64,000 nucleotides of DNA. It comes from Rhodoferax sp. (GTDB taxonomy: Bacteria > Pseudomonadota > Gammaproteobacteria > Burkholderiales > Burkholderiaceae_C). The position numbers and the translations under genes are program-made. This document shows, one piece after another, positions 1-64,000 of this stretch. Under the pieces are notes generated by a model, which was given only the letters and a program-made list of their open reading frames with translations, was not told the origin of the DNA and searched no databases. Each line of letters starts with the position of its first letter. Positions within the stretch are counted from its first letter, which is position 1. The stretch is from NCBI GenBank assembly GCA_030682475.1, contig JAUXOA010000074.1:1-64000 (forward strand). Direction: 5' to 3'.

Positions 1-137
1 CAAAGCCGCCATCAGGCTCAGAGGGTGTCGAAATTGCGGCACACTACAGGCATGAACGCTCAATTCCCGATGGTCAATCCGCGCAAGGTGCAACGCCACA
101 GTGGGGCGCCTGGAAACCGCGTTTTTTTACAACCTCG

Positions 138-1106
138 TTAGCCTTCATGCAGTTCGTCCTCGATCCCGACAATCGAAACTGTCCCGACGGCGTTCTGTTG
201 GAAGATTTGCGCCGAGTGGCCGTCCACCTGGGTAGGGCCTCCATCACGAAGGATGAGTACAACAAGCATGGCCGTTTCGCCGCTGCAACCATGCAAAATC
301 GGTTCGGCTCATGGAATTCGGCTCTAGAGAAGAGCGGGTTGGTGGTCGCGAAGCGAATAGGCATTCCACGTGACGAACTCCTTGCTGACCTCAATCGGGT
401 TGCGGGAGACTTGGGAACGCAGGTGCTTTCAACCGCCGACTACGGGCCATCGGGCCGATTTTCGGTAGCGACGTTCCAACGAACTTTCGGTTCATGGCCG
501 AGTGCACTTGAGGCTGCAGGTCTGGAGGTTTCCGAATTATGGCGACCGAAGGCACCCGATGAAGAACTCCTCAGTAACCTCGCAGAAGTTTGGGAGTCTC
601 TTGGCCGCCAACCCAAGAAATCCGATATGGTGCCGCCGCTTTCTCGTGTTTCCGCGCATTCTTACGTTCGGCGGTTTGGTTCATGGCGAGGTGCTCTGGA
701 ATCGTTTGTGAAAGCAGCGAATCTCAATGTTCTAGAGGCGGACCCCACACCTTCTGTTTCAGTTCAATCGACTGGTCTTCAAACAGCCAAGAAAGCAACG
801 CAGCGCAATCCGTCCTGGCAACTTCGCTTCCTCGTAAATCGCAGAGACCGTTTCACGTGCTGTGCGTGCGGTCGCTCGCCTGCCACCCATCTTGGAGTTG
901 TGCTCCACCTTGATCACATCGATCCTTGGAGCAAAGGCGGCGAAACTGTTTTCGCTAATCTTCAGACTCTTTGCGAAGTCTGCAACATTGGAAAGGGCAG
1001 CTTGCCCATGCACGAGAATGAAGGCTAACAGGTCGTTCGACACGGACGCGCAAGTGCGTTCGGCCGCTGCGCGGCCTCGCATCTTGCGCGCCGGTCAGCT
1101 CCAACG
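138..1106 (+). mobile_element. Integron-type gene cassette carrying an HNH endonuclease gene
   Basis: The gene at 147-1028 is bounded like a mobile cassette. On its left is a core site GTTAGCC (137-143). On its right is a complete attC-like site (1023-1112) whose outer box GGCTAAC is the exact reverse complement of the left core, as expected when a cassette is cut between G and TT of its own recombination site. The start codon lies 4 bases from the left boundary and the stop codon TAA lies inside the attC outer box, both typical of cassettes. No integrase is visible; it would have to lie left of the window. The sequence before 137 does not look like an attC, so the left junction may be an attI site or a decayed site. 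Confidence 0.72.
147..1028 (+). CDS. HNH endonuclease with HNH-associated repeats
   Basis: This 293-residue protein has an N-terminal array of about three 55-60-residue repeats, each ending in a variant of FGSW-x-x-ALE (near residues 53, 113 and 176). The pattern matches the homing-endonuclease-associated repeat that precedes some HNH nucleases. The last 60 residues form an HNH/treble-clef nuclease: CCACGRSP, then the catalytic LHLDHIDPWSKGG, then LQTLCEVCNIGKG, giving two CxxC zinc pairs around the His-Asp-His core. It is predicted to nick or cut DNA; its target is unknown. The start has only 4 bases of leader inside the cassette. It is the only gene of an apparent integron cassette and its role (defence, mobility or anti-phage) cannot be read from sequence. 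Confidence 0.8.
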   Translation: MQFVLDPDNRNCPDGVLLEDLRRVAVHLGRASITKDEYNKHGRFAAATMQNRFGSWNSALEKSGLVVAKRIGIPRDELLADLNRVAGDLGTQVLSTADYGPSGRFSVATFQRTFGSWPSALEAAGLEVSELWRPKAPDEELLSNLAEVWESLGRQPKKSDMVPPLSRVSAHSYVRRFGSWRGALESFVKAANLNVLEADPTPSVSVQSTGLQTAKKATQRNPSWQLRFLVNRRDRFTCCACGRSPATHLGVVLHLDHIDPWSKGGETVFANLQTLCEVCNIGKGSLPMHENEG

Positions 1107-1112
1107 TTGAAC
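1023..1112 (+). other. attC recombination site
   Basis: The site runs from GGCTAAC (1023-1029) to GTTGAAC (1106-1112, fits GTTRRRY). Between them, CGTTCGACACGGAC on the left and CCGGTCAGCTCCAACG on the right resemble the inner boxes of class 1 integron attC sites such as that of aadA. The arms pair as GCGCAAG (1048-1054) with CTTGCGC (1083-1089). Inside is a further hairpin, TGCG with CGCA and GGCCGC with GCGGCC, forming the variable terminal structure. About 90 bases long, within the usual attC range. Confidence 0.78.
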
Positions 1113-1208
1113 GCGGAGCATCGGTTCTCTGACAATATCTCTCGCTGCCCCACCGGCTACGACGGACCTGAGCAATGCAAAGTCCAGGTGTGCCGATGAC
1201 TCAAGCCC

Positions 1209-2531
1209 TCATGGCAAGTGCGGTTTGCTGTTCGCAGCAGACTTCGATGGCCCTTTGGCTCCAACAGGCGCCATCGTCGGCGCCAGTTCCCTGGCAATGG
1301 TTTTGAAGTTTTTTGCCCAATTTTTCGCGCCGGCCTTTTGGGCTCCCAGCGAAATGGCAAGGGCCTCGAAATCGTTCGCGGCGCTCAAAGCCTGGTCAAT
1401 GCCATCGCTGGCTATGGCTTGGGGAAGTCCCAGCTTGTCGGCAAAACTCAACAGGTGGCCGCGATTGATGTCTTTTCCAATTCCGGACACGGACATGGTT
1501 TGCCAGCCCGACGGGCCTGGGCTGGGACATAGATCAAACGCGGGCGACAGCTCCCACTTGCCCTGCTGGTCCATGCTGAACGCGAAATTTTTGCTGTGGT
1601 CGTCTCGCATCGAGAGTGCCACGTTGAAGCAGGCTTGCCGATAAAGCCGCTCGCATTCAGGCGTGCCGGAAAGTTTCCCTGACACCTGGGCCAGATGGTA
1701 GTAGTCGAGCTTGGGGACGTGAAAATCGTCGTTCAACAACGCGGCCAAGCTTTGCATGAACACGCGCCCGCCGCCTGGGAGTCGGTCAAAGCGCTCAACG
1801 GCCAGCGCCGCTCCATTGGGATGAAGCAACAAGCTCCCGCGAGCTGCTTTCACGCCATGTTTGGCCGCTAATTGAAGGCACGCCGCCTCATAGAACGGCT
1901 CGTTCTTGTCGCCTTTTGCAGGTGCGAATTTCACCAAACAAGGGGCGAAGCCCTCCGGCGTCTTGGGGCTATCGCCCAAAATGACCGTTTTGCCGTCGTC
2001 GCTCACAGCCGCCCAGAACTTGGGCCGCGCGCCCTGCGCCGATCCACCGGCTTTGATCGCGGCCTCGGGAATGTCCTTGAAATTTTCAACATCGGCTTTC
2101 GCGGCGTGGATCCCCAGCTCGGAAATGTCCATGAGCTGGCGACTCTCGGCTCCGGAAATGACGGGCTTGTATGTCAGAGCCCCCAAACCGCGCTCGCCAA
2201 CCCATGCCAAACGATGCAAGGGCGTAACGCTGTCCAGACTGAAGCCTGCCGACACAAGCGACTTGTTCATGAGCCTGAGGCCGAAGCCATCGGGAATCGA
2301 GTCGTTGAGCATCCCATGCAAGCCCCCGAAAGGCTTGGGATCGGCCATGTGCACGCCCTTGAGCAATGGCAAATGAAGCGGTGACAGCGAGTAGCCCGAT
2401 TTGAGGGCTTCCTCGCTCCACTCAAAAGCCGCGACTTTCTTACTTGCAACCCAGAGGCACTCGCCCAGCAAAAGCGGCGTCGAGCTGGTCCCGAAGTCCA
2501 AATAAACTTGAAGCCTCTGCTTGCTTGTCAT
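1209..2531 (-). CDS. hipA: HipA-type serine/threonine kinase toxin
   Basis: A 440-residue HipA-family kinase. In characterised members the toxin phosphorylates glutamyl-tRNA synthetase or a related target, stalls translation and promotes persistence. The N-terminal subdomain is typical of HipA (HGMLNDSIPDGFGLRLMNK). The catalytic segment is SMRDDHSKNFAF, with the His-Asp-Asp-His-x-x-Asn catalytic loop, followed by SPAFDLCPSPGP, the metal-binding segment. All key residues look intact, so it is probably active. The start overlaps the stop of hipB by 4 bases, giving translational coupling with the antitoxin first. It lies beside an integron cassette, which fits an accessory region. Confidence 0.9.
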   Translation of the reverse strand: MTSKQRLQVYLDFGTSSTPLLLGECLWVASKKVAAFEWSEEALKSGYSLSPLHLPLLKGVHMADPKPFGGLHGMLNDSIPDGFGLRLMNKSLVSAGFSLDSVTPLHRLAWVGERGLGALTYKPVISGAESRQLMDISELGIHAAKADVENFKDIPEAAIKAGGSAQGARPKFWAAVSDDGKTVILGDSPKTPEGFAPCLVKFAPAKGDKNEPFYEAACLQLAAKHGVKAARGSLLLHPNGAALAVERFDRLPGGGRVFMQSLAALLNDDFHVPKLDYYHLAQVSGKLSGTPECERLYRQACFNVALSMRDDHSKNFAFSMDQQGKWELSPAFDLCPSPGPSGWQTMSVSGIGKDINRGHLLSFADKLGLPQAIASDGIDQALSAANDFEALAISLGAQKAGAKNWAKNFKTIARELAPTMAPVGAKGPSKSAANSKPHLP

Positions 2532-2836
2532 GGCCTCACTCGCACGCGGGTGGGCTCAACGCGCGCGGCTTCAATGCGCTCGATCTCGTCAAGGTTTCGC
2601 GGCTTGGGTTGGCAGCTCTCCAAAATCCCGCCCGTCATGCCAAGAGCGCGAGCTACGCGAAGGAAGGTGACGAGCTCGACTTTGCCGGCGCCTTCTAGAT
2701 TTTTGATCGATTGAAGGCTGGCCTCGCTCATCTTGGCTAAATCCACTTGACGCAAGCCATGCGCGACACGGGCCAAGCGCATGTTCTTGCCAATTTCCTC
2801 TGCCAATTCTGTGGGGTTCGTCAATTCGTAAATCAT
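2528..2836 (-). CDS. hipB: HipB-type XRE-family antitoxin
   Basis: A small helix-turn-helix protein (102 residues from the ATG at 2836, preceded by GGAAG). A GTG at 2854 would add six residues without a visible ribosome-binding site. The XRE domain covers about residues 12-65 (IGKNMRLARVAHGLRQVDLA, then the recognition helix region SEASLQSIKNLE). In HipBA systems the HTH protein binds the operator and neutralises the kinase. The C-terminal tail is Arg/Glu-rich. It directly precedes and overlaps hipA, and an imperfect palindrome 42 bases upstream is a candidate operator. Confidence 0.85.
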   Translation of the reverse strand: MIYELTNPTELAEEIGKNMRLARVAHGLRQVDLAKMSEASLQSIKNLEGAGKVELVTFLRVARALGMTGGILESCQPKPRNLDEIERIEAARVEPTRVRVRP

Positions 2837-2877
2837 ATACTTCCAGAAAGCCACTAATTCAACTTTTTCAGTATAAC

Positions 2878-2893
2878 AGCTCTTATAAAAGCT
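2878..2893 (-). promoter_or_regulatory. Candidate hipBA operator palindrome
   Basis: AGCTCTTATAAAAGCT is a near-perfect 16-base palindrome (one mismatched pair) in the AT-rich leader upstream of hipB. HipB proteins bind short palindromes in this position, so it is the best operator candidate; there is only one clear copy and the assignment is inferred from position. Confidence 0.35.
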
Positions 2894-2964
2894 TCAATTT
2901 GTGGCTGAGAATTGATCGACACCCTTGTCCCATGGGCGTAAAAACTTTTGCTTTGATAGGAATT

Positions 2965-3357
2965 TTAGGGCTTGACCATAGGCCAAGCACGCGTCGCCCA
3001 CAGACTCATCCCCCCTTTAACGTAGCTGGCGTTGCTGTAGCCTGCGGCCTGCAATTGCTCAACGATCCGTGATGAACGATTTTGCGTGTTGCAGATCACC
3101 AGAACTGGTTCTGCCCCGGGCTTGGGGAGTTCCGCCAGGCGTTTTCCGAGTTGTCCCATCGGGATCAGCAGTGCGCCTTTGGCAACACCAGTGGCATATT
3201 CGCTCGGCTCTCGAATATCGACGACTACAGCGGAAGATTTTTGAAGTGCCTCGCGCGCGTCCTCCAAGGTGACAGAAGGGGCGGCATTGGAGCTGCAGCC
3301 GATGCTCAACAGCAAGGCGCCATACGCCAGCGTCGATAGGAAGTTTCGGAGTTTCAT
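2965..3357 (-). CDS. Rhodanese-domain lipoprotein
   Basis: A 130-residue exported protein. Residues 1-21 form a lipoprotein signal ending in LLSIGC, so Cys21 should be lipidated. The rest is a single rhodanese domain: VVVDIREPSEYATGVAKGA in the middle and a C-terminal KGGMSLWATRAWP. The active-site loop is CNTQNRSS rather than the common CxxGxRS, so the nucleophilic Cys is kept but the loop is atypical. It may relay sulfane sulfur or act as a redox or binding protein in the envelope; the substrate is unknown. It follows hemL by 28 bases on the same strand and may share its transcript. Confidence 0.82.
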   Translation of the reverse strand: MKLRNFLSTLAYGALLLSIGCSSNAAPSVTLEDAREALQKSSAVVVDIREPSEYATGVAKGALLIPMGQLGKRLAELPKPGAEPVLVICNTQNRSSRIVEQLQAAGYSNASYVKGGMSLWATRAWPMVKP

Positions 3358-3385
3358 GGTATTTCTGGTTGCCTATGGTCAGCCA

Positions 3386-4696
3386 CTATTTTGCGAGCAT
3401 TTTAAAAATCTCGCGCGCCGCCTGCACGGTCGCTGCAATATCTTCGTCGGTGTGGGCGGCGCTGACAAAACCCGCTTCATAGAGGGCTGGCGCAATGTAC
3501 ACGCCGCGATCGAGCAGACCATGGAATAACTGATTGAAGCGGGCCGTGTCGGTGGTCATGACCTGGGCGTAATTCTGCGGTAGCGCGTCGAACAGGAAGA
3601 AGCCGAACATACCGCCCTCGCAGTCGGCGCTGAAAGGAACGCCTTCGGCTGCGGCAGCAGCCTGGAGGCCGTCGGTCAGCGAGCGGGTCTTGCGCGACAA
3701 AGCTTCAAAAAATCCCGGTTTGCTTATTTCGCGCAGAGTGGCCAGGCCACAGGCGGTGGCCACCGGGTTGCCCGACAGCGTGCCGGCCTGGTACACCGCT
3801 CCCAGGGGTGCGAGGTGTTCCATCACGGCACGTCGGGCGCCAAAGGCCGCCAGCGGCATACCGCCGCCAATCACCTTGCCCATGACCGTGATGTCGGGCT
3901 CGAAGCCGGGAATGTCACGGGCATAGACGCTTTGCGCGCCGCCCAGGGCGACCCGAAACCCATTCATGACCTCATCAAACACCAGCAGAGTGCCGTGCTG
4001 GGTGCACAGCTCGCGACAGCGTTTCATGAAAGGCACCGAGGCGCGCACGAAATTCATGTTGCCGGCGATCGGCTCGATCATCAGGCAGGCGATCGAGTCG
4101 CCATGCAAGGCAAAGGCTTCTTCCAACTGCCCGATATGGTTGTATTCGAGCACCAGCGTGTGCTGCACCACCTCAGCCGGCACGCCGGCGCTGGTGGCGT
4201 TGCCAAAGGTAGCCAGACCCGAGCCGGCCTTGACCAGCAGCGCATCGGCATGTCCGTGGTAGCAGCCTTCAAACTTGATCAGTTTGCTGCGGCCGGTGGC
4301 GCCGCGGGCCAGACGGATGGCGCTCATCGCCGCCTCGGTGCCGGAACTGACCAGGCGCACCATGTCCATGGAGGGCACCAAGCGCAAAATTTCTTCCGCC
4401 AGTTCAACCTCGCGCTCGGTCGGTGCGCCGTAAGAAAAGCCTTCGAGTACCGCTGTCTGCACGGCCTGGACCACTGCGGGGTGGCCGTGGCCCAGAATCA
4501 TCGGGCCCCAGGAGCCGATGTAGTCGATGTAACGCTGGTCATTGGCGTCCCAGAAATAGGCGCCCTGGGCGCGTTTGACAAAGCGCGGCGTGCCACCGAC
4601 TGCTTTGAATGCCCTGACCGGTGAATTGACGCCGCCAGGGATCACCTTTTTGGCGCGTTCAAACAGCGTGTGGTTGTTATCAGTGTTTTGTGTCAT
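3386..4696 (-). CDS. hemL: Glutamate-1-semialdehyde 2,1-aminomutase
   Basis: This PLP enzyme converts glutamate-1-semialdehyde to 5-aminolevulinate, the C5 route to haem and other tetrapyrroles. The protein is 436 residues from the ATG at 4696 (MTQNTDNN), the usual length; a TTG at 4759 would add 21 residues not seen in the family. Signatures are [19 protein letters not shown] at the N-terminus, [21 protein letters not shown]-type [11 protein letters not shown], and the PLP lysine in [14 protein letters not shown]. It is transcribed away from the rubredoxin gene, a neighbour arrangement common in Comamonadaceae. Confidence 0.96.
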
Positions 4697-4841
4697 GGGG
4701 AGGGAGTTCCAGAGTGGGAATAAGGGAGTCTGGGGCAATATCAGTTCTTCTTCAGGCAAAATGTCGCAGGTTGTGGCGAGGCAGATAAAACGCGCACGTT
4801 TATTTTCAATAATTCCATTCTATGAGAAGGCTCTGTAAGCG

Positions 4842-5015
4842 GTGAACGAAACTAAAACGTGGATGTGTCTGATTTGTGGCTGGATCTATGACGAAGAGAC
4901 GGGGGCTCCCGACCATGGCATTGCGCCAGGGACACCCTGGAGTGCCGTGCCTGTCAACTGGACATGCCCCGAATGTGGTGCCCGCAAAGAAGACTTCGAA
5001 ATGGTGCAAATTTGA
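4842..5015 (+). CDS. rubA: Rubredoxin
   Basis: A 57-residue protein starting at GTG 4842, with AAGG upstream. It has the two rubredoxin iron-binding pairs, MCLICGWIYDEE and CPECGARKEDFE, and the aromatic/proline core around GIAPGTPWSAVPVNW. A single Fe is held by four cysteines, and the protein carries one electron at a time between reductases and oxygenases or peroxide/superoxide-handling enzymes. It sits 62 bases before the pilus chemosensory operon, a linkage often seen in betaproteobacteria, although no functional tie to pili is shown. Confidence 0.95.
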   Translation: MNETKTWMCLICGWIYDEETGAPDHGIAPGTPWSAVPVNWTCPECGARKEDFEMVQI

Positions 5016-5077
5016 GTTCCTGTGTGTAGGATGTGCACCATCCTTATTTTTAAATGTCAGTTCAGGAGCAGTGTCTT

Positions 5078-5476
5078 GTGAATACGACGGAATCGACTTT
5101 CAAAGTTCTGGTGATTGACGACAGCAACACCATTCGGCGCAGTGCCGAAATTTTTCTCAAACAAGGGGGGCACGAAGTCATGCTCGCTGAGGATGGTTTT
5201 GATGCGCTGGCCAAGGTGAATGACTACCAGCCGCATCTCGTTTTTTGCGACATTCTGATGCCCAGGCTGGATGGCTACCAGACCTGCGCCATCATCAAGC
5301 GCAATGCCAGGTTCTCTGCTGTGCCGGTTGTCATGTTGTCTTCCAAGGATGGTGTTTTTGATAAGGCGCGCGGGCGAATGGTCGGAGCGCAGGATTATTT
5401 GACTAAACCGTTCACCAAAGACCAGTTATTGCAGGCTGTTCAGCAGTTTGGCGCCGTGATGCAAGGAGAAAATTGA
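5078..5476 (+). CDS. pilG: Twitching-motility response regulator PilG
   Basis: A stand-alone receiver domain of 132 residues. It is phosphorylated by the ChpA kinase and stimulates pilus extension (in Pseudomonas, through cAMP signalling). The core motifs are VLVIDDSNTIRRSAE, the phospho-acceptor Asp in FCDILMPRLDGYQTC, SSKDGVFDKARG and the lysine in DYLTKPF; these closely match PilG of Pseudomonas. I chose GTG 5078, which has AGGAG nine bases upstream; an in-frame ATG at 5054 is the alternative and adds eight residues. It is the first gene of pilG-pilH-pilI-pilJ-chpA. Confidence 0.94.
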   Translation: MNTTESTFKVLVIDDSNTIRRSAEIFLKQGGHEVMLAEDGFDALAKVNDYQPHLVFCDILMPRLDGYQTCAIIKRNARFSAVPVVMLSSKDGVFDKARGRMVGAQDYLTKPFTKDQLLQAVQQFGAVMQGEN

Positions 5477-5841
5477 TGGCTATCCATAAAGTTCTGATCG
5501 TGGACGACTCAAAAACTCAATTGATGTTCATGACGAATTTGTTGCAGAAAAACGGAATGTCGGTCCGCACGGCAGAAGGTGCTGATGAAGTTTTTCACCG
5601 GCTGTCCGAAGAGAAACCCGATCTAATCCTGATGGATGTGGTGATGCCAGGTAAAAATGGGTTTCAACTGACGCGGTCAATTAACCGGACTCCTGAGTAC
5701 GCGGACATTCCGATCATCATGTGCACCAGCAAGAGTCTCGAGACTGACCGGGTGTGGGGTATGCGTCAGGGTGCGCGTGACTACATTACCAAACCGGTCG
5801 ATGCAGCCGAGCTGCTTGTCAAGATCAAGGCTTTGGGTTGA
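5476..5841 (+). CDS. pilH: Twitching-motility response regulator PilH
   Basis: A second single-domain receiver of 121 residues, with VLIVDDSKTQLMFM, the acceptor Asp in ILMDVVMPGKNGFQ, CTSKSLETDRVWGMRQGA and YITKPVD. In the Pil-Chp system PilH opposes PilG, acting as a phosphate sink or promoting retraction. Its ATG overlaps the last base of the pilG stop (TGATG), with AAGGAG just upstream, so the two are translationally coupled. Confidence 0.94.
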   Translation: MAIHKVLIVDDSKTQLMFMTNLLQKNGMSVRTAEGADEVFHRLSEEKPDLILMDVVMPGKNGFQLTRSINRTPEYADIPIIMCTSKSLETDRVWGMRQGARDYITKPVDAAELLVKIKALG

Positions 5842-5856
5842 AATCCTCAAGACCGC

Positions 5857-6387
5857 ATGGCTAATCGCGAAGCTCTGCGAGAACTACAGGCCCGCCTTGC
5901 CAGCAAATTGCAGGCGGCTCGTTCGGAGGGCGTGACAGCTTCGTGGCTGGCGGTGCGGGTGGGTGCGGCAAACTACCTCTTCCCGCTGGCGCAATCTGGC
6001 GAGATATTCCCTCTGGCCAACGTTCAGCTTGTGCCTTACGCCCGCCCATGGTTTATGGGGGTGGTCAATCTTCGCGGTGGCCTTTACGGCGTTGTTGATC
6101 TGGCAAGTTTCATGGCTGACGGGTCGACACCGGCCAGAACCGGGCAGTCGCTCGCGCAGGCCAGTGTCATCACGATCAATGCGGCGCTGGAACTCAATTG
6201 CGCGTTGATGGTGGACAGCTTGGCAGGACTGCGCAACCCTGAAGCGTTCTCCGACGCAGGGGTTCCGCCTGAAGGTTCGCCAGTTTATTTTGGTAATCGG
6301 TTTACTGATCTCAATGGGGTGCGCTGGCAGGAAATCAACCTGCAGTCTTTGTCTCAATTTGCCGAATTTCTCAGCATTGGTGCTTAA
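5857..6387 (+). CDS. pilI: CheW-like coupling protein PilI
   Basis: A 176-residue CheW-domain protein that links the PilJ receptor to the ChpA kinase. After a helical N-terminus comes the CheW fold: VRVGAANYLFPLAQSGEI, VQLVPYARPWFMGVVNLRGG (the canonical NxRG-type segment), LYGVVDLASFM, and a C-terminal WQEINLQSLSQFAEFL helix. It starts 15 bases after pilH and is followed 21 bases later by pilJ. Confidence 0.93.
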   Translation: MANREALRELQARLASKLQAARSEGVTASWLAVRVGAANYLFPLAQSGEIFPLANVQLVPYARPWFMGVVNLRGGLYGVVDLASFMADGSTPARTGQSLAQASVITINAALELNCALMVDSLAGLRNPEAFSDAGVPPEGSPVYFGNRFTDLNGVRWQEINLQSLSQFAEFLSIGA

Positions 6388-6408
6388 GTTTCTACCTGAG
6401 GTTTCCTT

Positions 6409-8613
6409 ATGTCCGTCGTCGATCAACTGAAAAATAGACTTACAAAAAAGAAGGCACCCGATTCCGAGCAGGATTCACGGGTGAGCCTTGGTCTGCCGGA
6501 CGCCACAGACATCGACACAGGCGACGGCTCGAATGCGGAGTCGATTGACCTGATTGCGCTCCCGATTCTCGGCAAGAAGACGGTGCTCCAACATCAGCGG
6601 CTGTTGTCGATCCTGCTCGGCTTGGCGCTGGTCTTGCTCGCTGTTGTGACCCTGTTTGCGTTAAGACAGACGGACCAGGTGGCGCAACAGTTAGGGGCCA
6701 CGGGACAGTCTCTGATCCAGTCACAACGGCTTGCGAAATCGGCCTCGCAGGCGCTGGCAGGTAGTGCGCAGGCATTTCCGGATGTTGCACAGAGCTCGGG
6801 GGTTCTAGTCAAGTCGGTGCGCGGTCTGCAAGCAGGCGATGAACAAATGCGTCTGGCTGCCTTGAGCGCAGACTACCGGCCGGAGTTGGACAAAATAACG
6901 CCTTTGATGGAGCGGGCTGAAAAAAATGCGGCGAGCGTGATGTCGCAGCAGAAAATCCTGACGCAGGTGGGTGCCGCGCTTCGTCTTATCAATCGGCAGT
7001 CTTCAGATCTGCTGGAAATCGCAGAGACTGTGTCATCCCTCAAAGTGCAGCAAAATGCTGCCGCCACAGAGACCGCGGCGGCAGGTCAGCTGGCGATGTT
7101 GACGCAGCGTATTGGCAAGTCGTCCAACGAGTTCCTGACGGTTGAGGGGGTGAGTCCCGAGGCAGTTTTTCTGCTTGGCAAAGATTTGAACTCGTTCAAG
7201 GAAATTGCACAGGGCCTGCTGGATGGCAGTCCCGAGTTGCGTTTGACGGCACCGAAAGATCCGCAAACGCGTCAACAGATGACAACCTTGATCAAGCTTT
7301 TTGAGGAGATCCGCACGCAGGCGGGCACCATTCTAGGTAATCTTCAGGGGCTTGTTTTAGCACGTGAAGCGCAAGTTTCGATTGCTGCAGACAGTGAGCC
7401 CCTGCGTCGAAATCTTGAGGAGCTGCAGGGCAAACTGTCGTTACACACGGGTCTTGGCGCCGCCGCCTTGTCGGCGCTGGTGGGTGCTGCTTTGTTGGCC
7501 TTGCTTTGCGCCGGGGGCCTGCTATATGTTCAGCTGCTGGACAGCCGCCAGCGTCAGGTCCTTGCAGAGGTACGGCGTGTCGATGCCGAGTACCAGAAGC
7601 AAGAGGCCAAACGGGTGAACGATGCCACCCAGGCGGCCATTTTGCGTTTGATGAATGAATTGCAGACAGTCGCAGAGGGGGATTTGACACAGGAAGCGAC
7701 CGTCACCGAGGACATCACGGGTGCCCTTGCCGATGCTGTCAACTACACGGTGGAAGAGTTGCGATCCCTGGTGGGTAACGTGCAAAACACAGCGGTCCGT
7801 GTGGCGCAGACCACGGCGGAGGTGGACGTAACTTCAAGCGAGCTGTTGGCCGCTTCCAACGAGCAACTGCATGAAATTCGGGAAACTGGCCGCTCGGTAG
7901 TGGAGATGGCTTCCAGAATCAGTCAAGTGTCGGCGCAGGCGCAGGAATCTGCGGCAGTGGCCAGGCAGTCGCTGCAGGCCGCAGAGGTGGGATTGCAGGC
8001 GGTGCAAAATGCCATTGGCGGCATGAATTCGATTCGGGACCAGATTCAGGAAACGTCCAAGCGGATCAAACGCCTGGGTGAGTCGTCCCAGGAAATTGGT
8101 GAAATCACGGAACTGATTTCCGATATTACCGAGCAGACCAACGTGCTGGCGCTGAATGCGGCCATTCAGGCCGCCTCTGCGGGTGAGGCGGGTCGCGGCT
8201 TCTCGGTGGTGGCCGAGGAAGTGCAGCGGCTGGCCGAACGATCGGCCGATGCGACGCGCCAGATTGCTGCGCTGGTCAAGGCCATCCAGACCGACACTAA
8301 GGATGCGGTGGGTGCCATGGAACGGTCGATCCAGGGGGTAGTGGAGGGGGCCAAACTGTCTGACAAGGCGGGCACCGCCCTGACCGAGATTGACCATGTG
8401 TCGCGGTGCCTGGCCGAGTTGATCGAACAAATTTCCAATTCAACCTCCCGCGAGGCGAAGCTGGCCAATGGGATGGCTGACAATATCCAGCACATTTTTG
8501 CTGTTACCGAGCAGGCTGGCGAAGGTACGCGTTCCACCGCTGCGCAAGTCCGCGAGCTCTCGAAAATGGCTGAAGAGTTGCGTCAGTCTGTGGCACGGTT
8601 CAAGATCGTCTGA
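6409..8613 (+). CDS. pilJ: Type IV pilus methyl-accepting chemoreceptor PilJ
   Basis: A 734-residue chemoreceptor. An unusually long cytoplasmic N-terminal tail (about 60 residues) precedes a first membrane helix (LLSILLGLALVLLAVVTLFAL). A periplasmic PilJ-type sensory region follows to about residue 345, then a second membrane helix (AALSALVGAALLALLCAGG), a HAMP-like linker and the methyl-accepting coiled coil. The kinase-control tip is ITEQTNVLALNAAIQAASAG with GRGFSVVAEEVQRLAERS. It is thought to sense pilin or surface contact and to control ChpA through PilI. No C-terminal CheR-docking pentapeptide is visible. Confidence 0.94.
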   Translation: MSVVDQLKNRLTKKKAPDSEQDSRVSLGLPDATDIDTGDGSNAESIDLIALPILGKKTVLQHQRLLSILLGLALVLLAVVTLFALRQTDQVAQQLGATGQSLIQSQRLAKSASQALAGSAQAFPDVAQSSGVLVKSVRGLQAGDEQMRLAALSADYRPELDKITPLMERAEKNAASVMSQQKILTQVGAALRLINRQSSDLLEIAETVSSLKVQQNAAATETAAAGQLAMLTQRIGKSSNEFLTVEGVSPEAVFLLGKDLNSFKEIAQGLLDGSPELRLTAPKDPQTRQQMTTLIKLFEEIRTQAGTILGNLQGLVLAREAQVSIAADSEPLRRNLEELQGKLSLHTGLGAAALSALVGAALLALLCAGGLLYVQLLDSRQRQVLAEVRRVDAEYQKQEAKRVNDATQAAILRLMNELQTVAEGDLTQEATVTEDITGALADAVNYTVEELRSLVGNVQNTAVRVAQTTAEVDVTSSELLAASNEQLHEIRETGRSVVEMASRISQVSAQAQESAAVARQSLQAAEVGLQAVQNAIGGMNSIRDQIQETSKRIKRLGESSQEIGEITELISDITEQTNVLALNAAIQAASAGEAGRGFSVVAEEVQRLAERSADATRQIAALVKAIQTDTKDAVGAMERSIQGVVEGAKLSDKAGTALTEIDHVSRCLAELIEQISNSTSREAKLANGMADNIQHIFAVTEQAGEGTRSTAAQVRELSKMAEELRQSVARFKIV

Positions 8614-8657
8614 CCCTCACAAGTCTGAATTTGCTATCCCCAGGAGTGCACCAACCC

Positions 8658-11600
8658 ATGCAAGCAAACGCGGCTCTGACTGGCGACACTGAACTCGCGG
8701 CCAACGACCTTGGACCGTTGGCCTGGGTGCTCGACGAGCTGCGCAAATCGCTGGATGGCGCGACCCAAGCCCTGCGCCGGTTTGTGCGTGATGCCGAATT
8801 GGCACGTGGTTCTGATCTGGCTGCGCTGGACGCCAGTCAGTTGCGCATTGCCAGGCAGCAGCTTCATCAAGCTGTCGGTGCCCTGGAGATGGTGGGTATG
8901 GCGGCACCAGCCAAGGTCTTGCGTGCCATGGAGGCGCTGGCCCAGCGCTTTGTTGATCGCCCTGAGCTTTGCAGCGACGATGCAGCCAACAAGGTAGAGC
9001 GTGCCAGCTTTGCGCTGACTGAGTATCTGGAAGGTGTTCTCAAGGGGAAAAACGCGTCGCCGGTGGCCTTGTTTCCTCAGTACCACGACGTTCTGGTGCT
9101 GGTTGGCGATGATCGTGTGCACCCGGCAGATTTGTGGTCGCTCGAATGGCGCTGGATTGATGTTGTTCTGCCGCAAGAGGCCAGACCTCTGGCCTACGAC
9201 TCATCGGTGCGGGCCCGTGTTGACGGGTTTGTCCTGAAAGTAGTCAAGTCTTGGGATGTGGCCGCCGCAAAGGACTTGCGCGGTATCAGTCTGGGCTTTG
9301 CAGCGGCACAAAGTACGTTGGAAGCGCGAGTTTTCTGGAAAATTTGTGCCGCTTATTTTGAAGCCGTGTCTTTGGGTCTTTGCCCCTCAGATGTTTACGG
9401 CAAACGTGCGGCGTCCCGAATTCTTCTTCAATACAGAACGCTGGCGCGTGGCGAGCCGGACATTTCTGAGCGCCTGGTTCAGGATTTGCTGTTTTTCTGT
9501 GCGCAAGCCGTCCCGGATCTTGCGGCCGATGCGCCGGTGCTGGCTGCAGTTCGTTCGGCCCATGGTTTGGCCCAGACCCAAGCAGTTGATTACGAGACGC
9601 CCCAGTTTGGACGTTTCGATCCGGCGTTGCTGGACCAGGCCCGCAAGCGTATCGCAGCAGCCACCGAGACCTGGTCTGAGCTCGCCGGCGGAGACACCAA
9701 CAAGTTGCGGCTTGCGACTGACCAATTCAGCCTGGTGACCGATTCGGTATTGAAATTACACCCCGAGAGCGGCGATTTGGTGCGCGCATTGACGCGGGCG
9801 ATAGAAACAACCGCGCGTTCGGGTGCGGCGCCTGCGCCGACACTTGCCATGGAAGTGGCCACCGCAGTGTTGCATCTCGAGGCCGCCTATGAAGATATGG
9901 ACCCGACAGACTCACACATGGCTGAGCGCAGTACCAGTCTTGCCAGGCGGCTGGAGCATGTCAATGCGGGCGGGCAAACCGAGCCGCTCGAGGGGTGGAT
10001 GGAAGAGCTGTACCGCAGGGTCAGTGATCGTCAGATCATGGGTAGCGTGGTTGCCGAGTTGCGAACAACGCTCGGGGCGGTTGAAAAATCGCTGGATTTA
10101 TTCTTTCGCAACCCCCTTGACAAACTGCCACTGCATGAGGTTCCCAGCCAACTGGCTCAGATGCGGGGGGTTTTCTCGGTTTTGGGGCTTGATCAAGCTG
10201 CGCTTGCATCGCTGCGCATGCGTGGCAGTGTCGAGAAATTTCTGGTTGACGAAATAGACGTCGAGTCCGCGCGCACCGGTATTTTCGAGAAGTTGGGCAA
10301 CAGCCTGGGCGCCCTCGGATTTTTGATTGACATGCTAAGTTACCAGCGCGCACTTGCCCAGAAACTTTTTGTGTATGACGAACAACTGGGTGAATTCAAA
10401 CCCCTGATGGGACGTCAGAAGACGGCGCTGGCGGGCGCAGGCGTTGACAGTGTGGCGGTCGATAATCTCGCCGCCGTGGAGCTGCCGGTTGCAAGCGCGC
10501 AGGCGGAGCTTCCGGTTGAAATGGCTGCTGCAACGCTTTTGCTGACACAAGAAGTTGTGAAGGAGAGCCCCGCCGAGCCGCAGGACGATGACGGGCTTGA
10601 GTTGAAGGATATCTTTCTGGAAGAGGCGCGTGAAGTGGTTCAAGCCGGACTCGGGGCCATCCGGGACCTGGTCGCAGATGCCATTGGCCTGGAACAGCAG
10701 ACCACGCTTCGCCGAGCCTTTCACACGCTCAAGGGCGGCGCGCGTATGGTGGGTCTTAACGAGTTTGGTGAGGCTGCCTGGTCCATGGAGCAGTTGCTCA
10801 ATAGCTGGCTGGCAGAGCAAAAGCCGGCAAGCGACGCGTTGCTCAGCCTCGCGGACAAGGCCATGCAGGGCTTGGGTCGCTGGGTGGAGGACATCGCGAC
10901 GGGAGATGACGCGCAGTGGAATGCGCAGGCATTTCGCAAGGCCGCAGATGGCCTGCGCGTTGACAACAAGATGGTCGAGCTCGTGTTTCCGGGCGAAGAA
11001 GGGCAACTATCAGCGCCAGCGGAGGCAGCGCCACTTGACCTGCTCGATTTGAATTTTGAGGATATCTCCGAAATAACGGAATCACCTTCCAGGGAGGAAT
11101 TTGCCCCGGACGAAGAGGAGACCTTGCCGTCCGAACTTGCCGCAGTGGCGGTGGTTGCGAGCGACGTTCGGCCCGAGTCCCAGGTGGCCAGCCTTGCGGA
11201 TTCGGATCTGGAAGATCAGGTCAAGGTGATCGGTACCTTGCGCATCGATATTCCTCTGTACAACGTCTTCCTGAATGAAGCCGACGAATGGTCTCGCCGC
11301 TTGCTCACAGAGTTGAGCGAATGGGCTCTGGAGTTGCACCGGCCGGTGTCTGATAGCACGGTGGGATTGGTTCATTCGCTGTCCGGCAGTTCGGCAACCG
11401 TGGGGTTTTTTGCCTTGTCCGAGATGGCCCGGGCACTGGAGCAAGCCTTGCGTCATGTACGGCTTCATGCACAGGGTACTCCCGAGTACGCCAAAGTATT
11501 CATCGAGGCGGCAGAGGATATTCGCCGCCTGCTGCATCAATTTGCAGCCGGATTTCTCAAGGAGCCTCATCAAACCCTTCTTGACGCACTCAAAGCCATT

Positions 11601-14090
11601 CTGGAACTTGAATTTCCTGCGCTTGCGCAGGACACCGAGGACAGTCTGTACATCGAACTGGGAGATGAGTCGGAAATTCCGGCCGAGTCCGGTAGTGATC
11701 AGGCCCCGTTAGACGATGCCACTGGCGTACGCGACCTGCTGGATGTTGACCTGTTCCCGATTTTTGAGGAAGAGGCGCTTGAGTTGTTACCGCAGCTCGG
11801 CGGTGCATTGAGACAGTGGACGGTGCGCCCGGATAATCTTGGGGCCCGCAATGAAGTGTTGCGCGTTCTGCATACGCTCAAAGGCAGCGCGCGTCTGGTA
11901 GGTGCCATGCACCTGGGTGAGATGGCGCACCGCATGGAGTCAGTCATTGAGCAACTGGGGACCGAATTTCTGCAGGCTCCCCAGCCAGGGTCTTTGCTGG
12001 CCCGCTTTGATGCGATGCAAGCCAATTTTGAGCAACTGCGTGCCATCCCTGAACAGGCCTTGAGTCTGCCGGAAGCAGGCCCGGTTGCCGAAGAGGCGGT
12101 CTCTTCTGTCCCTGCTTCCGAGGGGGCGCCTGCAGCTGCCCAGCCGTTTGCTTTCCCGTCGACCGTCATGCCGACGGTCGCGCCGCTGGCGCCAGTGCGA
12201 CAGATATCCAATCAAACAGTGCGAGTACGTGCGCAGTTGCTGGACCGACTGGTCAATCAGGCCGGTGAGGTCATGATCACGCGCTCGCGGCTGGAGGCCC
12301 GCCTGGGTCAGTTGCGTGGCTCCCTGGTTGAATTGACCGGCAATCTGAACCGTTTGCGAAGTCAGTTGCGCGATATCGAGCTGCAATCCGAGTCTCAGAT
12401 GCAGTCACGACTGGCGCAGGCTAAAGACTTCGCGCAGAGCTTTGACCCGCTGGAATTTGACCGCTTCACCCGGGTTCAGGAAATCACCCGAGTGATGGCC
12501 GAATCGGTGCATGACGTCGCCACGGTGCAGCGTAATCTGCAACGTACGGTGGAGGGGGTCGAGGATGATTTGATGGCCCAGGCGCGCCAGGTCCGTGAGT
12601 TGCAGCGTGACCTGCTGCGCACCCGGATGTTGGCGTTTGAGGGGATTTCGGAGCGTTTGCATGGCGTTGTTCGCCAGGCATCGAAGGACGCAGGCAAGCA
12701 GGTCAGCCTCCATATCAATGGCGGTTCACTGGACATGGACCGCGGGGTGCTGGAGCGCATGGCGACCGTGTTTGAACACTTGCTGCGCAATGCAGTGGCC
12801 CATGGTATTGAGGCCCCGGCGGTTCGCGTCGCCGCAGGGAAACCGGCAGCGGGCAGCATCACCATTAATCTTCACCAGCAAAGCAACGATGTGACGGTGG
12901 CGTTGATTGACGATGGTGCCGGTCTGGACCTGGACCTGATCCGTGAAAAAGCACGGGCCAATGGTCAGATTTCCGGAGATGAGTCCTTGACGGATTCGGA
13001 GGTGTGCAATCTGATTTTTGCCCCCGGTTTATCAACTGCGTCGCTGGTCACGGAGCTTGCCGGTCGTGGCATTGGTCTGGATGTCGTGCGCTCCGAGGTC
13101 AACGCACTGGGTGGCCGGATTGAAACATCGACTGAACGCGGACAGGGAACGAAGTTCAAACTGGTGCTGCCTCTGACCACGGCGGTGACGCAGGTGGTCC
13201 TGTTGCGCATGGGCGAGCTGGTGATCGGGGTACCGGCGAATCTGATCGAAATGGTGCGTCGGGTACCGGCGGCTGACCTGGAGCGCGCGTACCTGGGCAA
13301 TGTGTTTGAGTTCAACGGTGAGCAAGTTCCGTTTTTCTGGGCCGGGGCCCTGTTTCAGACCTCCGCTGATAGCAGCGAGAAAAGAACCAAAACCCTGGCC
13401 GTCGCCATATGCCGCAGCGCCGGCCAGCGAGTGGCCACGCACGTTGACGAGGTGCTTGGCAACCAGGAGGTGGTGGTTAAAAACCTCGGGCCTCAACTGT
13501 CCCGCCTTCCTGGTCTGGTTGGCATGTCGGTGCTGGCGTCGGGGGCCGTGGTCCTGATCTACAACCCGGTGGCGCTGGTTTCCGTTTACGGCGAACGGGC
13601 GCGTCAATTCAAGCGCCATGCTGACCAGGTCGTGGGCCAGACGGTCGGCGTATTGTCTGCTGCAAGCACCCCACCGCGGCCTTCCCTGATGGCCGGTGTC
13701 AGTCAGTTGCCACTGGTGCTGGTGGTGGACGACTCGATCACGGTGCGCCGCGTCACCCAGCGCCTCCTCAAACGGGAAGGGTTCCGGGTGGTGCTGGCGG
13801 CCGACGGCTTGCAGGCACTGGAACGTTTGCAGGAAGAGAAACCGGCCGTCGTGCTGGCTGACATCGAAATGCCACGCATGGATGGTTTCGATCTGGCGCG
13901 AAATATTCGGGGCGACGCCAAATTGCGCGATCTCCCCATCATCATGATCACCTCGCGCATTGCCGAGAAGCACCGTGAGTACGCGCGCGAGTTGGGAGTG
14001 GATCACTATCTGGGCAAGCCTTATTCCGAAGAAGAATTGATTGGCCTGGTGCGGTACTACTGTGCGGCGCAAGCCGAGGTAGCAGAGTAG
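8658..14090 (+). CDS. chpA: Hybrid chemotaxis histidine kinase ChpA (PilL)
   Basis: A 1810-residue hybrid kinase, the core of the Pil-Chp pathway. Three phosphotransfer (Hpt) histidines are visible: HTLKGGARM (His689), HSLSGSSATVG (His906, variant) and HTLKGSARLVG (His1072). They are followed by a dimerisation helix, a CheA-type ATPase domain (LLRNAVAHGIE, DDGAGLD, GRGIGLDVV), a CheW-like domain and a C-terminal receiver with acceptor Asp1735 (LADIEMPRMDGF). The first 640 residues are helical and may hold degenerate Hpt domains. ATG 8658 has AGGAG upstream; a TTG at 8631 would add nine residues. It autophosphorylates and feeds PilG and PilH. Confidence 0.95.
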   Translation: MQANAALTGDTELAANDLGPLAWVLDELRKSLDGATQALRRFVRDAELARGSDLAALDASQLRIARQQLHQAVGALEMVGMAAPAKVLRAMEALAQRFVDRPELCSDDAANKVERASFALTEYLEGVLKGKNASPVALFPQYHDVLVLVGDDRVHPADLWSLEWRWIDVVLPQEARPLAYDSSVRARVDGFVLKVVKSWDVAAAKDLRGISLGFAAAQSTLEARVFWKICAAYFEAVSLGLCPSDVYGKRAASRILLQYRTLARGEPDISERLVQDLLFFCAQAVPDLAADAPVLAAVRSAHGLAQTQAVDYETPQFGRFDPALLDQARKRIAAATETWSELAGGDTNKLRLATDQFSLVTDSVLKLHPESGDLVRALTRAIETTARSGAAPAPTLAMEVATAVLHLEAAYEDMDPTDSHMAERSTSLARRLEHVNAGGQTEPLEGWMEELYRRVSDRQIMGSVVAELRTTLGAVEKSLDLFFRNPLDKLPLHEVPSQLAQMRGVFSVLGLDQAALASLRMRGSVEKFLVDEIDVESARTGIFEKLGNSLGALGFLIDMLSYQRALAQKLFVYDEQLGEFKPLMGRQKTALAGAGVDSVAVDNLAAVELPVASAQAELPVEMAAATLLLTQEVVKESPAEPQDDDGLELKDIFLEEAREVVQAGLGAIRDLVADAIGLEQQTTLRRAFHTLKGGARMVGLNEFGEAAWSMEQLLNSWLAEQKPASDALLSLADKAMQGLGRWVEDIATGDDAQWNAQAFRKAADGLRVDNKMVELVFPGEEGQLSAPAEAAPLDLLDLNFEDISEITESPSREEFAPDEEETLPSELAAVAVVASDVRPESQVASLADSDLEDQVKVIGTLRIDIPLYNVFLNEADEWSRRLLTELSEWALELHRPVSDSTVGLVHSLSGSSATVGFFALSEMARALEQALRHVRLHAQGTPEYAKVFIEAAEDIRRLLHQFAAGFLKEPHQTLLDALKAILELEFPALAQDTEDSLYIELGDESEIPAESGSDQAPLDDATGVRDLLDVDLFPIFEEEALELLPQLGGALRQWTVRPDNLGARNEVLRVLHTLKGSARLVGAMHLGEMAHRMESVIEQLGTEFLQAPQPGSLLARFDAMQANFEQLRAIPEQALSLPEAGPVAEEAVSSVPASEGAPAAAQPFAFPSTVMPTVAPLAPVRQISNQTVRVRAQLLDRLVNQAGEVMITRSRLEARLGQLRGSLVELTGNLNRLRSQLRDIELQSESQMQSRLAQAKDFAQSFDPLEFDRFTRVQEITRVMAESVHDVATVQRNLQRTVEGVEDDLMAQARQVRELQRDLLRTRMLAFEGISERLHGVVRQASKDAGKQVSLHINGGSLDMDRGVLERMATVFEHLLRNAVAHGIEAPAVRVAAGKPAAGSITINLHQQSNDVTVALIDDGAGLDLDLIREKARANGQISGDESLTDSEVCNLIFAPGLSTASLVTELAGRGIGLDVVRSEVNALGGRIETSTERGQGTKFKLVLPLTTAVTQVVLLRMGELVIGVPANLIEMVRRVPAADLERAYLGNVFEFNGEQVPFFWAGALFQTSADSSEKRTKTLAVAICRSAGQRVATHVDEVLGNQEVVVKNLGPQLSRLPGLVGMSVLASGAVVLIYNPVALVSVYGERARQFKRHADQVVGQTVGVLSAASTPPRPSLMAGVSQLPLVLVVDDSITVRRVTQRLLKREGFRVVLAADGLQALERLQEEKPAVVLADIEMPRMDGFDLARNIRGDAKLRDLPIIMITSRIAEKHREYARELGVDHYLGKPYSEEELIGLVRYYCAAQAEVAE

Positions 14091-14139
14091 GGCGTGGCCC
14101 CGTCAGCGTTGGCTTGTGGGCGAGAGGGCGTCGATGTTG

Positions 14140-15618
14140 CTACGGAGCCTGGAGAGAGTTCTTGACGACCGCATAGCGTTGCAGTGTCAGCGCCCGCGCC
14201 ACATTGTGCACGATGATCGGTTGGGGATAGTTTTGCCCCAGTGTCACGCCGGCCATTTTCAATTCCAGCGCATTGGCCGCCCATGGCGCGTGCAACGCCG
14301 ACTTGGGCAGTTTGGCCAGTTGCGGCAGATAGCGGCGGATGAACTTGCCCTCAGGGTCAAACTTTTCACTCTGGCTGACCGGGTTGAAAATCCTGAAATA
14401 GGGCTGCGCGTCGCAACCGCTGGAACTGACCCATTGCCAGCCGCCGTTGTTGGCGGCCAGATCAAAATCATTGAGGTGCTGAGCGAAGTATTTTTCACCC
14501 CAGCGCCAGTCAATGCCGAGATCTTTCACCAGAAAGCTGCCCGCCACCATGCGCAGGCGGTTGTGCATGTAGCCGCTCTGGTTGATCTGCGCCATGGCGG
14601 CATCGACCAGCGGGTAGCCGGTTCGCCCTTCGCACCAGGCTTTGAACAGGGCTTGCGCGTGCTTGCCGTGTTCCCATTTGATCGTGTCGTACTCGCGTTT
14701 GTAGGCGCCGGCGGCGACGTGTGGAAAGTTGGCCAGAATTTGAAAATAAAAGTCGCGCCAGATCAGCTCACCCAGCCAGACAGCAGCACCGCGGCTGCCC
14801 TGAATCTGGCGCTGCCAGGCGGTGGCCGCCAGTTGACGGATCGACACGGTACCAAAACGCAGGTGCACGCTGAGGTAGCTGGTGCCTTTGAGGGCTGGAA
14901 AATCGCGTGTTTCATGGTAATCGTCCATGCGCTCGAAGAAGTCTTCAAACAGCATGCACGCACCCGCGGCGCCGGTCGGGATTTTGAGCTGGCTCAGATT
15001 GGTTTTCTCAAACCCAATCGCTGCCAGGGTCGGCACCGCCTGCTGCAAGCCCGCAGGTCGCGGTGCCAGGGCGCTTGCGAACGGTAGCGGATCGTGACTG
15101 CGCAAATGATCCGATGTGATGGTTGCCAACCATTTGCTTTTGTAGGGGGTGAAAACGCCATAGGGCGTACCGGTCTGGGTCAGGATTTCCCGGCCTTCAA
15201 AAATCACATGGTCCTTGCAGGTGTGCAGTGCAATGCCGGCATTGGCCAGCGCACCTAGCACCCGGGCGTCGCGCGCCAGTGCCAGCGGCTCGTAGTCATG
15301 CGCGGCAAATACCGACTGCACATGCAGCGCTTGGGCCAGCGTCACGACTTCTTCGCTGGCCAGCCCGAAGCGCACGATCAGACCGGCGTCCGGTGTGCCA
15401 CCGAGTTGGCGCAGTTGCGCGTCGAGCTCGCACAATGACGCACGGATGAACTCCACGCGCCGATCCGCGCGGGGCAGCGAGTCCAGTATGTCCCGGTCAA
15501 AAATAAAAACGCAATGCACCTGCCGACAGGCTTTCAAGGCCATGCACAGCGCGGTGTTGTCGGTCACGCGCAAATCGCGGCGAAACCACATCAAACCGGT
15601 GTCGAATTGCTTGTTCAT
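14140..15618 (-). CDS. phrB: Deoxyribodipyrimidine photolyase
   Basis: A 492-residue DNA photolyase of the cryptochrome/photolyase family, which uses FAD and an antenna chromophore to split UV-induced cyclobutane pyrimidine dimers. The N-terminal antenna domain begins TGLMWFRRDLRVTDNTAL. The FAD domain has SYLSVHLRFGTVSIRQL, GELIWRDFYFQIL, TGYPLVDAAMAQ, GYMHNRLRMV and the class I signature region WQWVSSSGCDAQPYFRIFNP. I chose the ATG at 15618 (MNKQFDTG), which gives the family length; the frame stays open further upstream. It is divergent from yqgE with 21 bases between starts. Confidence 0.95.
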   Translation of the reverse strand: MNKQFDTGLMWFRRDLRVTDNTALCMALKACRQVHCVFIFDRDILDSLPRADRRVEFIRASLCELDAQLRQLGGTPDAGLIVRFGLASEEVVTLAQALHVQSVFAAHDYEPLALARDARVLGALANAGIALHTCKDHVIFEGREILTQTGTPYGVFTPYKSKWLATITSDHLRSHDPLPFASALAPRPAGLQQAVPTLAAIGFEKTNLSQLKIPTGAAGACMLFEDFFERMDDYHETRDFPALKGTSYLSVHLRFGTVSIRQLAATAWQRQIQGSRGAAVWLGELIWRDFYFQILANFPHVAAGAYKREYDTIKWEHGKHAQALFKAWCEGRTGYPLVDAAMAQINQSGYMHNRLRMVAGSFLVKDLGIDWRWGEKYFAQHLNDFDLAANNGGWQWVSSSGCDAQPYFRIFNPVSQSEKFDPEGKFIRRYLPQLAKLPKSALHAPWAANALELKMAGVTLGQNYPQPIIVHNVARALTLQRYAVVKNSLQAP

Positions 15619-15639
15619 GTTCGCCGTTAAAATTGTTGC

Positions 15640-16239
15640 ATGCCCGGAGATTTTGCCCTCACCAACCTGACGAACCATTTTCTGATCGCCATGCCCGGAT
15701 TGCAGGATCATATTTTCGCCCGAAGTGTAGTTTATGTCTGTGAGCACAACGAGCGTGGGGCGCTCGGGCTGGTGATCAACAAGCCCGGTGATATGGACAT
15801 GAAACGCCTGTTTGAAAAGGTTGCGCTGCCGCTGCGCCGCGAAGATCTCTCAAATGCCCCGGTGTTTCAAGGCGGGCCGGTGCAGACGGAGCGGGGTTTT
15901 GTCTTGCACGAACCCATTTTTGCAGGTGCTGACAAGCCGACTGAGCCAGTCTACGCCTCGACCATGATGATCCCTGGGGGGCTGGAGATGACCACTTCGA
16001 AAGATGTTCTTGAAGCCCTGTCCACTGGGTCCGGGCCACGCAAAGTGCTGGTGTCGCTGGGTTACGCCGCCTGGGGCGAGGGGCAACTGGAGTCCGAACT
16101 GTCAGGCAACAGCTGGTTGACGGTTGCCGCCAGTACCAACGTCATCTTTGATACACCGGTGGCCCAGCGCTATGACCAGGCCCTGCGCTTGCTCGGTTTG
16201 GAGGCGTGGATGCTGTCGCCTGATGCGGGACATGCATGA
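15640..16239 (+). CDS. yqgE: YqgE/AlgH family protein (DUF179)
   Basis: A 199-residue member of the DUF179 family, beginning FALTNLTNHFLIAMPGLQD, with YVCEHNERGALGLVINKP, FQGGPVQTERGFVLH and GYAAWGEGQLE, all family hallmarks. The biochemical role is unsettled; the gene is almost always next to ruvX/yqgF, as here, where the two overlap by 4 bases. The short divergent promoter region with the photolyase gene is only 21 bases. Confidence 0.93.
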   Translation: MPGDFALTNLTNHFLIAMPGLQDHIFARSVVYVCEHNERGALGLVINKPGDMDMKRLFEKVALPLRREDLSNAPVFQGGPVQTERGFVLHEPIFAGADKPTEPVYASTMMIPGGLEMTTSKDVLEALSTGSGPRKVLVSLGYAAWGEGQLESELSGNSWLTVAASTNVIFDTPVAQRYDQALRLLGLEAWMLSPDAGHA

Positions 16240-16685
16240 GCGGCTTGCCGATACCCACGCCCATGGCCGCACTCTTGAATGGGCCGGTCGCTGTACCGGC
16301 CAGGCTGCAGACTTTTTTGGCGCTTGATTTTGGCCTCAAACGAACCGGCTTTGCGGTCGGCAACCGCCTGCTACGCAGCGCTCAGCCGCAAGGCACCATC
16401 ACGGCTGAGGGTGATGCGCGTTTTGTCAAAATCGCCGAGCGGCTGTGTGAATGGCAGCCCGATGCGCTGGTGGTGGGCGTGCCTTTTCACCCGGATGGTG
16501 CAGCGCATGAGAACACCCTGCGGGCCCGGCGTTTTGCCCGCCAGTTGCACGGCCGGTTCAAGCTGCCGGTGTTTGAAGTGGATGAGCGCTACAGCACGAC
16601 TGAGGCGCTGGCGATGGGCGCCAAAGACGCGGATGCTAGCGCCGCCTGCATTATTCTGGAACAGTTTTTGAGGAGTCTTCCATGA
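16236..16685 (+). CDS. ruvX: Holliday junction resolvase-like protein YqgF/RuvX
   Basis: A 149-residue RNase H-fold protein. It opens with LALDFGLKRTGFAVGN (first catalytic Asp), has VVGVPFHPDGAAHENT in the middle with the second acidic residue region, and VDERYSTTEA near the end. The family is implicated in 5' maturation of pre-16S rRNA, with Holliday-junction resolution proposed in some species. It overlaps yqgE (ATGA) upstream and pyrR (ATGA) downstream, so it is inside one operon. About 25 residues before the conserved core are non-conserved in appearance. Confidence 0.93.
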   Translation: MSGLPIPTPMAALLNGPVAVPARLQTFLALDFGLKRTGFAVGNRLLRSAQPQGTITAEGDARFVKIAERLCEWQPDALVVGVPFHPDGAAHENTLRARRFARQLHGRFKLPVFEVDERYSTTEALAMGAKDADASAACIILEQFLRSLP

Positions 16686-17179
16686 GCACACTGGCGCTGG
16701 ACGCCGAGGCGCTTTACCTTGAGTTGCTGGCGGGCGTGCGCGCCATGCATCGTCCGGGTATGCATTTGATTGGCGTGACCTCGGGCGGCGCCTGGCTGGC
16801 CGAGCGTCTGCAGCGCGACATGAACCTGGCAGAGCGTCCCGGCGTTATCTCATCTTCCATGCACCGTGATGACTACGCCCGGCGGGGCATGACGGCCGGC
16901 GCGCAAACGCAGATTGTCTTTGACGTGAATGATTCAAACATTATTCTTCTGGACGACGTACTTTTCACCGGACGCACCATCCGCGCCGTGATCAACGAAC
17001 TGTTTGACTTCGGCCGTCCGGCCAGCGTCAGGCTCGCGGTGCTGGTGGACCGGGGCGGGCGCGAGTTGCCAATTCAGGCTGACTTTTGCGCCGCGCGCGT
17101 GGCCTTGGCGGCCAACCAGTCATTGGCGCTGGCGCGCAGCGCGGCCGGGGTCTTCAGTTTCAACCTGGAGGCCTGCTAA
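16682..17179 (+). CDS. pyrR: PyrR bifunctional regulator / uracil phosphoribosyltransferase
   Basis: A 165-residue phosphoribosyltransferase-fold protein with the PRPP loop in IILLDDVLFTGRTIRAVINE and the N-terminal LIGVTSGGAWLAERL. The family converts uracil and PRPP to UMP, and in Gram-positive bacteria it also attenuates pyr mRNA. It is encoded immediately before pyrB (3 bases apart), so a role in the pyrimidine operon is expected. No attenuator is visible in the tight junction, so any RNA regulation would have to act further upstream. Confidence 0.92.
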   Translation: MSTLALDAEALYLELLAGVRAMHRPGMHLIGVTSGGAWLAERLQRDMNLAERPGVISSSMHRDDYARRGMTAGAQTQIVFDVNDSNIILLDDVLFTGRTIRAVINELFDFGRPASVRLAVLVDRGGRELPIQADFCAARVALAANQSLALARSAAGVFSFNLEAC

Positions 17180-17182
17180 GCC

Positions 17183-18145
17183 ATGCTTTACAAGCGCAAT
17201 CCCCAACTCAACAAAAACGGCGAGCTGATTCACCTGCTCTCGATCGAGGGCTTGCCCAAAAGCATCCTGACCCAGGTGCTCGATACCGCGACGAATTTCG
17301 TCAGCGTCAATGATCGCGAAGTTAAAAAAGTGCCACTGCTGCGTGGCAAAAGCGTGTTCAACCTCTTCTTCGAGAACTCGACCCGCACCCGTACCACCTT
17401 CGAGATCGCGGCCACCCGTCTCAGTGCCGATGTCATCAATCTGGACATCGCGCGCTCTTCGGCCGCCAAAGGCGAGTCGCTGCTCGACACCATTGCCAAC
17501 CTGAGCGCCATGGCGGCCGACCTGTTTGTGGTGCGGCACAGCGAGTCGGGCGCGCCTTACCTGATTGCCCAGCATGTGGCGCCGCACGTGCACGTGATCA
17601 ATGCCGGCGACGGGCACCACGCGCACCCGACGCAAGGCTTGCTGGACATGTACACCATCCGGCATTTCAAGAAAGATTTTTCCAACCTGACGGTGGCCAT
17701 CGTTGGTGATGTGCTGCACTCCCGCGTGGCGCGTTCCGATATTCATGCCCTCACCACACTCGGCTGTGCCGAGGTGCGCGTGGTGGGGCCCAAGACGCTG
17801 GTGCCCTCCGACATGGCCCCCATGGGTGTGCGCGTTTGCCACACCCTGGAGGAGGGCATTCGTGGTTGCGATGTCATCATCATGCTGCGCCTGCAAAGTG
17901 AGCGCATGAGTGGTGCGTTGTTGCCCTCCAGCCAGGAGTTTTTCAAGAGTTATGGCCTGACACCTGAGAAGCTGTTGCTGGCCAAACCGGATGCCATCGT
18001 GATGCACCCGGGGCCGATCAACCGCGGGGTGGAAATTGACTCGGCCGTGGTGGACGGCGTCCAGAGCGTGATTTTGCCGCAGGTGACCTTTGGCATCGCG
18101 GTGCGCATGGCGGTGATGAGCATTGTGGCCGGGAACGAGACCTGA
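17183..18145 (+). CDS. pyrB: Aspartate carbamoyltransferase catalytic subunit
   Basis: A 320-residue ATCase that joins carbamoyl phosphate and aspartate, the first committed step of pyrimidine synthesis. The carbamoyl phosphate loop is [58 protein letters not shown] and [13 protein letters not shown] are further active-site segments. No pyrI regulatory subunit is present; instead the next gene is a degenerate dihydroorotase, the layout of class A ATCase complexes (PyrB–PyrC') in Pseudomonas. Confidence 0.96.
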
Positions 18146-18146
18146 T

Positions 18147-19451
18147 ATGAAGACACTGACGACGATTCTGATCAAAGGCGGCCGGGTCATCGATCCGGCC
18201 AGTGGGTTCGATGAAATTGCGGATGTAGCCCTCGCCAATGGGGTGGTTATAGCTATTAAAAATATAGCGCCTGATTTCCACCCGAACCAGACCATCGACG
18301 CCACTGGCTGCATTGTTGCGCCCGGCCTGCTGGACCTGGCGGTGCGCCTGCGCGAGCCTGACCATAAGTACGAAGGCATGCTGGAGTCCGAGCTGGCCGC
18401 CGCCGTGGCGGGTGGCGTCACCAGTCTGGTCTGCCTGCCCGATACCGAGCCGGTGCTGGACGAGCCGGGCCTGGTCGAAATGCTGCGTTTTCGGGCGGAG
18501 AAGCTGAACCAGTGCCACGTCTACCCGCTGGGTGCCTTGACCCGCAAGCTCGAAGGTGAAACCCTGACCGAGATGCTGGAGCTGAGCGAGGCCGGCTGTG
18601 TCGCTTTCAGCCAGGCCGAAGTGCCGCTGGCCAACACGCAGGTCATGCTGCGTGCGTTTCAGTACGCCAGCACCTTCGGCTACGCCGTCTGGCTGCGACC
18701 GCAGGAATTGTTCCTTGGCAGTGGCGTGGCGGCCAGTGGTGCGCTGGCCACCCGCCTGGGCCTGAGCGGCGTGCCGGTGGCGGCTGAAACGATTGCCCTG
18801 CACACCATTTTTGAGTTGACGCGGGCCACTGGTGCCCGGGTGCATCTGTGTCGACTCAGCAGTGCGGCCGGGGTCGCCCTGGTGCGCCAGGCCAAGCAGG
18901 GCGGATTGAACGTGACGTGTGACATCAGCATCAACTCACTGCACCTGACGGATGCCGACATCGGTTACTTTGACAGCCGGGCCCGGCTCAACCCGCCTTT
19001 GCGCCAACAGCGCGACCGCGATGCCCTGCGCGCAGCGCTTGCGGACGGCACCATCGATGCGCTGGTGTCTGACCACACGCCGGTGGGCGAAGATGCCAAA
19101 GCCTTGCCGTTTGCGGAAAGCGAGGCCGGTGCCACCGGGGTCGAGCTGCTGTTGAGCCTGGCGCTCAAATGGAGCCTAGACGGTGGCGCGAGCCTGGCGC
19201 GTGCGCTGGCGGTGCTGACCAGTGGGCCGGCGGCTGTGCTGGGTGCGTCACTGGGTAAACGTCAGGGCCGCGTCGGCCGTCTGGTAGTGGGCGGGGTGGC
19301 GGACCTGTGTGTGTTTGACCCCCAGGCGGCATGGACGGTTGCGCCCGCTGCCTTGCGCAGCCAGGGCAAACACACGCCGTTCTCGGGCTATGAGTTACCT
19401 GGCCGCGTGCGCTGCACGATCATCGGTGGGCAAGTGGCGTTTCAGGCCTGA
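18147..19451 (+). CDS. pyrX: Dihydroorotase-like protein, probably non-catalytic PyrC'
   Basis: A 434-residue amidohydrolase-fold protein that resembles dihydroorotase throughout (ILIKGGRVIDPASGFDE, VSDHTPVGEDAKALPF, GVADLCVFDP). The metal-binding HxH that normally reads DLHVHLREPG is here DLAVRLREPDHK, so both histidines are gone. It is therefore unlikely to cyclise carbamoyl-aspartate. In Pseudomonas an equivalent inactive PyrC' is needed to assemble active ATCase dodecamers, and the same role is inferred here. ATG 18147 starts 1 base after the pyrB stop. Its 3' end overlaps the convergent ABC ATPase gene by 10 bases. Confidence 0.88.
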   Translation: MKTLTTILIKGGRVIDPASGFDEIADVALANGVVIAIKNIAPDFHPNQTIDATGCIVAPGLLDLAVRLREPDHKYEGMLESELAAAVAGGVTSLVCLPDTEPVLDEPGLVEMLRFRAEKLNQCHVYPLGALTRKLEGETLTEMLELSEAGCVAFSQAEVPLANTQVMLRAFQYASTFGYAVWLRPQELFLGSGVAASGALATRLGLSGVPVAAETIALHTIFELTRATGARVHLCRLSSAAGVALVRQAKQGGLNVTCDISINSLHLTDADIGYFDSRARLNPPLRQQRDRDALRAALADGTIDALVSDHTPVGEDAKALPFAESEAGATGVELLLSLALKWSLDGGASLARALAVLTSGPAAVLGASLGKRQGRVGRLVVGGVADLCVFDPQAAWTVAPAALRSQGKHTPFSGYELPGRVRCTIIGGQVAFQA

Positions 19452-20611
19452 GGAAGCGAAGAAAGTGTGGCGTCAGCGATGACCGGCCGGGTGGTGCGTT
19501 CACAGGGCATGCGGCACATTTTGCCGTCGCTCGCCGGGCACTCGCGGTTGAAGGTGACCACATGGTCCACTTGGGCGCGAATGCCAATCCACTCGCCTAT
19601 TTTGTGGTCGTGATGGCTGGGCACGTGAGCCATCACCGTGTCGCCACTGGCCAGGCGCAAGGTGTACAAAAATTCAGAGCCGCGAAACGCCTTGCGAATA
19701 ATTTCAGCCTTCACCGGCGCATCGTCGTCATGCACGATGTCATCGGCGCGCAGCAGCACATCACAGGCACCGCCGGAAAAAGCACAGGTGAGCGGGCATT
19801 CGGCAACATCGGTGAGGTCGCCCAAGGGGGTTTGAACTACGACCTGCTGATTGACCTGGCGGATCACAGCCGGGGCAAACACGCCATGGCCAATGAATTC
19901 GGCGACAAAGCGTGAAGCGGGGCGATGGTACAGCGTGTAGGCGTCGTCCCACTGGTGGAGTTGCCCTTCATGCATGACGCCAATGGTGTCGCCAATGGCA
20001 AAAGCTTCGAGCTGGTCGTGGGTGACAAACAGCGCAGTGGCTTTTGCAGCCTTGAGAATGGTGCGTACTTCGTGCGCCAGACGCTCGCGCAAGTCCACAT
20101 CCAGATTGGAAAAAGGTTCGTCCAGCAACAGCAAGCGGGGCTTGGGCGCCAGGGCGCGCGCCAGGGCGACGCGCTGCTGCTGGCCGCCCGAGAGTTCATG
20201 GGGGAGGCGTGCTTCCTGGCCTGCCAGACCGACCAGTTCCAGCGCCTCTGCCACGCGGGTGGCACGCTGGTTGCGCGGCAGATGGTGCAGGCCAAAGCCG
20301 ACGTTGCGCCCCACAGTCAAATGAGGAAACAAAGCATAGTCCTGAAACACCATGCCAATCTGCCGATCCTCCGGCGCTACGTTCAGGTTGGCACTGCTGA
20401 CCACCTGGCCGGCCAGTTTGATGACTCCCGCTGCCGCCGGTTCGAGACCGGCCACCGCACGCAGCAAGGTGGTTTTGCCGCAGCCGGACGGCCCAATCAG
20501 CACGCCGATGTCGCCCGAATGCAGGCCAAACGACACGTCGCGCACGGCGGCATGGCTGCGGCCAGCGTAAGCAACGCGGAGTTGTGAGACCTCTAGGAAC
20601 ATGACTCTCAT
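19442..20611 (-). CDS. fbpC: Iron(III)-type ABC transporter ATP-binding protein
   Basis: A 389-residue importer ATPase of the FbpC/sugar-iron type. Walker A is GPSGCGKTT, the Q-loop lies in GMVFQDYALFPHLTVGRNV, the signature is LSGGQQQR, and Walker B is LLLLDEPFSNLD, with the H-loop in ALFVTHDQLEA. The C-terminal 140 residues form the TOBE-type regulatory domain. It pairs with the divergent permease gene. ATGs at 20611 and 20602 are both possible starts. Substrate (ferric iron) is inferred from family resemblance and a candidate Fur site. Confidence 0.9.
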   Translation of the reverse strand: MRVMFLEVSQLRVAYAGRSHAAVRDVSFGLHSGDIGVLIGPSGCGKTTLLRAVAGLEPAAAGVIKLAGQVVSSANLNVAPEDRQIGMVFQDYALFPHLTVGRNVGFGLHHLPRNQRATRVAEALELVGLAGQEARLPHELSGGQQQRVALARALAPKPRLLLLDEPFSNLDVDLRERLAHEVRTILKAAKATALFVTHDQLEAFAIGDTIGVMHEGQLHQWDDAYTLYHRPASRFVAEFIGHGVFAPAVIRQVNQQVVVQTPLGDLTDVAECPLTCAFSGGACDVLLRADDIVHDDDAPVKAEIIRKAFRGSEFLYTLRLASGDTVMAHVPSHHDHKIGEWIGIRAQVDHVVTFNRECPASDGKMCRMPCERTTRPVIADATLSSLPQA

Positions 20612-20617
20612 TGTAGA

Positions 20618-20632
20618 TGCTTACAATTCTCA
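20618..20632. promoter_or_regulatory. Candidate Fur box between fbpC and fbpB
   Basis: Within the 48-base divergent intergenic region, the minus strand reads TGAGAATTGTAAGCA. The first half matches the Fur half-site TGATAAT at six of seven positions; the second half is weaker (four of seven). Its place between two divergent iron-transport-like genes is what supports the call. Confidence 0.4.
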
Positions 20633-20659
20633 TTTGCACAAAGTCGGAACACCTCTTTC

Positions 20660-22294
20660 ATGCCACCTCGCGGACTACGTTGGTTTCGCCAATTTTTGTT
20701 ACTCACCCTGACGCTGGCGTTCATGCTGCCGGTGCTCGCAGTGCTCGCGTCATGGTTGCCCTGGGGTGACTCGGGCTTTGCTGCCGCGCAGATCCTGCGC
20801 GAGATGAGCAGCACCGTGTTACCCGACTACATCTGGACCACCGTTCTCCTGTGTCTGATGGTGGCCGTCGGTGTGGTGCTGGTCGGTTTATCTGCGGCCG
20901 CTGCCGTCACCATGTTCGATTTTCCGGGTCGCCGGGTATTCGAGTGGGCCTTACTCTTGCCGCTCGCCATGCCCGCTTATGTGGTGGCCTATGCGTACAC
21001 CGACTTTCTTCAGTTCAGCGGTCCCTTGCAGACTTTTGTGCGTGCGGTGCTGGGTGTTGAGGGGCGCGTGTTCCCCGAGATTCGCAGCCTGGGCGGCGCG
21101 GCCTGGGTGTTTACCTTTTCGCTTTATCCCTATGTGTACCTGCTGGCCCGCACCGCGCTGGGTGAGCGGGCTTCGCACCTGATGGAAGCGGCGCGCCTGC
21201 TCGGAGCGCCGATGCGCCGACGCATCTCGGAAGTGGCCTTGCCCTTGGCCCGCCCCGCCGTGGCGGCTGGAGCGGCCTTGGCGCTGATGGAAACGCTGGC
21301 CGATTTTGGGGTGTCGAGTTACTTCGGTATCCAGACTTTTACGGCCGGTATTTACAAGGCCTGGCTCTCCATGGACAACCGCATTGCCGCCGCGCAACTG
21401 GCCACCATGCTGCTGCTGATGGTGGCCTTGTTGCTGTTTCTGGAACAGCGTGCGCAAAAGCGCATGCGCTTCTCCGTGGCCCGCGGTGGGCGCGCTGGTG
21501 CCATGGATGCGCGGCCTTATGCGTTGCAGGGCCGCACCAAATGGCTGGCCTGGGGGGTATGCGGTGCACCGGTGTTCCTCGGCTTTGTGTTGCCCGTGCT
21601 GTTCATGTTGCGGCCCTTGATGGTCGACTGGTCGGTTTTGTCGTGGGGGCAGTTCCTCGGCTGGGCCATCAACAGCCTGCGACTTGGCCTCCTCAGCGCC
21701 GTGCTCGCCGTCGGGTTGGCCCTGCTACTCGCGTTCAACCTGCGCCGTGGCCCGGATCTGCCGACCCGCCTGGCGGTGCAACTGGTTGGCCTGGGTTATG
21801 CGGTGCCCGGTGCGGTGATCGTGGTGGGGCTGCTGCTGCCGGTAGGCTGGCTGCAGACCGTGGCGCCGCAAAGCAGCGTCGGCTATTACATCACTGCCAC
21901 CTCGCTGGGGCTGGTGTGGGCCTATCTGGTGCGGTTCTGCGCCGTGGCGCTGCAGTCGGTGCAAAGCGGCTACGCCCGAATTCCGGCCAGTTTTGACGAT
22001 TCGGCCCGCATGCTGGGCACTGGCGATATCACTCTACTGCGTCGCGTGCACTGGCCGCTGCTGAAACGATCCACCGCTGCGGCCGCTTTGCTGGTGTTTG
22101 TCGACGTGATGAAGGAGTTGCCCGCCACCCTGGTGCTGCGCCCGTTCAACAGCGATACCCTGGCCGTGGTGGCTTACCAACTGGCGCGCGACGAACGTCT
22201 GGGTGAGGCGGCACTGCCATCATTGGCGCTGGTACTGGTGGGGCTGATCCCGGTCGTTCTGCTGAGCCGCACCTTGCGTGACCCAAGCCGTTGA
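20660..22294 (+). CDS. fbpB: Iron(III)-type ABC transporter permease (fused double unit)
   Basis: A 544-residue membrane protein with about twelve hydrophobic segments. It has two copies of the importer permease fold, each with an EAA-type loop: LMEAARLLGAPMRRRISEVALPLARP in the first half and SARMLGTGDITLLRRVHWPLLKR in the second. This duplicated layout is typical of FbpB/SfuB ferric iron permeases. It is divergent from the ATPase gene. No periplasmic binding protein gene is next to it, so that component must be elsewhere or shared. Confidence 0.9.
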   Translation: MPPRGLRWFRQFLLLTLTLAFMLPVLAVLASWLPWGDSGFAAAQILREMSSTVLPDYIWTTVLLCLMVAVGVVLVGLSAAAAVTMFDFPGRRVFEWALLLPLAMPAYVVAYAYTDFLQFSGPLQTFVRAVLGVEGRVFPEIRSLGGAAWVFTFSLYPYVYLLARTALGERASHLMEAARLLGAPMRRRISEVALPLARPAVAAGAALALMETLADFGVSSYFGIQTFTAGIYKAWLSMDNRIAAAQLATMLLLMVALLLFLEQRAQKRMRFSVARGGRAGAMDARPYALQGRTKWLAWGVCGAPVFLGFVLPVLFMLRPLMVDWSVLSWGQFLGWAINSLRLGLLSAVLAVGLALLLAFNLRRGPDLPTRLAVQLVGLGYAVPGAVIVVGLLLPVGWLQTVAPQSSVGYYITATSLGLVWAYLVRFCAVALQSVQSGYARIPASFDDSARMLGTGDITLLRRVHWPLLKRSTAAAALLVFVDVMKELPATLVLRPFNSDTLAVVAYQLARDERLGEAALPSLALVLVGLIPVVLLSRTLRDPSR

Positions 22295-22307
22295 GACCCC
22301 CAATCCA

Positions 22308-22751
22308 TCAGGGCTTCAGGTAAACGTAACCTTCCCTGGCCTGCAGTTTGGCGATTTCAGCTACGCCCGAGGGAACAAATTTGGCTTCGGGTATGAACTG
22401 CGTCTTTTCTATCTTGCGGCTTTTCAGGGTGATTTCGCACACGTCGAATGTCACTCCCTTGGCGCTAAGTTGCTCCACTGTGATGTTATAAGGATTGCCA
22501 TTCTTGTCCTTGGCGTCAGTCATCAAAAAATCCACCCCCTGGGCATGGCTTACCACCACGATCTTGGCCGTGGGGTCCACTTCCAGGTGATTGCCGACAT
22601 TGCGCATCACCGCCGTAGCGTTGACGGAGTCGTTGATGTGATAAACCGCCTTGACCGGCCCACCGCTACCGGTCGAGGCACAACCGCTCAAGCCGATGGC
22701 AGCAACCGCTGCGAGAACAAGGAAAATGCTACGCTTAAATAGGCTTGTCAT
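22308..22751 (-). CDS. DsrE/DsrF-like lipoprotein
   Basis: A 147-residue exported lipoprotein with lipobox AIGLSGC near residue 24, followed by a DsrE-type fold: AVYHINDSVNATAVMRNVGN, KIVVVSHAQGVDFL, GVTFDVCEITL, and a C-terminal AEIAKLQAREGYVYLKP. The Cys in FDVCEITL is the position of the sulfur-carrying or conserved Cys in this family. DsrE-type proteins take part in sulfur relay. It lies 79 bases after fccB on the same strand, supporting a role in periplasmic sulfur chemistry. Exact function is not known. Confidence 0.82.
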   Translation of the reverse strand: MTSLFKRSIFLVLAAVAAIGLSGCASTGSGGPVKAVYHINDSVNATAVMRNVGNHLEVDPTAKIVVVSHAQGVDFLMTDAKDKNGNPYNITVEQLSAKGVTFDVCEITLKSRKIEKTQFIPEAKFVPSGVAEIAKLQAREGYVYLKP

Positions 22752-22830
22752 GTGTTTTTTCCAATAGTTAAAAAATAAAATGCTGACTTATCACTTCCCC
22801 ATCAACCCCCTGCGGAGGCTGTATTTCAGA

Positions 22831-24108
22831 TCATAAAAGCGTATCAGCCCAGATGTTCTGCGCCCAGTTCCAGGCGTAGACGCCTTCAAGCTCATTGGGC
22901 GCAGCCGAGACGCCGCCCGAACCGGCTACCGTCTTGTAGGTTTTCTCCGCCGCCACATACTGGTGCACCGAGGCCACGTGAACGACCAGCTTGTCATTGA
23001 TGAAGCTGTAGCAGGTGTTGGTCAGCACCGGCTGTGGGTTGACCTCGATGCCGGAGAGCTGGGCCACTACGGCGGCGGCGACAACCTTGCCATGCGAGTT
23101 GGCCATGTGACCGGATTTGGGCATGGCAGGGGCTGAGAGCACAGAGTCACCGATGATGTGCACGTCTTTGGCGGCGGTGGATTCAAACGTCAGGTAATTG
23201 ACATCGCACCAGCGTGCGTTGGCGTTGGCCAGGCCGGACCTCATGGCGATGGCGCCAGCGCTCATGTTGGGCAGTACGTTGAGCACATTGGCCTGGACGT
23301 CGTTTTGAACTTCAAACTTGACTGTGTTGGTTTTGGCATCCACCGCCACGGCCTTGTGTCCACCGCGGTATTCCAGCATACCCTGGTAGTTATCGGCCCA
23401 GAACTTCTTGAACAGCGGCCCCTTGGAGGTGACATCCGGGTTGGCATCCAGAATCAGGACTTTGGATTTGGGCTTGACCTTTTTGAAGTAGCTGGCCACC
23501 TGGCTGGCCCGCTCGTACGGGCCCGGCGGGCAGCGGTAGGGGGCCAGGGGAATGGTCAGGGCATAGACACCGCCATCGGGCATGGCTTCGAGCTGGCGAC
23601 GCAGGGCCAGGGTTTCCGGACCGGCCTTCCACGCCTGCAAAATTTGCCCCGACGCATGGGCGGCTTGCAGGCCTTCGATGCTGCTCCAGGTCAGGTCAAT
23701 GCCGGGGGACAGGATCAGCTTGTCATAGGCAATCGTGGCACCACCGGCCAAGGTGACGGTTTTTTTGGCGGCGTCGATGGCGCTCACCATGTCCTTGACG
23801 CGGATGACGCCGTGCTTGCCGCTGAGATTGTCGTAGGGTGTGGTGATATCACCCATGGTCTTGGAGCCACCCAGCACCAGATTGGAAATAGGGCAGGAAA
23901 CAAAGTTGCTGTTGGGCTCGACCATCAGCACATCGATCTTGTAGTTGGACAGCATGCGCACATACTTGGCCGCTGTCGCGCCGCCGTAGCCACCGCCAAT
24001 GACGACCACCCTGGCTTTGCTCGGAATGGTGCCGGTGGTGGCGCAGCCGGCCAGGCCGCCCAGTGTGCCGAGGGCAAGAGAAGCTTGAACAAAACTGCGT
24101 CTTTTCAT
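22831..24108 (-). CDS. fccB: Flavocytochrome c sulfide dehydrogenase flavoprotein subunit
   Basis: A 425-residue exported flavoprotein. The signal MKRRSFVQASLALGTLGG has a twin-arginine pattern, consistent with export of a folded FAD protein. The FAD fold starts ARVVVIGGGYGGATAAKYVR; redox-active cysteines are expected in FVSCPISN and NTCYSFIND, and IIGDSVL is the C-terminal FAD segment. FCSD oxidises sulfide to sulfane sulfur or polysulfide and passes electrons to the cytochrome subunit. ATG 24108 has GGAGGG upstream. It follows the cytochrome gene by 13 bases. Confidence 0.9.
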   Translation of the reverse strand: MKRRSFVQASLALGTLGGLAGCATTGTIPSKARVVVIGGGYGGATAAKYVRMLSNYKIDVLMVEPNSNFVSCPISNLVLGGSKTMGDITTPYDNLSGKHGVIRVKDMVSAIDAAKKTVTLAGGATIAYDKLILSPGIDLTWSSIEGLQAAHASGQILQAWKAGPETLALRRQLEAMPDGGVYALTIPLAPYRCPPGPYERASQVASYFKKVKPKSKVLILDANPDVTSKGPLFKKFWADNYQGMLEYRGGHKAVAVDAKTNTVKFEVQNDVQANVLNVLPNMSAGAIAMRSGLANANARWCDVNYLTFESTAAKDVHIIGDSVLSAPAMPKSGHMANSHGKVVAAAVVAQLSGIEVNPQPVLTNTCYSFINDKLVVHVASVHQYVAAEKTYKTVAGSGGVSAAPNELEGVYAWNWAQNIWADTLL

Positions 24109-24121
24109 GATGCCCTCCGGC

Positions 24122-24439
24122 TTAGCGTTTGGTTGCGGCGAAATAGTTGGCAAGGCTGTCGATCTGCTGATCGGTGTAGCCCTTGCTAAGCTGGTGCATC
24201 ACCGTGGCTGGACGCGAGCCGTCCTTGAAGGCCTTCATTTGAGTGAGCATGTAGCTCTTGGGCATGCCGACCAGCGCGGGAATCGCCGAGCCATCCACCG
24301 TGCGGCCATCGGTGCCGTGGCAATTGGCGCAGGTCGCGGCGAGGGCGCGCGTGTGCAGGGCGGCCGCATCCTGCGCCATCGTGGCGCTGGTGGTAGCTGC
24401 CATCAGTAGCGCCGCCGCAAGGTGAGTTTTGATGTGCAT
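24122..24439 (-). CDS. fccA: Periplasmic monohaem cytochrome c (sulfide dehydrogenase partner)
   Basis: A 105-residue cytochrome: signal peptide ending around TSATMAQ, haem-binding CANCHGTDG at about residues 37-40, and an axial Met probably in PATVMHQLSKGY. It is small compared with the dihaem FccA of Allochromatium and more like the single-haem partner seen in other sulfur oxidisers. It is immediately upstream of fccB with good ribosome-binding sites (GGAGAT before its ATG), so it should be the electron acceptor of the flavoprotein. Confidence 0.88.
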   Translation of the reverse strand: MHIKTHLAAALLMAATTSATMAQDAAALHTRALAATCANCHGTDGRTVDGSAIPALVGMPKSYMLTQMKAFKDGSRPATVMHQLSKGYTDQQIDSLANYFAATKR

Positions 24440-24606
24440 GGCCGATCTCCTTCACTAAGAGCTATCAATTGATAGGAATGTAATGAAAGTATCAGCCCAT
24501 GTCATGCGGGTAAACACGTACTGGCGGCTGTTGCTTCATGACGCTGTCCCCGTAGCGCTCAAGAATGCTTGCAAAATCCATACCCATTCCCCATAATTCA
24601 GTGACG

Positions 24607-25563
24607 ATGACAATGAAAAATTTCTTTGACTGGCGCTGCCTGGCCGCACTGTGGCTTACGTTGGGCGTCGGCACGGCCTATGCTGCCGAAGTGCCGCCCA
24701 TGGTGGCGCAAAAGGTGTCGGCCTTTGCCTGGTACGTCCAGGGCGTGTCGGCCCTGGGTTCGCCCGCCAACCAGAACTTCATCTCCAATGCGGGGTTCGT
24801 GGTGACGCCGGCCGGCGTGGTGGTGATTGATGCGCTAGGCTCGCCTGCATTGGCCACGCGTTTGATCGCCGAGATCCGCAAGGTGACGCAGCAACCCATT
24901 ACGCACCTTATCGTGACGCATTACCATGCCGACCACATTTACGGCCTGCAGACGTTCAAGGCGCAGGGCGCCCGCATCATCGCGCACCGTGCCGCGCTGG
25001 AATATCTGAATTCGGAAACAGCCCGCCTGCGGCTTGAGGTGTCGCGTCAGGAGCTCGCGCCCTGGGTCAATGCCCAAACCCGGCTGGTCGAGGCCGACGA
25101 GTGGATCGAGGGTGACAAAGAGCTGGTGGTGGGGGGCGTGCGTTTCCAGATCAGACTCGTGGGCCCGGCGCATACGCCGGAAGACCTGGTGATCTATATG
25201 CCCTCGGAAAAGGTGCTGTTCGCCGGCGACCTGGTGTTCCGCAGTCGCATTCCTTATGTGGGCCAGGCCGACAGCCGCCACTGGATTACCTCGCTCGACA
25301 AACTGCTTGCGTTTGATGCGAAAGTCATCGTGCCGGGTCACGGGCCGTTGTCTCTTGAGGCCCGCAAAGACATGCAGCTCACGCGCGAGTACCTGGTTTA
25401 TCTGCGGGCCACGATGGGGCAGGCGGCCAGGAATCTTGAGCCCTTCGATGACGCGTACAAGGCCACCGACTGGACCCGGTTCGAACACCTGCCGCTGTTT
25501 CGTGCGGCCAATCGCATGAACGCCTACAACACCTACCTGCTGCTCGAACAGGAGAAAAACTGA
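24607..25563 (+). CDS. Periplasmic metallo-beta-lactamase-fold hydrolase (SoxH-like)
   Basis: A 318-residue protein with a Sec signal ending AYAA. The metal site is complete: THYHADH, GPAHTPED, FAGDLVF and VPGHGPL supply all the usual ligands. It resembles SoxH-related MBL proteins found in sulfur-oxidation and quinoprotein gene clusters; the substrate is unknown. ATG 24607 was chosen because it directly precedes the signal peptide; ATG 24613 is equally possible. It is divergent from fccAB and overlaps the next gene by 1 base. Confidence 0.8.
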   Translation: MTMKNFFDWRCLAALWLTLGVGTAYAAEVPPMVAQKVSAFAWYVQGVSALGSPANQNFISNAGFVVTPAGVVVIDALGSPALATRLIAEIRKVTQQPITHLIVTHYHADHIYGLQTFKAQGARIIAHRAALEYLNSETARLRLEVSRQELAPWVNAQTRLVEADEWIEGDKELVVGGVRFQIRLVGPAHTPEDLVIYMPSEKVLFAGDLVFRSRIPYVGQADSRHWITSLDKLLAFDAKVIVPGHGPLSLEARKDMQLTREYLVYLRATMGQAARNLEPFDDAYKATDWTRFEHLPLFRAANRMNAYNTYLLLEQEKN

Positions 25564-25964
25564 TGTCAAGGTCCCTATTGCCCACGGCAGATTCACTGCC
25601 CGATGAACTCGCACAGGCCCTGAAAAAAGGCAGTCCCTTGCTGGTACTGGTCAGTCTTGATGGCTGCCCGTTTTGCAAAGTGGCCCGCGAGAACTATCTT
25701 GGCCCGATGCGGGAGCAGCAGGGGCTGCCGGTGGTGCAGATTGACATGCGCAGCAGTCGGGCGATCAGGGACTTCAAGGGGGCGACGCTCACCCAGGATC
25801 AATTAATCCGCAGTTGGGGCATCAAAGTGGTGCCCACCGTGCTGTTTTTTGGCTCCGGTGGTGTGGAAATTGCCGAGCGTCTGGTAGGGGGGTATATCCC
25901 CGACTTTTATGGCGCCTATCTCGATGGCCGGCTGCGCCTGGCGCGTGTTGCGCTGCGTTCCTGA
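25563..25964 (+). CDS. Thioredoxin-fold protein (SoxW-like)
   Basis: A 133-residue thioredoxin-like protein with active site GCPFCKVAREN and a cis-proline region KVVPTVLFF. No convincing signal peptide is seen, so unlike many SoxW proteins it could be cytoplasmic, although a short hydrophobic run near residue 25 precedes the CPFC. Its ATG overlaps the stop of the MBL gene (TGATG), so the two are coupled and probably work on the same pathway, perhaps reducing disulfides or persulfides. Confidence 0.75.
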   Translation: MSRSLLPTADSLPDELAQALKKGSPLLVLVSLDGCPFCKVARENYLGPMREQQGLPVVQIDMRSSRAIRDFKGATLTQDQLIRSWGIKVVPTVLFFGSGGVEIAERLVGGYIPDFYGAYLDGRLRLARVALRS

Positions 25965-26000
25965 TTGATGACAAGCTGATGCACTCTTGTGGTTCAGGGT

Positions 26001-26025
26001 GTCGGCTTACGCTTCGCTAACCCGA
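26001..26025. repeat. Short dispersed palindrome (GTCGGGTTA type)
   Basis: GTCGGCTTACGC followed by a short loop and TAACCCGAC forms a hairpin with one mismatch, then CCTACGAC. It resembles the GTCGGGTTAGCG...TAACCCGACCTACG repeat common between convergent genes in many proteobacteria. It lies between the convergent thioredoxin-like and MBL genes and could also serve as a weak terminator. Confidence 0.5.
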
Positions 26026-26048
26026 CCTACGACGGGTCAAATAGGGCC

Positions 26049-26987
26049 TTACTCGCGCTCCAGTTCCAGGTAGGTGCGGTTGGCGTTGCCCGGCATCAGC
26101 TCGGCGGCGTTGAGCAGTCGCATGAAGGGCTGCGGGTTGAACGACTTGACCGCAACACTCAGGTCCACCCCATCGTCCACTGCCTTTTTCATGTGGGCGC
26201 GCAGAGCCAGCAGGTACTCACCTGTGTCGGCGGCAGCGGTGGCCAAGTTGGTCACATCGCCGTGGCCGGGCACGATGTGCCGGGGTTGGAGGTCTTCAAT
26301 CACCTTGAACGCAGTCAGCCAGGCTTTGGTGTTGCTCACGGGGATGACGCTGAGTATTCGATCAACGTAAACAATGTCACCGCTGAACAAAACATTTCTG
26401 GATGGCAGCCACACCATCATGTCGCCGGGCGTGTGGCCGCCGCCCCGGTGGCGCAGCTCCAGCGTGATGCCGCCCAGTTCCAGCCGCGCGTCAAAACCCT
26501 CAATGAACCGGGTGGGCAGCGTGGGCACGGTGCCGTCGGCGCGCTCCTTGAGTGTGGCAGTCAGGTTCACCATGTGGTCGTTTGCGCGCGCCAGCATGTC
26601 GGCCCGGGCGTTGGCGTGGGCGATGATGTCGGCGCCCTGGGCCAGAAAGTAGCCATTGCCCAGCCAGCGGTGGTCTTGTCCGCCGGTGTTGATGACCCAC
26701 TTGACAGGCTGCGGCGTGACCCGGCGCACGGCCTCATGAATCTTGCGAGCTGACTGGGAGGTGGCGCCACTGTCAATCAGTACCGCGCCAGCCGAAGTGA
26801 CGATCAGCCCGATGTTGGCGTTCAGGCCTTCGTTGTCATACGTGCGTCCGCCCTTGTCACCGACATAGGCGTACACGCCATCGGTCACCGGCTTGAAATT
26901 GATGTCCACGGCGTGGGCCGATGGGGTGGCGATGCACAGGCCAAGACAGATTTTGAACCAGCAGGTGTTTAACATTTTATGAACCAT
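26049..26987 (-). CDS. Exported MBL-fold protein with degenerate metal site
   Basis: A 312-residue exported protein (signal ending PSAHA). The MBL fold is clear: NIGLIVTSAGAVLIDSG at the start, RGGGHTPGDMMVWLP, LFSGDIVYVDR and IVPGHGDVTNL. The first metal motif, normally HxHxDH, reads NTGGQDHRW, so the first two His ligands are replaced by Thr and Gly. It may bind one metal or have lost hydrolase activity. It resembles the second of the paired SoxH-related MBL proteins. It converges on the SoxH-like/thioredoxin pair. Alternative start ATG 26975. Confidence 0.76.
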   Translation of the reverse strand: MVHKMLNTCWFKICLGLCIATPSAHAVDINFKPVTDGVYAYVGDKGGRTYDNEGLNANIGLIVTSAGAVLIDSGATSQSARKIHEAVRRVTPQPVKWVINTGGQDHRWLGNGYFLAQGADIIAHANARADMLARANDHMVNLTATLKERADGTVPTLPTRFIEGFDARLELGGITLELRHRGGGHTPGDMMVWLPSRNVLFSGDIVYVDRILSVIPVSNTKAWLTAFKVIEDLQPRHIVPGHGDVTNLATAAADTGEYLLALRAHMKKAVDDGVDLSVAVKSFNPQPFMRLLNAAELMPGNANRTYLELERE

Positions 26988-27125
26988 TTTGGGATGTAGA
27001 AGGCTGCAATTGACGGCATAACCGTGAGGATCGGACACTACTGAAATCTTATCCCAATTACAATTAGCCAACGCGTAATCTCGTATCGACGAGGGTCGGC
27101 CCGCCCGAATCAGTATGCAGCTTGA

Positions 27126-28820
27126 TCATTCTGGCCAAGATACTGCTGCAATCAACGGGTTGCCGAGAGCGTCTTGGGCCCAGACGCGCTTGATCAAATC
27201 ACACTCCTCGACGCTGGAAATTTTGCATATCCTTTTTAGCCACTGCCGCGCCTCCTGCGGACGATTGTTTAAGGCTAAAGCGGTAGCTGCTTTATAGAGT
27301 ACGCCGCCGCCAGGATAGGCGTTGACTACTTGAAGCACCCAAGTCAGCTCTTCGGAGCTTATGCCAGGCTTGGCTTCGTAGCGCATAAAGCGAATTCTTT
27401 CCCGCAACTGGGTCAAGAATACGACCTCCGGGGGTTTTCCCGGCGGCAAAGTACCGATGCGTGCCAGTTCAAAACGCAGCGTCTGAAAGCTGGATTCGAC
27501 CCGGAGGTAGTCACTAACAATACCCGAAAGAAGGACTGTTGCCGCAAGCCACAAACCAATCAATGTCCAGCGCGGCGTGCTCCACATTAGTTTCCCGCCA
27601 ATTCGGCTGTTCAACACGCCCATCACCATGCCGGTTGGCAGCAAAAAATAGGCGTAGTGCAGCGGCAACTCCAACATGGCATGAATCCCGATGACACCCA
27701 GAAACATCAGCAGAATGGCGTCTTTCGCATTAGAGGCCGCTCGAATATAGGCGCCAAACCACCAAACCAGGGCCGCAGATACAAAGATACCGATTGGCAA
27801 ACCAAGCCACAAAACCAGATCAAGAAACAGATTATGCGAATGCCCAAATGTTGCATACAAAGGAGGGAAATCAGATGCCACGGCGAGTTGCGCGTGCCCT
27901 AACTCACTCCATCCGTAGCCCAACCAGGGCCGGCTCAAGACTGCATCAATGAACAAGCGCCAGGCCAAGGGGCGCAACTCGCCTTCGAGTGGTTCCCTGA
28001 AGTAGCTGTGTTCAGAGACGAGTAGCAAAGCGTCGGCCAATCCTCGCAAAAGCGGGGGACACAGCCAAAAGAACATAAACAAGGCGGTGACGCTCCAGGG
28101 CACCCATTTTGACCGCCAATGTCGCCTCCAGGCCCAAGTTGCGATCACTAAAAATGTCAAACCGAGCCAGGCGGTGCGGGATTGGGCCAGCGCGATACCC
28201 AGCAATAAAAAACAGGCCAGCAACACGGCTACTGACGGTCTGATCTTCTGGTCGGTATAGGCCCAGGCACAAGCCAGCAAGCCCCAGAGCAAAAGCGTCG
28301 CAAGCTGATTGGGCTGGCCCATATTGGCGTAGGGGCGCCCACCCGCCAAGCCCATGGACCACAAATCAAAGATGCCCGCATCCACCAAACCGAGCCAGGT
28401 CCGAAGCTGCAAATTGACAGACAGCACAGACGCGACGCCAAGTGCCCAGAACAAGCCGGCGGCCAACTGGTCGGGGCAGGCTCGCTCCCAGCGTTGACCT
28501 GTCAACAGCGCTAACAGCAGGCCCAGTAGATAGGCCGTAGAGATCCAGGCCTGGCCCGCGAAGGAAATCAGCCCCGCACTGTATTGCAGCCACGGCACGC
28601 AGGCCAGCAGCGCCACCAGAACGGCCGACCCATGCCACTGTGTGGACGCCTTGGAGCGCACGATCACGGCGAGGGAAGCCAAGGCAAGGACTACCGCAGT
28701 CCACGCGTCCGCATGAAAACTCGACCAGGGAGGATAGTGGTTTGGCAGCAGCCATGCCACGGCCAGAGCCAGGGCCCAGCCAAGCAGCCAAAAAGGCGTC
28801 ATGGGTTGCTTTGCGGTCAC
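27126..28820 (-). CDS. pglL: PglL/TfpW-type pilin O-oligosaccharyltransferase
   Basis: A 564-residue polytopic membrane protein with about 11-12 helices, a Wzy_C-type core and a C-terminal soluble tail. The segment GRPYANMGQPNQ is the characteristic PglL motif, and GYGWSELGHAQL and FGHSHNLFLDLVLWLGLP contain the usual periplasmic-loop histidine. Such enzymes transfer lipid-linked glycans to pilin or other proteins. It is directly downstream of the pilin gene on the same strand, the classic arrangement for pilin glycosylation, but separated by a strong terminator. GTG 28820 or ATG 28802 may be the start. Confidence 0.86.
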   Translation of the reverse strand: MTAKQPMTPFWLLGWALALAVAWLLPNHYPPWSSFHADAWTAVVLALASLAVIVRSKASTQWHGSAVLVALLACVPWLQYSAGLISFAGQAWISTAYLLGLLLALLTGQRWERACPDQLAAGLFWALGVASVLSVNLQLRTWLGLVDAGIFDLWSMGLAGGRPYANMGQPNQLATLLLWGLLACAWAYTDQKIRPSVAVLLACFLLLGIALAQSRTAWLGLTFLVIATWAWRRHWRSKWVPWSVTALFMFFWLCPPLLRGLADALLLVSEHSYFREPLEGELRPLAWRLFIDAVLSRPWLGYGWSELGHAQLAVASDFPPLYATFGHSHNLFLDLVLWLGLPIGIFVSAALVWWFGAYIRAASNAKDAILLMFLGVIGIHAMLELPLHYAYFLLPTGMVMGVLNSRIGGKLMWSTPRWTLIGLWLAATVLLSGIVSDYLRVESSFQTLRFELARIGTLPPGKPPEVVFLTQLRERIRFMRYEAKPGISSEELTWVLQVVNAYPGGGVLYKAATALALNNRPQEARQWLKRICKISSVEECDLIKRVWAQDALGNPLIAAVSWPE

Positions 28821-28880
28821 CGCTTATCTCATCGATTCAAAATGGCCGCCACACGCGTGGACAAGCTGGAATGCCTATAA

Positions 28881-28906
28881 AAAAGGCCCCCAAACGGGGG
28901 CCTTTT
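28881..28906 (-). terminator. Rho-independent terminator of pilA
   Basis: AAAAGGCCCCC (28881-28891) pairs perfectly with GGGGGCCTTTT (28896-28906) around a 4-base loop. On the minus strand the stem is followed by a T run, 27 bases after the pilA stop. It should end most pilin transcripts before the ligase gene. Confidence 0.9.
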
Positions 28907-28932
28907 CAGCAAGTCCTGAACCAGTAATACGC

Positions 28933-29367
28933 TTAAGCCTTGCAGCTTGCAGGCAAGTACTTGACAGTAATGGTCCCTGCAGAGCAAACCCATAGCACTT
29001 GGCCATTCGTTTGCAAAGTACCCGTCATTAAAACTGTCACGCCACTGATCTTCGCATCCGCTGTTGTGGTTGTAACAGTAACAAGCCCAACCGTGTCGCT
29101 GGTCTTGGAATAAACAACACTCGCCACATACTTCGAGACTTGACTGTCAACAACCAGACTCGCTGTTGTGGGCATGATTGCGCCAACCTGAGCCGCCTCT
29201 GCCACGGAAGTTTTTGCCGACGAGCCCGCCAAAATAACCTCAGACACCTTGGCACGCACCGTGTAATCCTGATAAGCCGGCAACGCTACCGCCGCCAAAA
29301 TACCAATGATCGCAACCACGATCATCAGTTCGATCAGGGTAAAACCCTTTTGCATAGAACGCTTCAT
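28933..29367 (-). CDS. pilA: Type IVa major pilin
   Basis: A 144-residue prepilin. The leader MKRSMQKG is cut before Phe9 by prepilin peptidase; the mature N-terminus [20 protein letters not shown] carries Glu5. The globular head is Thr/Val/Ala-rich and ends in a disulfide-bounded D-region between Cys128 and Cys142. AAGGAG precedes the ATG, a sigma-54 promoter lies upstream and a strong terminator downstream, so it is a monocistronic, highly expressed gene. Confidence 0.95.
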
Positions 29368-29418
29368 GAATAGCTCCTTAAGTTAACAACAAAACCCGAA
29401 TACGGGACACTGGCTTGC

Positions 29419-29434
29419 AGCAGATTCCGTGCCA
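29419..29434 (-). promoter_or_regulatory. Sigma-54 promoter of pilA
   Basis: The minus strand reads TGGCACGGAATCTGCT. GG and GC have the exact 10-base spacing of the -24/-12 sigma-54 consensus (TGGCACG-N4-TTGCW), with one deviation in the -12 box. It lies about 52 bases upstream of the pilA start. In Pseudomonas and relatives pilA is driven by RpoN with PilS/PilR; those regulators are not in this window. Confidence 0.82.
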
Positions 29435-29551
29435 GGCCTTGCAACCCTCGAATTTGCCTCATTTGTGGAAAAATTTGCCGGATCGTGGAAAAAATGGAGC
29501 GGTTTGTGTCTGGTATGGGTTCTGGCGTGACATTTTTGTCGCCCGTTTGCG

Positions 29552-31966
29552 TCACTTGATGCAGACCGCCCTGACCATCTTGATGTCCGTCAAGCCCATC
29601 ACGACTTTCTCCATGCCATCCATTTTCAGGGTGTGCATACCGCCTTCCACTGCGGCTGCAAAAAGCTCCGTCAAGTGGGCGTGCTCCTGGATCAGCTTTT
29701 TGATGTCGTCAGTGGCGATTAGCAGTTCGTGCAGGCCGATGCGGCCTTTGTAGCCGATTTTGTTGCACTTGTCGCAGCCAACAGGACGGTAAAACCTGAG
29801 CTGGCCGTCCTGCGCGTAAAGTTGGTGCCAGCGCTCGAACAATTTTTGGCTTTCACCTTCGTAGTCGGCCTTCCAGGCGGCTGAGTGTTTCATCTCTTCG
29901 GCATATTCGGCGAGAAAGAGGCGCAATTCCTTATTGTCAGGCACATACGACTCTTTACAGGTGCACAGCTTTTTCACCAGTCGCTGCGCCAGAACGCCCA
30001 ACAGCGCATCCGCGAAGGTGAAGGGGTCCATGCCCATGTCCAGCAAGCGCGTGATGGACTCGGGCGCCGAATTCGTGTGCAAGGTCGAGAAGACGAGGTG
30101 GCCGGTGAGCGAGGCTTCCACGCCCATCGCAACCGTTTCCTTGTCGCGCGACTCGCCAACCATGATGATGTCGGGGTCGGCCCGCAAAAAGGCCCGCATG
30201 ACGAGTGCGAAGTCAATCCCGGCTTTGCGGTTGATCTGGACTTGGCGCAGCCCTTTTTGCGTGATTTCTACCGGGTCTTCTACGGTCCAGATTTTGGTGT
30301 GAGGCGTGTTCAGATGCTTGAGGATGGAGTGCAGTGTGGTGGTTTTGCCGGAACCGGTCGGGCCACACACATAGAACAAGCCGTAGGGCTTCTCGATCGT
30401 CTTGAGAACCCGCTCTTTGTTGTGGGGCGTCAGGCCGAGCTGGTCCAACGGAATCGGTTCACCGGTGGCCAGGATCCGCATCACCACGTCTTCCACACCA
30501 CCGGTAGACGGAATGGTGGCGACCCGAAGTTCAATGTCCAGCGGTCCATATTTTTTGAACTTGATCTTGCCGTCCTGCGGCTTGCGTCGCTCTGAAATGT
30601 CGAGATCGCACATGATCTTCAAACGCGTCACCATCGCCTGGCGGAAATTCGCCGGCATCTCGATATACGGCATCAATGTGCCATCGATACGAAACCGGAT
30701 GCCGGTTTTAAGCTTGCCTGGCATCGGCTCGATATGAATGTCCGACGCCTTCTGGTGGTAGGCGTCGATGATCACCTTGTTGACGAACTTGACCAGTTCG
30801 TTGTCGGCCGCCGCCAACTCCAGCGCATCATCATTGCTATCGTCTATTGGCGCACTATTCATGTCGGCCAGTAGCTCGTCAATCGACCCACTCTCAACTT
30901 CGGCGCCGAATATTTGTCCCAGCGTTGCCAAAAACTCGGTTTGCGTGGTCACCCGGTAGGCAAATTTGGTGATGCGGGGAAAGACCTGCGGCACCACCCG
31001 TGAGTTGCGCGCCGCCTCCGGATCCAGGCACATGATGAGCAGGCCCTCGGGCGATTCCTCGAGCGGAATCCAGCCCTGTTTTTCAATGAACTCCCGTTTA
31101 AGCGGACCATGAAGTATCTCTGAACGAATACGGCTGGGACTGAATGGCTCATAGGGCACACCAAAAAACTTGGACAGTGAAGGACCGAGCTGGTCTGGTC
31201 GCACTTTGTAATGCACCACCAGGATGTGCTCATAGGATTTGCCTTCTTTTCGTGCCTGCGGCCAGCACTGCTCCAGCTCGTCTGCGGTGATCACGCCATT
31301 CGTTACCAGAGCGTCAAATTTGGTGGCCTTGCGCACCCGCCCTTCGACCTTTCGGACGCGTTGCCGAATGGCGATGGCCAGTGTCTTGCACAGCCGAGAA
31401 ACGCCCTCGACTTCAAGCTCACCAAAGGTTTGGTCGCTTTTGTTGTTGATGAGCTGCAGCACACCACGAAGCTGGTCGCCTTCAAGAATGGGAGCCGCCA
31501 GCATCTGACGGGTTCTGTAGCCCGAACGCTTGTCCACTTCTTTAAAAAAGGTCAGGGCCGGGTGGATCTGTTTGAGCGCCTCATTGTCATAAACGTCGGC
31601 AAGGTTGATCAGTTGCTTGCTGAAGGCTGCGTAACCCGCAATGCTTTGGGGCGTGATCGGCAACTTGAGGTCCTGGCTGCTAGCGAGGCCGGTCTTGACC
31701 TTGGAGACGATGGCGGTCTGATCATCATTGACGGCATAGAGAGTCAGGCGATCCGCATTGAGCAGTTTGCAGATTTCCTGGCTGGTCTCCAGCATGATCT
31801 GATCCAGGTTTTCCGCCTCATGAATGCGGGCCGTCACATTTTGCAGATGCTTATAAAAAAGTGTTTCAAACGTCACACCACGTTTTTCAGCAGGTAATTT
31901 CTGGAATTCAGAAAAAGTCGGCTCGGAATTTTTTTCTGCTACCGCGGGTTTCGTCGCTGCGTTCAT
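29552..31966 (-). CDS. PilB/GspE-type ATPase with N-terminal GAF domain
   Basis: An 804-residue secretion/pilus ATPase. Residues about 40-205 form a GAF domain (LLNADRLTLYAVNDDQT, MLAAPILEGDQLRGVLQLINNK). Next comes a GspE N-terminal domain, then the RecA-like ATPase with Walker A GPTGSGKTTT near residue 535, Asp and His boxes (MRAFLRADPDIIMVGE, LTGHLVFSTLHTNSA) and a four-Cys zinc element (LCTCKES and CDKCNKIGYKGRIG). PilB normally lacks a GAF domain, so this version could sense a small ligand. AGGAG precedes the ATG. It lies downstream of the FHA and PP2C genes and upstream of pilA. Confidence 0.9.
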   Translation of the reverse strand: MNAATKPAVAEKNSEPTFSEFQKLPAEKRGVTFETLFYKHLQNVTARIHEAENLDQIMLETSQEICKLLNADRLTLYAVNDDQTAIVSKVKTGLASSQDLKLPITPQSIAGYAAFSKQLINLADVYDNEALKQIHPALTFFKEVDKRSGYRTRQMLAAPILEGDQLRGVLQLINNKSDQTFGELEVEGVSRLCKTLAIAIRQRVRKVEGRVRKATKFDALVTNGVITADELEQCWPQARKEGKSYEHILVVHYKVRPDQLGPSLSKFFGVPYEPFSPSRIRSEILHGPLKREFIEKQGWIPLEESPEGLLIMCLDPEAARNSRVVPQVFPRITKFAYRVTTQTEFLATLGQIFGAEVESGSIDELLADMNSAPIDDSNDDALELAAADNELVKFVNKVIIDAYHQKASDIHIEPMPGKLKTGIRFRIDGTLMPYIEMPANFRQAMVTRLKIMCDLDISERRKPQDGKIKFKKYGPLDIELRVATIPSTGGVEDVVMRILATGEPIPLDQLGLTPHNKERVLKTIEKPYGLFYVCGPTGSGKTTTLHSILKHLNTPHTKIWTVEDPVEITQKGLRQVQINRKAGIDFALVMRAFLRADPDIIMVGESRDKETVAMGVEASLTGHLVFSTLHTNSAPESITRLLDMGMDPFTFADALLGVLAQRLVKKLCTCKESYVPDNKELRLFLAEYAEEMKHSAAWKADYEGESQKLFERWHQLYAQDGQLRFYRPVGCDKCNKIGYKGRIGLHELLIATDDIKKLIQEHAHLTELFAAAVEGGMHTLKMDGMEKVVMGLTDIKMVRAVCIK

Positions 31967-32015
31967 AATTCAAACTCCTGACCCGCCAGCGGCGAATGTC
32001 GTGTGTGGCGTGCGT

Positions 32016-32657
32016 TCAGGTCTGCACAAACTGCATTTGGGTACCTGCCAGCTCAATCAGGTCACCATTTTTTAATGCAACTGGCTCAGCTCCAATGGGC
32101 ACCCCATTGAGTGCCGGGTTAGCTGCGCCTTCAACGTGGTGAACGACAAAACCGCGCTGGCGTCGGGTGATCGCGGCAACCGCTACACCGGGCTTTCCGA
32201 TCGTGGTCATCACTTTGGTCAATGGCAGCTCACGGCCGGCCGCAGCACCCGACAACACCTTGATCGCCGCATGAAGAGAATCAAATCCGCCAGAACTGGC
32301 CGCAAGACCCATAAGCATGGTCGGTGGCGACGGGTAGGATTGTGCAGATGCCAGGCCCAAGCCGCTCGCAGCGTCATTGACAAACTTGATCTTGTATTTG
32401 CCTACCTCCACGCTGTCCCCGTTCTGGAGCAACTGTTTCCTGGCGGCTTTGCCATTCACGTAGGTGCCGTTGGTACTGTTCAGGTCTTCCAGATAGACTT
32501 CGCCGCCAACCATCTGCAACACAGCGTGCTCGCCACTGACGGCCAGATTGTCGATCACGATATCGTTATAAGGTCGCCGACCCAAGGTCGTTCGGTCCTT
32601 CGTCAATTGAACTTCCTTGATGACAACACTGTCAATCGATACGATCATTTTCGGCAT
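32016..32657 (-). CDS. FHA-domain protein (two FHA repeats)
   Basis: A 213-residue protein. Residues 1-95 are a clear FHA domain, with GRRPYNDIVIDNLAVSGEHA and LEDLNSTNGTYVNGK, the phosphothreonine-binding residues. Residues about 130-213 look like a second, degenerate FHA domain ending LKNGDLIELAGTQMQFVQ. The middle linker is Ser/Pro-rich. It sits between the PP2C phosphatase (49 bases upstream) and the GAF-PilB ATPase (49 bases downstream), so it probably recruits a phosphorylated partner. No Ser/Thr kinase gene is in the window. Confidence 0.86.
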   Translation of the reverse strand: MPKMIVSIDSVVIKEVQLTKDRTTLGRRPYNDIVIDNLAVSGEHAVLQMVGGEVYLEDLNSTNGTYVNGKAARKQLLQNGDSVEVGKYKIKFVNDAASGLGLASAQSYPSPPTMLMGLAASSGGFDSLHAAIKVLSGAAAGRELPLTKVMTTIGKPGVAVAAITRRQRGFVVHHVEGAANPALNGVPIGAEPVALKNGDLIELAGTQMQFVQT

Positions 32658-32705
32658 GACCGACTCCTGTTCCTGAAACTTGTGACTGGGAATCTCATGA
32701 GCTTA

Positions 32706-33446
32706 TTATTTTACTTGCGTCAACAATACCGTGATGTTATCGCGCCCGCCATTTTCGTTGGCCCTGAAAACCAGCTCTTGCGCCATTTGCGCCAGCGACG
32801 ATCCATTTTGCAGGATTCTTGCCATCGCCGCGTCTTCCATCATGTCAGACAGGCCATCAGAACACATCAGATAGATATCACCCGCCTCCAACTGATGCGC
32901 CTTGAGTTCCAGCAGCACCGCATTTCCAACCCCCAGGGCCCGTGTCAGCAGATTTTTATTGGGCGATGCAGCGGCCTGCTCAGGTGTCAGCCATCCGGCG
33001 TCAATTTGTTCCTGTAACAGTGAGTGATCGCTGGTGATCTGCAACAGCTCATTGCCACGCCACCGATAGCAGCGGGAATCCCCAATGTGGCCCAACATCA
33101 GCCAGGCACCCTGAAAAACAGCCACGACCAGGGTTGTCCCCATTCCCGAATACTGGGGATTGGCATTCGCTGCATTAAAAATTGAGCGGTTGGCATTGGC
33201 AACGCAAATTTCGATGGCACGCCTGACTTGCCCGACATCGGCCTGCTGGCCAGTTTCGGACAACCATTGGACCAATTCCGACTTGATAAACGCGGTGGCC
33301 ATGCCACTGGCAACCTCGCCCGCGTTGTAACCGCCCATGCCATCAGCCAAAACACCCACGTGCGTGGCCTCATCAAAGGCTACCGAGTCCTCATTGTTCT
33401 CCCGGACCCGGCCCGGATCAGTTTGTGCGCAGAATGTGTAATTCAT
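32706..33446 (-). CDS. PP2C-type serine/threonine phosphatase
   Basis: A 246-residue bacterial PP2C (Stp1/PrpC type) with metal-binding motifs: TDPGRVRENNEDS (Asp20), VLADGMGGYNAGEVAS (Asp35), GHIGDSRCYRWR, LMCSDGLSDMM and GGRDNITVLL. It removes phosphate from Ser/Thr. Gene order suggests a target linked to the FHA protein and pilus ATPase. All metal ligands are present, so it should be active. It ends 48 bases before the FHA gene. Confidence 0.9.
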   Translation of the reverse strand: MNYTFCAQTDPGRVRENNEDSVAFDEATHVGVLADGMGGYNAGEVASGMATAFIKSELVQWLSETGQQADVGQVRRAIEICVANANRSIFNAANANPQYSGMGTTLVVAVFQGAWLMLGHIGDSRCYRWRGNELLQITSDHSLLQEQIDAGWLTPEQAAASPNKNLLTRALGVGNAVLLELKAHQLEAGDIYLMCSDGLSDMMEDAAMARILQNGSSLAQMAQELVFRANENGGRDNITVLLTQVK

Positions 33447-33482
33447 GATTCAAGCCGGGTTCAAAAGGCGATCCAGAACGCA

Positions 33483-34178
33483 TCAGGCGGGCTGTTGCGT
33501 GCGGTTTTTGAGTACCATTCCCACAAAATAGACCCCCAGGGCGCCGACAATACCGAAGCCGTAGCCCCACACCATTGTTTGCGGCAACCAATCCTTTACG
33601 GCGGGATCACTGTGCGCCATGGTGCCCGCAATCCATCCCAGCAGCATGCCCCCGACCGTGATGATCCACGGGAACCGGTCCATCAGCTTGAGGACCATCT
33701 GACTGCCTCCAATGATGATGGGAATGCTGACCAGGAGACCGAAAATCACCAACGGCAACTGATGTTCAGAAGCCGCACCGGTGGCCGCACCGGCAATGGC
33801 AATGACGTTGTCAACGCTCATGACCAGATCCGCAATGATCACGGTCTTGACCGCCGCCCACAGCTTGTCACTGCCCTGAATGCTGGAATGCTCGTCCTCC
33901 TGGGGTGCCAGCAGCTTGATGCCAATCCACAACAACAAGGCGGCACCGACCAGCTTCAAATAGGGCACCTGTAGCAAGGTCAAGGCGAATGCGATGAGGA
34001 TGACGCGCAGCACAATGGCGCCGGCGGTGCCCCACAGAATACCCTTGGTGCGCTGATGCGCTGGCAACTGCCGACACGCCAGGGCAATGACCACGGCGTT
34101 GTCACCCCCCAGCAAAATATCGATCATGATGATCTGACCGACGGCAACCCAGAAATGTGCGGTGAAAAATTCTTCCAT
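33483..34178 (-). CDS. TerC family integral membrane protein
   Basis: A 231-residue membrane protein with about seven helices and the TerC hallmarks: DILLGGDNAVVIALACRQLP in the first helix and LVMSVDNVIAIAGAATGA later, whose Asp residues lie within the membrane. TerC-family proteins are associated with metal (Mn2+) efflux or metalation of exported proteins and with tellurite phenotypes. It starts 21 bases after sucD and may be read from the sucCD promoter. Confidence 0.9.
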   Translation of the reverse strand: MEEFFTAHFWVAVGQIIMIDILLGGDNAVVIALACRQLPAHQRTKGILWGTAGAIVLRVILIAFALTLLQVPYLKLVGAALLLWIGIKLLAPQEDEHSSIQGSDKLWAAVKTVIIADLVMSVDNVIAIAGAATGAASEHQLPLVIFGLLVSIPIIIGGSQMVLKLMDRFPWIITVGGMLLGWIAGTMAHSDPAVKDWLPQTMVWGYGFGIVGALGVYFVGMVLKNRTQQPA

Positions 34179-34199
34179 GCTGTTCTTTCTCTGTTCAGT

Positions 34200-35093
34200 C
34201 TACAGCATGGCCTTGAGCAGCCCGGCCATTTCGGACGGATTGCGCGTGATCTTGAAACCGCATTCCTCCATCACGGCCAGCTTCGCGTCCGCCGTGTCGG
34301 CGCCGCCCGAAATCAAGGCGCCAGCATGGCCCATGCGCTTGCCCGCCGGTGCCGTCACGCCAGCGATGAAGCCCACGATCGGTTTTTTCATGTTGACTTT
34401 GCACCAGCGTGCCGCATCGGCTTCGTCCGGGCCACCGATCTCGCCAATCATGATGACGGCGTCGGTATCCGGGTCGTCATTGAAGGCTTGCATGATGTCG
34501 ATGTGCTTGAGGCCATTGATGGGGTCGCCACCAATGCCGACGGCAGTGGACTGGCCGAGACCGATTTCGGTCAACTGCGCCACCGCTTCGTAGGTCAGCG
34601 TACCGGAGCGGCTGACCACGCCAATGCGGCCCTTGCGGTGGATGTGACCCGGCATGATGCCGATCTTGATTTCGTCCGGCGTGATCAAACCCGGGCAGTT
34701 GGGGCCCAACAGCAGGGTCTTCTTGCCACCAGCAGCTTCTTTGGCGCGCATTCTGTTACGCAGTTCCAGCATGTCGCGCACCGGAATGCCTTCGGTGATG
34801 CAAATCGCCAGGTCCAGATCAGCCTCAACCGCTTCCCAGATGGCAGCGGCAGCACCGGCTGGCGGCACGTAGATGACCGACACGGTGGCGCCGGTCTGGC
34901 TGGCCGCTTCCTTGACCGAGGCGTAAATTGGGATGCTGAAAATCGACTCGCCCGCCTTCTTGGGGTTCACACCGGCGACGAAACAGTTTTTGCCATTGGC
35001 GTATTCCTGGCACTTTTCGGTGTGGAATTGACCGGTTTTCCCGGTGATGCCCTGGGTGATGACTTTGGTGTCTTTATTGATGAGGATCGACAT
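34200..35093 (-). CDS. sucD: Succinyl-CoA ligase alpha subunit
   Basis: A 297-residue subunit that carries the phosphohistidine during substrate-level ATP formation in the TCA cycle. It has the CoA-binding N-terminus TKVITQGITGKTGQFHT, VPPAGAAAAIWEA, LLGPNCPGLITPDE and the active-site segment GFIAGVTAPAGKRMGHAGALI, with His in GHAGA. It follows sucC after an unusually long 130-base gap filled with a dispersed palindromic repeat. Confidence 0.96.
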   Translation of the reverse strand: MSILINKDTKVITQGITGKTGQFHTEKCQEYANGKNCFVAGVNPKKAGESIFSIPIYASVKEAASQTGATVSVIYVPPAGAAAAIWEAVEADLDLAICITEGIPVRDMLELRNRMRAKEAAGGKKTLLLGPNCPGLITPDEIKIGIMPGHIHRKGRIGVVSRSGTLTYEAVAQLTEIGLGQSTAVGIGGDPINGLKHIDIMQAFNDDPDTDAVIMIGEIGGPDEADAARWCKVNMKKPIVGFIAGVTAPAGKRMGHAGALISGGADTADAKLAVMEECGFKITRNPSEMAGLLKAML

Positions 35094-35100
35094 GATTGTT

Positions 35101-35190
35101 CCTAGTCAGTTGGGGACAGAGCTTGTTCACTTCGTGTAACTGCGGTCTGTCCCACAAGGTTTTTGAGTCGGTAGCTACGGTCTGTCCCGC
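35101..35190. repeat. Dispersed palindrome in the sucC–sucD gap (GGGACAGA/TCTGTCCC family)
   Basis: AGTCAGTTGGGGACAGAGCTTGTTC (left arm GGGGACAGA, 35112-35120) faces GCGGTCTGTCCC (TCTGTCCC, 35146-35153), and a second right arm, CGGTCTGTCCCGC, occurs at 35181-35188. Related copies are at 36415-36450, 45362-45394, 49109-49132 and 63171-63367. The element resembles repetitive extragenic palindromes. Confidence 0.75.
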
Positions 35191-35223
35191 TTGTGCCCGG
35201 CATCGGCGATGCCCGGCGGGGTT

Positions 35224-36405
<1,182 letters not shown>

Positions 36406-36414
36406 CAAAATCCT

Positions 36415-36450
36415 CTAGTCAGTTGGGGGCAGAACTTGACTGTTCTGCGG
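36415..36450. repeat. Diverged dispersed repeat upstream of sucC
   Basis: CTAGTCAGTTGGGGGCAGAAC shares 15 of its first 16 bases with the copy upstream of sucD (TAGTCAGTTGGGGACAGAGC). The right arm is reduced to GTTCTGCGG. Both copies start about 10 bases upstream of the respective gene start, as if the same segment had been duplicated. Confidence 0.55.
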
Positions 36451-36551
36451 CAGGCACTGGACAACGCAGCCGTGGAATGTATCATGCTGCAACGCACCAA
36501 ACTTTGGCCAGACTTACAAGACATCTTTACAAACGCTGACAGAGACTCTCC

Positions 36552-37487
36552 ATGCACAAGATATTCATTGATGGCGAAGCCGGCACCACCGGCCTGCAAA
36601 TTCGGGAGCGTCTGCAAGCTATGCCCGGCATCGAACTGGTTAGCATTGCCCCCGAGTTGCGTAAGGACCTCCGTGTCAAACGCGCCTTGATGGCGCAGGT
36701 GGATCTGGTGGTGCTTTGCCTGCACGACCAAGCCGCTATTGAATCAGTAGCGATGATTGATGAGTTGGCAAGGACGACAGGTCAAATCGGCCCCAGAATT
36801 ATTGACGCCTCGACGGCCCATCGCACCGCGCCAGGGTGGGTGTTTGGTTTTCCCGAACTCATTCCGGGGCACGGGCAAGCGGTCGCCCAATCACGCCGCG
36901 TCGCCAATCCGGGCTGCTATGCCACCGGCGCCATCGCGCTGATTCGCCCGCTGGTGGATGCAGGTCTGATCCCCAAAGATTTCCCGCTCACCTTGCCATC
37001 TGTCAGCGGCTATTCGGGCGGCGGGCGCAGCATGATCGAGGCCTATGAAAAAGGCCAGGCGCCCGCGTTCGAGCTGTACGGGCTGGGTTTGAAGCACAAG
37101 CATCTGCCTGAGATCATGAAATACAGCGGCCTGCTGCGGCGACCTCTGTTGATTCCCTCGGTCGGCAATTTCAGGCAGGGCATGCTGGTGCAGTTGCCGC
37201 TGCATCTGGACCTGCTGCCGGGACAACCCAGCGCGCAAGACTTGCATGATGCGCTGGCAAAACACTATGTGGGTAGCGAATGGGTCAGCGTTGAGCCCGC
37301 AACAATCGACAACAAGCTGGATGCGCTGGCGCTGGCCGACACCAACAAGATGGAGCTGCGCGTGTTCGCCAACCAGGGGGCGAATGATGGCTTTCGCCAC
37401 GCCGTGCTGGTGGCCAGGCTCGACAATCTGGGCAAAGGCGCCAGTGGCGCCGCGGTGCAAAACCTCAAGTTGATGCTGGGAATCTGA
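36552..37487 (+). CDS. argC: N-acetyl-gamma-glutamyl-phosphate reductase (type 2)
   Basis: A 311-residue enzyme of the short AGPR class, which reduces N-acetylglutamyl phosphate in arginine synthesis. The NADP-binding start is [27 protein letters not shown] and the catalytic Cys in [14 protein letters not shown] follow, with [11 protein letters not shown] and a His in LKHKHLPEI. It is divergent from sucC and stands alone with no other arg genes nearby. Confidence 0.94.
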
Positions 37488-37539
37488 TAGGGTGCATCAG
37501 CCAGACATGGTTTTGCTGACAGCCAAACGACTATTCACT

Positions 37540-38265
37540 TCAGCTTTTCAAAGCCTTGCGAAGTGCCTCCTTGACAAAGTCAGGCAAGGTCTTGTCAGCT
37601 TTTGTGGCTTTTTTTCGCGCGACCTCATACTCCGCCACCTCTTCACCCACCCAAACAATATCGAGTCTGCGCTGCGCAAGCGTTGCGACATGCTGGTAAG
37701 ACTCGGGATAAGCCCAATAGCAAGATCGACAAACCTGCACGCTTTTAGCTTTAAGCCAATTTTGGCAGTGCTCACAAGACCATGACTTTGCCCGATTCGC
37801 GGAGCCACAGAGCAGCATGAAATCGTTCGGTTCCTGGCTTTGATCGGATGCATCACCCGCTACTTCATAAGGAATACGATGGTCAATTTGTAGTTCGCGA
37901 TCAGCCACTGGTTCAAGATAAATAAAGCATCGAGGGCCGTGAATTTGGATCAACTTCATCTTGAGTTTGTTCGATAAAGCGGTTCTTCCGGCTCGTTTGG
38001 AATAGTTTGCGCCACCCTCTTCATCAAATACATAAGCCCCAATACGCCTGCCGTCAGGCCCCTTGACACGAATTGTTTTGAGAGCAATGCCGTGTTCCCG
38101 CACGTCACGCGCTGCGCGAGGTGGATGGTTATAGCCGTAGGTGACTTTCAACTCATCCGTCGTAATCTGCCCGTGTGCCAGGATGTGGTCAATGACTGTT
38201 TTGGGACGCTTGGCTGTCACAGCCTGCGCTTTCTCAATGAACAGCCTCGAAAGTTTCTGCGTCAT
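37540..38265 (-). CDS. HNH-type restriction endonuclease (predicted)
   Basis: A 241-residue protein. The N-terminal part is helical and includes a likely DNA-binding segment (TTDELKVTYGYNHPPRAARD). The HNH core is LQIDHRIPYEVAGD (catalytic His) followed by NDFMLLCGSANRAKSW and two CxxC pairs, CEHCQNW and CRSCYWA, which would hold zinc. Its start overlaps the adjacent adenine methyltransferase gene by 32 bases, so a type II restriction enzyme is the simplest reading; the recognition site cannot be derived. Base composition is lower in GC than the flanking argC and recX genes. Confidence 0.8.
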   Translation of the reverse strand: MTQKLSRLFIEKAQAVTAKRPKTVIDHILAHGQITTDELKVTYGYNHPPRAARDVREHGIALKTIRVKGPDGRRIGAYVFDEEGGANYSKRAGRTALSNKLKMKLIQIHGPRCFIYLEPVADRELQIDHRIPYEVAGDASDQSQEPNDFMLLCGSANRAKSWSCEHCQNWLKAKSVQVCRSCYWAYPESYQHVATLAQRRLDIVWVGEEVAEYEVARKKATKADKTLPDFVKEALRKALKS

Positions 38266-39190
38266 AGGAAGAGGGGAACAAGGCTAGTGAATCGGCTTGC
38301 TTGGTGGCAACAAGTCTGTGCGATGATTTCGTCAGGCGCTTGATCAAGGGTTTTGACAAATACAAAGACTCAATCGTCACATCGTCGCGGCCCAGCAAGG
38401 TTGCTGTACTTGAACGCCCCGCGTCCAACTCCAGTCGTTCCAATTCCAGTCGCTCGGGAAGCGCTTGACCGTAGACACGCTCACCCAACTTTCCGTCATA
38501 GCTCACGATATAGGAAATGCCCCTCTGGTTCAAAGCGTCTAGTGAGTCCACAAAGACATCAAACGCCAATCCAGACAGGTATCGACCATCCCGCTCACCA
38601 GAGACACCTTGATAAGGTGGATCCATGTAAATCAAATCATGCTCTTGGACGTCTTTAATTGCCAGTCTGTAATCCATCGAAGAAAAGCTGCTTCGCCCTT
38701 TGAGCAAATACGAAATCCCAAATATATTGCGTTGCATGGTTGGGGGCCGCGTGCCCTTACGGCGCTTATCCGGACTTTGATTGAACAAGCCTTCTCGGTT
38801 GTAACGCACCGCGCCTTTGATGCAACGGGCCAGCAAGTACAACAATAGTTCTGGTTCCTGCGTCTGGTTGAACTTGTCGCGCACTGCGTTGAAGTGGGCC
38901 ACGCTCTGTGTCTGCCCTTCGCCCTGAGCCGCCCACACAGAGCCATAAACATCGGACGTGCCTTGCGGATTTTCAACCATGCTTTGCAGCAGTTTAGCCA
39001 GTGGCTGATTCAAATCGTTGATGACAAAGCGCTGTGCCATTCCGCAAGCTGCTGCTGCAATGCTCATGGCCGCAGAGCCAGAAAAAGGTTCATAGAGCGT
39101 TTGCACATCATCTGGGAAATATTCGAGAATGCGCGCAGCCAAGTGACGTTTGCTGCCTTGATATTGAATCGGGTGCGGTAGAGCGCTCAC
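38234..39190 (-). CDS. Type II DNA adenine N6-methyltransferase (D12 class)
   Basis: A 318-residue Dam/D12-class enzyme. The SAM-binding motif is in LYEPFSGSAAMSIAAAAC, preceded by IQYQGSKRHLAARIL; the catalytic motif is MDPPYQGVSGERDGRYLSG. It should protect host DNA from the paired HNH nuclease. GTG 39190 has GAGG six bases upstream and begins just before the conserved core; a longer frame from 39271 would overlap recX. It probably transfers with its nuclease as one unit. Confidence 0.88.
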   Translation of the reverse strand: MSALPHPIQYQGSKRHLAARILEYFPDDVQTLYEPFSGSAAMSIAAAACGMAQRFVINDLNQPLAKLLQSMVENPQGTSDVYGSVWAAQGEGQTQSVAHFNAVRDKFNQTQEPELLLYLLARCIKGAVRYNREGLFNQSPDKRRKGTRPPTMQRNIFGISYLLKGRSSFSSMDYRLAIKDVQEHDLIYMDPPYQGVSGERDGRYLSGLAFDVFVDSLDALNQRGISYIVSYDGKLGERVYGQALPERLELERLELDAGRSSTATLLGRDDVTIESLYLSKPLIKRLTKSSHRLVATKQADSLALFPSSYDAETFEAVH

Positions 39191-39245
39191 TGTGACCTCG
39201 CTATTTAACAGTTTTGGATTATTAACTATTCCGACCTCGTGCGGA

Positions 39246-39704
39246 CTAATCGTCCTCGTCCCCAACCCCACCCAACACCACGCGCCGGATTACTTCCGCA
39301 CCAAAGCCGCGCGACGCCAGAAACCGCATTTGTTTGGCCGCAGCTAAAGCATCCAGCGGCGGCGCGCCGAACTTTTTACGCCACACCGCCAGCGCGCGTT
39401 CGCGCTCGCTGGCCTGCAGGCCCGCCAGGGCCTCGCCCACGGCCTGCGGGTCCAGGCCTTTGTCTTGCAGCTCCTGCTTGATGCGCGCCATGCCCAATTT
39501 GGCCGCACGGCGATGAAGCACCGATTCGATCACCCGCTGCTCATCGATGAAGCCTTTGGCTTGCAGTTCGTCCAGCGCCTGGGCCAGTGCACCGGGCTCT
39601 TCTTCGAAACGCCTCAGCTTGCGCTCCAGCTCGGCGCGTGAATGCTCACGCACACTGAGCAGGCGCAGGGCGCGGCCTTTCAGGGAAGGTTGGGCAAACG
39701 ACAT
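39246..39704 (-). CDS. recX: RecA regulator RecX
   Basis: A 152-residue protein of the RecX family, built of three-helix repeats: LKGRALRLLSVREHSRAELE, then LDELQAKGFIDEQRVIESV, then MARIKQELQDKGLDPQAVGEAL, and a C-terminal QMRFLASRGFGAEVIRRVV. RecX caps or disassembles RecA filaments. ATG 39704 is the choice; alternative upstream starts at 39713 and 39722 add a few residues. It is downstream of recA on the same strand, separated by a palindromic repeat. Confidence 0.92.
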   Translation of the reverse strand: MSFAQPSLKGRALRLLSVREHSRAELERKLRRFEEEPGALAQALDELQAKGFIDEQRVIESVLHRRAAKLGMARIKQELQDKGLDPQAVGEALAGLQASERERALAVWRKKFGAPPLDALAAAKQMRFLASRGFGAEVIRRVVLGGVGDEDD

Positions 39705-39727
39705 GGGGCACATACTGTTCACTTAAA

Positions 39728-39822
39728 CCGTTCGCCCTGAGCTTGGCCTGTCCTGAGCTTGACGAAGGGTCGAAGGGTTGTCACAGCGCAAATGGACTTC
39801 GACAGGCTCAGCCCGAACGGGG
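39728..39822. repeat. Dispersed palindrome (CTTCGACAGGCTCAG family)
   Basis: CCGTTCGCCCTGAGCTTGGCCTG... (39729 on) and CTTCGACAGGCTCAGCCCGAACGG (39797-39820) form long, imperfect inverted arms, with GACGAAGGGTCGAAGGG between them. The same element is found inside icmF at 51624-51707. It belongs to a repeat family widespread in environmental proteobacterial genomes. Here it fills the recA–recX gap. Confidence 0.8.
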
Positions 39823-39850
39823 TTGTAGGCTTAAATGAACAGCATTGTGG

Positions 39851-40933
39851 CTAGGGGGCTTTTTTGCTTGAAGTTTTGGTCTTCACATCGGCATCGGCCG
39901 CACCCGGCAGCAATCGGATGCCCAGAGACGCGCGTACCTTGTTTTCTATCTCATGCGACAACTCCGGGTTTTCGCGCAGGAACTCGCGCGCGTTGTCGCG
40001 GCCCTGTCCGATTTTTTCGCCGTTGTAGGCGTACCAGGCACCCGATTTGTCCAGAATGTTGGCCGTCACGCCCATGTCGATGATCTCGCCGTGACGGCTG
40101 ATGCCCTCGCCGAACAAAATGTCGAACTCAGCCGTCTTGAATGGCGACGCCACTTTGTTTTTCACGACCTTCACTCTGGTTTCATTGCCGATGGCTTCGT
40201 CACCCTTTTTGATGGTGCCGATGCGCCGGATATCCAGGCGCACCGAGGCGTAGAACTTCAGCGCATTGCCACCCGTGGTGGTCTCGGGCGAGCCAAACAT
40301 GACGCCAATCTTCATGCGTATCTGGTTGATGAAGACCACCATACAGTTGGTCTTTTTAATGTGGGCGGTGAGCTTGCGCAGGGCCTGGCTCATCAACCTG
40401 GCCTGCAAGCCGGGCAAAGAATCGCCCATCTCGCCTTCGAGTTCGGCTTTCGGGGTCAGGGCCGCCACCGAGTCGATCACGATCAGATCGACGGCACCGG
40501 AGCGCACCAGCGAGTCCACAATCTCCAGCGCCTGCTCGCCGGTGTCGGGCTGGGAAATCAGCAAATCCTGCAGGTTCACGCCCAACTTCTGGGCGTACTG
40601 GATGTCGAGCGCGTGCTCGGCGTCGATAAACGCGCATTGGCCGCCGACTTTTTGCATCTCGGCAATCACTTGCAAGGTCAGCGTGGTCTTGCCCGACGAT
40701 TCCGGGCCGTAAATCTCGACCACACGCCCGCGCGGCAGGCCGCCGACACCTAACGCAATGTCCAACCCGAGCGAGCCGGTGGAGACGACCTGGATGTCTT
40801 CGATGACCTCACCCTCACCCAAGCGCATGATGGTGCCTTTTCCGAACTGTTTTTCAATCTGGGCCAGTGCCACTTGCAGGGCTTTGGCTTTTTCACTGGT
40901 AGCGGGGCTGGTGGCTTTGACGGGTGCGTCCAT
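39851..40933 (-). CDS. recA: Recombinase RecA
   Basis: A 360-residue RecA, the strand-exchange protein for homologous recombination and co-protease for LexA. It has [16 protein letters not shown], Walker [10 protein letters not shown], Walker [31 protein letters not shown] and [19 protein letters not shown] 40933 has AAGGAG upstream and gives the usual length. The C-terminal tail is Lys- and Asp-rich. A LexA-type box lies upstream. Confidence 0.97.
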
Positions 40934-41004
40934 GAAAATCTCCTTGAATATCAACGGGTTAAGTCGGGGTTGGGCTTGGCACACCCTCTGTTTTTAATGA
41001 CAGG

Positions 41005-41020
41005 CTGGATGCTTGAACAG
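41005..41020 (-). promoter_or_regulatory. LexA (SOS) box upstream of recA
   Basis: Read on the recA strand, CTGTTCAAGCATCCAG fits CTGT-N8-ACAG with one mismatch. It is 72 bases upstream of the recA start. The same region also serves the divergent MarR gene. Confidence 0.65.
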
Positions 41021-41091
41021 TAGTTTATCTTAGGAAGTTCAAATTTGTAAATAGATTTTTTAGTCAGTTTAGCTTACTATTTACACTGCGT

Positions 41092-41574
41092 ATGTACACC
41101 CTGTCTAATACCTCCCTGCACGATGGCTGGCGGGAAGCGCACTTGGGACATTGGATGAGCCAGGCCCTGCAGCGCTTTGACGCCCGCGTGCTGTCCCTGA
41201 TGTCGCGCAATGAAGAAGTCCCGCTGGGGCTGTCCAATCTGGCGGCGCGGGGGCGTCTGAGCGCTTCCCACATTCACATCACACGCCATCTGGCGCTGGA
41301 GGGCTCGCGCCTGACCGAGCTGGCCCGGCGCGCCAAAATGAGCAAACAGGCCATGGGCAAGCTGGTCGAGCAATGTGAGGCCTGGGGCCTGGTCACCCGT
41401 TTGATGGAGGCGCGCGATGCGCGGGCCCGGCGCATCGTGTTCACACCAGTCGGCCTCGCCTGGCTGCAGGCGTTCCGGCAAGCGGTGGCGCAGGCCGAAG
41501 AGGAGCTGCGCGCGGCGGTAGGGGCAGAGGTTGCCACCGTCATTGCGATCGGTCTGGAAGCTTATGCTGCATGA
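41092..41574 (+). CDS. MarR family transcriptional regulator
   Basis: A 160-residue winged-helix protein. The HTH spans HIHITRHLALEGSRLTELARRAKMSKQAMGKLVEQCEAWGLV, followed by the wing MEARDARARRIVFTPVGLAWL with the conserved DxRxRR pattern. MarR proteins usually respond to small aromatic or redox ligands. It is divergent from recA; its targets are not apparent, the next genes downstream being a two-component system. It starts with ATG 41092. Confidence 0.88.
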   Translation: MYTLSNTSLHDGWREAHLGHWMSQALQRFDARVLSLMSRNEEVPLGLSNLAARGRLSASHIHITRHLALEGSRLTELARRAKMSKQAMGKLVEQCEAWGLVTRLMEARDARARRIVFTPVGLAWLQAFRQAVAQAEEELRAAVGAEVATVIAIGLEAYAA

Positions 41575-41723
41575 ACTCCCCACCCAACAAAAACAGGTGC
41601 CCAGCGCAGGCGCCTAAAACGAAGTTTCAGAGGAGACTAACTTGTACTCAAGTTATGTCGTAGCTAAAATTACCCGAAAACGTGACTGTCGGCATCCGGC
41701 CTTCACCCCCAAAGGAGACTGAC

Positions 41724-42398
41724 ATGCGAATCCTGATTGCAGAAGATGACCAGGTACTGGCCGATGGCCTGCTGCGCACCCTGCGCAGCTCGGGCGCCGC
41801 CGTGGACCACGTCGCCAGCGGTTCTGAGGCCGATGCTGCACTGATGACCAACACCGAGTTCGATTTGCTGATTCTGGATCTGGGTCTGCCCAAAATGCAC
41901 GGGCTGGAGGTTCTGAAAAAACTCCGTGCCCGTGGCTCGACCCTGCCAGTGTTAATCCTGACGGCCGCCGACAGCGTGGACGAACGCGTCAAAGGCCTGG
42001 ACTATGGCGCCGACGATTACATGGCCAAGCCCTTCAGCCTGCAAGAGCTGGAGGCCCGGGTGCGCGCTTTAAGCCGGCGCGGCATGGGCACCGCCAGCAG
42101 CACCATCAAACACGGACCCCTGATTTACGACCAGTCAGGCCGCGTTGCCACCATCGACGGCGCCATGGTCGAGCTGTCAGCGCGCGAACTGGGCTTGCTC
42201 GAAGTGCTGCTGCAGCGGGCCGGCCGCTTGGTGAGCAAAGACCAGTTGGTGGAGCGACTCTGCGAATGGGGTGAAGAAGTAAGCAACAACGCGATTGAGG
42301 TCTACATCCACCGCCTGCGCAAAAAAATCGAAAAAGGGCCGATCCGCATTGCCACGGTACGGGGTCTGGGCTACTGTCTGGAAAAGATTCCGGGATAA
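41724..42398 (+). CDS. OmpR-family response regulator (TctD/QseB-like)
   Basis: A 224-residue regulator with receiver domain (ILIAEDDQVLADGLLRTL; acceptor Asp in LLILDLGLPKMHGLE; YMAKPFSLQEL) and a C-terminal winged helix (LSARELGLLEVLLQRAGRLVSK, NAIEVYIHRLRKKIE, RGLGYCLEK). ATG 41724 has AAAGGAG upstream. It is followed by its sensor kinase 65 bases later. The kinase type (below) points to a TctD-like role in carboxylate sensing, but no tricarboxylate transporter is adjacent. Confidence 0.92.
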   Translation: MRILIAEDDQVLADGLLRTLRSSGAAVDHVASGSEADAALMTNTEFDLLILDLGLPKMHGLEVLKKLRARGSTLPVLILTAADSVDERVKGLDYGADDYMAKPFSLQELEARVRALSRRGMGTASSTIKHGPLIYDQSGRVATIDGAMVELSARELGLLEVLLQRAGRLVSKDQLVERLCEWGEEVSNNAIEVYIHRLRKKIEKGPIRIATVRGLGYCLEKIPG

Positions 42399-42463
42399 AC
42401 ACATGGGCATCTATGGGGATTAACAATTTACACGTCCCCCTATGAACCCAAGCTGGTGACGCC

Positions 42464-43906
42464 GTGAATATCTTCCACCGCGAACAACGCTCACTGTTCG
42501 GTGAAATCCTGGATTGGATGCTGACGCCGTTGCTGCTGCTGTGGCCCGTCAGTCTGGTGTTGACCTGGCTGGTGGCACAGGACATTGCCGGAAAACCGTT
42601 TGACCGGGCGCTTGAATACAACGTCGGGGCACTGGCGCAGTTGATCACCGTCAGCAACAACCGTTTGCAATTCAACCTGCCGCTGCCCGCGCGTGAACTG
42701 CTGCGCGCCGATGACTCGGACACGGTGTACTACCAGGTGCTGGGGGCGCGGGGCGAGTTCCTGAGTGGCGAGCGTGCCCTGCCGTTACCGCCGGAAGATG
42801 AAAAAGTCGTTTTTGGCGAAATTCGCATCCGTGACGATGAAGTCAACGGCGCTGACGTCAAGGTCGCCTACACCTGGGTCAAGCCGACACTACCCGGCGC
42901 CCGACCGGCGCTGGTGCAGGTCGCCGAAACCATGGAAAAACGCTCGGTTCTGGCGACTGAAATTGTCAAGGGCGTCATGCTGCCGCAGTTTGTCATCCTG
43001 CCCTTGGCGGTGCTGCTGGTGTGGCTGGCGCTGGTACAGGCGATCAAACCCCTGAACCAGCTTGAAGAACGGATACGCGCGCGCAAACCCGATGACTTGA
43101 GCCCGATTGATGCGCAGGCTGTCCCGCTGGAAGTCGCCCCCCTGGTGTATTCAGTCAACGATCTTTTGATGCGGCTCAAGGACTCGATCGCGACCCAAAA
43201 ACGTTTCCTGGCCGACGCCGCCCATCAACTCAAGACGCCGCTGGCGGGTTTGCGTATGCAGGCGGATCTGGCGCAACGTGAAGGCGCCAACGCTGAGGAG
43301 CTGAAACATTCCCTGCGCCAAATTGGCCGCTCCAGCATCCGGGCGACCCACACCGTCAACCAGTTGCTGGCGCTGGCCCGGGCTGAAAGCAGCGGCGCGG
43401 CGATGCCGCGCACGACCTGTGATCTGGCGGACTTGACGATGGAGGTGGTGCGGGATTGCGTGCCGCGGGCGATCGAAAAATATATTGATCTGGGCTACGA
43501 AGGCACGCAGCCTGATGCGCCGGGGGGGCAACTGGAGGGCAGCCCCACGCTCCTCAAGGAACTGATTCGAAACCTGGTGGACAACGCCCTCAACTACACT
43601 CCCTCCAGCACCAACAAGCCCGGCGTGATCACGGCGCGGGTACTGACAGACCCTTTTGGCAAGACGCTGGTGTTGCAGGTGGAAGACTCCGGGCCCGGCG
43701 TTCCACTGGCCGAGCGCGAGCCGATCTTCCAGCCGTTCTACCGCGCCTTGGGAACCGAAGCCGATGGTTCTGGCCTGGGCTTGTCGATCGTGATGGAAAT
43801 CGCCCATCAGCACAACGCCACCGTCAGCATGGAGGACAACCGGCCAGGACAGGTGCCTCCTGGTGCCCGCTTCAGTGTGCGCTTTGTTTCCAACTGCGGT
43901 TTCTAG
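42464..43906 (+). CDS. Two-component sensor histidine kinase (TctE-like)
   Basis: A 480-residue kinase starting at GTG 42464. The N-terminal membrane helix (WMLTPLLLLWPVSLVLTWLVA) and the periplasmic region beginning GKPFDRALEYNVGALAQL match the TctE/2CSK_N sensor type. A second helix is at about residues 170-188. The H-box is FLADAAHQLKTPLAGLRMQ; the ATPase has ELIRNLVDNALNYTP, EDSGPGVP and GSGLGLSIV. It should phosphorylate the regulator encoded just upstream. Confidence 0.92.
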   Translation: MNIFHREQRSLFGEILDWMLTPLLLLWPVSLVLTWLVAQDIAGKPFDRALEYNVGALAQLITVSNNRLQFNLPLPARELLRADDSDTVYYQVLGARGEFLSGERALPLPPEDEKVVFGEIRIRDDEVNGADVKVAYTWVKPTLPGARPALVQVAETMEKRSVLATEIVKGVMLPQFVILPLAVLLVWLALVQAIKPLNQLEERIRARKPDDLSPIDAQAVPLEVAPLVYSVNDLLMRLKDSIATQKRFLADAAHQLKTPLAGLRMQADLAQREGANAEELKHSLRQIGRSSIRATHTVNQLLALARAESSGAAMPRTTCDLADLTMEVVRDCVPRAIEKYIDLGYEGTQPDAPGGQLEGSPTLLKELIRNLVDNALNYTPSSTNKPGVITARVLTDPFGKTLVLQVEDSGPGVPLAEREPIFQPFYRALGTEADGSGLGLSIVMEIAHQHNATVSMEDNRPGQVPPGARFSVRFVSNCGF

Positions 43907-43936
43907 GTTGCGTGGCGAGATGCCGATAATCACCCC

Positions 43937-45355
43937 ATGCGCACTACAGAACCCAAGGCGAGCACCGCCACCACGTCTTCCAACATCAACTTCGCGACCC
44001 TGGCCCTGAACCCAGCCACTCTGGCCAATCTACAGCAGTTGGGCTATCTGGAGATGACGCCGGTCCAAGCCGCCAGCCTGCCCGCTGCCCTGGCTGGCAA
44101 GGACCTGATTGCGCAGGCCAAAACCGGTAGCGGCAAGACCGCCGCTTTCACCCTGGCCTTGCTCGCCAAGCTGAACCCGCGCCGCTTTGCCGTGCAAGCC
44201 CTGGTGCTGTGCCCCACGCGTGAGCTGGCGGACCAGGTGAGCACCGAGATCCGCCGTCTGGCCCGCGCCGAAGAAAACATCAAGGTCGTCACCTTGTGTG
44301 GCGGCGTTGCGCTGCGCGGCCAACGCGCTTCTCTGGAGCACGGCGCGCACGTGGTGGTGGGCACGCCGGGGCGCGTCATGGACCATCTGGCGCGTGAGTA
44401 CTTAAACCTCGAAGCCCTCAGCACCCTGGTGCTGGACGAGGCTGACCGGATGCTGGACATGGGCTTCTTCGACGATATTGCCACCGTCACCAAGCAGTGC
44501 CCGAAAGAGCGGCAAACGCTGCTGTTTTCGGCCACCTACCCGGAAGGCATCGAGAAGCTGGCCAAACAGTTCATGCGCGAACCGCTGCAGATCAAGGTCG
44601 AGGCGCAACACGCCGAGAGCCTGATCGAGCAGCGTTTTTACGAGGTTACCCGCCAAAATCGGCTGGCGACCGTGGCCCAGTTGCTCAATCACTTTCGCCC
44701 GGTCAGCACACTGGCGTTTTGCAACACCAAGCAGCAATGCAAAGACCTGGTCAGTTACCTACAAACGCAGGGCTTCAGTGCGCTGGCCCTGTATGGCGAG
44801 CTGGAACAGCGCGAGCGCGACCAGGTGCTGGCGCAGTTTGCCAACCGCAGTTGCTCGGTGCTGGTGGCCACCGACGTGGCTTCGCGCGGCCTGGACATCA
44901 TCCAACTCGAAGCGGTGATCAATGTCGACATCACGCCTGACGCCGAGGTCCATGTGCACCGCATTGGCCGCACCGGCCGGGCTGGCGAATCGGGCCTGGC
45001 GCTGAGCCTGGCCTCTATGAACGAGATGGGTTTTATCGGCAAGATCGAGCAATATCAAAAGCGCGAATCGGTCTGGCACAAACTCGATGAGATCACCCCG
45101 ACCGGCCAAGGCCCCTTGCTGCCGCCGATGGTGACGCTGCAAATACTGGGCGGTCGCAAGGAAAAAATTCGCCCAGGCGATGTGCTGGGCGCCCTGACCG
45201 CCGATGCAGGCTACAACCGCGAGCAAATCGGTAAGATCAACGTCACTGAGTTCACCACTTTTGTGGCGGTGAAACGTGATATTGCCCAGGAGGCCATGCA
45301 AAAGCTCAACGCCGGCAAGGTCAAAGGCAAGAGTGTCAAGGTGCGGCTTCTTTAA
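43937..45355 (+). CDS. dbpA: ATP-dependent RNA helicase DbpA
   Basis: A 472-residue DEAD-box helicase with Q motif and Walker A AKTGSGKTAAF, the DEAD box LVLDEADRMLDMGF, SATYPEG, and HRIGRTGRAG. The C-terminal 75 residues (LQILGGRKEKIRPGDVLGAL, FVAVKRDIAQEAMQKL) are the DbpA RNA-binding domain that docks on 23S rRNA hairpin 92, so a role in late 50S assembly is well supported. Confidence 0.94.
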   Translation: MRTTEPKASTATTSSNINFATLALNPATLANLQQLGYLEMTPVQAASLPAALAGKDLIAQAKTGSGKTAAFTLALLAKLNPRRFAVQALVLCPTRELADQVSTEIRRLARAEENIKVVTLCGGVALRGQRASLEHGAHVVVGTPGRVMDHLAREYLNLEALSTLVLDEADRMLDMGFFDDIATVTKQCPKERQTLLFSATYPEGIEKLAKQFMREPLQIKVEAQHAESLIEQRFYEVTRQNRLATVAQLLNHFRPVSTLAFCNTKQQCKDLVSYLQTQGFSALALYGELEQRERDQVLAQFANRSCSVLVATDVASRGLDIIQLEAVINVDITPDAEVHVHRIGRTGRAGESGLALSLASMNEMGFIGKIEQYQKRESVWHKLDEITPTGQGPLLPPMVTLQILGGRKEKIRPGDVLGALTADAGYNREQIGKINVTEFTTFVAVKRDIAQEAMQKLNAGKVKGKSVKVRLL

Positions 45356-45361
45356 AGTCTT

Positions 45362-45394
45362 GCGGGACAGATCTTTAGCTCTGTCCCCAACTGT
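45362..45394. repeat. Dispersed palindrome after dbpA (GGGACAGA/TCTGTCCC family)
   Basis: GCGGGACAGATC and AGCTCTGTCCCCAACTG are inverted copies of the arms at 35101-35190, only eight bases apart. The hairpin lies 8 bases after the dbpA stop between convergent genes, so it may also act as a terminator for dbpA or the OB-fold gene. Confidence 0.65.
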
Positions 45395-45408
45395 TTGAGG
45401 GCCAGCCC

Positions 45409-45786
45409 TTACTTCTTGACCGCGATGCTGGCTTCTTCAATCAGCAGAGGGTAGGTGTAGCCGCTACCAAAGTCCCGACCCACCACCACCACGCCGGAAA
45501 TGGTGACCTGGTCACCGACATTGGCGGTTTGCTTGCTGGTAACGATCAGGTTGTTGCTGTTGACGTCACCGGTGCCATCCTGCACATGCACAAAGTTTTT
45601 CCCCATGATGCCATTGTTGACCTTCACCACTTTGCCTTGGGCGCTGATCGTCTTGCCAGCGAGGGTAGCCTTGTTTTGGTTCACGACGGCGACGGTCTTC
45701 ATATTGCCTTCTGCTGAGCAAGCGGTGAATGAAACCGGCCCCAAAATGCCAATAAATCCGGCGAACGCGATGGATAAAATTCTCAT
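45409..45786 (-). CDS. Exported OB-fold protein (NrfJ-like)
   Basis: A 125-residue protein with an N-terminal signal (MRILSIAFAGFIGILGPVSF) that may be a lipoprotein signal ending FTAC, although Phe at -3 makes the lipobox weak. The mature part is an OB-like beta fold: KTISAQGKVVKVNNGIMGK, FVHVQDGTGD, LIVTSKQTANVGDQVTISG. Such proteins occur with cytochromes in other species (NrfJ-like), but here the gene is alone between dbpA and rhlE. I chose ATG 45786, which has AGAGGG upstream; the frame stays open further upstream without a start signal. Confidence 0.78.
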   Translation of the reverse strand: MRILSIAFAGFIGILGPVSFTACSAEGNMKTVAVVNQNKATLAGKTISAQGKVVKVNNGIMGKNFVHVQDGTGDVNSNNLIVTSKQTANVGDQVTISGVVVVGRDFGSGYTYPLLIEEASIAVKK

Positions 45787-45946
45787 AAAAACCCTCTGCA
45801 AATAGTTGAAAGCTGGTACAAAAATGCCTGCTGCAAGTATATCGTCCGCCTGAACCGTCCGTCGTTTCCTGATTTGCCCTGAACCAAACAAGCGGATACG
45901 CCAGTTAAGGTGCGAGCGTCGCGCCCACCACATAGTCGCTGGCTGC

Positions 45947-47212
45947 TCATTGCCCCCGGGCTGCGTCAGCCCGTAGCTTGTCTTTCTTGCTTGGGCGCTT
46001 GCCTTTGATGCCGCCGGTCGCTGGCGCGCTGCTGGTGCCTTCAGCAGATGGGGTGACTGCCACTGCGGCGGTTTGCACCGGTTCGAAGCCGGCAACATGT
46101 TCACGTGGCAGGTTCAGGCACTGGTGTTTTTCTATCAGACGAAAATGCGCTTCAGTGTCTGCGCTGACAAAGCTCAGCGCCACACCACTTTGGCCGGCGC
46201 GGCCGGTGCGGCCAATGCGGTGAATGTAGTCCAGCGCCGAGCGCGGCAGGTCGTAGTTCACCACGACCGGTAATTGCACAATGTCAAGGCCCCGGGCGGC
46301 GACATCGGTAGCGATCACCACTTTGAGCCGGGACGCCTTGAAGTCGGCCAGCACCTGCGTGCGCTTGCCCTGACTCAACTCACCATGGAACGGCTCGGCG
46401 TTGATGCGGGCTTTGCGCAGTTTGTCGGCCACCATCTCGGCGGCGTGTTTGGTGGCGACAAAAACCAGCACCCGGCTCCAGGCGTTTTGCTGTATCAAAT
46501 GGCACAAGAGTTGGGTCCGGCGGCCCGCGTCCACGGCAATCGCCCGCTGCACGATATCAGGCTGGCTTTGCGGTTCGGGCGCTACGTCAATGCGGACTGG
46601 ATCGCGCAGCAGCTTTTGCGCGAGAGTCTGCACCGCCAGGGGAAAAGTGGCCGAGAAAAACAGGTTCTGGCGCTGTGGCGGAAGCAGTTCAAGGATGCGT
46701 GTGAGTTCTTCGGCAAACCCCAGGTCGAACAGGCGGTCTGCCTCGTCGAGCACCAGCGCCGTGACGTCTGAGAGCGCGAGTGCGTTGTGGGCAATCAGGT
46801 CCAGCAAACGCCCGGGGGTGGCGACCACGATGTCGGCACCGCCGCGCAAGCGCATCATCTGCGGATTGATGGAGACGCCGCCAAACACAATGGCGACCTT
46901 GAGCGCCTGCGGCTGGTGCTGCGCCAGTTTGCGAATCTCCTCGCCAACCTGAGCCGCCAGCTCGCGCGTAGGCACCAGAATCAGCACGCGAACCCGGCGC
47001 GGACGCTCCATCGAGCGATTTTCCAATTGCTGCAGCAGCGGAAGCGCAAACGCCACCGTCTTGCCGGAGCCGGTTTGCGCCGAGCCCAGCACATCGCGGC
47101 CTTGCAGAACCGCCGGAATGGCCGCCAGTTGGATCGGTGTAGGTGCAAGATAAGCCTTGGCGCTGACAGCGCGCAGAAGAGCGGGCGACAAACCGAGTGA
47201 GGAAAATGGCAT
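45947..47212 (-). CDS. rhlE: DEAD-box RNA helicase RhlE
   Basis: A 421-residue DEAD-box helicase with FSSLGLSPALLRAVSAKAY at the start, Walker A SAQTGSGKTVAF, LVLDEADRLFDLGF, FSATFPLAV and HRIGRTGRAGQSG. The C-terminal 50 residues are a basic, low-complexity tail. RhlE-type helicases act in ribosome biogenesis and RNA turnover. ATG 47212 begins at the conserved core; the open frame extends to 47428 without similarity. Divergent from the DUF6172 gene. Confidence 0.92.
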   Translation of the reverse strand: MPFSSLGLSPALLRAVSAKAYLAPTPIQLAAIPAVLQGRDVLGSAQTGSGKTVAFALPLLQQLENRSMERPRRVRVLILVPTRELAAQVGEEIRKLAQHQPQALKVAIVFGGVSINPQMMRLRGGADIVVATPGRLLDLIAHNALALSDVTALVLDEADRLFDLGFAEELTRILELLPPQRQNLFFSATFPLAVQTLAQKLLRDPVRIDVAPEPQSQPDIVQRAIAVDAGRRTQLLCHLIQQNAWSRVLVFVATKHAAEMVADKLRKARINAEPFHGELSQGKRTQVLADFKASRLKVVIATDVAARGLDIVQLPVVVNYDLPRSALDYIHRIGRTGRAGQSGVALSFVSADTEAHFRLIEKHQCLNLPREHVAGFEPVQTAAVAVTPSAEGTSSAPATGGIKGKRPSKKDKLRADAARGQ

Positions 47213-47273
47213 AAGCAGACACTTTGTAATGTGAAAGTCGGGGGCAGGGGCCCAGTCGCATTTAATCGCCCCA

Positions 47274-47561
47274 ATGAAAAAAACATTCCCATTAAACATC
47301 GAAGGCAAGCATCGTGACCGCGTGCTTGAAGCCACCAAGCACGAAATCCGCAAATACGTCAAACGGCAACGACGAGTGCCGCTGCCCGAGGGGGTGGACT
47401 TCTGGGATTTTGATTGCAAGTTCGGCACCAGCGCGGATAACGCGACGGTGGTTCATTTTGCAACCATCACGGGGCTGATCGATGCGGTCGCCAAGGACGG
47501 AGGCGATGCGTTTTACCTCGAACTACTGGCCAAAGGCGGCCACCGCGCAGTCCGGGGATAA
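47274..47561 (+). CDS. Conserved hypothetical protein (DUF6172-like)
   Basis: A 95-residue basic protein starting MKKTFPLNIEGKHRDRVLEA, with a Lys/Arg-rich stretch (TKHEIRKYVKRQRRVPLPEG) and an acidic/aromatic middle (DFWDFDCKFG). It resembles a small betaproteobacterial family of unknown function. No signal peptide or membrane segment. It is divergent from rhlE with 61 bases between starts, an arrangement that suggests shared regulation with the helicase. Confidence 0.8.
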   Translation: MKKTFPLNIEGKHRDRVLEATKHEIRKYVKRQRRVPLPEGVDFWDFDCKFGTSADNATVVHFATITGLIDAVAKDGGDAFYLELLAKGGHRAVRG

Positions 47562-47599
47562 TGCGAAGTTTCGTTTTTACAATTCAATGGAGTTATGAC

Positions 47600-47767
47600 A
47601 TGCCCAAGACTTTCCGTACCGAGGCCGAGCGCCTCGCCACCCCCCGCCCCGTGCCACCCAAAGGCGTGTGCTTTACCGCGCCCCGGGGACAACTGCGCAG
47701 CCTGGAACGCGGCACCGCCACCAACAACAAGAAAAACCCCGGCAAGCGCTGCAAAAAAGGTGGCTGA
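47600..47767 (+). CDS. Small basic hypothetical protein
   Basis: A 55-residue frame with ATG 47600, GGAG six to nine bases upstream, and a Lys/Arg/Asn-rich C-terminus (NNKKNPGKRCKKGG). It follows the DUF6172-like gene by 38 bases. There are no recognisable domains; the ribosome-binding site, codon use and strongly basic tail (as in ribosome- or nucleic-acid-binding peptides) favour a real gene. Confidence 0.6.
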   Translation: MPKTFRTEAERLATPRPVPPKGVCFTAPRGQLRSLERGTATNNKKNPGKRCKKGG

Positions 47768-47797
47768 TTTAAATTAGGGCTGAGTTGGGCTTGAGTC

Positions 47798-47875
47798 GGC
47801 GGGGGTGGGGCGGATGCCGGGGGCTCATGCGCTTCGCTTTTTGAAATCGCCCCCAACATCCACCCCACCCCCGCC
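47798..47875. repeat. Long inverted repeat (27-base arms)
   Basis: The left arm (47798-47824, GGCGGGGGTGGGGCGGATGC...) pairs with the right arm (47849-47875) over 27 positions with three mismatches, all of which would be G-U pairs in RNA. The loop is 24 bases. It lies in the 327-base gap 47768-48094; the remainder of that gap shows no gene that I can support. Confidence 0.75.
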
Positions 47876-48094
47876 TTGCGTTGCTGCTTGATCCGATCCG
47901 ATCTGGGTGGTCATTGGAACGAGATTGCCAACTACCGTACCGGACTGGCAAGAGTCAGTGAATTTTCCGAGTTGCCTCATCCAAACCCGACACCTGAATA
48001 GGCTGTTTGATCTTCGAAACCGGACTGGGATCTGGCGGCGCAAGCTTGCCGCAATTGGGCTAACTCGCAATGCGGAACTATCGGGTTGATGATC

Positions 48095-48763
48095 TCATCG
48101 CCAGTCATCTGATGGAACCCTTACGTGGACCTTGATGATGCCATGTGCTTGCCACTCACCTTGTCTGAACTCCGGACGGGACCTAAGGTTTCCGAAGACG
48201 TTCGACGTTGCGGAGAATCTGTTGGCGCTCCAGGGACGGGTCACCGTTCGACCATCTTTGTAGAAAGTGGTAATTTCCGCTACCTTGCGCTTCAGTAATT
48301 GGTCCTTAAACACGCTTGGGTGTATCGGATCGAGCGTAATGGGCAAGATGTCTGATTCCACCAGTCCCGGACCAGAGGGGAGACCCTCCTTATCCATACC
48401 GGTTTCGGCCCGAGCGGATGCTTTCGGACGAACAGCTGGCGAGTCATACTTCCGGTGACAAGCAGAGCACAGGACGAGAATTGCCTTCTCAAAAGGCTCA
48501 TGCTCTAACTTGAACGCTTCCTCGAACTGCTTGAGATCGACCTCTACTGCATCGCCCTTGTCGGTCGTTCCGAGCAAAAGATCAATTATCTGAGTGCGGT
48601 CTCTTCCGTGAACGTGTGCGGACTCGAGGTTCTCCCCTGACCCGCAATGCTCACAGGCTCCCACGACGGCCCGCTGCTTTTTGGTGATCATGTTTACGAC
48701 ATTGCGAAACCGTGGTCCGATGTATCGCTTGAACTGAGAGTTCGTCCCTTTGAAAGTCGCCAA
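48095..48763 (-). CDS. HNH-like zinc-binding protein of unknown function
   Basis: A 222-residue protein from a TTG start at 48763 (GGGGA just upstream). It has the spacing of an HNH/treble-clef domain: CEHCGSGENLESAHVHGRDR, then LCSACHRKYDSP about 50 residues later. Cys pairs and the histidines are in place, but the catalytic residues are less certain than in the other HNH genes here. The C-terminal half (KRKVAEITTFYKDGRTVTR...) is not recognised. It stands alone between two long inverted repeats, suggestive of an inserted gene. Confidence 0.6.
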   Translation of the reverse strand: MATFKGTNSQFKRYIGPRFRNVVNMITKKQRAVVGACEHCGSGENLESAHVHGRDRTQIIDLLLGTTDKGDAVEVDLKQFEEAFKLEHEPFEKAILVLCSACHRKYDSPAVRPKASARAETGMDKEGLPSGPGLVESDILPITLDPIHPSVFKDQLLKRKVAEITTFYKDGRTVTRPWSANRFSATSNVFGNLRSRPEFRQGEWQAHGIIKVHVRVPSDDWR

Positions 48764-48970
48764 TTAGTCCCCTAAGTAAGCCCGTCCAGTTTGCTGCCAG
48801 ATTGTAGATGGCGACTGGAAGCAAGCCTGTCAGGCTACGGCAGTTGGATTGCTTAAACAAACGTAGGAAATTCATCTGCCAGACAGCGGGCACTCGCCAC
48901 CGACTCCTCCCGCTGTAGACTTGCCTTTCGCGCGAACCAAACTTGCTACGTGAACCAAGGATGCCGCCAG

Positions 48971-49047
48971 CAGAGGTTGGGGTATGGGGCCGCGCCGATT
49001 TCTGGGCATTTGACAGTATGAGGCGCGGCCCCATACCCCAACCTCTG
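48971..49047. repeat. Perfect 26-base inverted repeat
   Basis: The left arm 48971-48996 (CAGAGGTTGGGGTATGGGGC...) and the right arm 49022-49047 are exact reverse complements over 26 bases, with a 25-base loop. It lies in the 371-base gap 48764-49134 between the HNH-like gene and icmF. There is no U-tract, so it is not an ordinary terminator. The short frames across it are artefacts. The rest of this gap also holds a half copy of the TCTGTCCC repeat. Confidence 0.9.
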
Positions 49048-49108
49048 TCACCACGATCGGTACCCGCGCTATGGTTGACGGCGGATGATTTTTCAGCTCG
49101 CTCACATC

Positions 49109-49132
49109 GTGAAACTGCGGTCTGTCCCGCAA
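49109..49132. repeat. Half copy of the TCTGTCCC repeat at the icmF 3' end
   Basis: CGTGAAACTGCGGTCTGTCCCGCAA matches the right half of the dispersed palindrome (compare 35135-35156 and 63280-63304). No GGGACAGA left arm is visible. It ends 3 bases before the icmF stop codon position. Confidence 0.6.
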
Positions 49133-49134
49133 AG

Positions 49135-52100
49135 CTACATGTTTCTCCGGTACTGCCCGCCCACCTCAAACAAGGCGTTGGTGATTTGCCCTAGTGAGCA
49201 GACGCGCACGGCGCCCATCAGCACCTCAAACACGTTTTTGTTCTCGATCACCGCCTGCTGGAGTCGCTTCAGCATGGCAGGAGATTCTTTTGCGTGCAAG
49301 GCGTGAAAGTCCGCCAGCCGCTTGAGCTGGCTCTGTTTTTCTTCATCGGTGGAGCGGGCCAGTTCCAGCTTGTCCTGTACCGCATCGCCATGCGGGTTGC
49401 GGAAGGTGTTGACGCCGATGATGGGCAACTCACCGGTGTGTTTGAGCATCTCATAATGCATGGATTCGTCCTGAATCCGGCCGCGCTGGTAGCCGGTTTC
49501 CATGGCCCCCAGCACGCCACCGCGCTCCGCGATGCGCTCGAACTCCAGCAGCACCGCTTCTTCCAGCAGCTCGGTCAGCTCCTCGATGATGAAGGCGCCC
49601 TGGGACGGGTTCTCATTCTTGGCCAGGCCCCATTCGCGGTTGATGATGAGCTGGATCGCCATGGCGCGGCGCACCGAATCTTCGGTCGGCGTCGTGATGG
49701 CTTCGTCAAACGCATTGGTGTGCAGGCTGTTGCAGTTGTCGTAGATGGCAATCAGCGCCTGCAGCGTGGTGCGGATGTCGTTGAACTGGATTTCCTGCGC
49801 GTGCAGGCTGCGCCCGCTGGTCTGGATGTGGTACTTGAGCTTTTGACTGCGCTCGTTGGCGCCGTATTTCTCCTTCATGGCCACCGCCCAGATGCGGCGT
49901 GCCACCCTGCCCATCACGGTGTATTCGGGGTCCATGCCGTTGCTGAAGAAGAAGCTTAAGTTCGGAGCGAAGTCGTCGATGTGCATGCCGCGCGCCAGGT
50001 AGGCTTCGACAAAGGTGAAGCCGTTGGACAGCGTGAACGCCAACTGGCTGATCGGGTTGGCGCCGGCTTCGGCGATGTGGTAGCCGCTGATGGAGACCGA
50101 GTAGAAGTTGCGCACCCGGTTGTGCACGAAGTACTCGGCAATGTCGCCCATCACCTTCAAGCTGAACTCAGTAGAGAAGATGCAAGTGTTCTGGCCCTGG
50201 TCTTCTTTCAGGATGTCGGCTTGCACCGTGCCGCGCACGTTTTCCTGCACCCATTCCCGAATTTTTTCCAGCTCGGTGTCGGTCGGCTCGCGGCCATTCT
50301 CCAGCTTGAATTTGTCGATGTTCTGGTCAATCGCCGTGTTCATGAACATGGCCAGAATGCTGGGCGCCGGGCCGTTGATGGTCATGCTCACGCTCGTTGA
50401 CGGGCTGCACAGGTCAAAGCCGCCGTACAGCACCTTCATGTCGTCCAGCGTGGCAATCGAGACGCCCGAGTTGCCGACCTTGCCGTAAATATCAGGGCGC
50501 GGGTCCGGGTCATTGCCATAGAGCGTGACCGAATCAAAGGCGGTGGACAGGCGTTTGGCCGCCATGCCCGAGCTCAGCAGTTTGAAGCGCGTGTTAGTGC
50601 GAAAAGCATCGCCCTCGCCGGCAAACATGCGGGTCGGGTCTTCGCCTTCGCGCTTGAAGGCAAAGGTGCCGGCGGTGTACGGATAGCTGCCCGGGACGTT
50701 GTCGAGCATCAGCCACTTCAAAATTTCGCCATGGTCTTCATATTGCGGCAATGCCACTTTGCGGATGGTGGTGCCGCTCAAGCTTTTGGAGGTCAGCGCC
50801 GTGCGAATCTCCTTGTCGCGGATTTTGACGACGTATTCGTCGCCGGCGTAGGCGGCCTGCATGGTGGGCCATTGCGTCAACAGTTTCTTTTCTGTCGCAC
50901 CCATATGCGCTTCGCGTTGCCCCGCCAGATCCATCACGGCCTGGTAGGCATTCGCCTTGTTCGGGTCGTCCAGCCTGAGCATGCGACCCGATTCACGCAA
51001 CTGCTGGATTTCACGCGCCAATTTGGCCTGGTTGCGCGCGCGCTTTTTGTAACTGCGCACGGTGTCGCTGATTTCGGCCAGGTAGCGGGTGCGCGCGGCT
51101 GGCACCACCGGCGTCTGGTTGGTGCTGTGGCGCACGTTCACGCTCGGGAGCAGGGAAGGCGTCAACTTCAGTCCCAACTCCGCCAGACGAACGATAAGCG
51201 CGTGGTACAAGGCAGTAACCCCGTCGTCGTTGAAACGCGCCGCCATGGTGCCGAACACCGGCATTTGGTCTGCCGGCGTAGTCCAGGCTTCCTTGTTGCG
51301 CTGCACCTGTTTGGCGACATCGCGCAGGGCATCCAGTGAACCCTTGCGGTCAAATTTATTGATCGCCACAAACTCGGCAAAATCCAGCATGTCGATTTTC
51401 TCTAACTGGCTGGCGGCGCCAAACTCAGGCGTCATGACGTACAGCGGCACATCCACATGCGGCACGATGGCCGCGTCGCCCTGACCAATGCCCGAAGTTT
51501 CCACCACGATCAGATCGAAGCCCGCCACCTTGCAAGCGGCAATCACATCGGGGAGGGCCTTGCTGATTTCGGAGCCGAAGTCGCGCGTGGCGAGAGACCG
51601 CATAAAGACGCGCTGACCTGTATCCGTTCGGGCTGAGCCTGGCCTGTCCTGAGCCTGACGAAGGGTCGAAGCCTCTGGAAGCCCTTCGACAGGCTCAGGG
51701 CGAACGGCGATAGTTGCCCACGGCCCAATCGCGTTCATGCGGATGCGGTCGCCCAGCAGCGCGCCACCGCTCTTGCGCCGTGACGGGTCGATGCTGATCA
51801 CGGCCACACGCAGGCTGTCATTCTGGTCCAGGCGCAGACGGCGGATCAGCTCATCTGTCAACGAAGATTTGCCAGCGCCGCCGGTGCCGGTAATGCCTAG
51901 CACAGGCGTCTTTTTGGTGGCGGCCAAGGTCTGTACTTCCTGGACCAGGGCTGTAAACGACGCTTCGGGTGCACCTTTGGCCTCACCTGCCGCTTTTTCA
52001 TTCTCCAGCGCAGTAATAAGTTGCGCCAGGGCGCGCCAGCTCATTTCGCTGTGACCCTGAATGGCCGCGATCGCCTTGGGTGCGTAGCTGGAGATATCCT

Positions 52101-52554
52101 TGTCGCAACGCATCACCATCTCGCCAATCATCCCCGCCAGACCCATCTTCTGACCGTCTTCCGGGCTGAAGATACGAGCCACCCCATAAGCCTGCAATTC
52201 ACGAATTTCCGGCGCAACGATGACACCGCCGCCACCGCCAAAGACCTGAATGTGGGCACCACCGCGCTCTTTGAGCAGGTCCACCATGTACTTGAAATAC
52301 TCCACATGCCCGCCCTGGTAAGAGCTGATGGCAATGCCCTGCACATCTTCCTGCAAGGCGGCGCTCACCACTTCGTCTACGCTGCGGTTGTGCCCGAGGT
52401 GAATCACCTCCGCGCCCATGCTTTGCAAAATGCGCCGCATGATGTTGATGGCGGCGTCATGCCCGTCAAACAGACTGGCCGCCGTGACAAAACGCACCTT
52501 GTGCGTGGGACGGTAATTGGCAAGGGCCTTGTATTCGGCGGCCAGGTCGGTCAT
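49135..52554 (-). CDS. icmF: Fused isobutyryl-CoA mutase / G-protein chaperone IcmF
   Basis: A 1139-residue adenosylcobalamin enzyme. Residues 1-150 bind B12, with His32 in [11 protein letters not shown] as the cobalt ligand. A MeaB-type GTPase follows ([12 protein letters not shown], about 219-230), then the mutase substrate-binding barrel ([33 protein letters not shown]). IcmF interconverts isobutyryl- and butyryl-CoA and, in some species, pivalyl- and isovaleryl-CoA. About 28 residues (283-311: [20 protein letters not shown]...) come from an in-frame palindromic DNA repeat inside the GTPase domain. GGAGAC precedes the ATG. Confidence 0.93.
51624..51707. repeat. In-frame dispersed palindrome inside icmF
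   Basis: This 84-base element carries CCGTTCGGGCTGAGCCTGG on one side and CCCTTCGACAGGCTCAGGG on the other, the same family as 39728-39822. Its length is exactly 28 codons, so the icmF frame is kept. It replaces or extends the variable loop between RIRMNAI and [11 protein letters not shown] of the G domain. Confidence 0.9.
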
Positions 52555-52598
52555 GGTGTGTCTCCGGGCAAACGGGTATCAGAACCTTATGCGCTGAC

Positions 52599-52620
52599 TT
52601 GACGTTTACGTAAACGTCAA
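52599..52620. promoter_or_regulatory. Perfect 22-base operator upstream of icmF (LiuR/MerR-type)
   Basis: TTGACGTTTACGTAAACGTCAA is a perfect palindrome 45 bases upstream of the icmF start. Its TTGACGT...ACGTCAA arms resemble the MerR-family LiuR motif described for branched-chain acyl-CoA catabolism genes in proteobacteria, which suits an acyl-CoA mutase. The identity of the regulator is inferred; no such gene is in the window. Confidence 0.6.
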
Positions 52621-52666
52621 TCTTAGCGCTTTTCCGGGCGTGCCCCGATGCGGGGCGCGGCACAAG

Positions 52667-52694
52667 AAAAAGGGGCGCTTGTGCGCCCCTTTTT
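52667..52694 (-). terminator. Terminator after the TRAP transporter operon
   Basis: AAAAAGGGGCGC and GCGCCCCTTTTT form a perfect 12-base stem with a TTGT loop, 24 bases beyond the stop of the large permease gene. Because it has A and T runs on both sides it could work in both directions. Confidence 0.88.
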
Positions 52695-52717
52695 AACATC
52701 ACCCGTCCGGTGCTTGC

Positions 52718-54652
52718 TTACTTGTACAGCACGCTCGGCAGCCACATGCCAATCGCCGGGAACTGGTACAGCAGGAAGATGGCGAAGACCTGAATTGCCA
52801 TGAACGGCATCATCCCCGCGAAGATCTGGTTCAACGTCACATGCGGCGGGCTAACCCCCTTGAGGTAGAACGCCGCCATCGCGACTGGCGGGCTCAGGAA
52901 CGCCGTTTGCAGATTCAGCGCCACCAGCAAACCGAAGAACAGCGGATCAACATTGAAGTGCGGCAGCAGCGGGATGAAGATCGGCATGAAAATCACGATG
53001 ATCTCGGTCCACTCCAGCGGCCAGCCCAGAAGAAAGATCACGACCTGCGACAGGAGCAGGAACTGCACCGTCGTCATGTTGAGCGACAGCACCCATTGAT
53101 TGATAAGCTCCTGACCACCGAGCAAGGCGAACGCGGCAGAAAAAATGCTCGAACCGACAAACAACCAGCACACCATCGCACTGGTCTTCGCGGTAAGGTA
53201 AACCGATTCCCTCAGCACCACGAGGTTGAGTCGCCGGTAGGCCGCCGCCAGGACCAAACCGCCCATCGAGCCCATCGCCGCCGCCTCGGTCGGCGTCGCC
53301 AGTCCGAATACGATGGTGCCGAGCACCGCCAGGATCATCACCGCCAGCGGAAAGAACGATCCCAGCAGCATCTTGAAAATCTCCAGCCGGGCGAAACTGA
53401 AGATTCCATAGAAGAGCACAAGTGCAACAGCACAACTGACCAGCGCGATCCAGAAACTCATGGGCGCTGGCACCCGCTCCTGCGACATCGCCGTTTCGGC
53501 CGCGACCGGCGCGGCCGGCTTCGCCGTCTCTGCGGGCACCTTGGCTGCGGGCGCTTGCGTCGCGCCTTCGGTGGGGGGTGCTTGCAAGCCGCCCTCTGGC
53601 TCAGGTTCCTGCAAACCGCCGGCTTCGGCCTTTTCTTCCTCGACCGTATCCAGCGCAGCGCTGCCCATCGCGACCACCCCGTCAAGCACCTCCTGCTGGG
53701 GCGGCGCCGTCACCTTCAGAAAAATAACCCCCATGAGCACCACCACCGCCAGCGCCGGTAGCAAGGCGATGACCATGTGCTTGAGCAGCTCGCGCATCGG
53801 GACTGCGGCATTGCGCTTGCCCTTGATGGCGCCGATCAGCCCCGGAAGGACTTTGTTGCTGACGGTATTGGAAACGATTTCCGCGAATTCGGGCAAGGGC
53901 ACGCGCCGGTCTTCGGCCGACATCGGCGGCGCCAGACTGGGCTTGAGCTTGGCCACCACAATCACGTAGACGATGTACAAACCCGCCAGCATGAGGCCGG
54001 GAAAGAAAGCGCCCGCGTAGAGCTTGACCACCGACACGCCGGCGGTGGCACCGTACACAATCAGCATGACCGACGGCGGGATCAGAATACCGAGGCAGCC
54101 GCCCGCCGTGATGGCACCGGCAGAGAGCTGCACGCTATAGCCGGCGCGCAGCATGGCGGGCAATGCCAGCAAGCCCATCAGTGTGACCACGGCGCCCACA
54201 ATGCCGGTGGCGGTGGCGAAAATCGCGCAGGTGATGATGGTGGCCACGGCCAGCGAACCCGGCACGCGCGCGGTGGCGAGGTGCATGCTCTTGAACAGCT
54301 TCTCGATCAGGTTGGCGCGCTCGATCAGGTAACCCATGAACACGAACAGGGGAATGGAAATCAGCACGTCATTCGACATCACCGAATAGGTGCGCTGCAC
54401 CATCAGGTCCAGCGTCTGCTGCACCGCCAACGCCGGACTGTGACTGCGGTAGGCAATCCAGGCAAACACCATGCCCATGCCCATCAGGGTGAACGCGGTG
54501 GGAAAACCGAGCATGATGGCGACGACGATCAGCGCCAGCATCAGCAGCCCGAGGTGGCCATTGGTCATCATTGACGGCGACGGCAACAGGATAAATGCCG
54601 CAAGCACGACTGCAGCCATGATCGACAGCCCAAACCAGACTTCTTTTCTCAT
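52718..54652 (-). CDS. TRAP transporter large permease (DctM type)
   Basis: A 644-residue membrane protein with the DctM fold (MLGFPTAFTLMGMGMVFAWIAY, FVFMGYLIERANLIEKLF, TEAAAMGSMGGLVLAAAY, FFGLLVALNLQTAFLSPPVAM). DctM proteins usually have about 430 residues; here an extra segment at about residues 311-397 is acidic then Pro/Ala/Thr-rich (GGLQEPEPEGGLQAPPTEGA). Together with DctQ and DctP it imports an organic anion using a Na+ or H+ gradient. It resembles the FcbT3/mannitol-chloroaromatic group. It overlaps dctQ by 4 bases. Confidence 0.92.
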   Translation of the reverse strand: MRKEVWFGLSIMAAVVLAAFILLPSPSMMTNGHLGLLMLALIVVAIMLGFPTAFTLMGMGMVFAWIAYRSHSPALAVQQTLDLMVQRTYSVMSNDVLISIPLFVFMGYLIERANLIEKLFKSMHLATARVPGSLAVATIITCAIFATATGIVGAVVTLMGLLALPAMLRAGYSVQLSAGAITAGGCLGILIPPSVMLIVYGATAGVSVVKLYAGAFFPGLMLAGLYIVYVIVVAKLKPSLAPPMSAEDRRVPLPEFAEIVSNTVSNKVLPGLIGAIKGKRNAAVPMRELLKHMVIALLPALAVVVLMGVIFLKVTAPPQQEVLDGVVAMGSAALDTVEEEKAEAGGLQEPEPEGGLQAPPTEGATQAPAAKVPAETAKPAAPVAAETAMSQERVPAPMSFWIALVSCAVALVLFYGIFSFARLEIFKMLLGSFFPLAVMILAVLGTIVFGLATPTEAAAMGSMGGLVLAAAYRRLNLVVLRESVYLTAKTSAMVCWLFVGSSIFSAAFALLGGQELINQWVLSLNMTTVQFLLLSQVVIFLLGWPLEWTEIIVIFMPIFIPLLPHFNVDPLFFGLLVALNLQTAFLSPPVAMAAFYLKGVSPPHVTLNQIFAGMMPFMAIQVFAIFLLYQFPAIGMWLPSVLYK

Positions 54653-55275
54653 TTTTTGTTCTCGTTAGAAGTGACGACGAAGGCATCAAGTTGGGCGATA
54701 TCCTCGTCCTTGACGTGCACCATTTCTTTCAGTTTTTCGACATCGACTTCCTCGACGTCGGCCTCGCGCGATGGCCACTTGCCCTGCTGCAGACAGACGA
54801 TGCAGCGCACGATTTCAACCACACCCTGCGCCAGCAGGAAGGCGCCGGCGATCGGGATGATGGTCTTGAACGGGTAGACCGGCGGACCGTCGGCAGTAAC
54901 ATTCGAATGCTCGTTGATGGCCCAGGATTCAGCCGCAAAGTGGTAGCCGGCCCAGGCCAGCGCCACCACACCCGGAATGAAAAACAGAATGTACAGCGCC
55001 AGATCCAGACCGGCCTGCAAACGCGGCGGGAAAAAGCCATAGAGCACGTCACCGCGCACATGGCCGTTCTTGGACAGGGTATAGGCGCCCGCCATCATGA
55101 ATAGCGTTCCGTACATCATGCTCATGACATCGAAGGCCCAGGGGTGTGGATTGTCCAGCGCATAGCGCGAGAACACTTCCCAGGAGATCATGAAAGTGAG
55201 CGCGACGATGAGCCATGAAAACGACTGGCCGATAAAGGTGCTGATCCTGTCGATGGTGAGGAGCAATTTCTGCAT
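54649..55275 (-). CDS. TRAP transporter small permease (DctQ type)
   Basis: A 208-residue membrane protein with four predicted helices (FSWLIVALTFMISWEVFSRY, FDVMSMMYGTLFMMAGAYTL, LDLALYILFFIPGVVALAW, IIPIAGAFLLAQGVVEIV) and a long charged C-terminal tail of about 45 residues. The SWEVFSRYAL segment is typical of DctQ. It pairs with the large permease, whose start it overlaps by 4 bases. Confidence 0.91.
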   Translation of the reverse strand: MQKLLLTIDRISTFIGQSFSWLIVALTFMISWEVFSRYALDNPHPWAFDVMSMMYGTLFMMAGAYTLSKNGHVRGDVLYGFFPPRLQAGLDLALYILFFIPGVVALAWAGYHFAAESWAINEHSNVTADGPPVYPFKTIIPIAGAFLLAQGVVEIVRCIVCLQQGKWPSREADVEEVDVEKLKEMVHVKDEDIAQLDAFVVTSNENKK

Positions 55276-55289
55276 ATTCTGGCCTGCTT

Positions 55290-55325
55290 AAAAAAAATCA
55301 GCCACCCGGACGATGCCCGGATGGC
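55290..55325 (-). terminator. Intercistronic terminator/attenuator between dctP and dctQ
   Basis: On the operon strand GCCATCCGG and CCGGGTGGC pair (one G-U) around a 7-base loop, followed by TGATTTTTTTT. It lies 22 bases after the dctP stop. Partial termination here would give more binding protein than permease. Confidence 0.7.
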
Positions 55326-55347
55326 CGATGAGTGCTGCGAAGATCCC

Positions 55348-56481
55348 CTATGCCTTCTTGGGCGCAGCGGTCTTGGCTCCGAAGAAATGGTTCATGGCCA
55401 TGCGACGGCTGATGTTGGTGTCCTGATCCCATTTCACGGCGCGCTCGGCGAATGCCTTTTGCGATTCGGCGACTTCCTTAAACAAGGGATTTTCCGCCGA
55501 TTTCTTGACCAGGATCGCGTCCCACAGCTTGAGTTGCGCCTGCAGAATGGAATCCGGAGTCTTGTAGAACTTGACCTTGTCCTTGGTCTGCAGCTCGATG
55601 TAGTCCTTTGAATAACGATCAATCGCTTTCCAGGCCATATCGGCAGACGCGGCTTCCGTGGCACCGGCGATGATCGCCTTCATTTTGGACGGCAACGCAT
55701 CGTACTTGGTCTTGTTGAACATGATCTCGAACGACTCAGCGCTCTGGTGGTAGCTCTGCAGCATGCAGACCTTGGACACGTCAGGGAAGCCGAGCAGGCG
55801 GTCCGAGGAGGCGTTGTTGAACTCGGCCGCATCGAGCAGGCCGCGGTCCATGGCCGGCACGATCTCACCGCCGGGAAGTGCATTGACTGCAGCGCCCATG
55901 GCGGTGAACAAATCGATCGCCAGGCCATTGGTGCGGAACTTGAGACCCTTGAAATCTTCCACCTTGGTAATCGGCTTCTTGTACCAGCCCAGCGGCTGCG
56001 TCGCCATCGGGCCGTAGAGGAAAGACTGCACATTGCCGCCGATGGAAGCGTAGAGCTTGGCCAGCAGCTCCTGGCCGCCGCCATATTTGTGCCAGGAAAG
56101 CATCATGTTGGCGTCCATACCGAATGCCGGGCCGGAATTCCACAACGCCAGCGCATTCTGCTTGCCGTAGTGGTAGCCCAGGACGCCGTGGCCGCCGTCC
56201 AGTGTGCCCTTGGACACCGCTTCCAGTAACCCGAACGCTGGCACCACGGCACCGGCCGGCAGCACTTCGATCTTGAGATCGCCGCCGGTCATGTCATTCA
56301 CCTTCTTGGCGTAGTCAAGAGCGTACTCGTGAAAGATGTCCTTCGCCGGCCAGGTGCTCTGCCAGCGCATGCTGATCGGGCCGGTCTGCGCCTTGGCGAT
56401 CATGGGGGCTGCCATGGCGCCAGCGGCAACCGCTACGCTCTTAAGCAGATTGCGGCGATGGGTGGTTTTGAGATTGGTCAT
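55348..56481 (-). CDS. TRAP transporter substrate-binding protein (DctP type)
   Basis: A 377-residue periplasmic protein with a twin-arginine-like signal (RRNLLKSVAVAAGAMAAP, ending IAKAQ). The DctP fold is clear: MRWQSTWPAKDIFHEYALDY, VPAFGLLEAVSKGTLDGG, GLKFRTNGLAIDLFTAMGAA, MDRGLLDAAEFNNASSD. It resembles the TakP/FcbT1 branch (2-oxoacid, mannitol or chloroaromatic acids); the ligand is not known. ATG 56481 has GGAGAC upstream. First gene of the operon. Confidence 0.91.
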   Translation of the reverse strand: MTNLKTTHRRNLLKSVAVAAGAMAAPMIAKAQTGPISMRWQSTWPAKDIFHEYALDYAKKVNDMTGGDLKIEVLPAGAVVPAFGLLEAVSKGTLDGGHGVLGYHYGKQNALALWNSGPAFGMDANMMLSWHKYGGGQELLAKLYASIGGNVQSFLYGPMATQPLGWYKKPITKVEDFKGLKFRTNGLAIDLFTAMGAAVNALPGGEIVPAMDRGLLDAAEFNNASSDRLLGFPDVSKVCMLQSYHQSAESFEIMFNKTKYDALPSKMKAIIAGATEAASADMAWKAIDRYSKDYIELQTKDKVKFYKTPDSILQAQLKLWDAILVKKSAENPLFKEVAESQKAFAERAVKWDQDTNISRRMAMNHFFGAKTAAPKKA

Positions 56482-56691
56482 GTTTGTCTCCAATTTTGTG
56501 ACTTAATTAAATCGCTATCTTTTTCCATTTCGGTGTCATCCGAAGCCAGGTTTTTACCACATCGCAAAGGCTTTTTGATAAAAAACAATAATAACCATCC
56601 GCCAGCGCAGGTAAACAACCCCGCTCATCATATCCTCTACAGTCCTGAATTGACCCGAGCATAGGGCCCCCACCCACCCTTGGAACGCAGC

Positions 56692-57804
56692 ATGCAACCG
56701 ATACAGCTTTTTGACCCAGCGTCTGCCACCTACACCTACGTTTTGTTTGACGAGGCAAGCCGTGATGCCCTCATCATCGACCCGGTGGATGTGCAACTCG
56801 AGCGCGATCTGGCCGCGCTGCGCCAGTACGGACTGAGACTGCTCTGGACCGTGGAAACCCATGCCCACGCCGACCACATCACCAGCGCCGGACAACTCGC
56901 CGAGCTGGCCGGCGCCAAAACCGCTGCACCAGCGGGCTGCGGCATCAACACGGCAGCGATGCAACTGAAAGACGGCGACACCCTGAGTTTTGGCGACGAG
57001 CAGATCCGGGCGCTGCACACACCAGGACACACGGCGGGAAGCATGAGCTTTTTATGGCGCGATCACGTTTTTACCGGTGACACACTGTTGATTAATGGCT
57101 GTGGCCGCACCGACTTTCAGTCCGGCAGTGCCGGGGCGCTGTACCACAGCCTGACCCAGGTTCTGTTTGCCCTGCCCACTACCACCACGGTCTGGCCGGG
57201 GCATGACTACCAGGGGCGCAGCCATTCGACCATCGGCGCCGAGAAGGCCGGCAACGCCCGCGTGGCGGGCAAGACGTTGGCCGAGTTCACCGCCATCATG
57301 GCGGCGCTGCATTTGCCCAAACCCAGGCGCATTGACGAAGCGCTGCCGGCCAATCTCAGCTCAGGGCTGCGGCAAGACGCGGGTGGCGCGGCGCTATTGA
57401 GCGCGCGTCCGGCGCAGGGTTATGCTGGCGATGTATCGCCCCAGTTGGCCTGCCAATGGTGGCAGGCGGGCGAGGCGGTGCTGGTTGATGTTCGAAGCGA
57501 CGCCGAGCGTGAATGGGTCGGTTTTGTGCCGGACGCAGTCCCGCTGGCGTGGAAGCAGTGGCCAGGCATGGTCATGAATGCCAGCTTTGACGAGGGCCTC
57601 AAGGCGGCGGTGCCGACCGGCAGAAAAGTTGTTTTGTTTTGCCGCAGCGGCGGGCGCTCCATCGCTGCCGCCCGACGCGCCACCGAGTTGGGGCTGGAGG
57701 CCTACAACGTCCTCGAAGGCTTTGAAGGCGATCCGGATGAGCACGCGCAGCGCGGGCGCAAAGGCGGCTGGCGCTATCACGGCCTGCCCTGGCGCCAGGG
57801 CTGA
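56692..57804 (+). CDS. Persulfide dioxygenase–rhodanese fusion
   Basis: A 370-residue fusion. Residues 1-235 are an ETHE1-like persulfide dioxygenase with THAHADH (His57, His59, Asp61, His62), LHTPGHTAGSMSF, FTGDTLLINGCGRTDFQSGS and WPGHDY; this domain oxidises glutathione persulfide to sulfite. Residues about 255-370 are a rhodanese domain with active-site loop VVLFCRSGGRSIAAA. The fusion resembles PRF of Burkholderia, in which the two domains act in sequence. ATG 56692 was chosen over a TTG at 56680. Confidence 0.92.
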   Translation: MQPIQLFDPASATYTYVLFDEASRDALIIDPVDVQLERDLAALRQYGLRLLWTVETHAHADHITSAGQLAELAGAKTAAPAGCGINTAAMQLKDGDTLSFGDEQIRALHTPGHTAGSMSFLWRDHVFTGDTLLINGCGRTDFQSGSAGALYHSLTQVLFALPTTTTVWPGHDYQGRSHSTIGAEKAGNARVAGKTLAEFTAIMAALHLPKPRRIDEALPANLSSGLRQDAGGAALLSARPAQGYAGDVSPQLACQWWQAGEAVLVDVRSDAEREWVGFVPDAVPLAWKQWPGMVMNASFDEGLKAAVPTGRKVVLFCRSGGRSIAAARRATELGLEAYNVLEGFEGDPDEHAQRGRKGGWRYHGLPWRQG

Positions 57805-57971
57805 TTCCCTTTTTACTTCAATGCGATATGTCGTTGCACCGCCTTGCCCTCCTGTGCGTCGAAAGACGCTAGAGGACACGCTGAAGCACTGTCTGCGGCG
57901 TTGCGCCTAATCTCACATCGAATTAAAAATGGAATTTCTCAAATTGTGGGATGTTTGATGATAATGATGCC

Positions 57972-58739
57972 ATGACATTCTTGGCAATTGACGTTGGCAA
58001 CACCCGCCTGAAGTGGGCTCTTTACCAAACACCCCACCGCCAAGCGCCCCTGCTGGCGCATGGCGCCGAGTTCCTGGAAAACATTGACAAGCTGGCGGAG
58101 GGTGCGTGGGCCACCCTGACCCCTCCAGACCAGATGCTGGGTTGTATTGTTGCCGGCGACGCCGTCAAACGCCGGGTCCAGGAGCAAATGGAGATTTGGG
58201 ATGTGGCCCCCCAATGGGTGGTCTCCAGTACGGCAGAAGCCGGCCTGACCAATGGCTACGACTTTCCCGCGCGTTTGGGTGCTGACCGCTGGGTGGCGAT
58301 GATCGGCGCCTGGCACCGCGCGCTGGCCCAGGGCCCGGCGCGGCCGATGGTCGTCGTCATGGTGGGAACCGCCGTGACGGTGGAGGCGATCGATGCCAGC
58401 GGCAAATTTTTGGGCGGCTTGATCCTGCCCGGCCACGGCATCATGCTGCGCGCCCTGGAATCAGGCACCGCCGGGCTGCACGTGCCGACCGGCGAGGTAC
58501 GCGAGTTCCCCACCAACACCAGTGACGCCCTCACCAGCGGCGGCACCTATGCCATTGCTGGCGCCGTGGAGCGCATGGTGCAGCACGTGCGGGCCCACTG
58601 CGGTGCCGAGCCCCAATGCATCATGACCGGCGGCGCCGGCTGGAAGATGGCCCCCAGCATGTCGGTGCCGTTCGAACTGGTGGACAACCTGATTTTTGAC
58701 GGCTTGCTGGAGATGGCGGCGCGCCGCGTTGGCGCTTGA
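57972..58739 (+). CDS. coaX: Type III pantothenate kinase
   Basis: A 255-residue ASKHA-fold kinase that makes 4'-phosphopantothenate, the first step to CoA. It begins [17 protein letters not shown] (ATP phosphate loop), has [28 protein letters not shown] and [20 protein letters not shown], then [11 protein letters not shown] 57972 begins at the conserved core; an upstream ATG at 57951 adds seven residues. Neither has a strong Shine-Dalgarno sequence. birA, often just upstream in related species, is absent. Confidence 0.93.
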
Positions 58740-58740
58740 C

Positions 58741-59934
58741 TCAGGCAGCGGGTTTGAGCCATGCCTCGGCCAGGCGCACCCAATAGGTGGCGCCCAGCGG
58801 AATCAGATCATCATTGAAGTCGTAACTGGGGTTGTGCAGCGTGCAGGGGCCGCCCCCGTGTCCGATGTCCCGATGTGCACCCTCGCCATTGCCGATGAAA
58901 CTGTAGCAACCGGGTTTGGCCAGCAGCATGTAGGAGAAATCTTCCGCCCCCATGGTCGGCTCCTGCACCAGAACATTGTCTTCCCCGACGATGCTGGCCA
59001 TCACTTTGCGCGCAAACCCGGCTTCTTTGGCGCTGTTGATGGTGGGCGGGTAGTTGCGGACAAACTCAAACTCACACTGCATGTCAAACGCGGCACAGGT
59101 GTGCTCGGCAATCTGTTTCATCCGTTGCTCGATCAGGTCCAGCACCTCAATGCTGAAGGTGCGTACCGTGCCCTGCAACTCACAGCTGTTGGGGATGACA
59201 TTGGTGGCCTCACCGGCGTGGATCATGGTGACTGAAATCACCCCGGCATCAATCGGCTTTTTGTTGCGGCTGATGATGGTCTGAAAGGCCTGCACCATCT
59301 GGCAGGCCACCGGCACCGGGTCCAGACCGGTATGTGGTAAGGCCGCATGACCACCTTTACCGTGAATCGTGATTTTGAACTCATTGCTAGAGGCCATGAC
59401 CGGCCCCGGACTGATGGCAAATTTACCTACGTCAGAGCCGGGCCAGTTGTGCATGCCAAACACCGCCTCCACCGGAAATTTTTCAAATAAACCGTCCTTC
59501 ATCATCTCGCGCGCGCCGCCCCCACCTTCCTCGGCGGGCTGGAAAATAAGGTACACCGTGCCATCAAAATTCCGGTGCCTGGAAAAATGCTGGGCGGCGG
59601 CCAACAGCATGGCGGTGTGCCCATCATGACCGCAGGCATGCATCTTGCCCGGGTGCTGGCTGGTGTGGCTAAAGGTGTTGAACTCTTGCATGGGCAACGC
59701 ATCCATGTCCGCCCGCAAGCCAATGGCGCGCCCGGAACTGCCGTTCTTGACGATGCCCACCACCCCGGTGGTGCCCATACCCCGATGAATCGGGATACCC
59801 CACTCGGTGAGCTTTTGCGCCACCACGTCGGCGGTGCGGGCCTCTTCAAAACACAACTCGGGGTGGGCGTGAATATCCCGACGAATGGTGGCAATAGCCG
59901 CCGCCTGGGTCACGATTGAATCAATAACTTTCAT
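58741..59934 (-). CDS. M20-family amidohydrolase
   Basis: A 397-residue metallopeptidase of the hippuricase/IAA-amino acid hydrolase type. It begins IRRDIHAHPELCFEE, with GLRADMDALPMQE, the zinc ligands in HACGHDGHTAMLL and FQPAEEGGGGARE, the dimerisation domain with HGKGGHAALPH, and MGAEDFSYML. It likely hydrolyses N-acyl amino acids. Its stop lies 1 base from the coaX stop, in convergent orientation. The substrate is not determined. Confidence 0.92.
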   Translation of the reverse strand: MKVIDSIVTQAAAIATIRRDIHAHPELCFEEARTADVVAQKLTEWGIPIHRGMGTTGVVGIVKNGSSGRAIGLRADMDALPMQEFNTFSHTSQHPGKMHACGHDGHTAMLLAAAQHFSRHRNFDGTVYLIFQPAEEGGGGAREMMKDGLFEKFPVEAVFGMHNWPGSDVGKFAISPGPVMASSNEFKITIHGKGGHAALPHTGLDPVPVACQMVQAFQTIISRNKKPIDAGVISVTMIHAGEATNVIPNSCELQGTVRTFSIEVLDLIEQRMKQIAEHTCAAFDMQCEFEFVRNYPPTINSAKEAGFARKVMASIVGEDNVLVQEPTMGAEDFSYMLLAKPGCYSFIGNGEGAHRDIGHGGGPCTLHNPSYDFNDDLIPLGATYWVRLAEAWLKPAA

Positions 59935-60062
59935 AGTAGCTCCTATTCCCCTGAGTCTATAGACAAGTGCACGATGGTGGAATCGGTGGGGGCATTGGCC
60001 GTTTGCCGGGCATCTTCGCGCTCGATCGACACAATACGCTTTATGCTAAAATCCGAAACTTC

Positions 60063-60139
60063 GCGGCTGTAGCTCAGTTGGATAGAGTACTTGGCTACGA
60101 ACCAAGGGGTCGTGGGTTCAATTCCTGCCAGCCGCACCA
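60063..60139 (+). tRNA. tRNA-Arg (anticodon ACG)
   Basis: A 77-base tRNA with CCA encoded. GCGGCTG pairs with CAGCCGC; the D-arm is GCTCAGTTGGATAGAGT; the anticodon stem CTTGG/CCAAG holds the loop CTACGAA, giving anticodon ACG, which is read as inosine; the T-arm is CGTGGGTTCAATTCCTG region. Standard tRNA features are all present. Confidence 0.96.
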
Positions 60140-60149
60140 GTAAAGACTA

Positions 60150-60184
60150 GGACTTACAACTCAAAAAGTTGTAAGTCCTTTTTC
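60150..60184 (+). terminator. Terminator after tRNA-Arg
   Basis: GGACTTACAACT (60150-60161) and AGTTGTAAGTCC (60167-60178) form a perfect 12-base stem with a 5-base loop, followed by TTTTTC. It lies 10 bases after the tRNA. Confidence 0.92.
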
Positions 60185-60233
60185 TTGTGTGACGTCAAGG
60201 ATGCATGCTCGTGAGCTATTCGGCGAAATCGTA

Positions 60234-60794
60234 ATGAACAAGGCTTTCACCAAAGAATCTGATGATGCGGACGATGATGATCCGCAATTGCCTGCGCTGC
60301 CGTCTGGTGGAAAAAATTACATCACGCCGCAAGGTTATGCCCGCATTCGTGCCGAACTGTTGGACTTGATTGATAACGAGCGGCCCAAAGTGGTGGAGAT
60401 CGTTCATTGGGCGGCCAGTAACGGGGATCGCTCTGAAAATGGTGACTACATTTATGGCAAGAAACGCTTGCGCGAGATTGACCGACGGATCTGGTTTTTG
60501 ACAAAACGCCTTGAAATCGCGGAGGTCATAGATCCCGCAATTCACCATGGCAGTGAGCAGATTTTCTTTGGTGCGACCGTCAGCTACGTTGACGGCTTTG
60601 GCGTGCAGCGAATGGTCACCATTCTGGGAATCGATGAGGCAGATAGTTCAAAAGCACAGGTCAGTTGGGTCTCGCCCATCGCCAGAACGCTGCTGAAAGC
60701 CCACAGCGGGGATCTGCTGCAGCTTGTAACACCGGCCGGCATGGTGGAGATAGAGGTCCTCAGCGTTCAGTATCCGGTGCCGGGCCGCAACTGA
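60234..60794 (+). CDS. greB: Transcription elongation factor GreB
   Basis: A 186-residue Gre factor. The N-terminal coiled coil carries ITPQGYARIRAELLDLIDNE and the acidic tip in NGDRSENGDYIYGKKRLREID, whose Asp/Glu enter the RNA polymerase secondary channel to promote cleavage of backtracked RNA. The C-terminal FKBP-like domain follows (VSWVSPIARTLLKAHSGD). IYGKKR is typical of GreB rather than GreA. ATG 60234 gives the family length, with an acidic leader of about 20 residues. Confidence 0.93.
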   Translation: MNKAFTKESDDADDDDPQLPALPSGGKNYITPQGYARIRAELLDLIDNERPKVVEIVHWAASNGDRSENGDYIYGKKRLREIDRRIWFLTKRLEIAEVIDPAIHHGSEQIFFGATVSYVDGFGVQRMVTILGIDEADSSKAQVSWVSPIARTLLKAHSGDLLQLVTPAGMVEIEVLSVQYPVPGRN

Positions 60795-60795
60795 T

Positions 60796-63075
60796 CTACT
60801 GGGTGATTTTGACCCGTTGCGCCTTGAGCACGGACGGCGTTCTTCTGAGATTGCGCAGTGCAGTCTCCAACTGACTGCGGTCACGCACGGCAATGACAAA
60901 ACGCAAATCAGTGGCATCCTGCGCGGCTTCATCTCCCATGTCGATGTGTGTGATGTCAGCCTCGGCGCCCGTCAACGCGGCCGCCACGCGGGCCAACACG
61001 CCCTTGCCATTGGTGACCGTCACCAATACCTCGGTCTCGAAAGTGCGAATCGGTTCATCAGACCACTCGACGCCGATAAACCGCTCACTGTCCTTGTGCT
61101 TGAGTTTCCTGGCAACGGCGCAATCGTCTGCGTGCACGATCAAACCTTCGCCGCGTCCCAGGTAGCCCACAATGCCGTCACCCGGAATCGGTCTGCAGCA
61201 TGGTGCATACCGGACGGATGCATTTTCGCCTCCATCCAGCACCACGCCGCCTTGAGACACCGCCTCGTTCGCGGTGTAACGTTCACGCGTGAGCAGTAAG
61301 GCGTCCGGCTTTTCGCCGCCGTCCGTCAGCAGGGTTAACAAGCGCTTGGCGACGATGCTGGCAATGCGTTTGCCCAAGCCAATATCCGTTAAAAGTTCGG
61401 ATATGCTTTTGTTGCCGCTAAAACGCAGTAACTTCTCCCAAACTAACTCATTTACACCTTTTTCATCCGGCAGTTTTTCAATGCCTTCGGCTCGCAGTGC
61501 CTGTTCAAGCATCTTCTCGCCCAAGCCCTGCGAATCTGCCTGTCCCAGCGTTTTGAGGTGTTGGCGAATTTTTGAGCGCGCGCGCGCGGTTCGCACAAAA
61601 CTCAGCCAGGCCGGGTTGGGTGTGGATACCGGTGCGGTCACGATTTCAATGATGTCGCCATTTTTGAGCTCGGTGCGCAATGGCACTTGTTCGCCATTGA
61701 TCCTCGCCGCCAGGGTCCGGTCCCCGATGTTGCTATGGATTGCGTAGGCAAAGTCCACCACCGTAGCCCCTCTTGGTAGCGCCATGATCTGGCTTTTCGG
61801 CGTAAAAACATACACCGCATCCGGAAATAAATCGACCTTGACGTGGTCCCAAAATTCGGCGGCATCCCGCGTTTCATCCTGAATGTCCAGCAGTGACTGC
61901 AACCACTTGGACCCGAGCCGGTCGCCGTTGCTGGTTTCTTGTGGGTTGTTGACTTTGTACAGCCAGTGCGCGGCGACACCGGACTCGGCAACGATGTGCA
62001 TGGCTTCGGTACGCACCTGGAATTCCACATTGACGCCGGAGGGGCCGACCAGGGTGGTGTGAAGCGACTGATAACCATTAATCTTGCCAATGGCAATGTG
62101 GTCCTTGAACTTTCCCGGTACCGGTTTGTAGAGTTGGTGCAGGGTGCCCAGCGCGGTGTAGCAGTCAGTCACCGTAGGTGCCAGGACCCGGAAGCCATAA
62201 ATATCGGTCACCTGGGCAAAGCTCAGGTGTTTTTCATCCATCTTCTTGTAAATCGAGTACAAGGTTTTTTCCCGTCCCGCGATCCTCACCTGCATGCCAC
62301 TGTTGGCGAATGTGGTCTCCACTTCGTGTTGCACTTTTTGAATCAGGTCCCGTCGGCGACTGCGCGCTTTCTCCACTGCTTTGGACAAAATGGCGTAACG
62401 CCAGGGCCGCAAATGGCAAAAGGCAAGGTTCTGGAGTTCACGGTAAGTCTGGTTCAATCCCAGACGGTGTGCGATAGGGGCGTAGATGTCCAGCGTTTCG
62501 GAGGCGATGCGTGCCCATTTTTCGCGCGGCGCGTCTGACAGCGTGCGCATGTTGTGGGTTCGATCGGCCAATTTGATCAGGATGACGCGCACGTCCCTTG
62601 CCATCGCCAACAGCATCTTCCGAAACGACTCCGCCTGGTTTTCCTCCCGGGTATTGAAGTGCAATTTGTCGAGCTTGGTCAGGCCGTCCACCAGCTCGGC
62701 CACAGGGGAGCCAAAGCGCTCGATCAGCTCAATTTTCGTGACACCGCAGTCTTCCAGAGCATCATGAAGAAGGGCTGCCATGAGCGCCTGGGCATCAAGT
62801 TTCCACTCTGCGCACTGGGCTGCAACGGCAATCGGGTGGGTGATGTAGGGCTCGCCGCTGTTGCGGATTTGCCCCAAATGGGCCTCATCCGCAAACCGGT
62901 AGGCCAGGCGAACCTGCTCCAGATCGGGCGCTGACAGGTAGTCGAGTTTGGCCGTCAGGCTGGCGAAGCTGGCCGCTGCCGCGTTGGCCACGGCCGGATT
63001 TGGCGTCGTCGTCGCGTGACGATTCACACCGGAGGCCGGGGTCTTGCTGGAGGATGGCTTGAGGACTGTACTCAC
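60796..63075 (-). CDS. spoT: Bifunctional (p)ppGpp synthetase/hydrolase SpoT
   Basis: A 759-residue Rel/Spo homologue. The hydrolase motif ALLHDALEDCG (His104-Asp105, Glu108-Asp109) is intact, so alarmone breakdown is retained. The synthetase domain has GREKTLYSIYKKM, VTDIYGFRV and GYQSLHTTLVGP. TGS (YVFTPKSQIMALPRGATVVDFAYA) and C-terminal ACT domains complete the protein. It starts with GTG 63075. It is downstream of rpoZ on the same strand, but a hairpin and a repeat cluster separate them. Confidence 0.95.
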   Translation of the reverse strand: MSTVLKPSSSKTPASGVNRHATTTPNPAVANAAAASFASLTAKLDYLSAPDLEQVRLAYRFADEAHLGQIRNSGEPYITHPIAVAAQCAEWKLDAQALMAALLHDALEDCGVTKIELIERFGSPVAELVDGLTKLDKLHFNTREENQAESFRKMLLAMARDVRVILIKLADRTHNMRTLSDAPREKWARIASETLDIYAPIAHRLGLNQTYRELQNLAFCHLRPWRYAILSKAVEKARSRRRDLIQKVQHEVETTFANSGMQVRIAGREKTLYSIYKKMDEKHLSFAQVTDIYGFRVLAPTVTDCYTALGTLHQLYKPVPGKFKDHIAIGKINGYQSLHTTLVGPSGVNVEFQVRTEAMHIVAESGVAAHWLYKVNNPQETSNGDRLGSKWLQSLLDIQDETRDAAEFWDHVKVDLFPDAVYVFTPKSQIMALPRGATVVDFAYAIHSNIGDRTLAARINGEQVPLRTELKNGDIIEIVTAPVSTPNPAWLSFVRTARARSKIRQHLKTLGQADSQGLGEKMLEQALRAEGIEKLPDEKGVNELVWEKLLRFSGNKSISELLTDIGLGKRIASIVAKRLLTLLTDGGEKPDALLLTRERYTANEAVSQGGVVLDGGENASVRYAPCCRPIPGDGIVGYLGRGEGLIVHADDCAVARKLKHKDSERFIGVEWSDEPIRTFETEVLVTVTNGKGVLARVAAALTGAEADITHIDMGDEAAQDATDLRFVIAVRDRSQLETALRNLRRTPSVLKAQRVKITQ

Positions 63076-63120
63076 CCCTCAAATATAGCGCGCAGACGAC
63101 GGTTTGCCGCGCACCAACAA

Positions 63121-63144
63121 AAAAGCACCGCGAACGGTGCTTTT
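63121..63144 (-). terminator. Candidate terminator between rpoZ and spoT
   Basis: AAAAGCACCG and CGGTGCTTTT form a perfect 10-base stem with a CGAA loop and T runs on either strand. On the minus strand it would stop transcription coming from gmk-rpoZ before spoT. Confidence 0.75.
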
Positions 63145-63170
63145 GAAAGACGGAAACCAACAGCCGACAA

Positions 63171-63367
63171 TCAGTTGGGGACAGAGCTGGCAGACAACCA
63201 ACATCCCGTTTCAAGTTGAGGACAGAGCTGGCAAACAGCCAACATCCGACGAACGGTTGAGGACAGAGCTTGTTCGCTGCGCGTAACTGCGGTCTGTCCC
63301 GCAAACTTTTCGGTCTCGGTCTGTCCCACAATCTGTTCGGCTTGTAGCTGCGGTCTGTCCCGCAAGG
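63171..63367. repeat. Cluster of nested GGGACAGA/TCTGTCCC repeats
   Basis: Three left arms (GGGGACAGAGCT at 63177, GAGGACAGAGCT at 63218 and 63259) are followed by three right arms (TCTGTCCC at 63293, 63320 and 63354, each with CGCAA or CACAA after it). The left arms are about 41 bases apart. The whole 197-base block fills most of the spoT–rpoZ gap and can fold in several alternative ways. No gene is seen in it. Confidence 0.8.
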
Positions 63368-63571
63368 TTAAAGAGGCACTTTTTTAAGCATTTCCAGGCC
63401 AATCTTGCCGGCTGCGATTTCGCGCAGGGCGGTGACGGCGGGCTTGTTCTTACTTTCAACCTTGGGCGCGTGGCCTTGGCTCAGCATACGTGCGCGGTAG
63501 GTTGCAGTCAACACCAACTGGAAGCGATTGGGGATCTGCAAAAGGCAGTCTTCGACGGTAATACGGGCCAT
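63368..63571 (-). CDS. rpoZ: RNA polymerase omega subunit
   Basis: A 67-residue protein, [20 protein letters not shown] with [10 protein letters not shown] and [13 protein letters not shown]. It helps RNA polymerase beta' assembly and forms part of a ppGpp site in some bacteria. ATG 63571 has GGAGAA upstream. It follows gmk by 29 bases, the usual gmk-rpoZ-spoT order. Confidence 0.95.
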
Positions 63572-63600
63572 GAAATTCTCCGAAAGACCAGGGAAATGCA

Positions 63601-64000
63601 CTAGGGAATGTGCAGTGCTTTGAACGTTTCAGCCCTGGCGCGACGCTGCGCCGAGAACTTGAGTCGTTGGGAGTGAACAATCGCCTTGAGGTCAAAAAGC
63701 GCCCGGTCAAACAACTCGTTGATTATAACGAAGTCGAATTGGTGGACCTGCGCGACCTCGATAGCCGCGTTTTTGAGCCGCAATTCGATCACTTCGGGGG
63801 CATCTTCACCGCGGCGCTCCAGTCGGGCGCGCAACTCTTCCCAACTGGGCGGCAAGATGAAGATGCTGATGGCATTGGCAAAAATGCTCTTGATCTGGAT
63901 GGCCCCCTGGAAATCGATTTCAAGAATCACATCTGCACCCTGGGCCATCCGCTCTTCAATCGCTTTTTTGGAGGTGCCGTAGCGGTACTTGTGCACATGG
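63601..64000 (-). CDS. gmk: Guanylate kinase, 3' part (cut by the window edge)
   Basis: The last 133 residues of GMP kinase; the N-terminus with the P-loop is outside the window. The visible part has [29 protein letters not shown] (GMP-binding and helix), [20 protein letters not shown] (lid region) and [18 protein letters not shown]. It phosphorylates GMP to GDP. The stop is at 63601. Confidence 0.94.

Follow-up and report, generated by a model that had tools for sequence, protein, structure and literature searches.

In-frame palindromic repeats at one loop of the IcmF G domain in a Rhodoferax genome and its relatives

The icmF gene and the palindrome within it

The window, a 64,000-nucleotide stretch of a Rhodoferax sp. 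draft genome, carries on its reverse strand icmF (49135–52554), the gene of a fused isobutyryl-CoA mutase with a G-protein chaperone domain, as assigned from its ORF, from Pfam and from a phmmer match to PDB entry 4xc6. The frame is free of internal stops across all 1139 codons, in agreement with the earlier note, and one chain holds the B12-binding, MeaB and MM_CoA_mutase domains, the combination of B12-binding, MeaB-type G and mutase domains that characterizes fused IcmF. The best solved relatives were the IcmF entries 4xc6 and 8ssl, and the closest named relative by icmF was a Rhodoferax ferrireducens isolate. In an alignment of 43 IcmF sequences, the P-loop and the switch III residues Q383 and K386 occupied invariant columns, and the P-loop, the GDRIR motif of switch I and the switch III Q/K pair are all intact.

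Within icmF lies a palindromic element with two inverted arms, here called REP-A (51624–51707, reverse strand; 84 nt, or 28 codons). The element is a nested palindrome with the ends CCGTTCG and CGAACGG, in which we found two nested inverted repeats with 18-nt arm pairs (94% and 89% complementary); inverted-repeat analysis placed its inner arms at 51648–51665 and 51682–51699. Folded as RNA, the 84 nt are predicted to be strongly structured (−44.6 kcal/mol; z −4.6 versus 200 shuffles). A 29-residue reading spans the element, its first and last residues being common to the flanks, and the peptide is likely translated, judging from the open frame. The phase in use gives the more hydrophilic product, with a GRAVY of −1.03 versus −0.60 for the other open phase.

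REP-A occupies a variable loop of the G domain (51607–51726, reverse strand; residues 277–316, from NAI to FMRSLAT). Between NAI/NAM and FMRS the loop measures 40 aa in the window versus 9 aa in 17 empty sites of the same genus, which read like GPWRQGPRV. The net gain is 31 aa for a 28-codon repeat, so about three codons come from the flanks. The earlier note had claimed an in-frame repeat adding exactly 28 codons; the repeat itself was confirmed by ORF, palindrome and alignment, and the relatives bear out an insertion with 28 repeat codons, but the site as a whole is not a clean gain of that length. In the IcmF of Cupriavidus metallidurans (4xc6), the domain order is the same and both protein halves align closely, whereas the loop is without insertion: the alignment breaks off at chain residue 290 and picks up again at 293.

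The loop lies directly on the C-terminal side of the GDRIR motif that ends switch I. By alignment, the last arginine of this motif (R272) is the counterpart of MeaB R108, and REP-A starts about ten residues later, at residue 283. PMC10481361 describes switch I of MeaB as residues 92–108, with R108 paired to switch III of a neighbour. AlphaFold2 gave pLDDT values below 50 for residues 278–312, between a helix and a strand, and the loop is predicted to be disordered; the whole-protein model was mediocre (mean pLDDT 65.4, pTM 0.58) and was used solely for this point.

We estimated dN/dS of icmF at 0.054–0.073 against four relatives without the insertion, and at 0.049–0.085 in three control pairs in which both sites are empty. 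Strong purifying selection acts on the gene, which is therefore not decaying, and the suggestion that the element is tolerated holds up. A search of a plasmid collection returned two matching records, an Ideonella icmF, in which the match falls next to the element, and a stretch from Variovorax that matches REP-A itself.

REP-A across the source genome

The REP-A core CTTCGACAGGCTCAG occurred in 38 exact copies in the genome, versus 0 for a reversed control pattern; with up to two mismatches there were 151 matches versus 5, and with one position allowed to be A or G there were 81 copies. When nine relatives of the same genus were searched with the A-or-G pattern, the core was absent from eight (G006, G010, G024, G032, G030, G016, G013 and G034) and present twice in G012; REP-A therefore seems to have spread recently, after the lineages split. 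The element takes the form of single arms of about 22–29 nt and of pairs of about 50–120 nt. From a catalogue built on 100 of the 151 core matches with up to two mismatches, we obtained at least 128 unique core sites in at least 81 clusters, both singles and pairs. Short palindromes present in many copies, as singles and as inverted pairs, are what defines REPs in general. A second pair in the window (39728–39820) lies in the spacer between two ORFs that we take, from their translations, to be recX-like and recA-like.

Coding context was called with a crude codon score rather than a gene caller. Among the matches listed, 37 of the 81 clusters lay in frame in an ORF and a further 7 were in frame with a stop; 22 had a non-coding side, 13 were tandem or shifted and 2 stood between opposite genes. 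Of the 37 in-frame calls, five were removed: two close to an N-terminus, one at the start of an ORF and two that lacked a repeat peptide. This left at least 32 internal in-frame copies in at least 28 proteins under this crude calling. Each of the 28 hosts among the matches listed has at least one Pfam family; they include UvrA, UvrD, RecG, RecJ, MutL, LigA, PolA, Tex, restriction-modification proteins and IcmF, together with two class I tRNA synthetases, glycine dehydrogenase and a 2-oxoacid dehydrogenase E2. Two in-frame copies each were present in LigA (L201), Tex (L053/L054), a pyridine-nucleotide oxidoreductase (L050) and a helicase that is presumably HrpA-like (L001). Repair proteins by Pfam (UvrA, UvrD, RecG, RecJ, MutL, LigA and PolA) account, as a raw count, for 7 of the 28 hosts among the matches listed.

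The copies are read in a preferred phase. Among the matches listed in the source genome, 27 of 28 in-frame left-arm copies, a count that includes two N-terminal copies and one at an ORF start, were in the VRxExVE phase (binomial p 2e-7 under equal use of the two phases); the single exception was the copy at an ORF start, in the other stop-free phase. Lengths divisible by three were found in 13 of 23 in-frame and 8 of 27 other two-ended copies, an excess that was not significant (Fisher p 0.085). We also observed tandem duplications of about 21 nt that join a REP-A end to adjacent host codons, for example PPSVRPEPPSVRPELVEG (L054 near 1470–1560, L173 near 1470–1550 and L042 near 1480–1530), perhaps through slippage at the hairpin.

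A transposase next to REP-A was considered and rejected: the draft genome contains three Y1 genes, none directly flanked by REP-A, and the REP-A pair nearest to any of them is about 770 nt off, beyond another ORF. The arrangement of RAYT-mobilized repeats, a Y1 gene flanked by the same REP, is accordingly not seen for REP-A in the draft, from which such a gene is possibly missing. Two of the Y1 genes (L010 and L011) lie, by eye, beside other repeat-like stretches (GTCATTCC-like and GTAGGTCGG-like). Inspection by eye for exact GTAG or CGTC tags at the REP-A ends and 12-nt flanks of in-frame copies revealed none, and REP-A thus shows no sign of the unpaired tetranucleotide at one end that distinguishes the GTAG and CGTC superfamilies.

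Repeats at the IcmF loop and at other loops in relatives

The IcmF protein was matched in 46 of 60 relatives, some through related mutases alone. Where a long loop was found within the genus, in the four relatives G012, G034, G016 and G013, it holds a different repeat in every case, REP-B, which also occupies the loop of a Polaromonas genome and reads APTLAAAR..LPPEGA; an Ottowia genome carries REP-A. An unrelated insertion of equal length in relatives, which the earlier note had named as evidence against its reading, is found in part: unrelated insertions are present at this loop, but many of them are themselves repeats (REP-B).

We extended the search to 399 genomes of the family, covering loop lengths of 12–133 nt in two lists in which no common genome was seen. 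The loop was recognized in 229 genomes, 27 with 73–133 nt and 202 with 12–71 nt. The 27 long loops held REP-A in six, REP-B forward in five, REP-B reverse in five, putative REP-C in three and other sequence in eight, the last without a recognized repeat; REP-A or REP-B thus fills 16 of the 27. Five long loops without a recognized repeat (L083, L085, L133, L146 and L148) are rich in Ala, Gly and Pro, and loops of this kind may be decayed repeats. Putative REP-C (L260, L261, L262 and L275) has a motif in common and the same phase in 4 of 4 loops; no further copies were found in 347 fetched loci, and in the three loops that were measured exact arms reached at most 6 nt. Because further copies and long arms are lacking, REP-C does not enter the main counts.

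Loops with REP-A or REP-B are 29 to 47 residues long. Genome-wide, 9–163 REP-A cores were present in the six genomes of the family whose icmF loop holds REP-A, and the exact REP-B core was present in 1 to 73 copies in 13 of 14 REP-B genomes counted. The remaining one, G142, has 0 exact REP-B cores and 123 REP-A cores, although its loop is REP-B-like, and G364 contains 85 REP-A cores yet has a 19-residue loop without REP-A. Filled and empty loops occur within one genus (G296 versus G364 and G090; G265 versus G172; G088 versus G213 and G294), as do different repeats (G314 and G132). Near-identical loops in close pairs (G012/G034, G307/G373, G397/G166 and G311/G129) indicate that some carriers hold inherited copies.

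None of the 172 icmF sequences searched, 121 of which span 1080 codons or more, showed a repeat insertion outside the loop. Repeat-motif matches outside the loop numbered 19, versus 8.8 per codon-shuffled set, and were rejected as insertions: 18 lie in conserved IcmF sequence, 14 of these at one ELTELVEEA-like stretch, and the remaining match precedes the gene start.

Recurrence was evaluated on a FastTree phylogeny of IcmF with the loop excluded, comprising 139 of the 172 sequences (after removal of duplicates, short sequences and the majority of the shortest-loop outgroups). A change was called forced when required by branches with SH-like support of at least 95 in FastTree, without bootstrap, and parsimony changes may include losses. 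REP-A, at seven tips, required 7 changes, all 7 forced; REP-B forward required 10 (5 forced), REP-B reverse 4 (4 forced) and putative REP-C 3 (3 forced). REP-A and REP-B together thus account for 16 forced changes (7 + 9).

Phase in the loop was constant for REP-A (7/7), REP-B reverse (6/6) and REP-B forward (10/10 with a recognized core, an eleventh loop, L255, being set aside for lack of one). Within the loop, insertion points are offset from one another by multiples of three; the repeat begins 7, 10 or 13 nt after the TGG codon for REP-A and 0, 3, 9 or 12 nt after it for REP-B forward. These variable start positions argue against a sequence-specific target, and a fixed target motif was rejected, as both insertion points and flanks vary.

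LigA repeats the IcmF pattern at a second loop. In the source genome, an 84-nt REP-A follows IPLSLDA; among 23 readable same-genus relatives, 18 have 9 aa at this loop, two have 15 aa and three carry REP-B (G030, G008 and G004). A genome of another genus, G088, has half a REP-A in the same loop, within an ORF of 713 codons; the remaining LigA loops that could be read in this search came from 16 genomes and measured 9–19 aa. Since LigA behaves alike, the simplest reading is tolerance of certain loops and not a speciality of IcmF. We also observed that a linker of PolA varies among aligned relatives, with REP-A in the source genome and a different repetitive insert in G012 (L287).

Interpretation and relation to known repeats

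We consider it highly probable that mobile palindromes land often and that the copies which survive are in frame, free of stops, hydrophilic and placed in tolerant loops. On this explanation, REP-A would be a non-autonomous palindromic repeat, presumably mobile, that has spread through the Rhodoferax-like genome, and one paired copy of it landed in the IcmF loop joining the post-switch-I helix to the next strand. Reading frame and fold would survive because the copy is 84 nt long, stop-free in its phase, hydrophilic and in a flexible loop, with the addition of a 28-residue disordered peptide. Selection against the other phase, stop codons and buried sites could leave the survivors in a common phase. 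Repeated filling by unrelated repeats, REP-A and REP-B in both orientations, would make the IcmF loop a standing permissive site.

We favour a near-neutral effect of the insertion, because the repeat occurs in unrelated proteins, unrelated sequences occupy the loop and short loops predominate. A peptide beside switch I, which together with switch III of a neighbour makes up the transient interface between G domains, could alternatively tune oligomerization, GTPase rate or cofactor loading and be kept by selection. The position keeps this explanation alive, as the loop comes after the residue aligned with MeaB R108, the arginine whose partner on the other side of the interface is switch III (alignment; PMC10481361), and repeat insertions in the 172 icmF sequences are confined to it. 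We nevertheless regard it as unlikely: the inserted sequences are unrelated, span 29 to 47 residues and are absent in sister species, REP-A is found in at least 27 other proteins of the genome, including a LigA loop also used in relatives, and 202 of the 229 genomes with a recognized loop have a short one. A broader variant, in which some loops of housekeeping enzymes are docking slots where unrelated palindromes are exchanged phase-locked like cassettes, the IcmF peptide being a recurrent, selectable modulator of G-domain oligomerization and cofactor loading, is doubtful, if slightly less so.

Three further explanations concern the origin of the shared position. A DNA target preference of the mobile element could account for one loop being used repeatedly, with a TGG codon seen before insertions; it is nonetheless quite improbable, given insertion points 3–12 nt apart, varying flanking letters, unrelated repeats in the loop and the absence of a TGG codon just before the LigA insertion of the source genome. 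Slightly less credible still is a single old insertion passed on by descent and then lost or replaced many times: near-identical loops in close pairs and the fact that parsimony changes can be losses are compatible with it, but all seven REP-A changes are forced at the support threshold, unrelated repeats share the site and the REP-A core is absent from eight of nine same-genus relatives. Repeats can mis-assemble, and the draft genome consists of 112 contigs; an assembly or binning artefact is nevertheless extremely improbable in view of the intact frame, the alignment of the gene on both sides and the presence of REP-A icmF loops on 2.57 and 5.25 Mb contigs of G314 and G270.

Rickettsia palindromic elements are known as in-frame insertions in a wide range of proteins unrelated to one another (PMC10969869 and PMC3733652). 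REP-A, with at least 28 hosts, resembles them in this respect, and the likeness proposed in the earlier note is supported as far as in-frame repeat insertion is concerned. The Rickettsia elements differ in being about 150 bp long (PMC10969869, available text) compared with 50–120 nt, in host, REP-A belonging to a betaproteobacterium, and presumably in sequence, judged by host and letters; here, moreover, unrelated repeats repeatedly enter one orthologous loop. In PMC3733652, REPs of the GTAG and CGTC superfamilies are described as occurring singly or as inverted dimers; most REPs are intergenic, but some lie inside ORFs, many of the latter in genes of DNA synthesis and repair. The paper also reports different REPs at about the same recB site in two Xanthomonas species. 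REP-A shares with these the short palindromes, the singles and inverted dimers and the frequent repair hosts (7 of 28 among the matches listed). It differs in its CCGTTCG/CGAACGG ends, with no GTAG or CGTC tag seen, in having 32 of 81 clusters internal and in frame (crude calling, matches listed), and in that recurrence at the IcmF loop is demonstrated on a tree.

Our literature search found no paper with the REP-A letters and no report of repeated independent capture at one protein site; a query for intragenic REPs gave nothing relevant, and one for REPs in Comamonadaceae no confirmed report. In-frame palindromes are known already; because the search gave no match, what seems new here is that unrelated repeats were captured time and again at one orthologous loop.

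These results suggest that particular loops remain open, over time, to peptides made from repeats. A single loop with two unrelated repeats (another type being putative), 16 forced changes and empty sister sites amounts to a natural replicated experiment in which mobile palindromes add peptide to conserved enzymes. The old claim that repeats seed protein evolution becomes testable on clean pairs, and the insertions provide natural insertion-tolerance maps for IcmF, DNA ligase and like enzymes.
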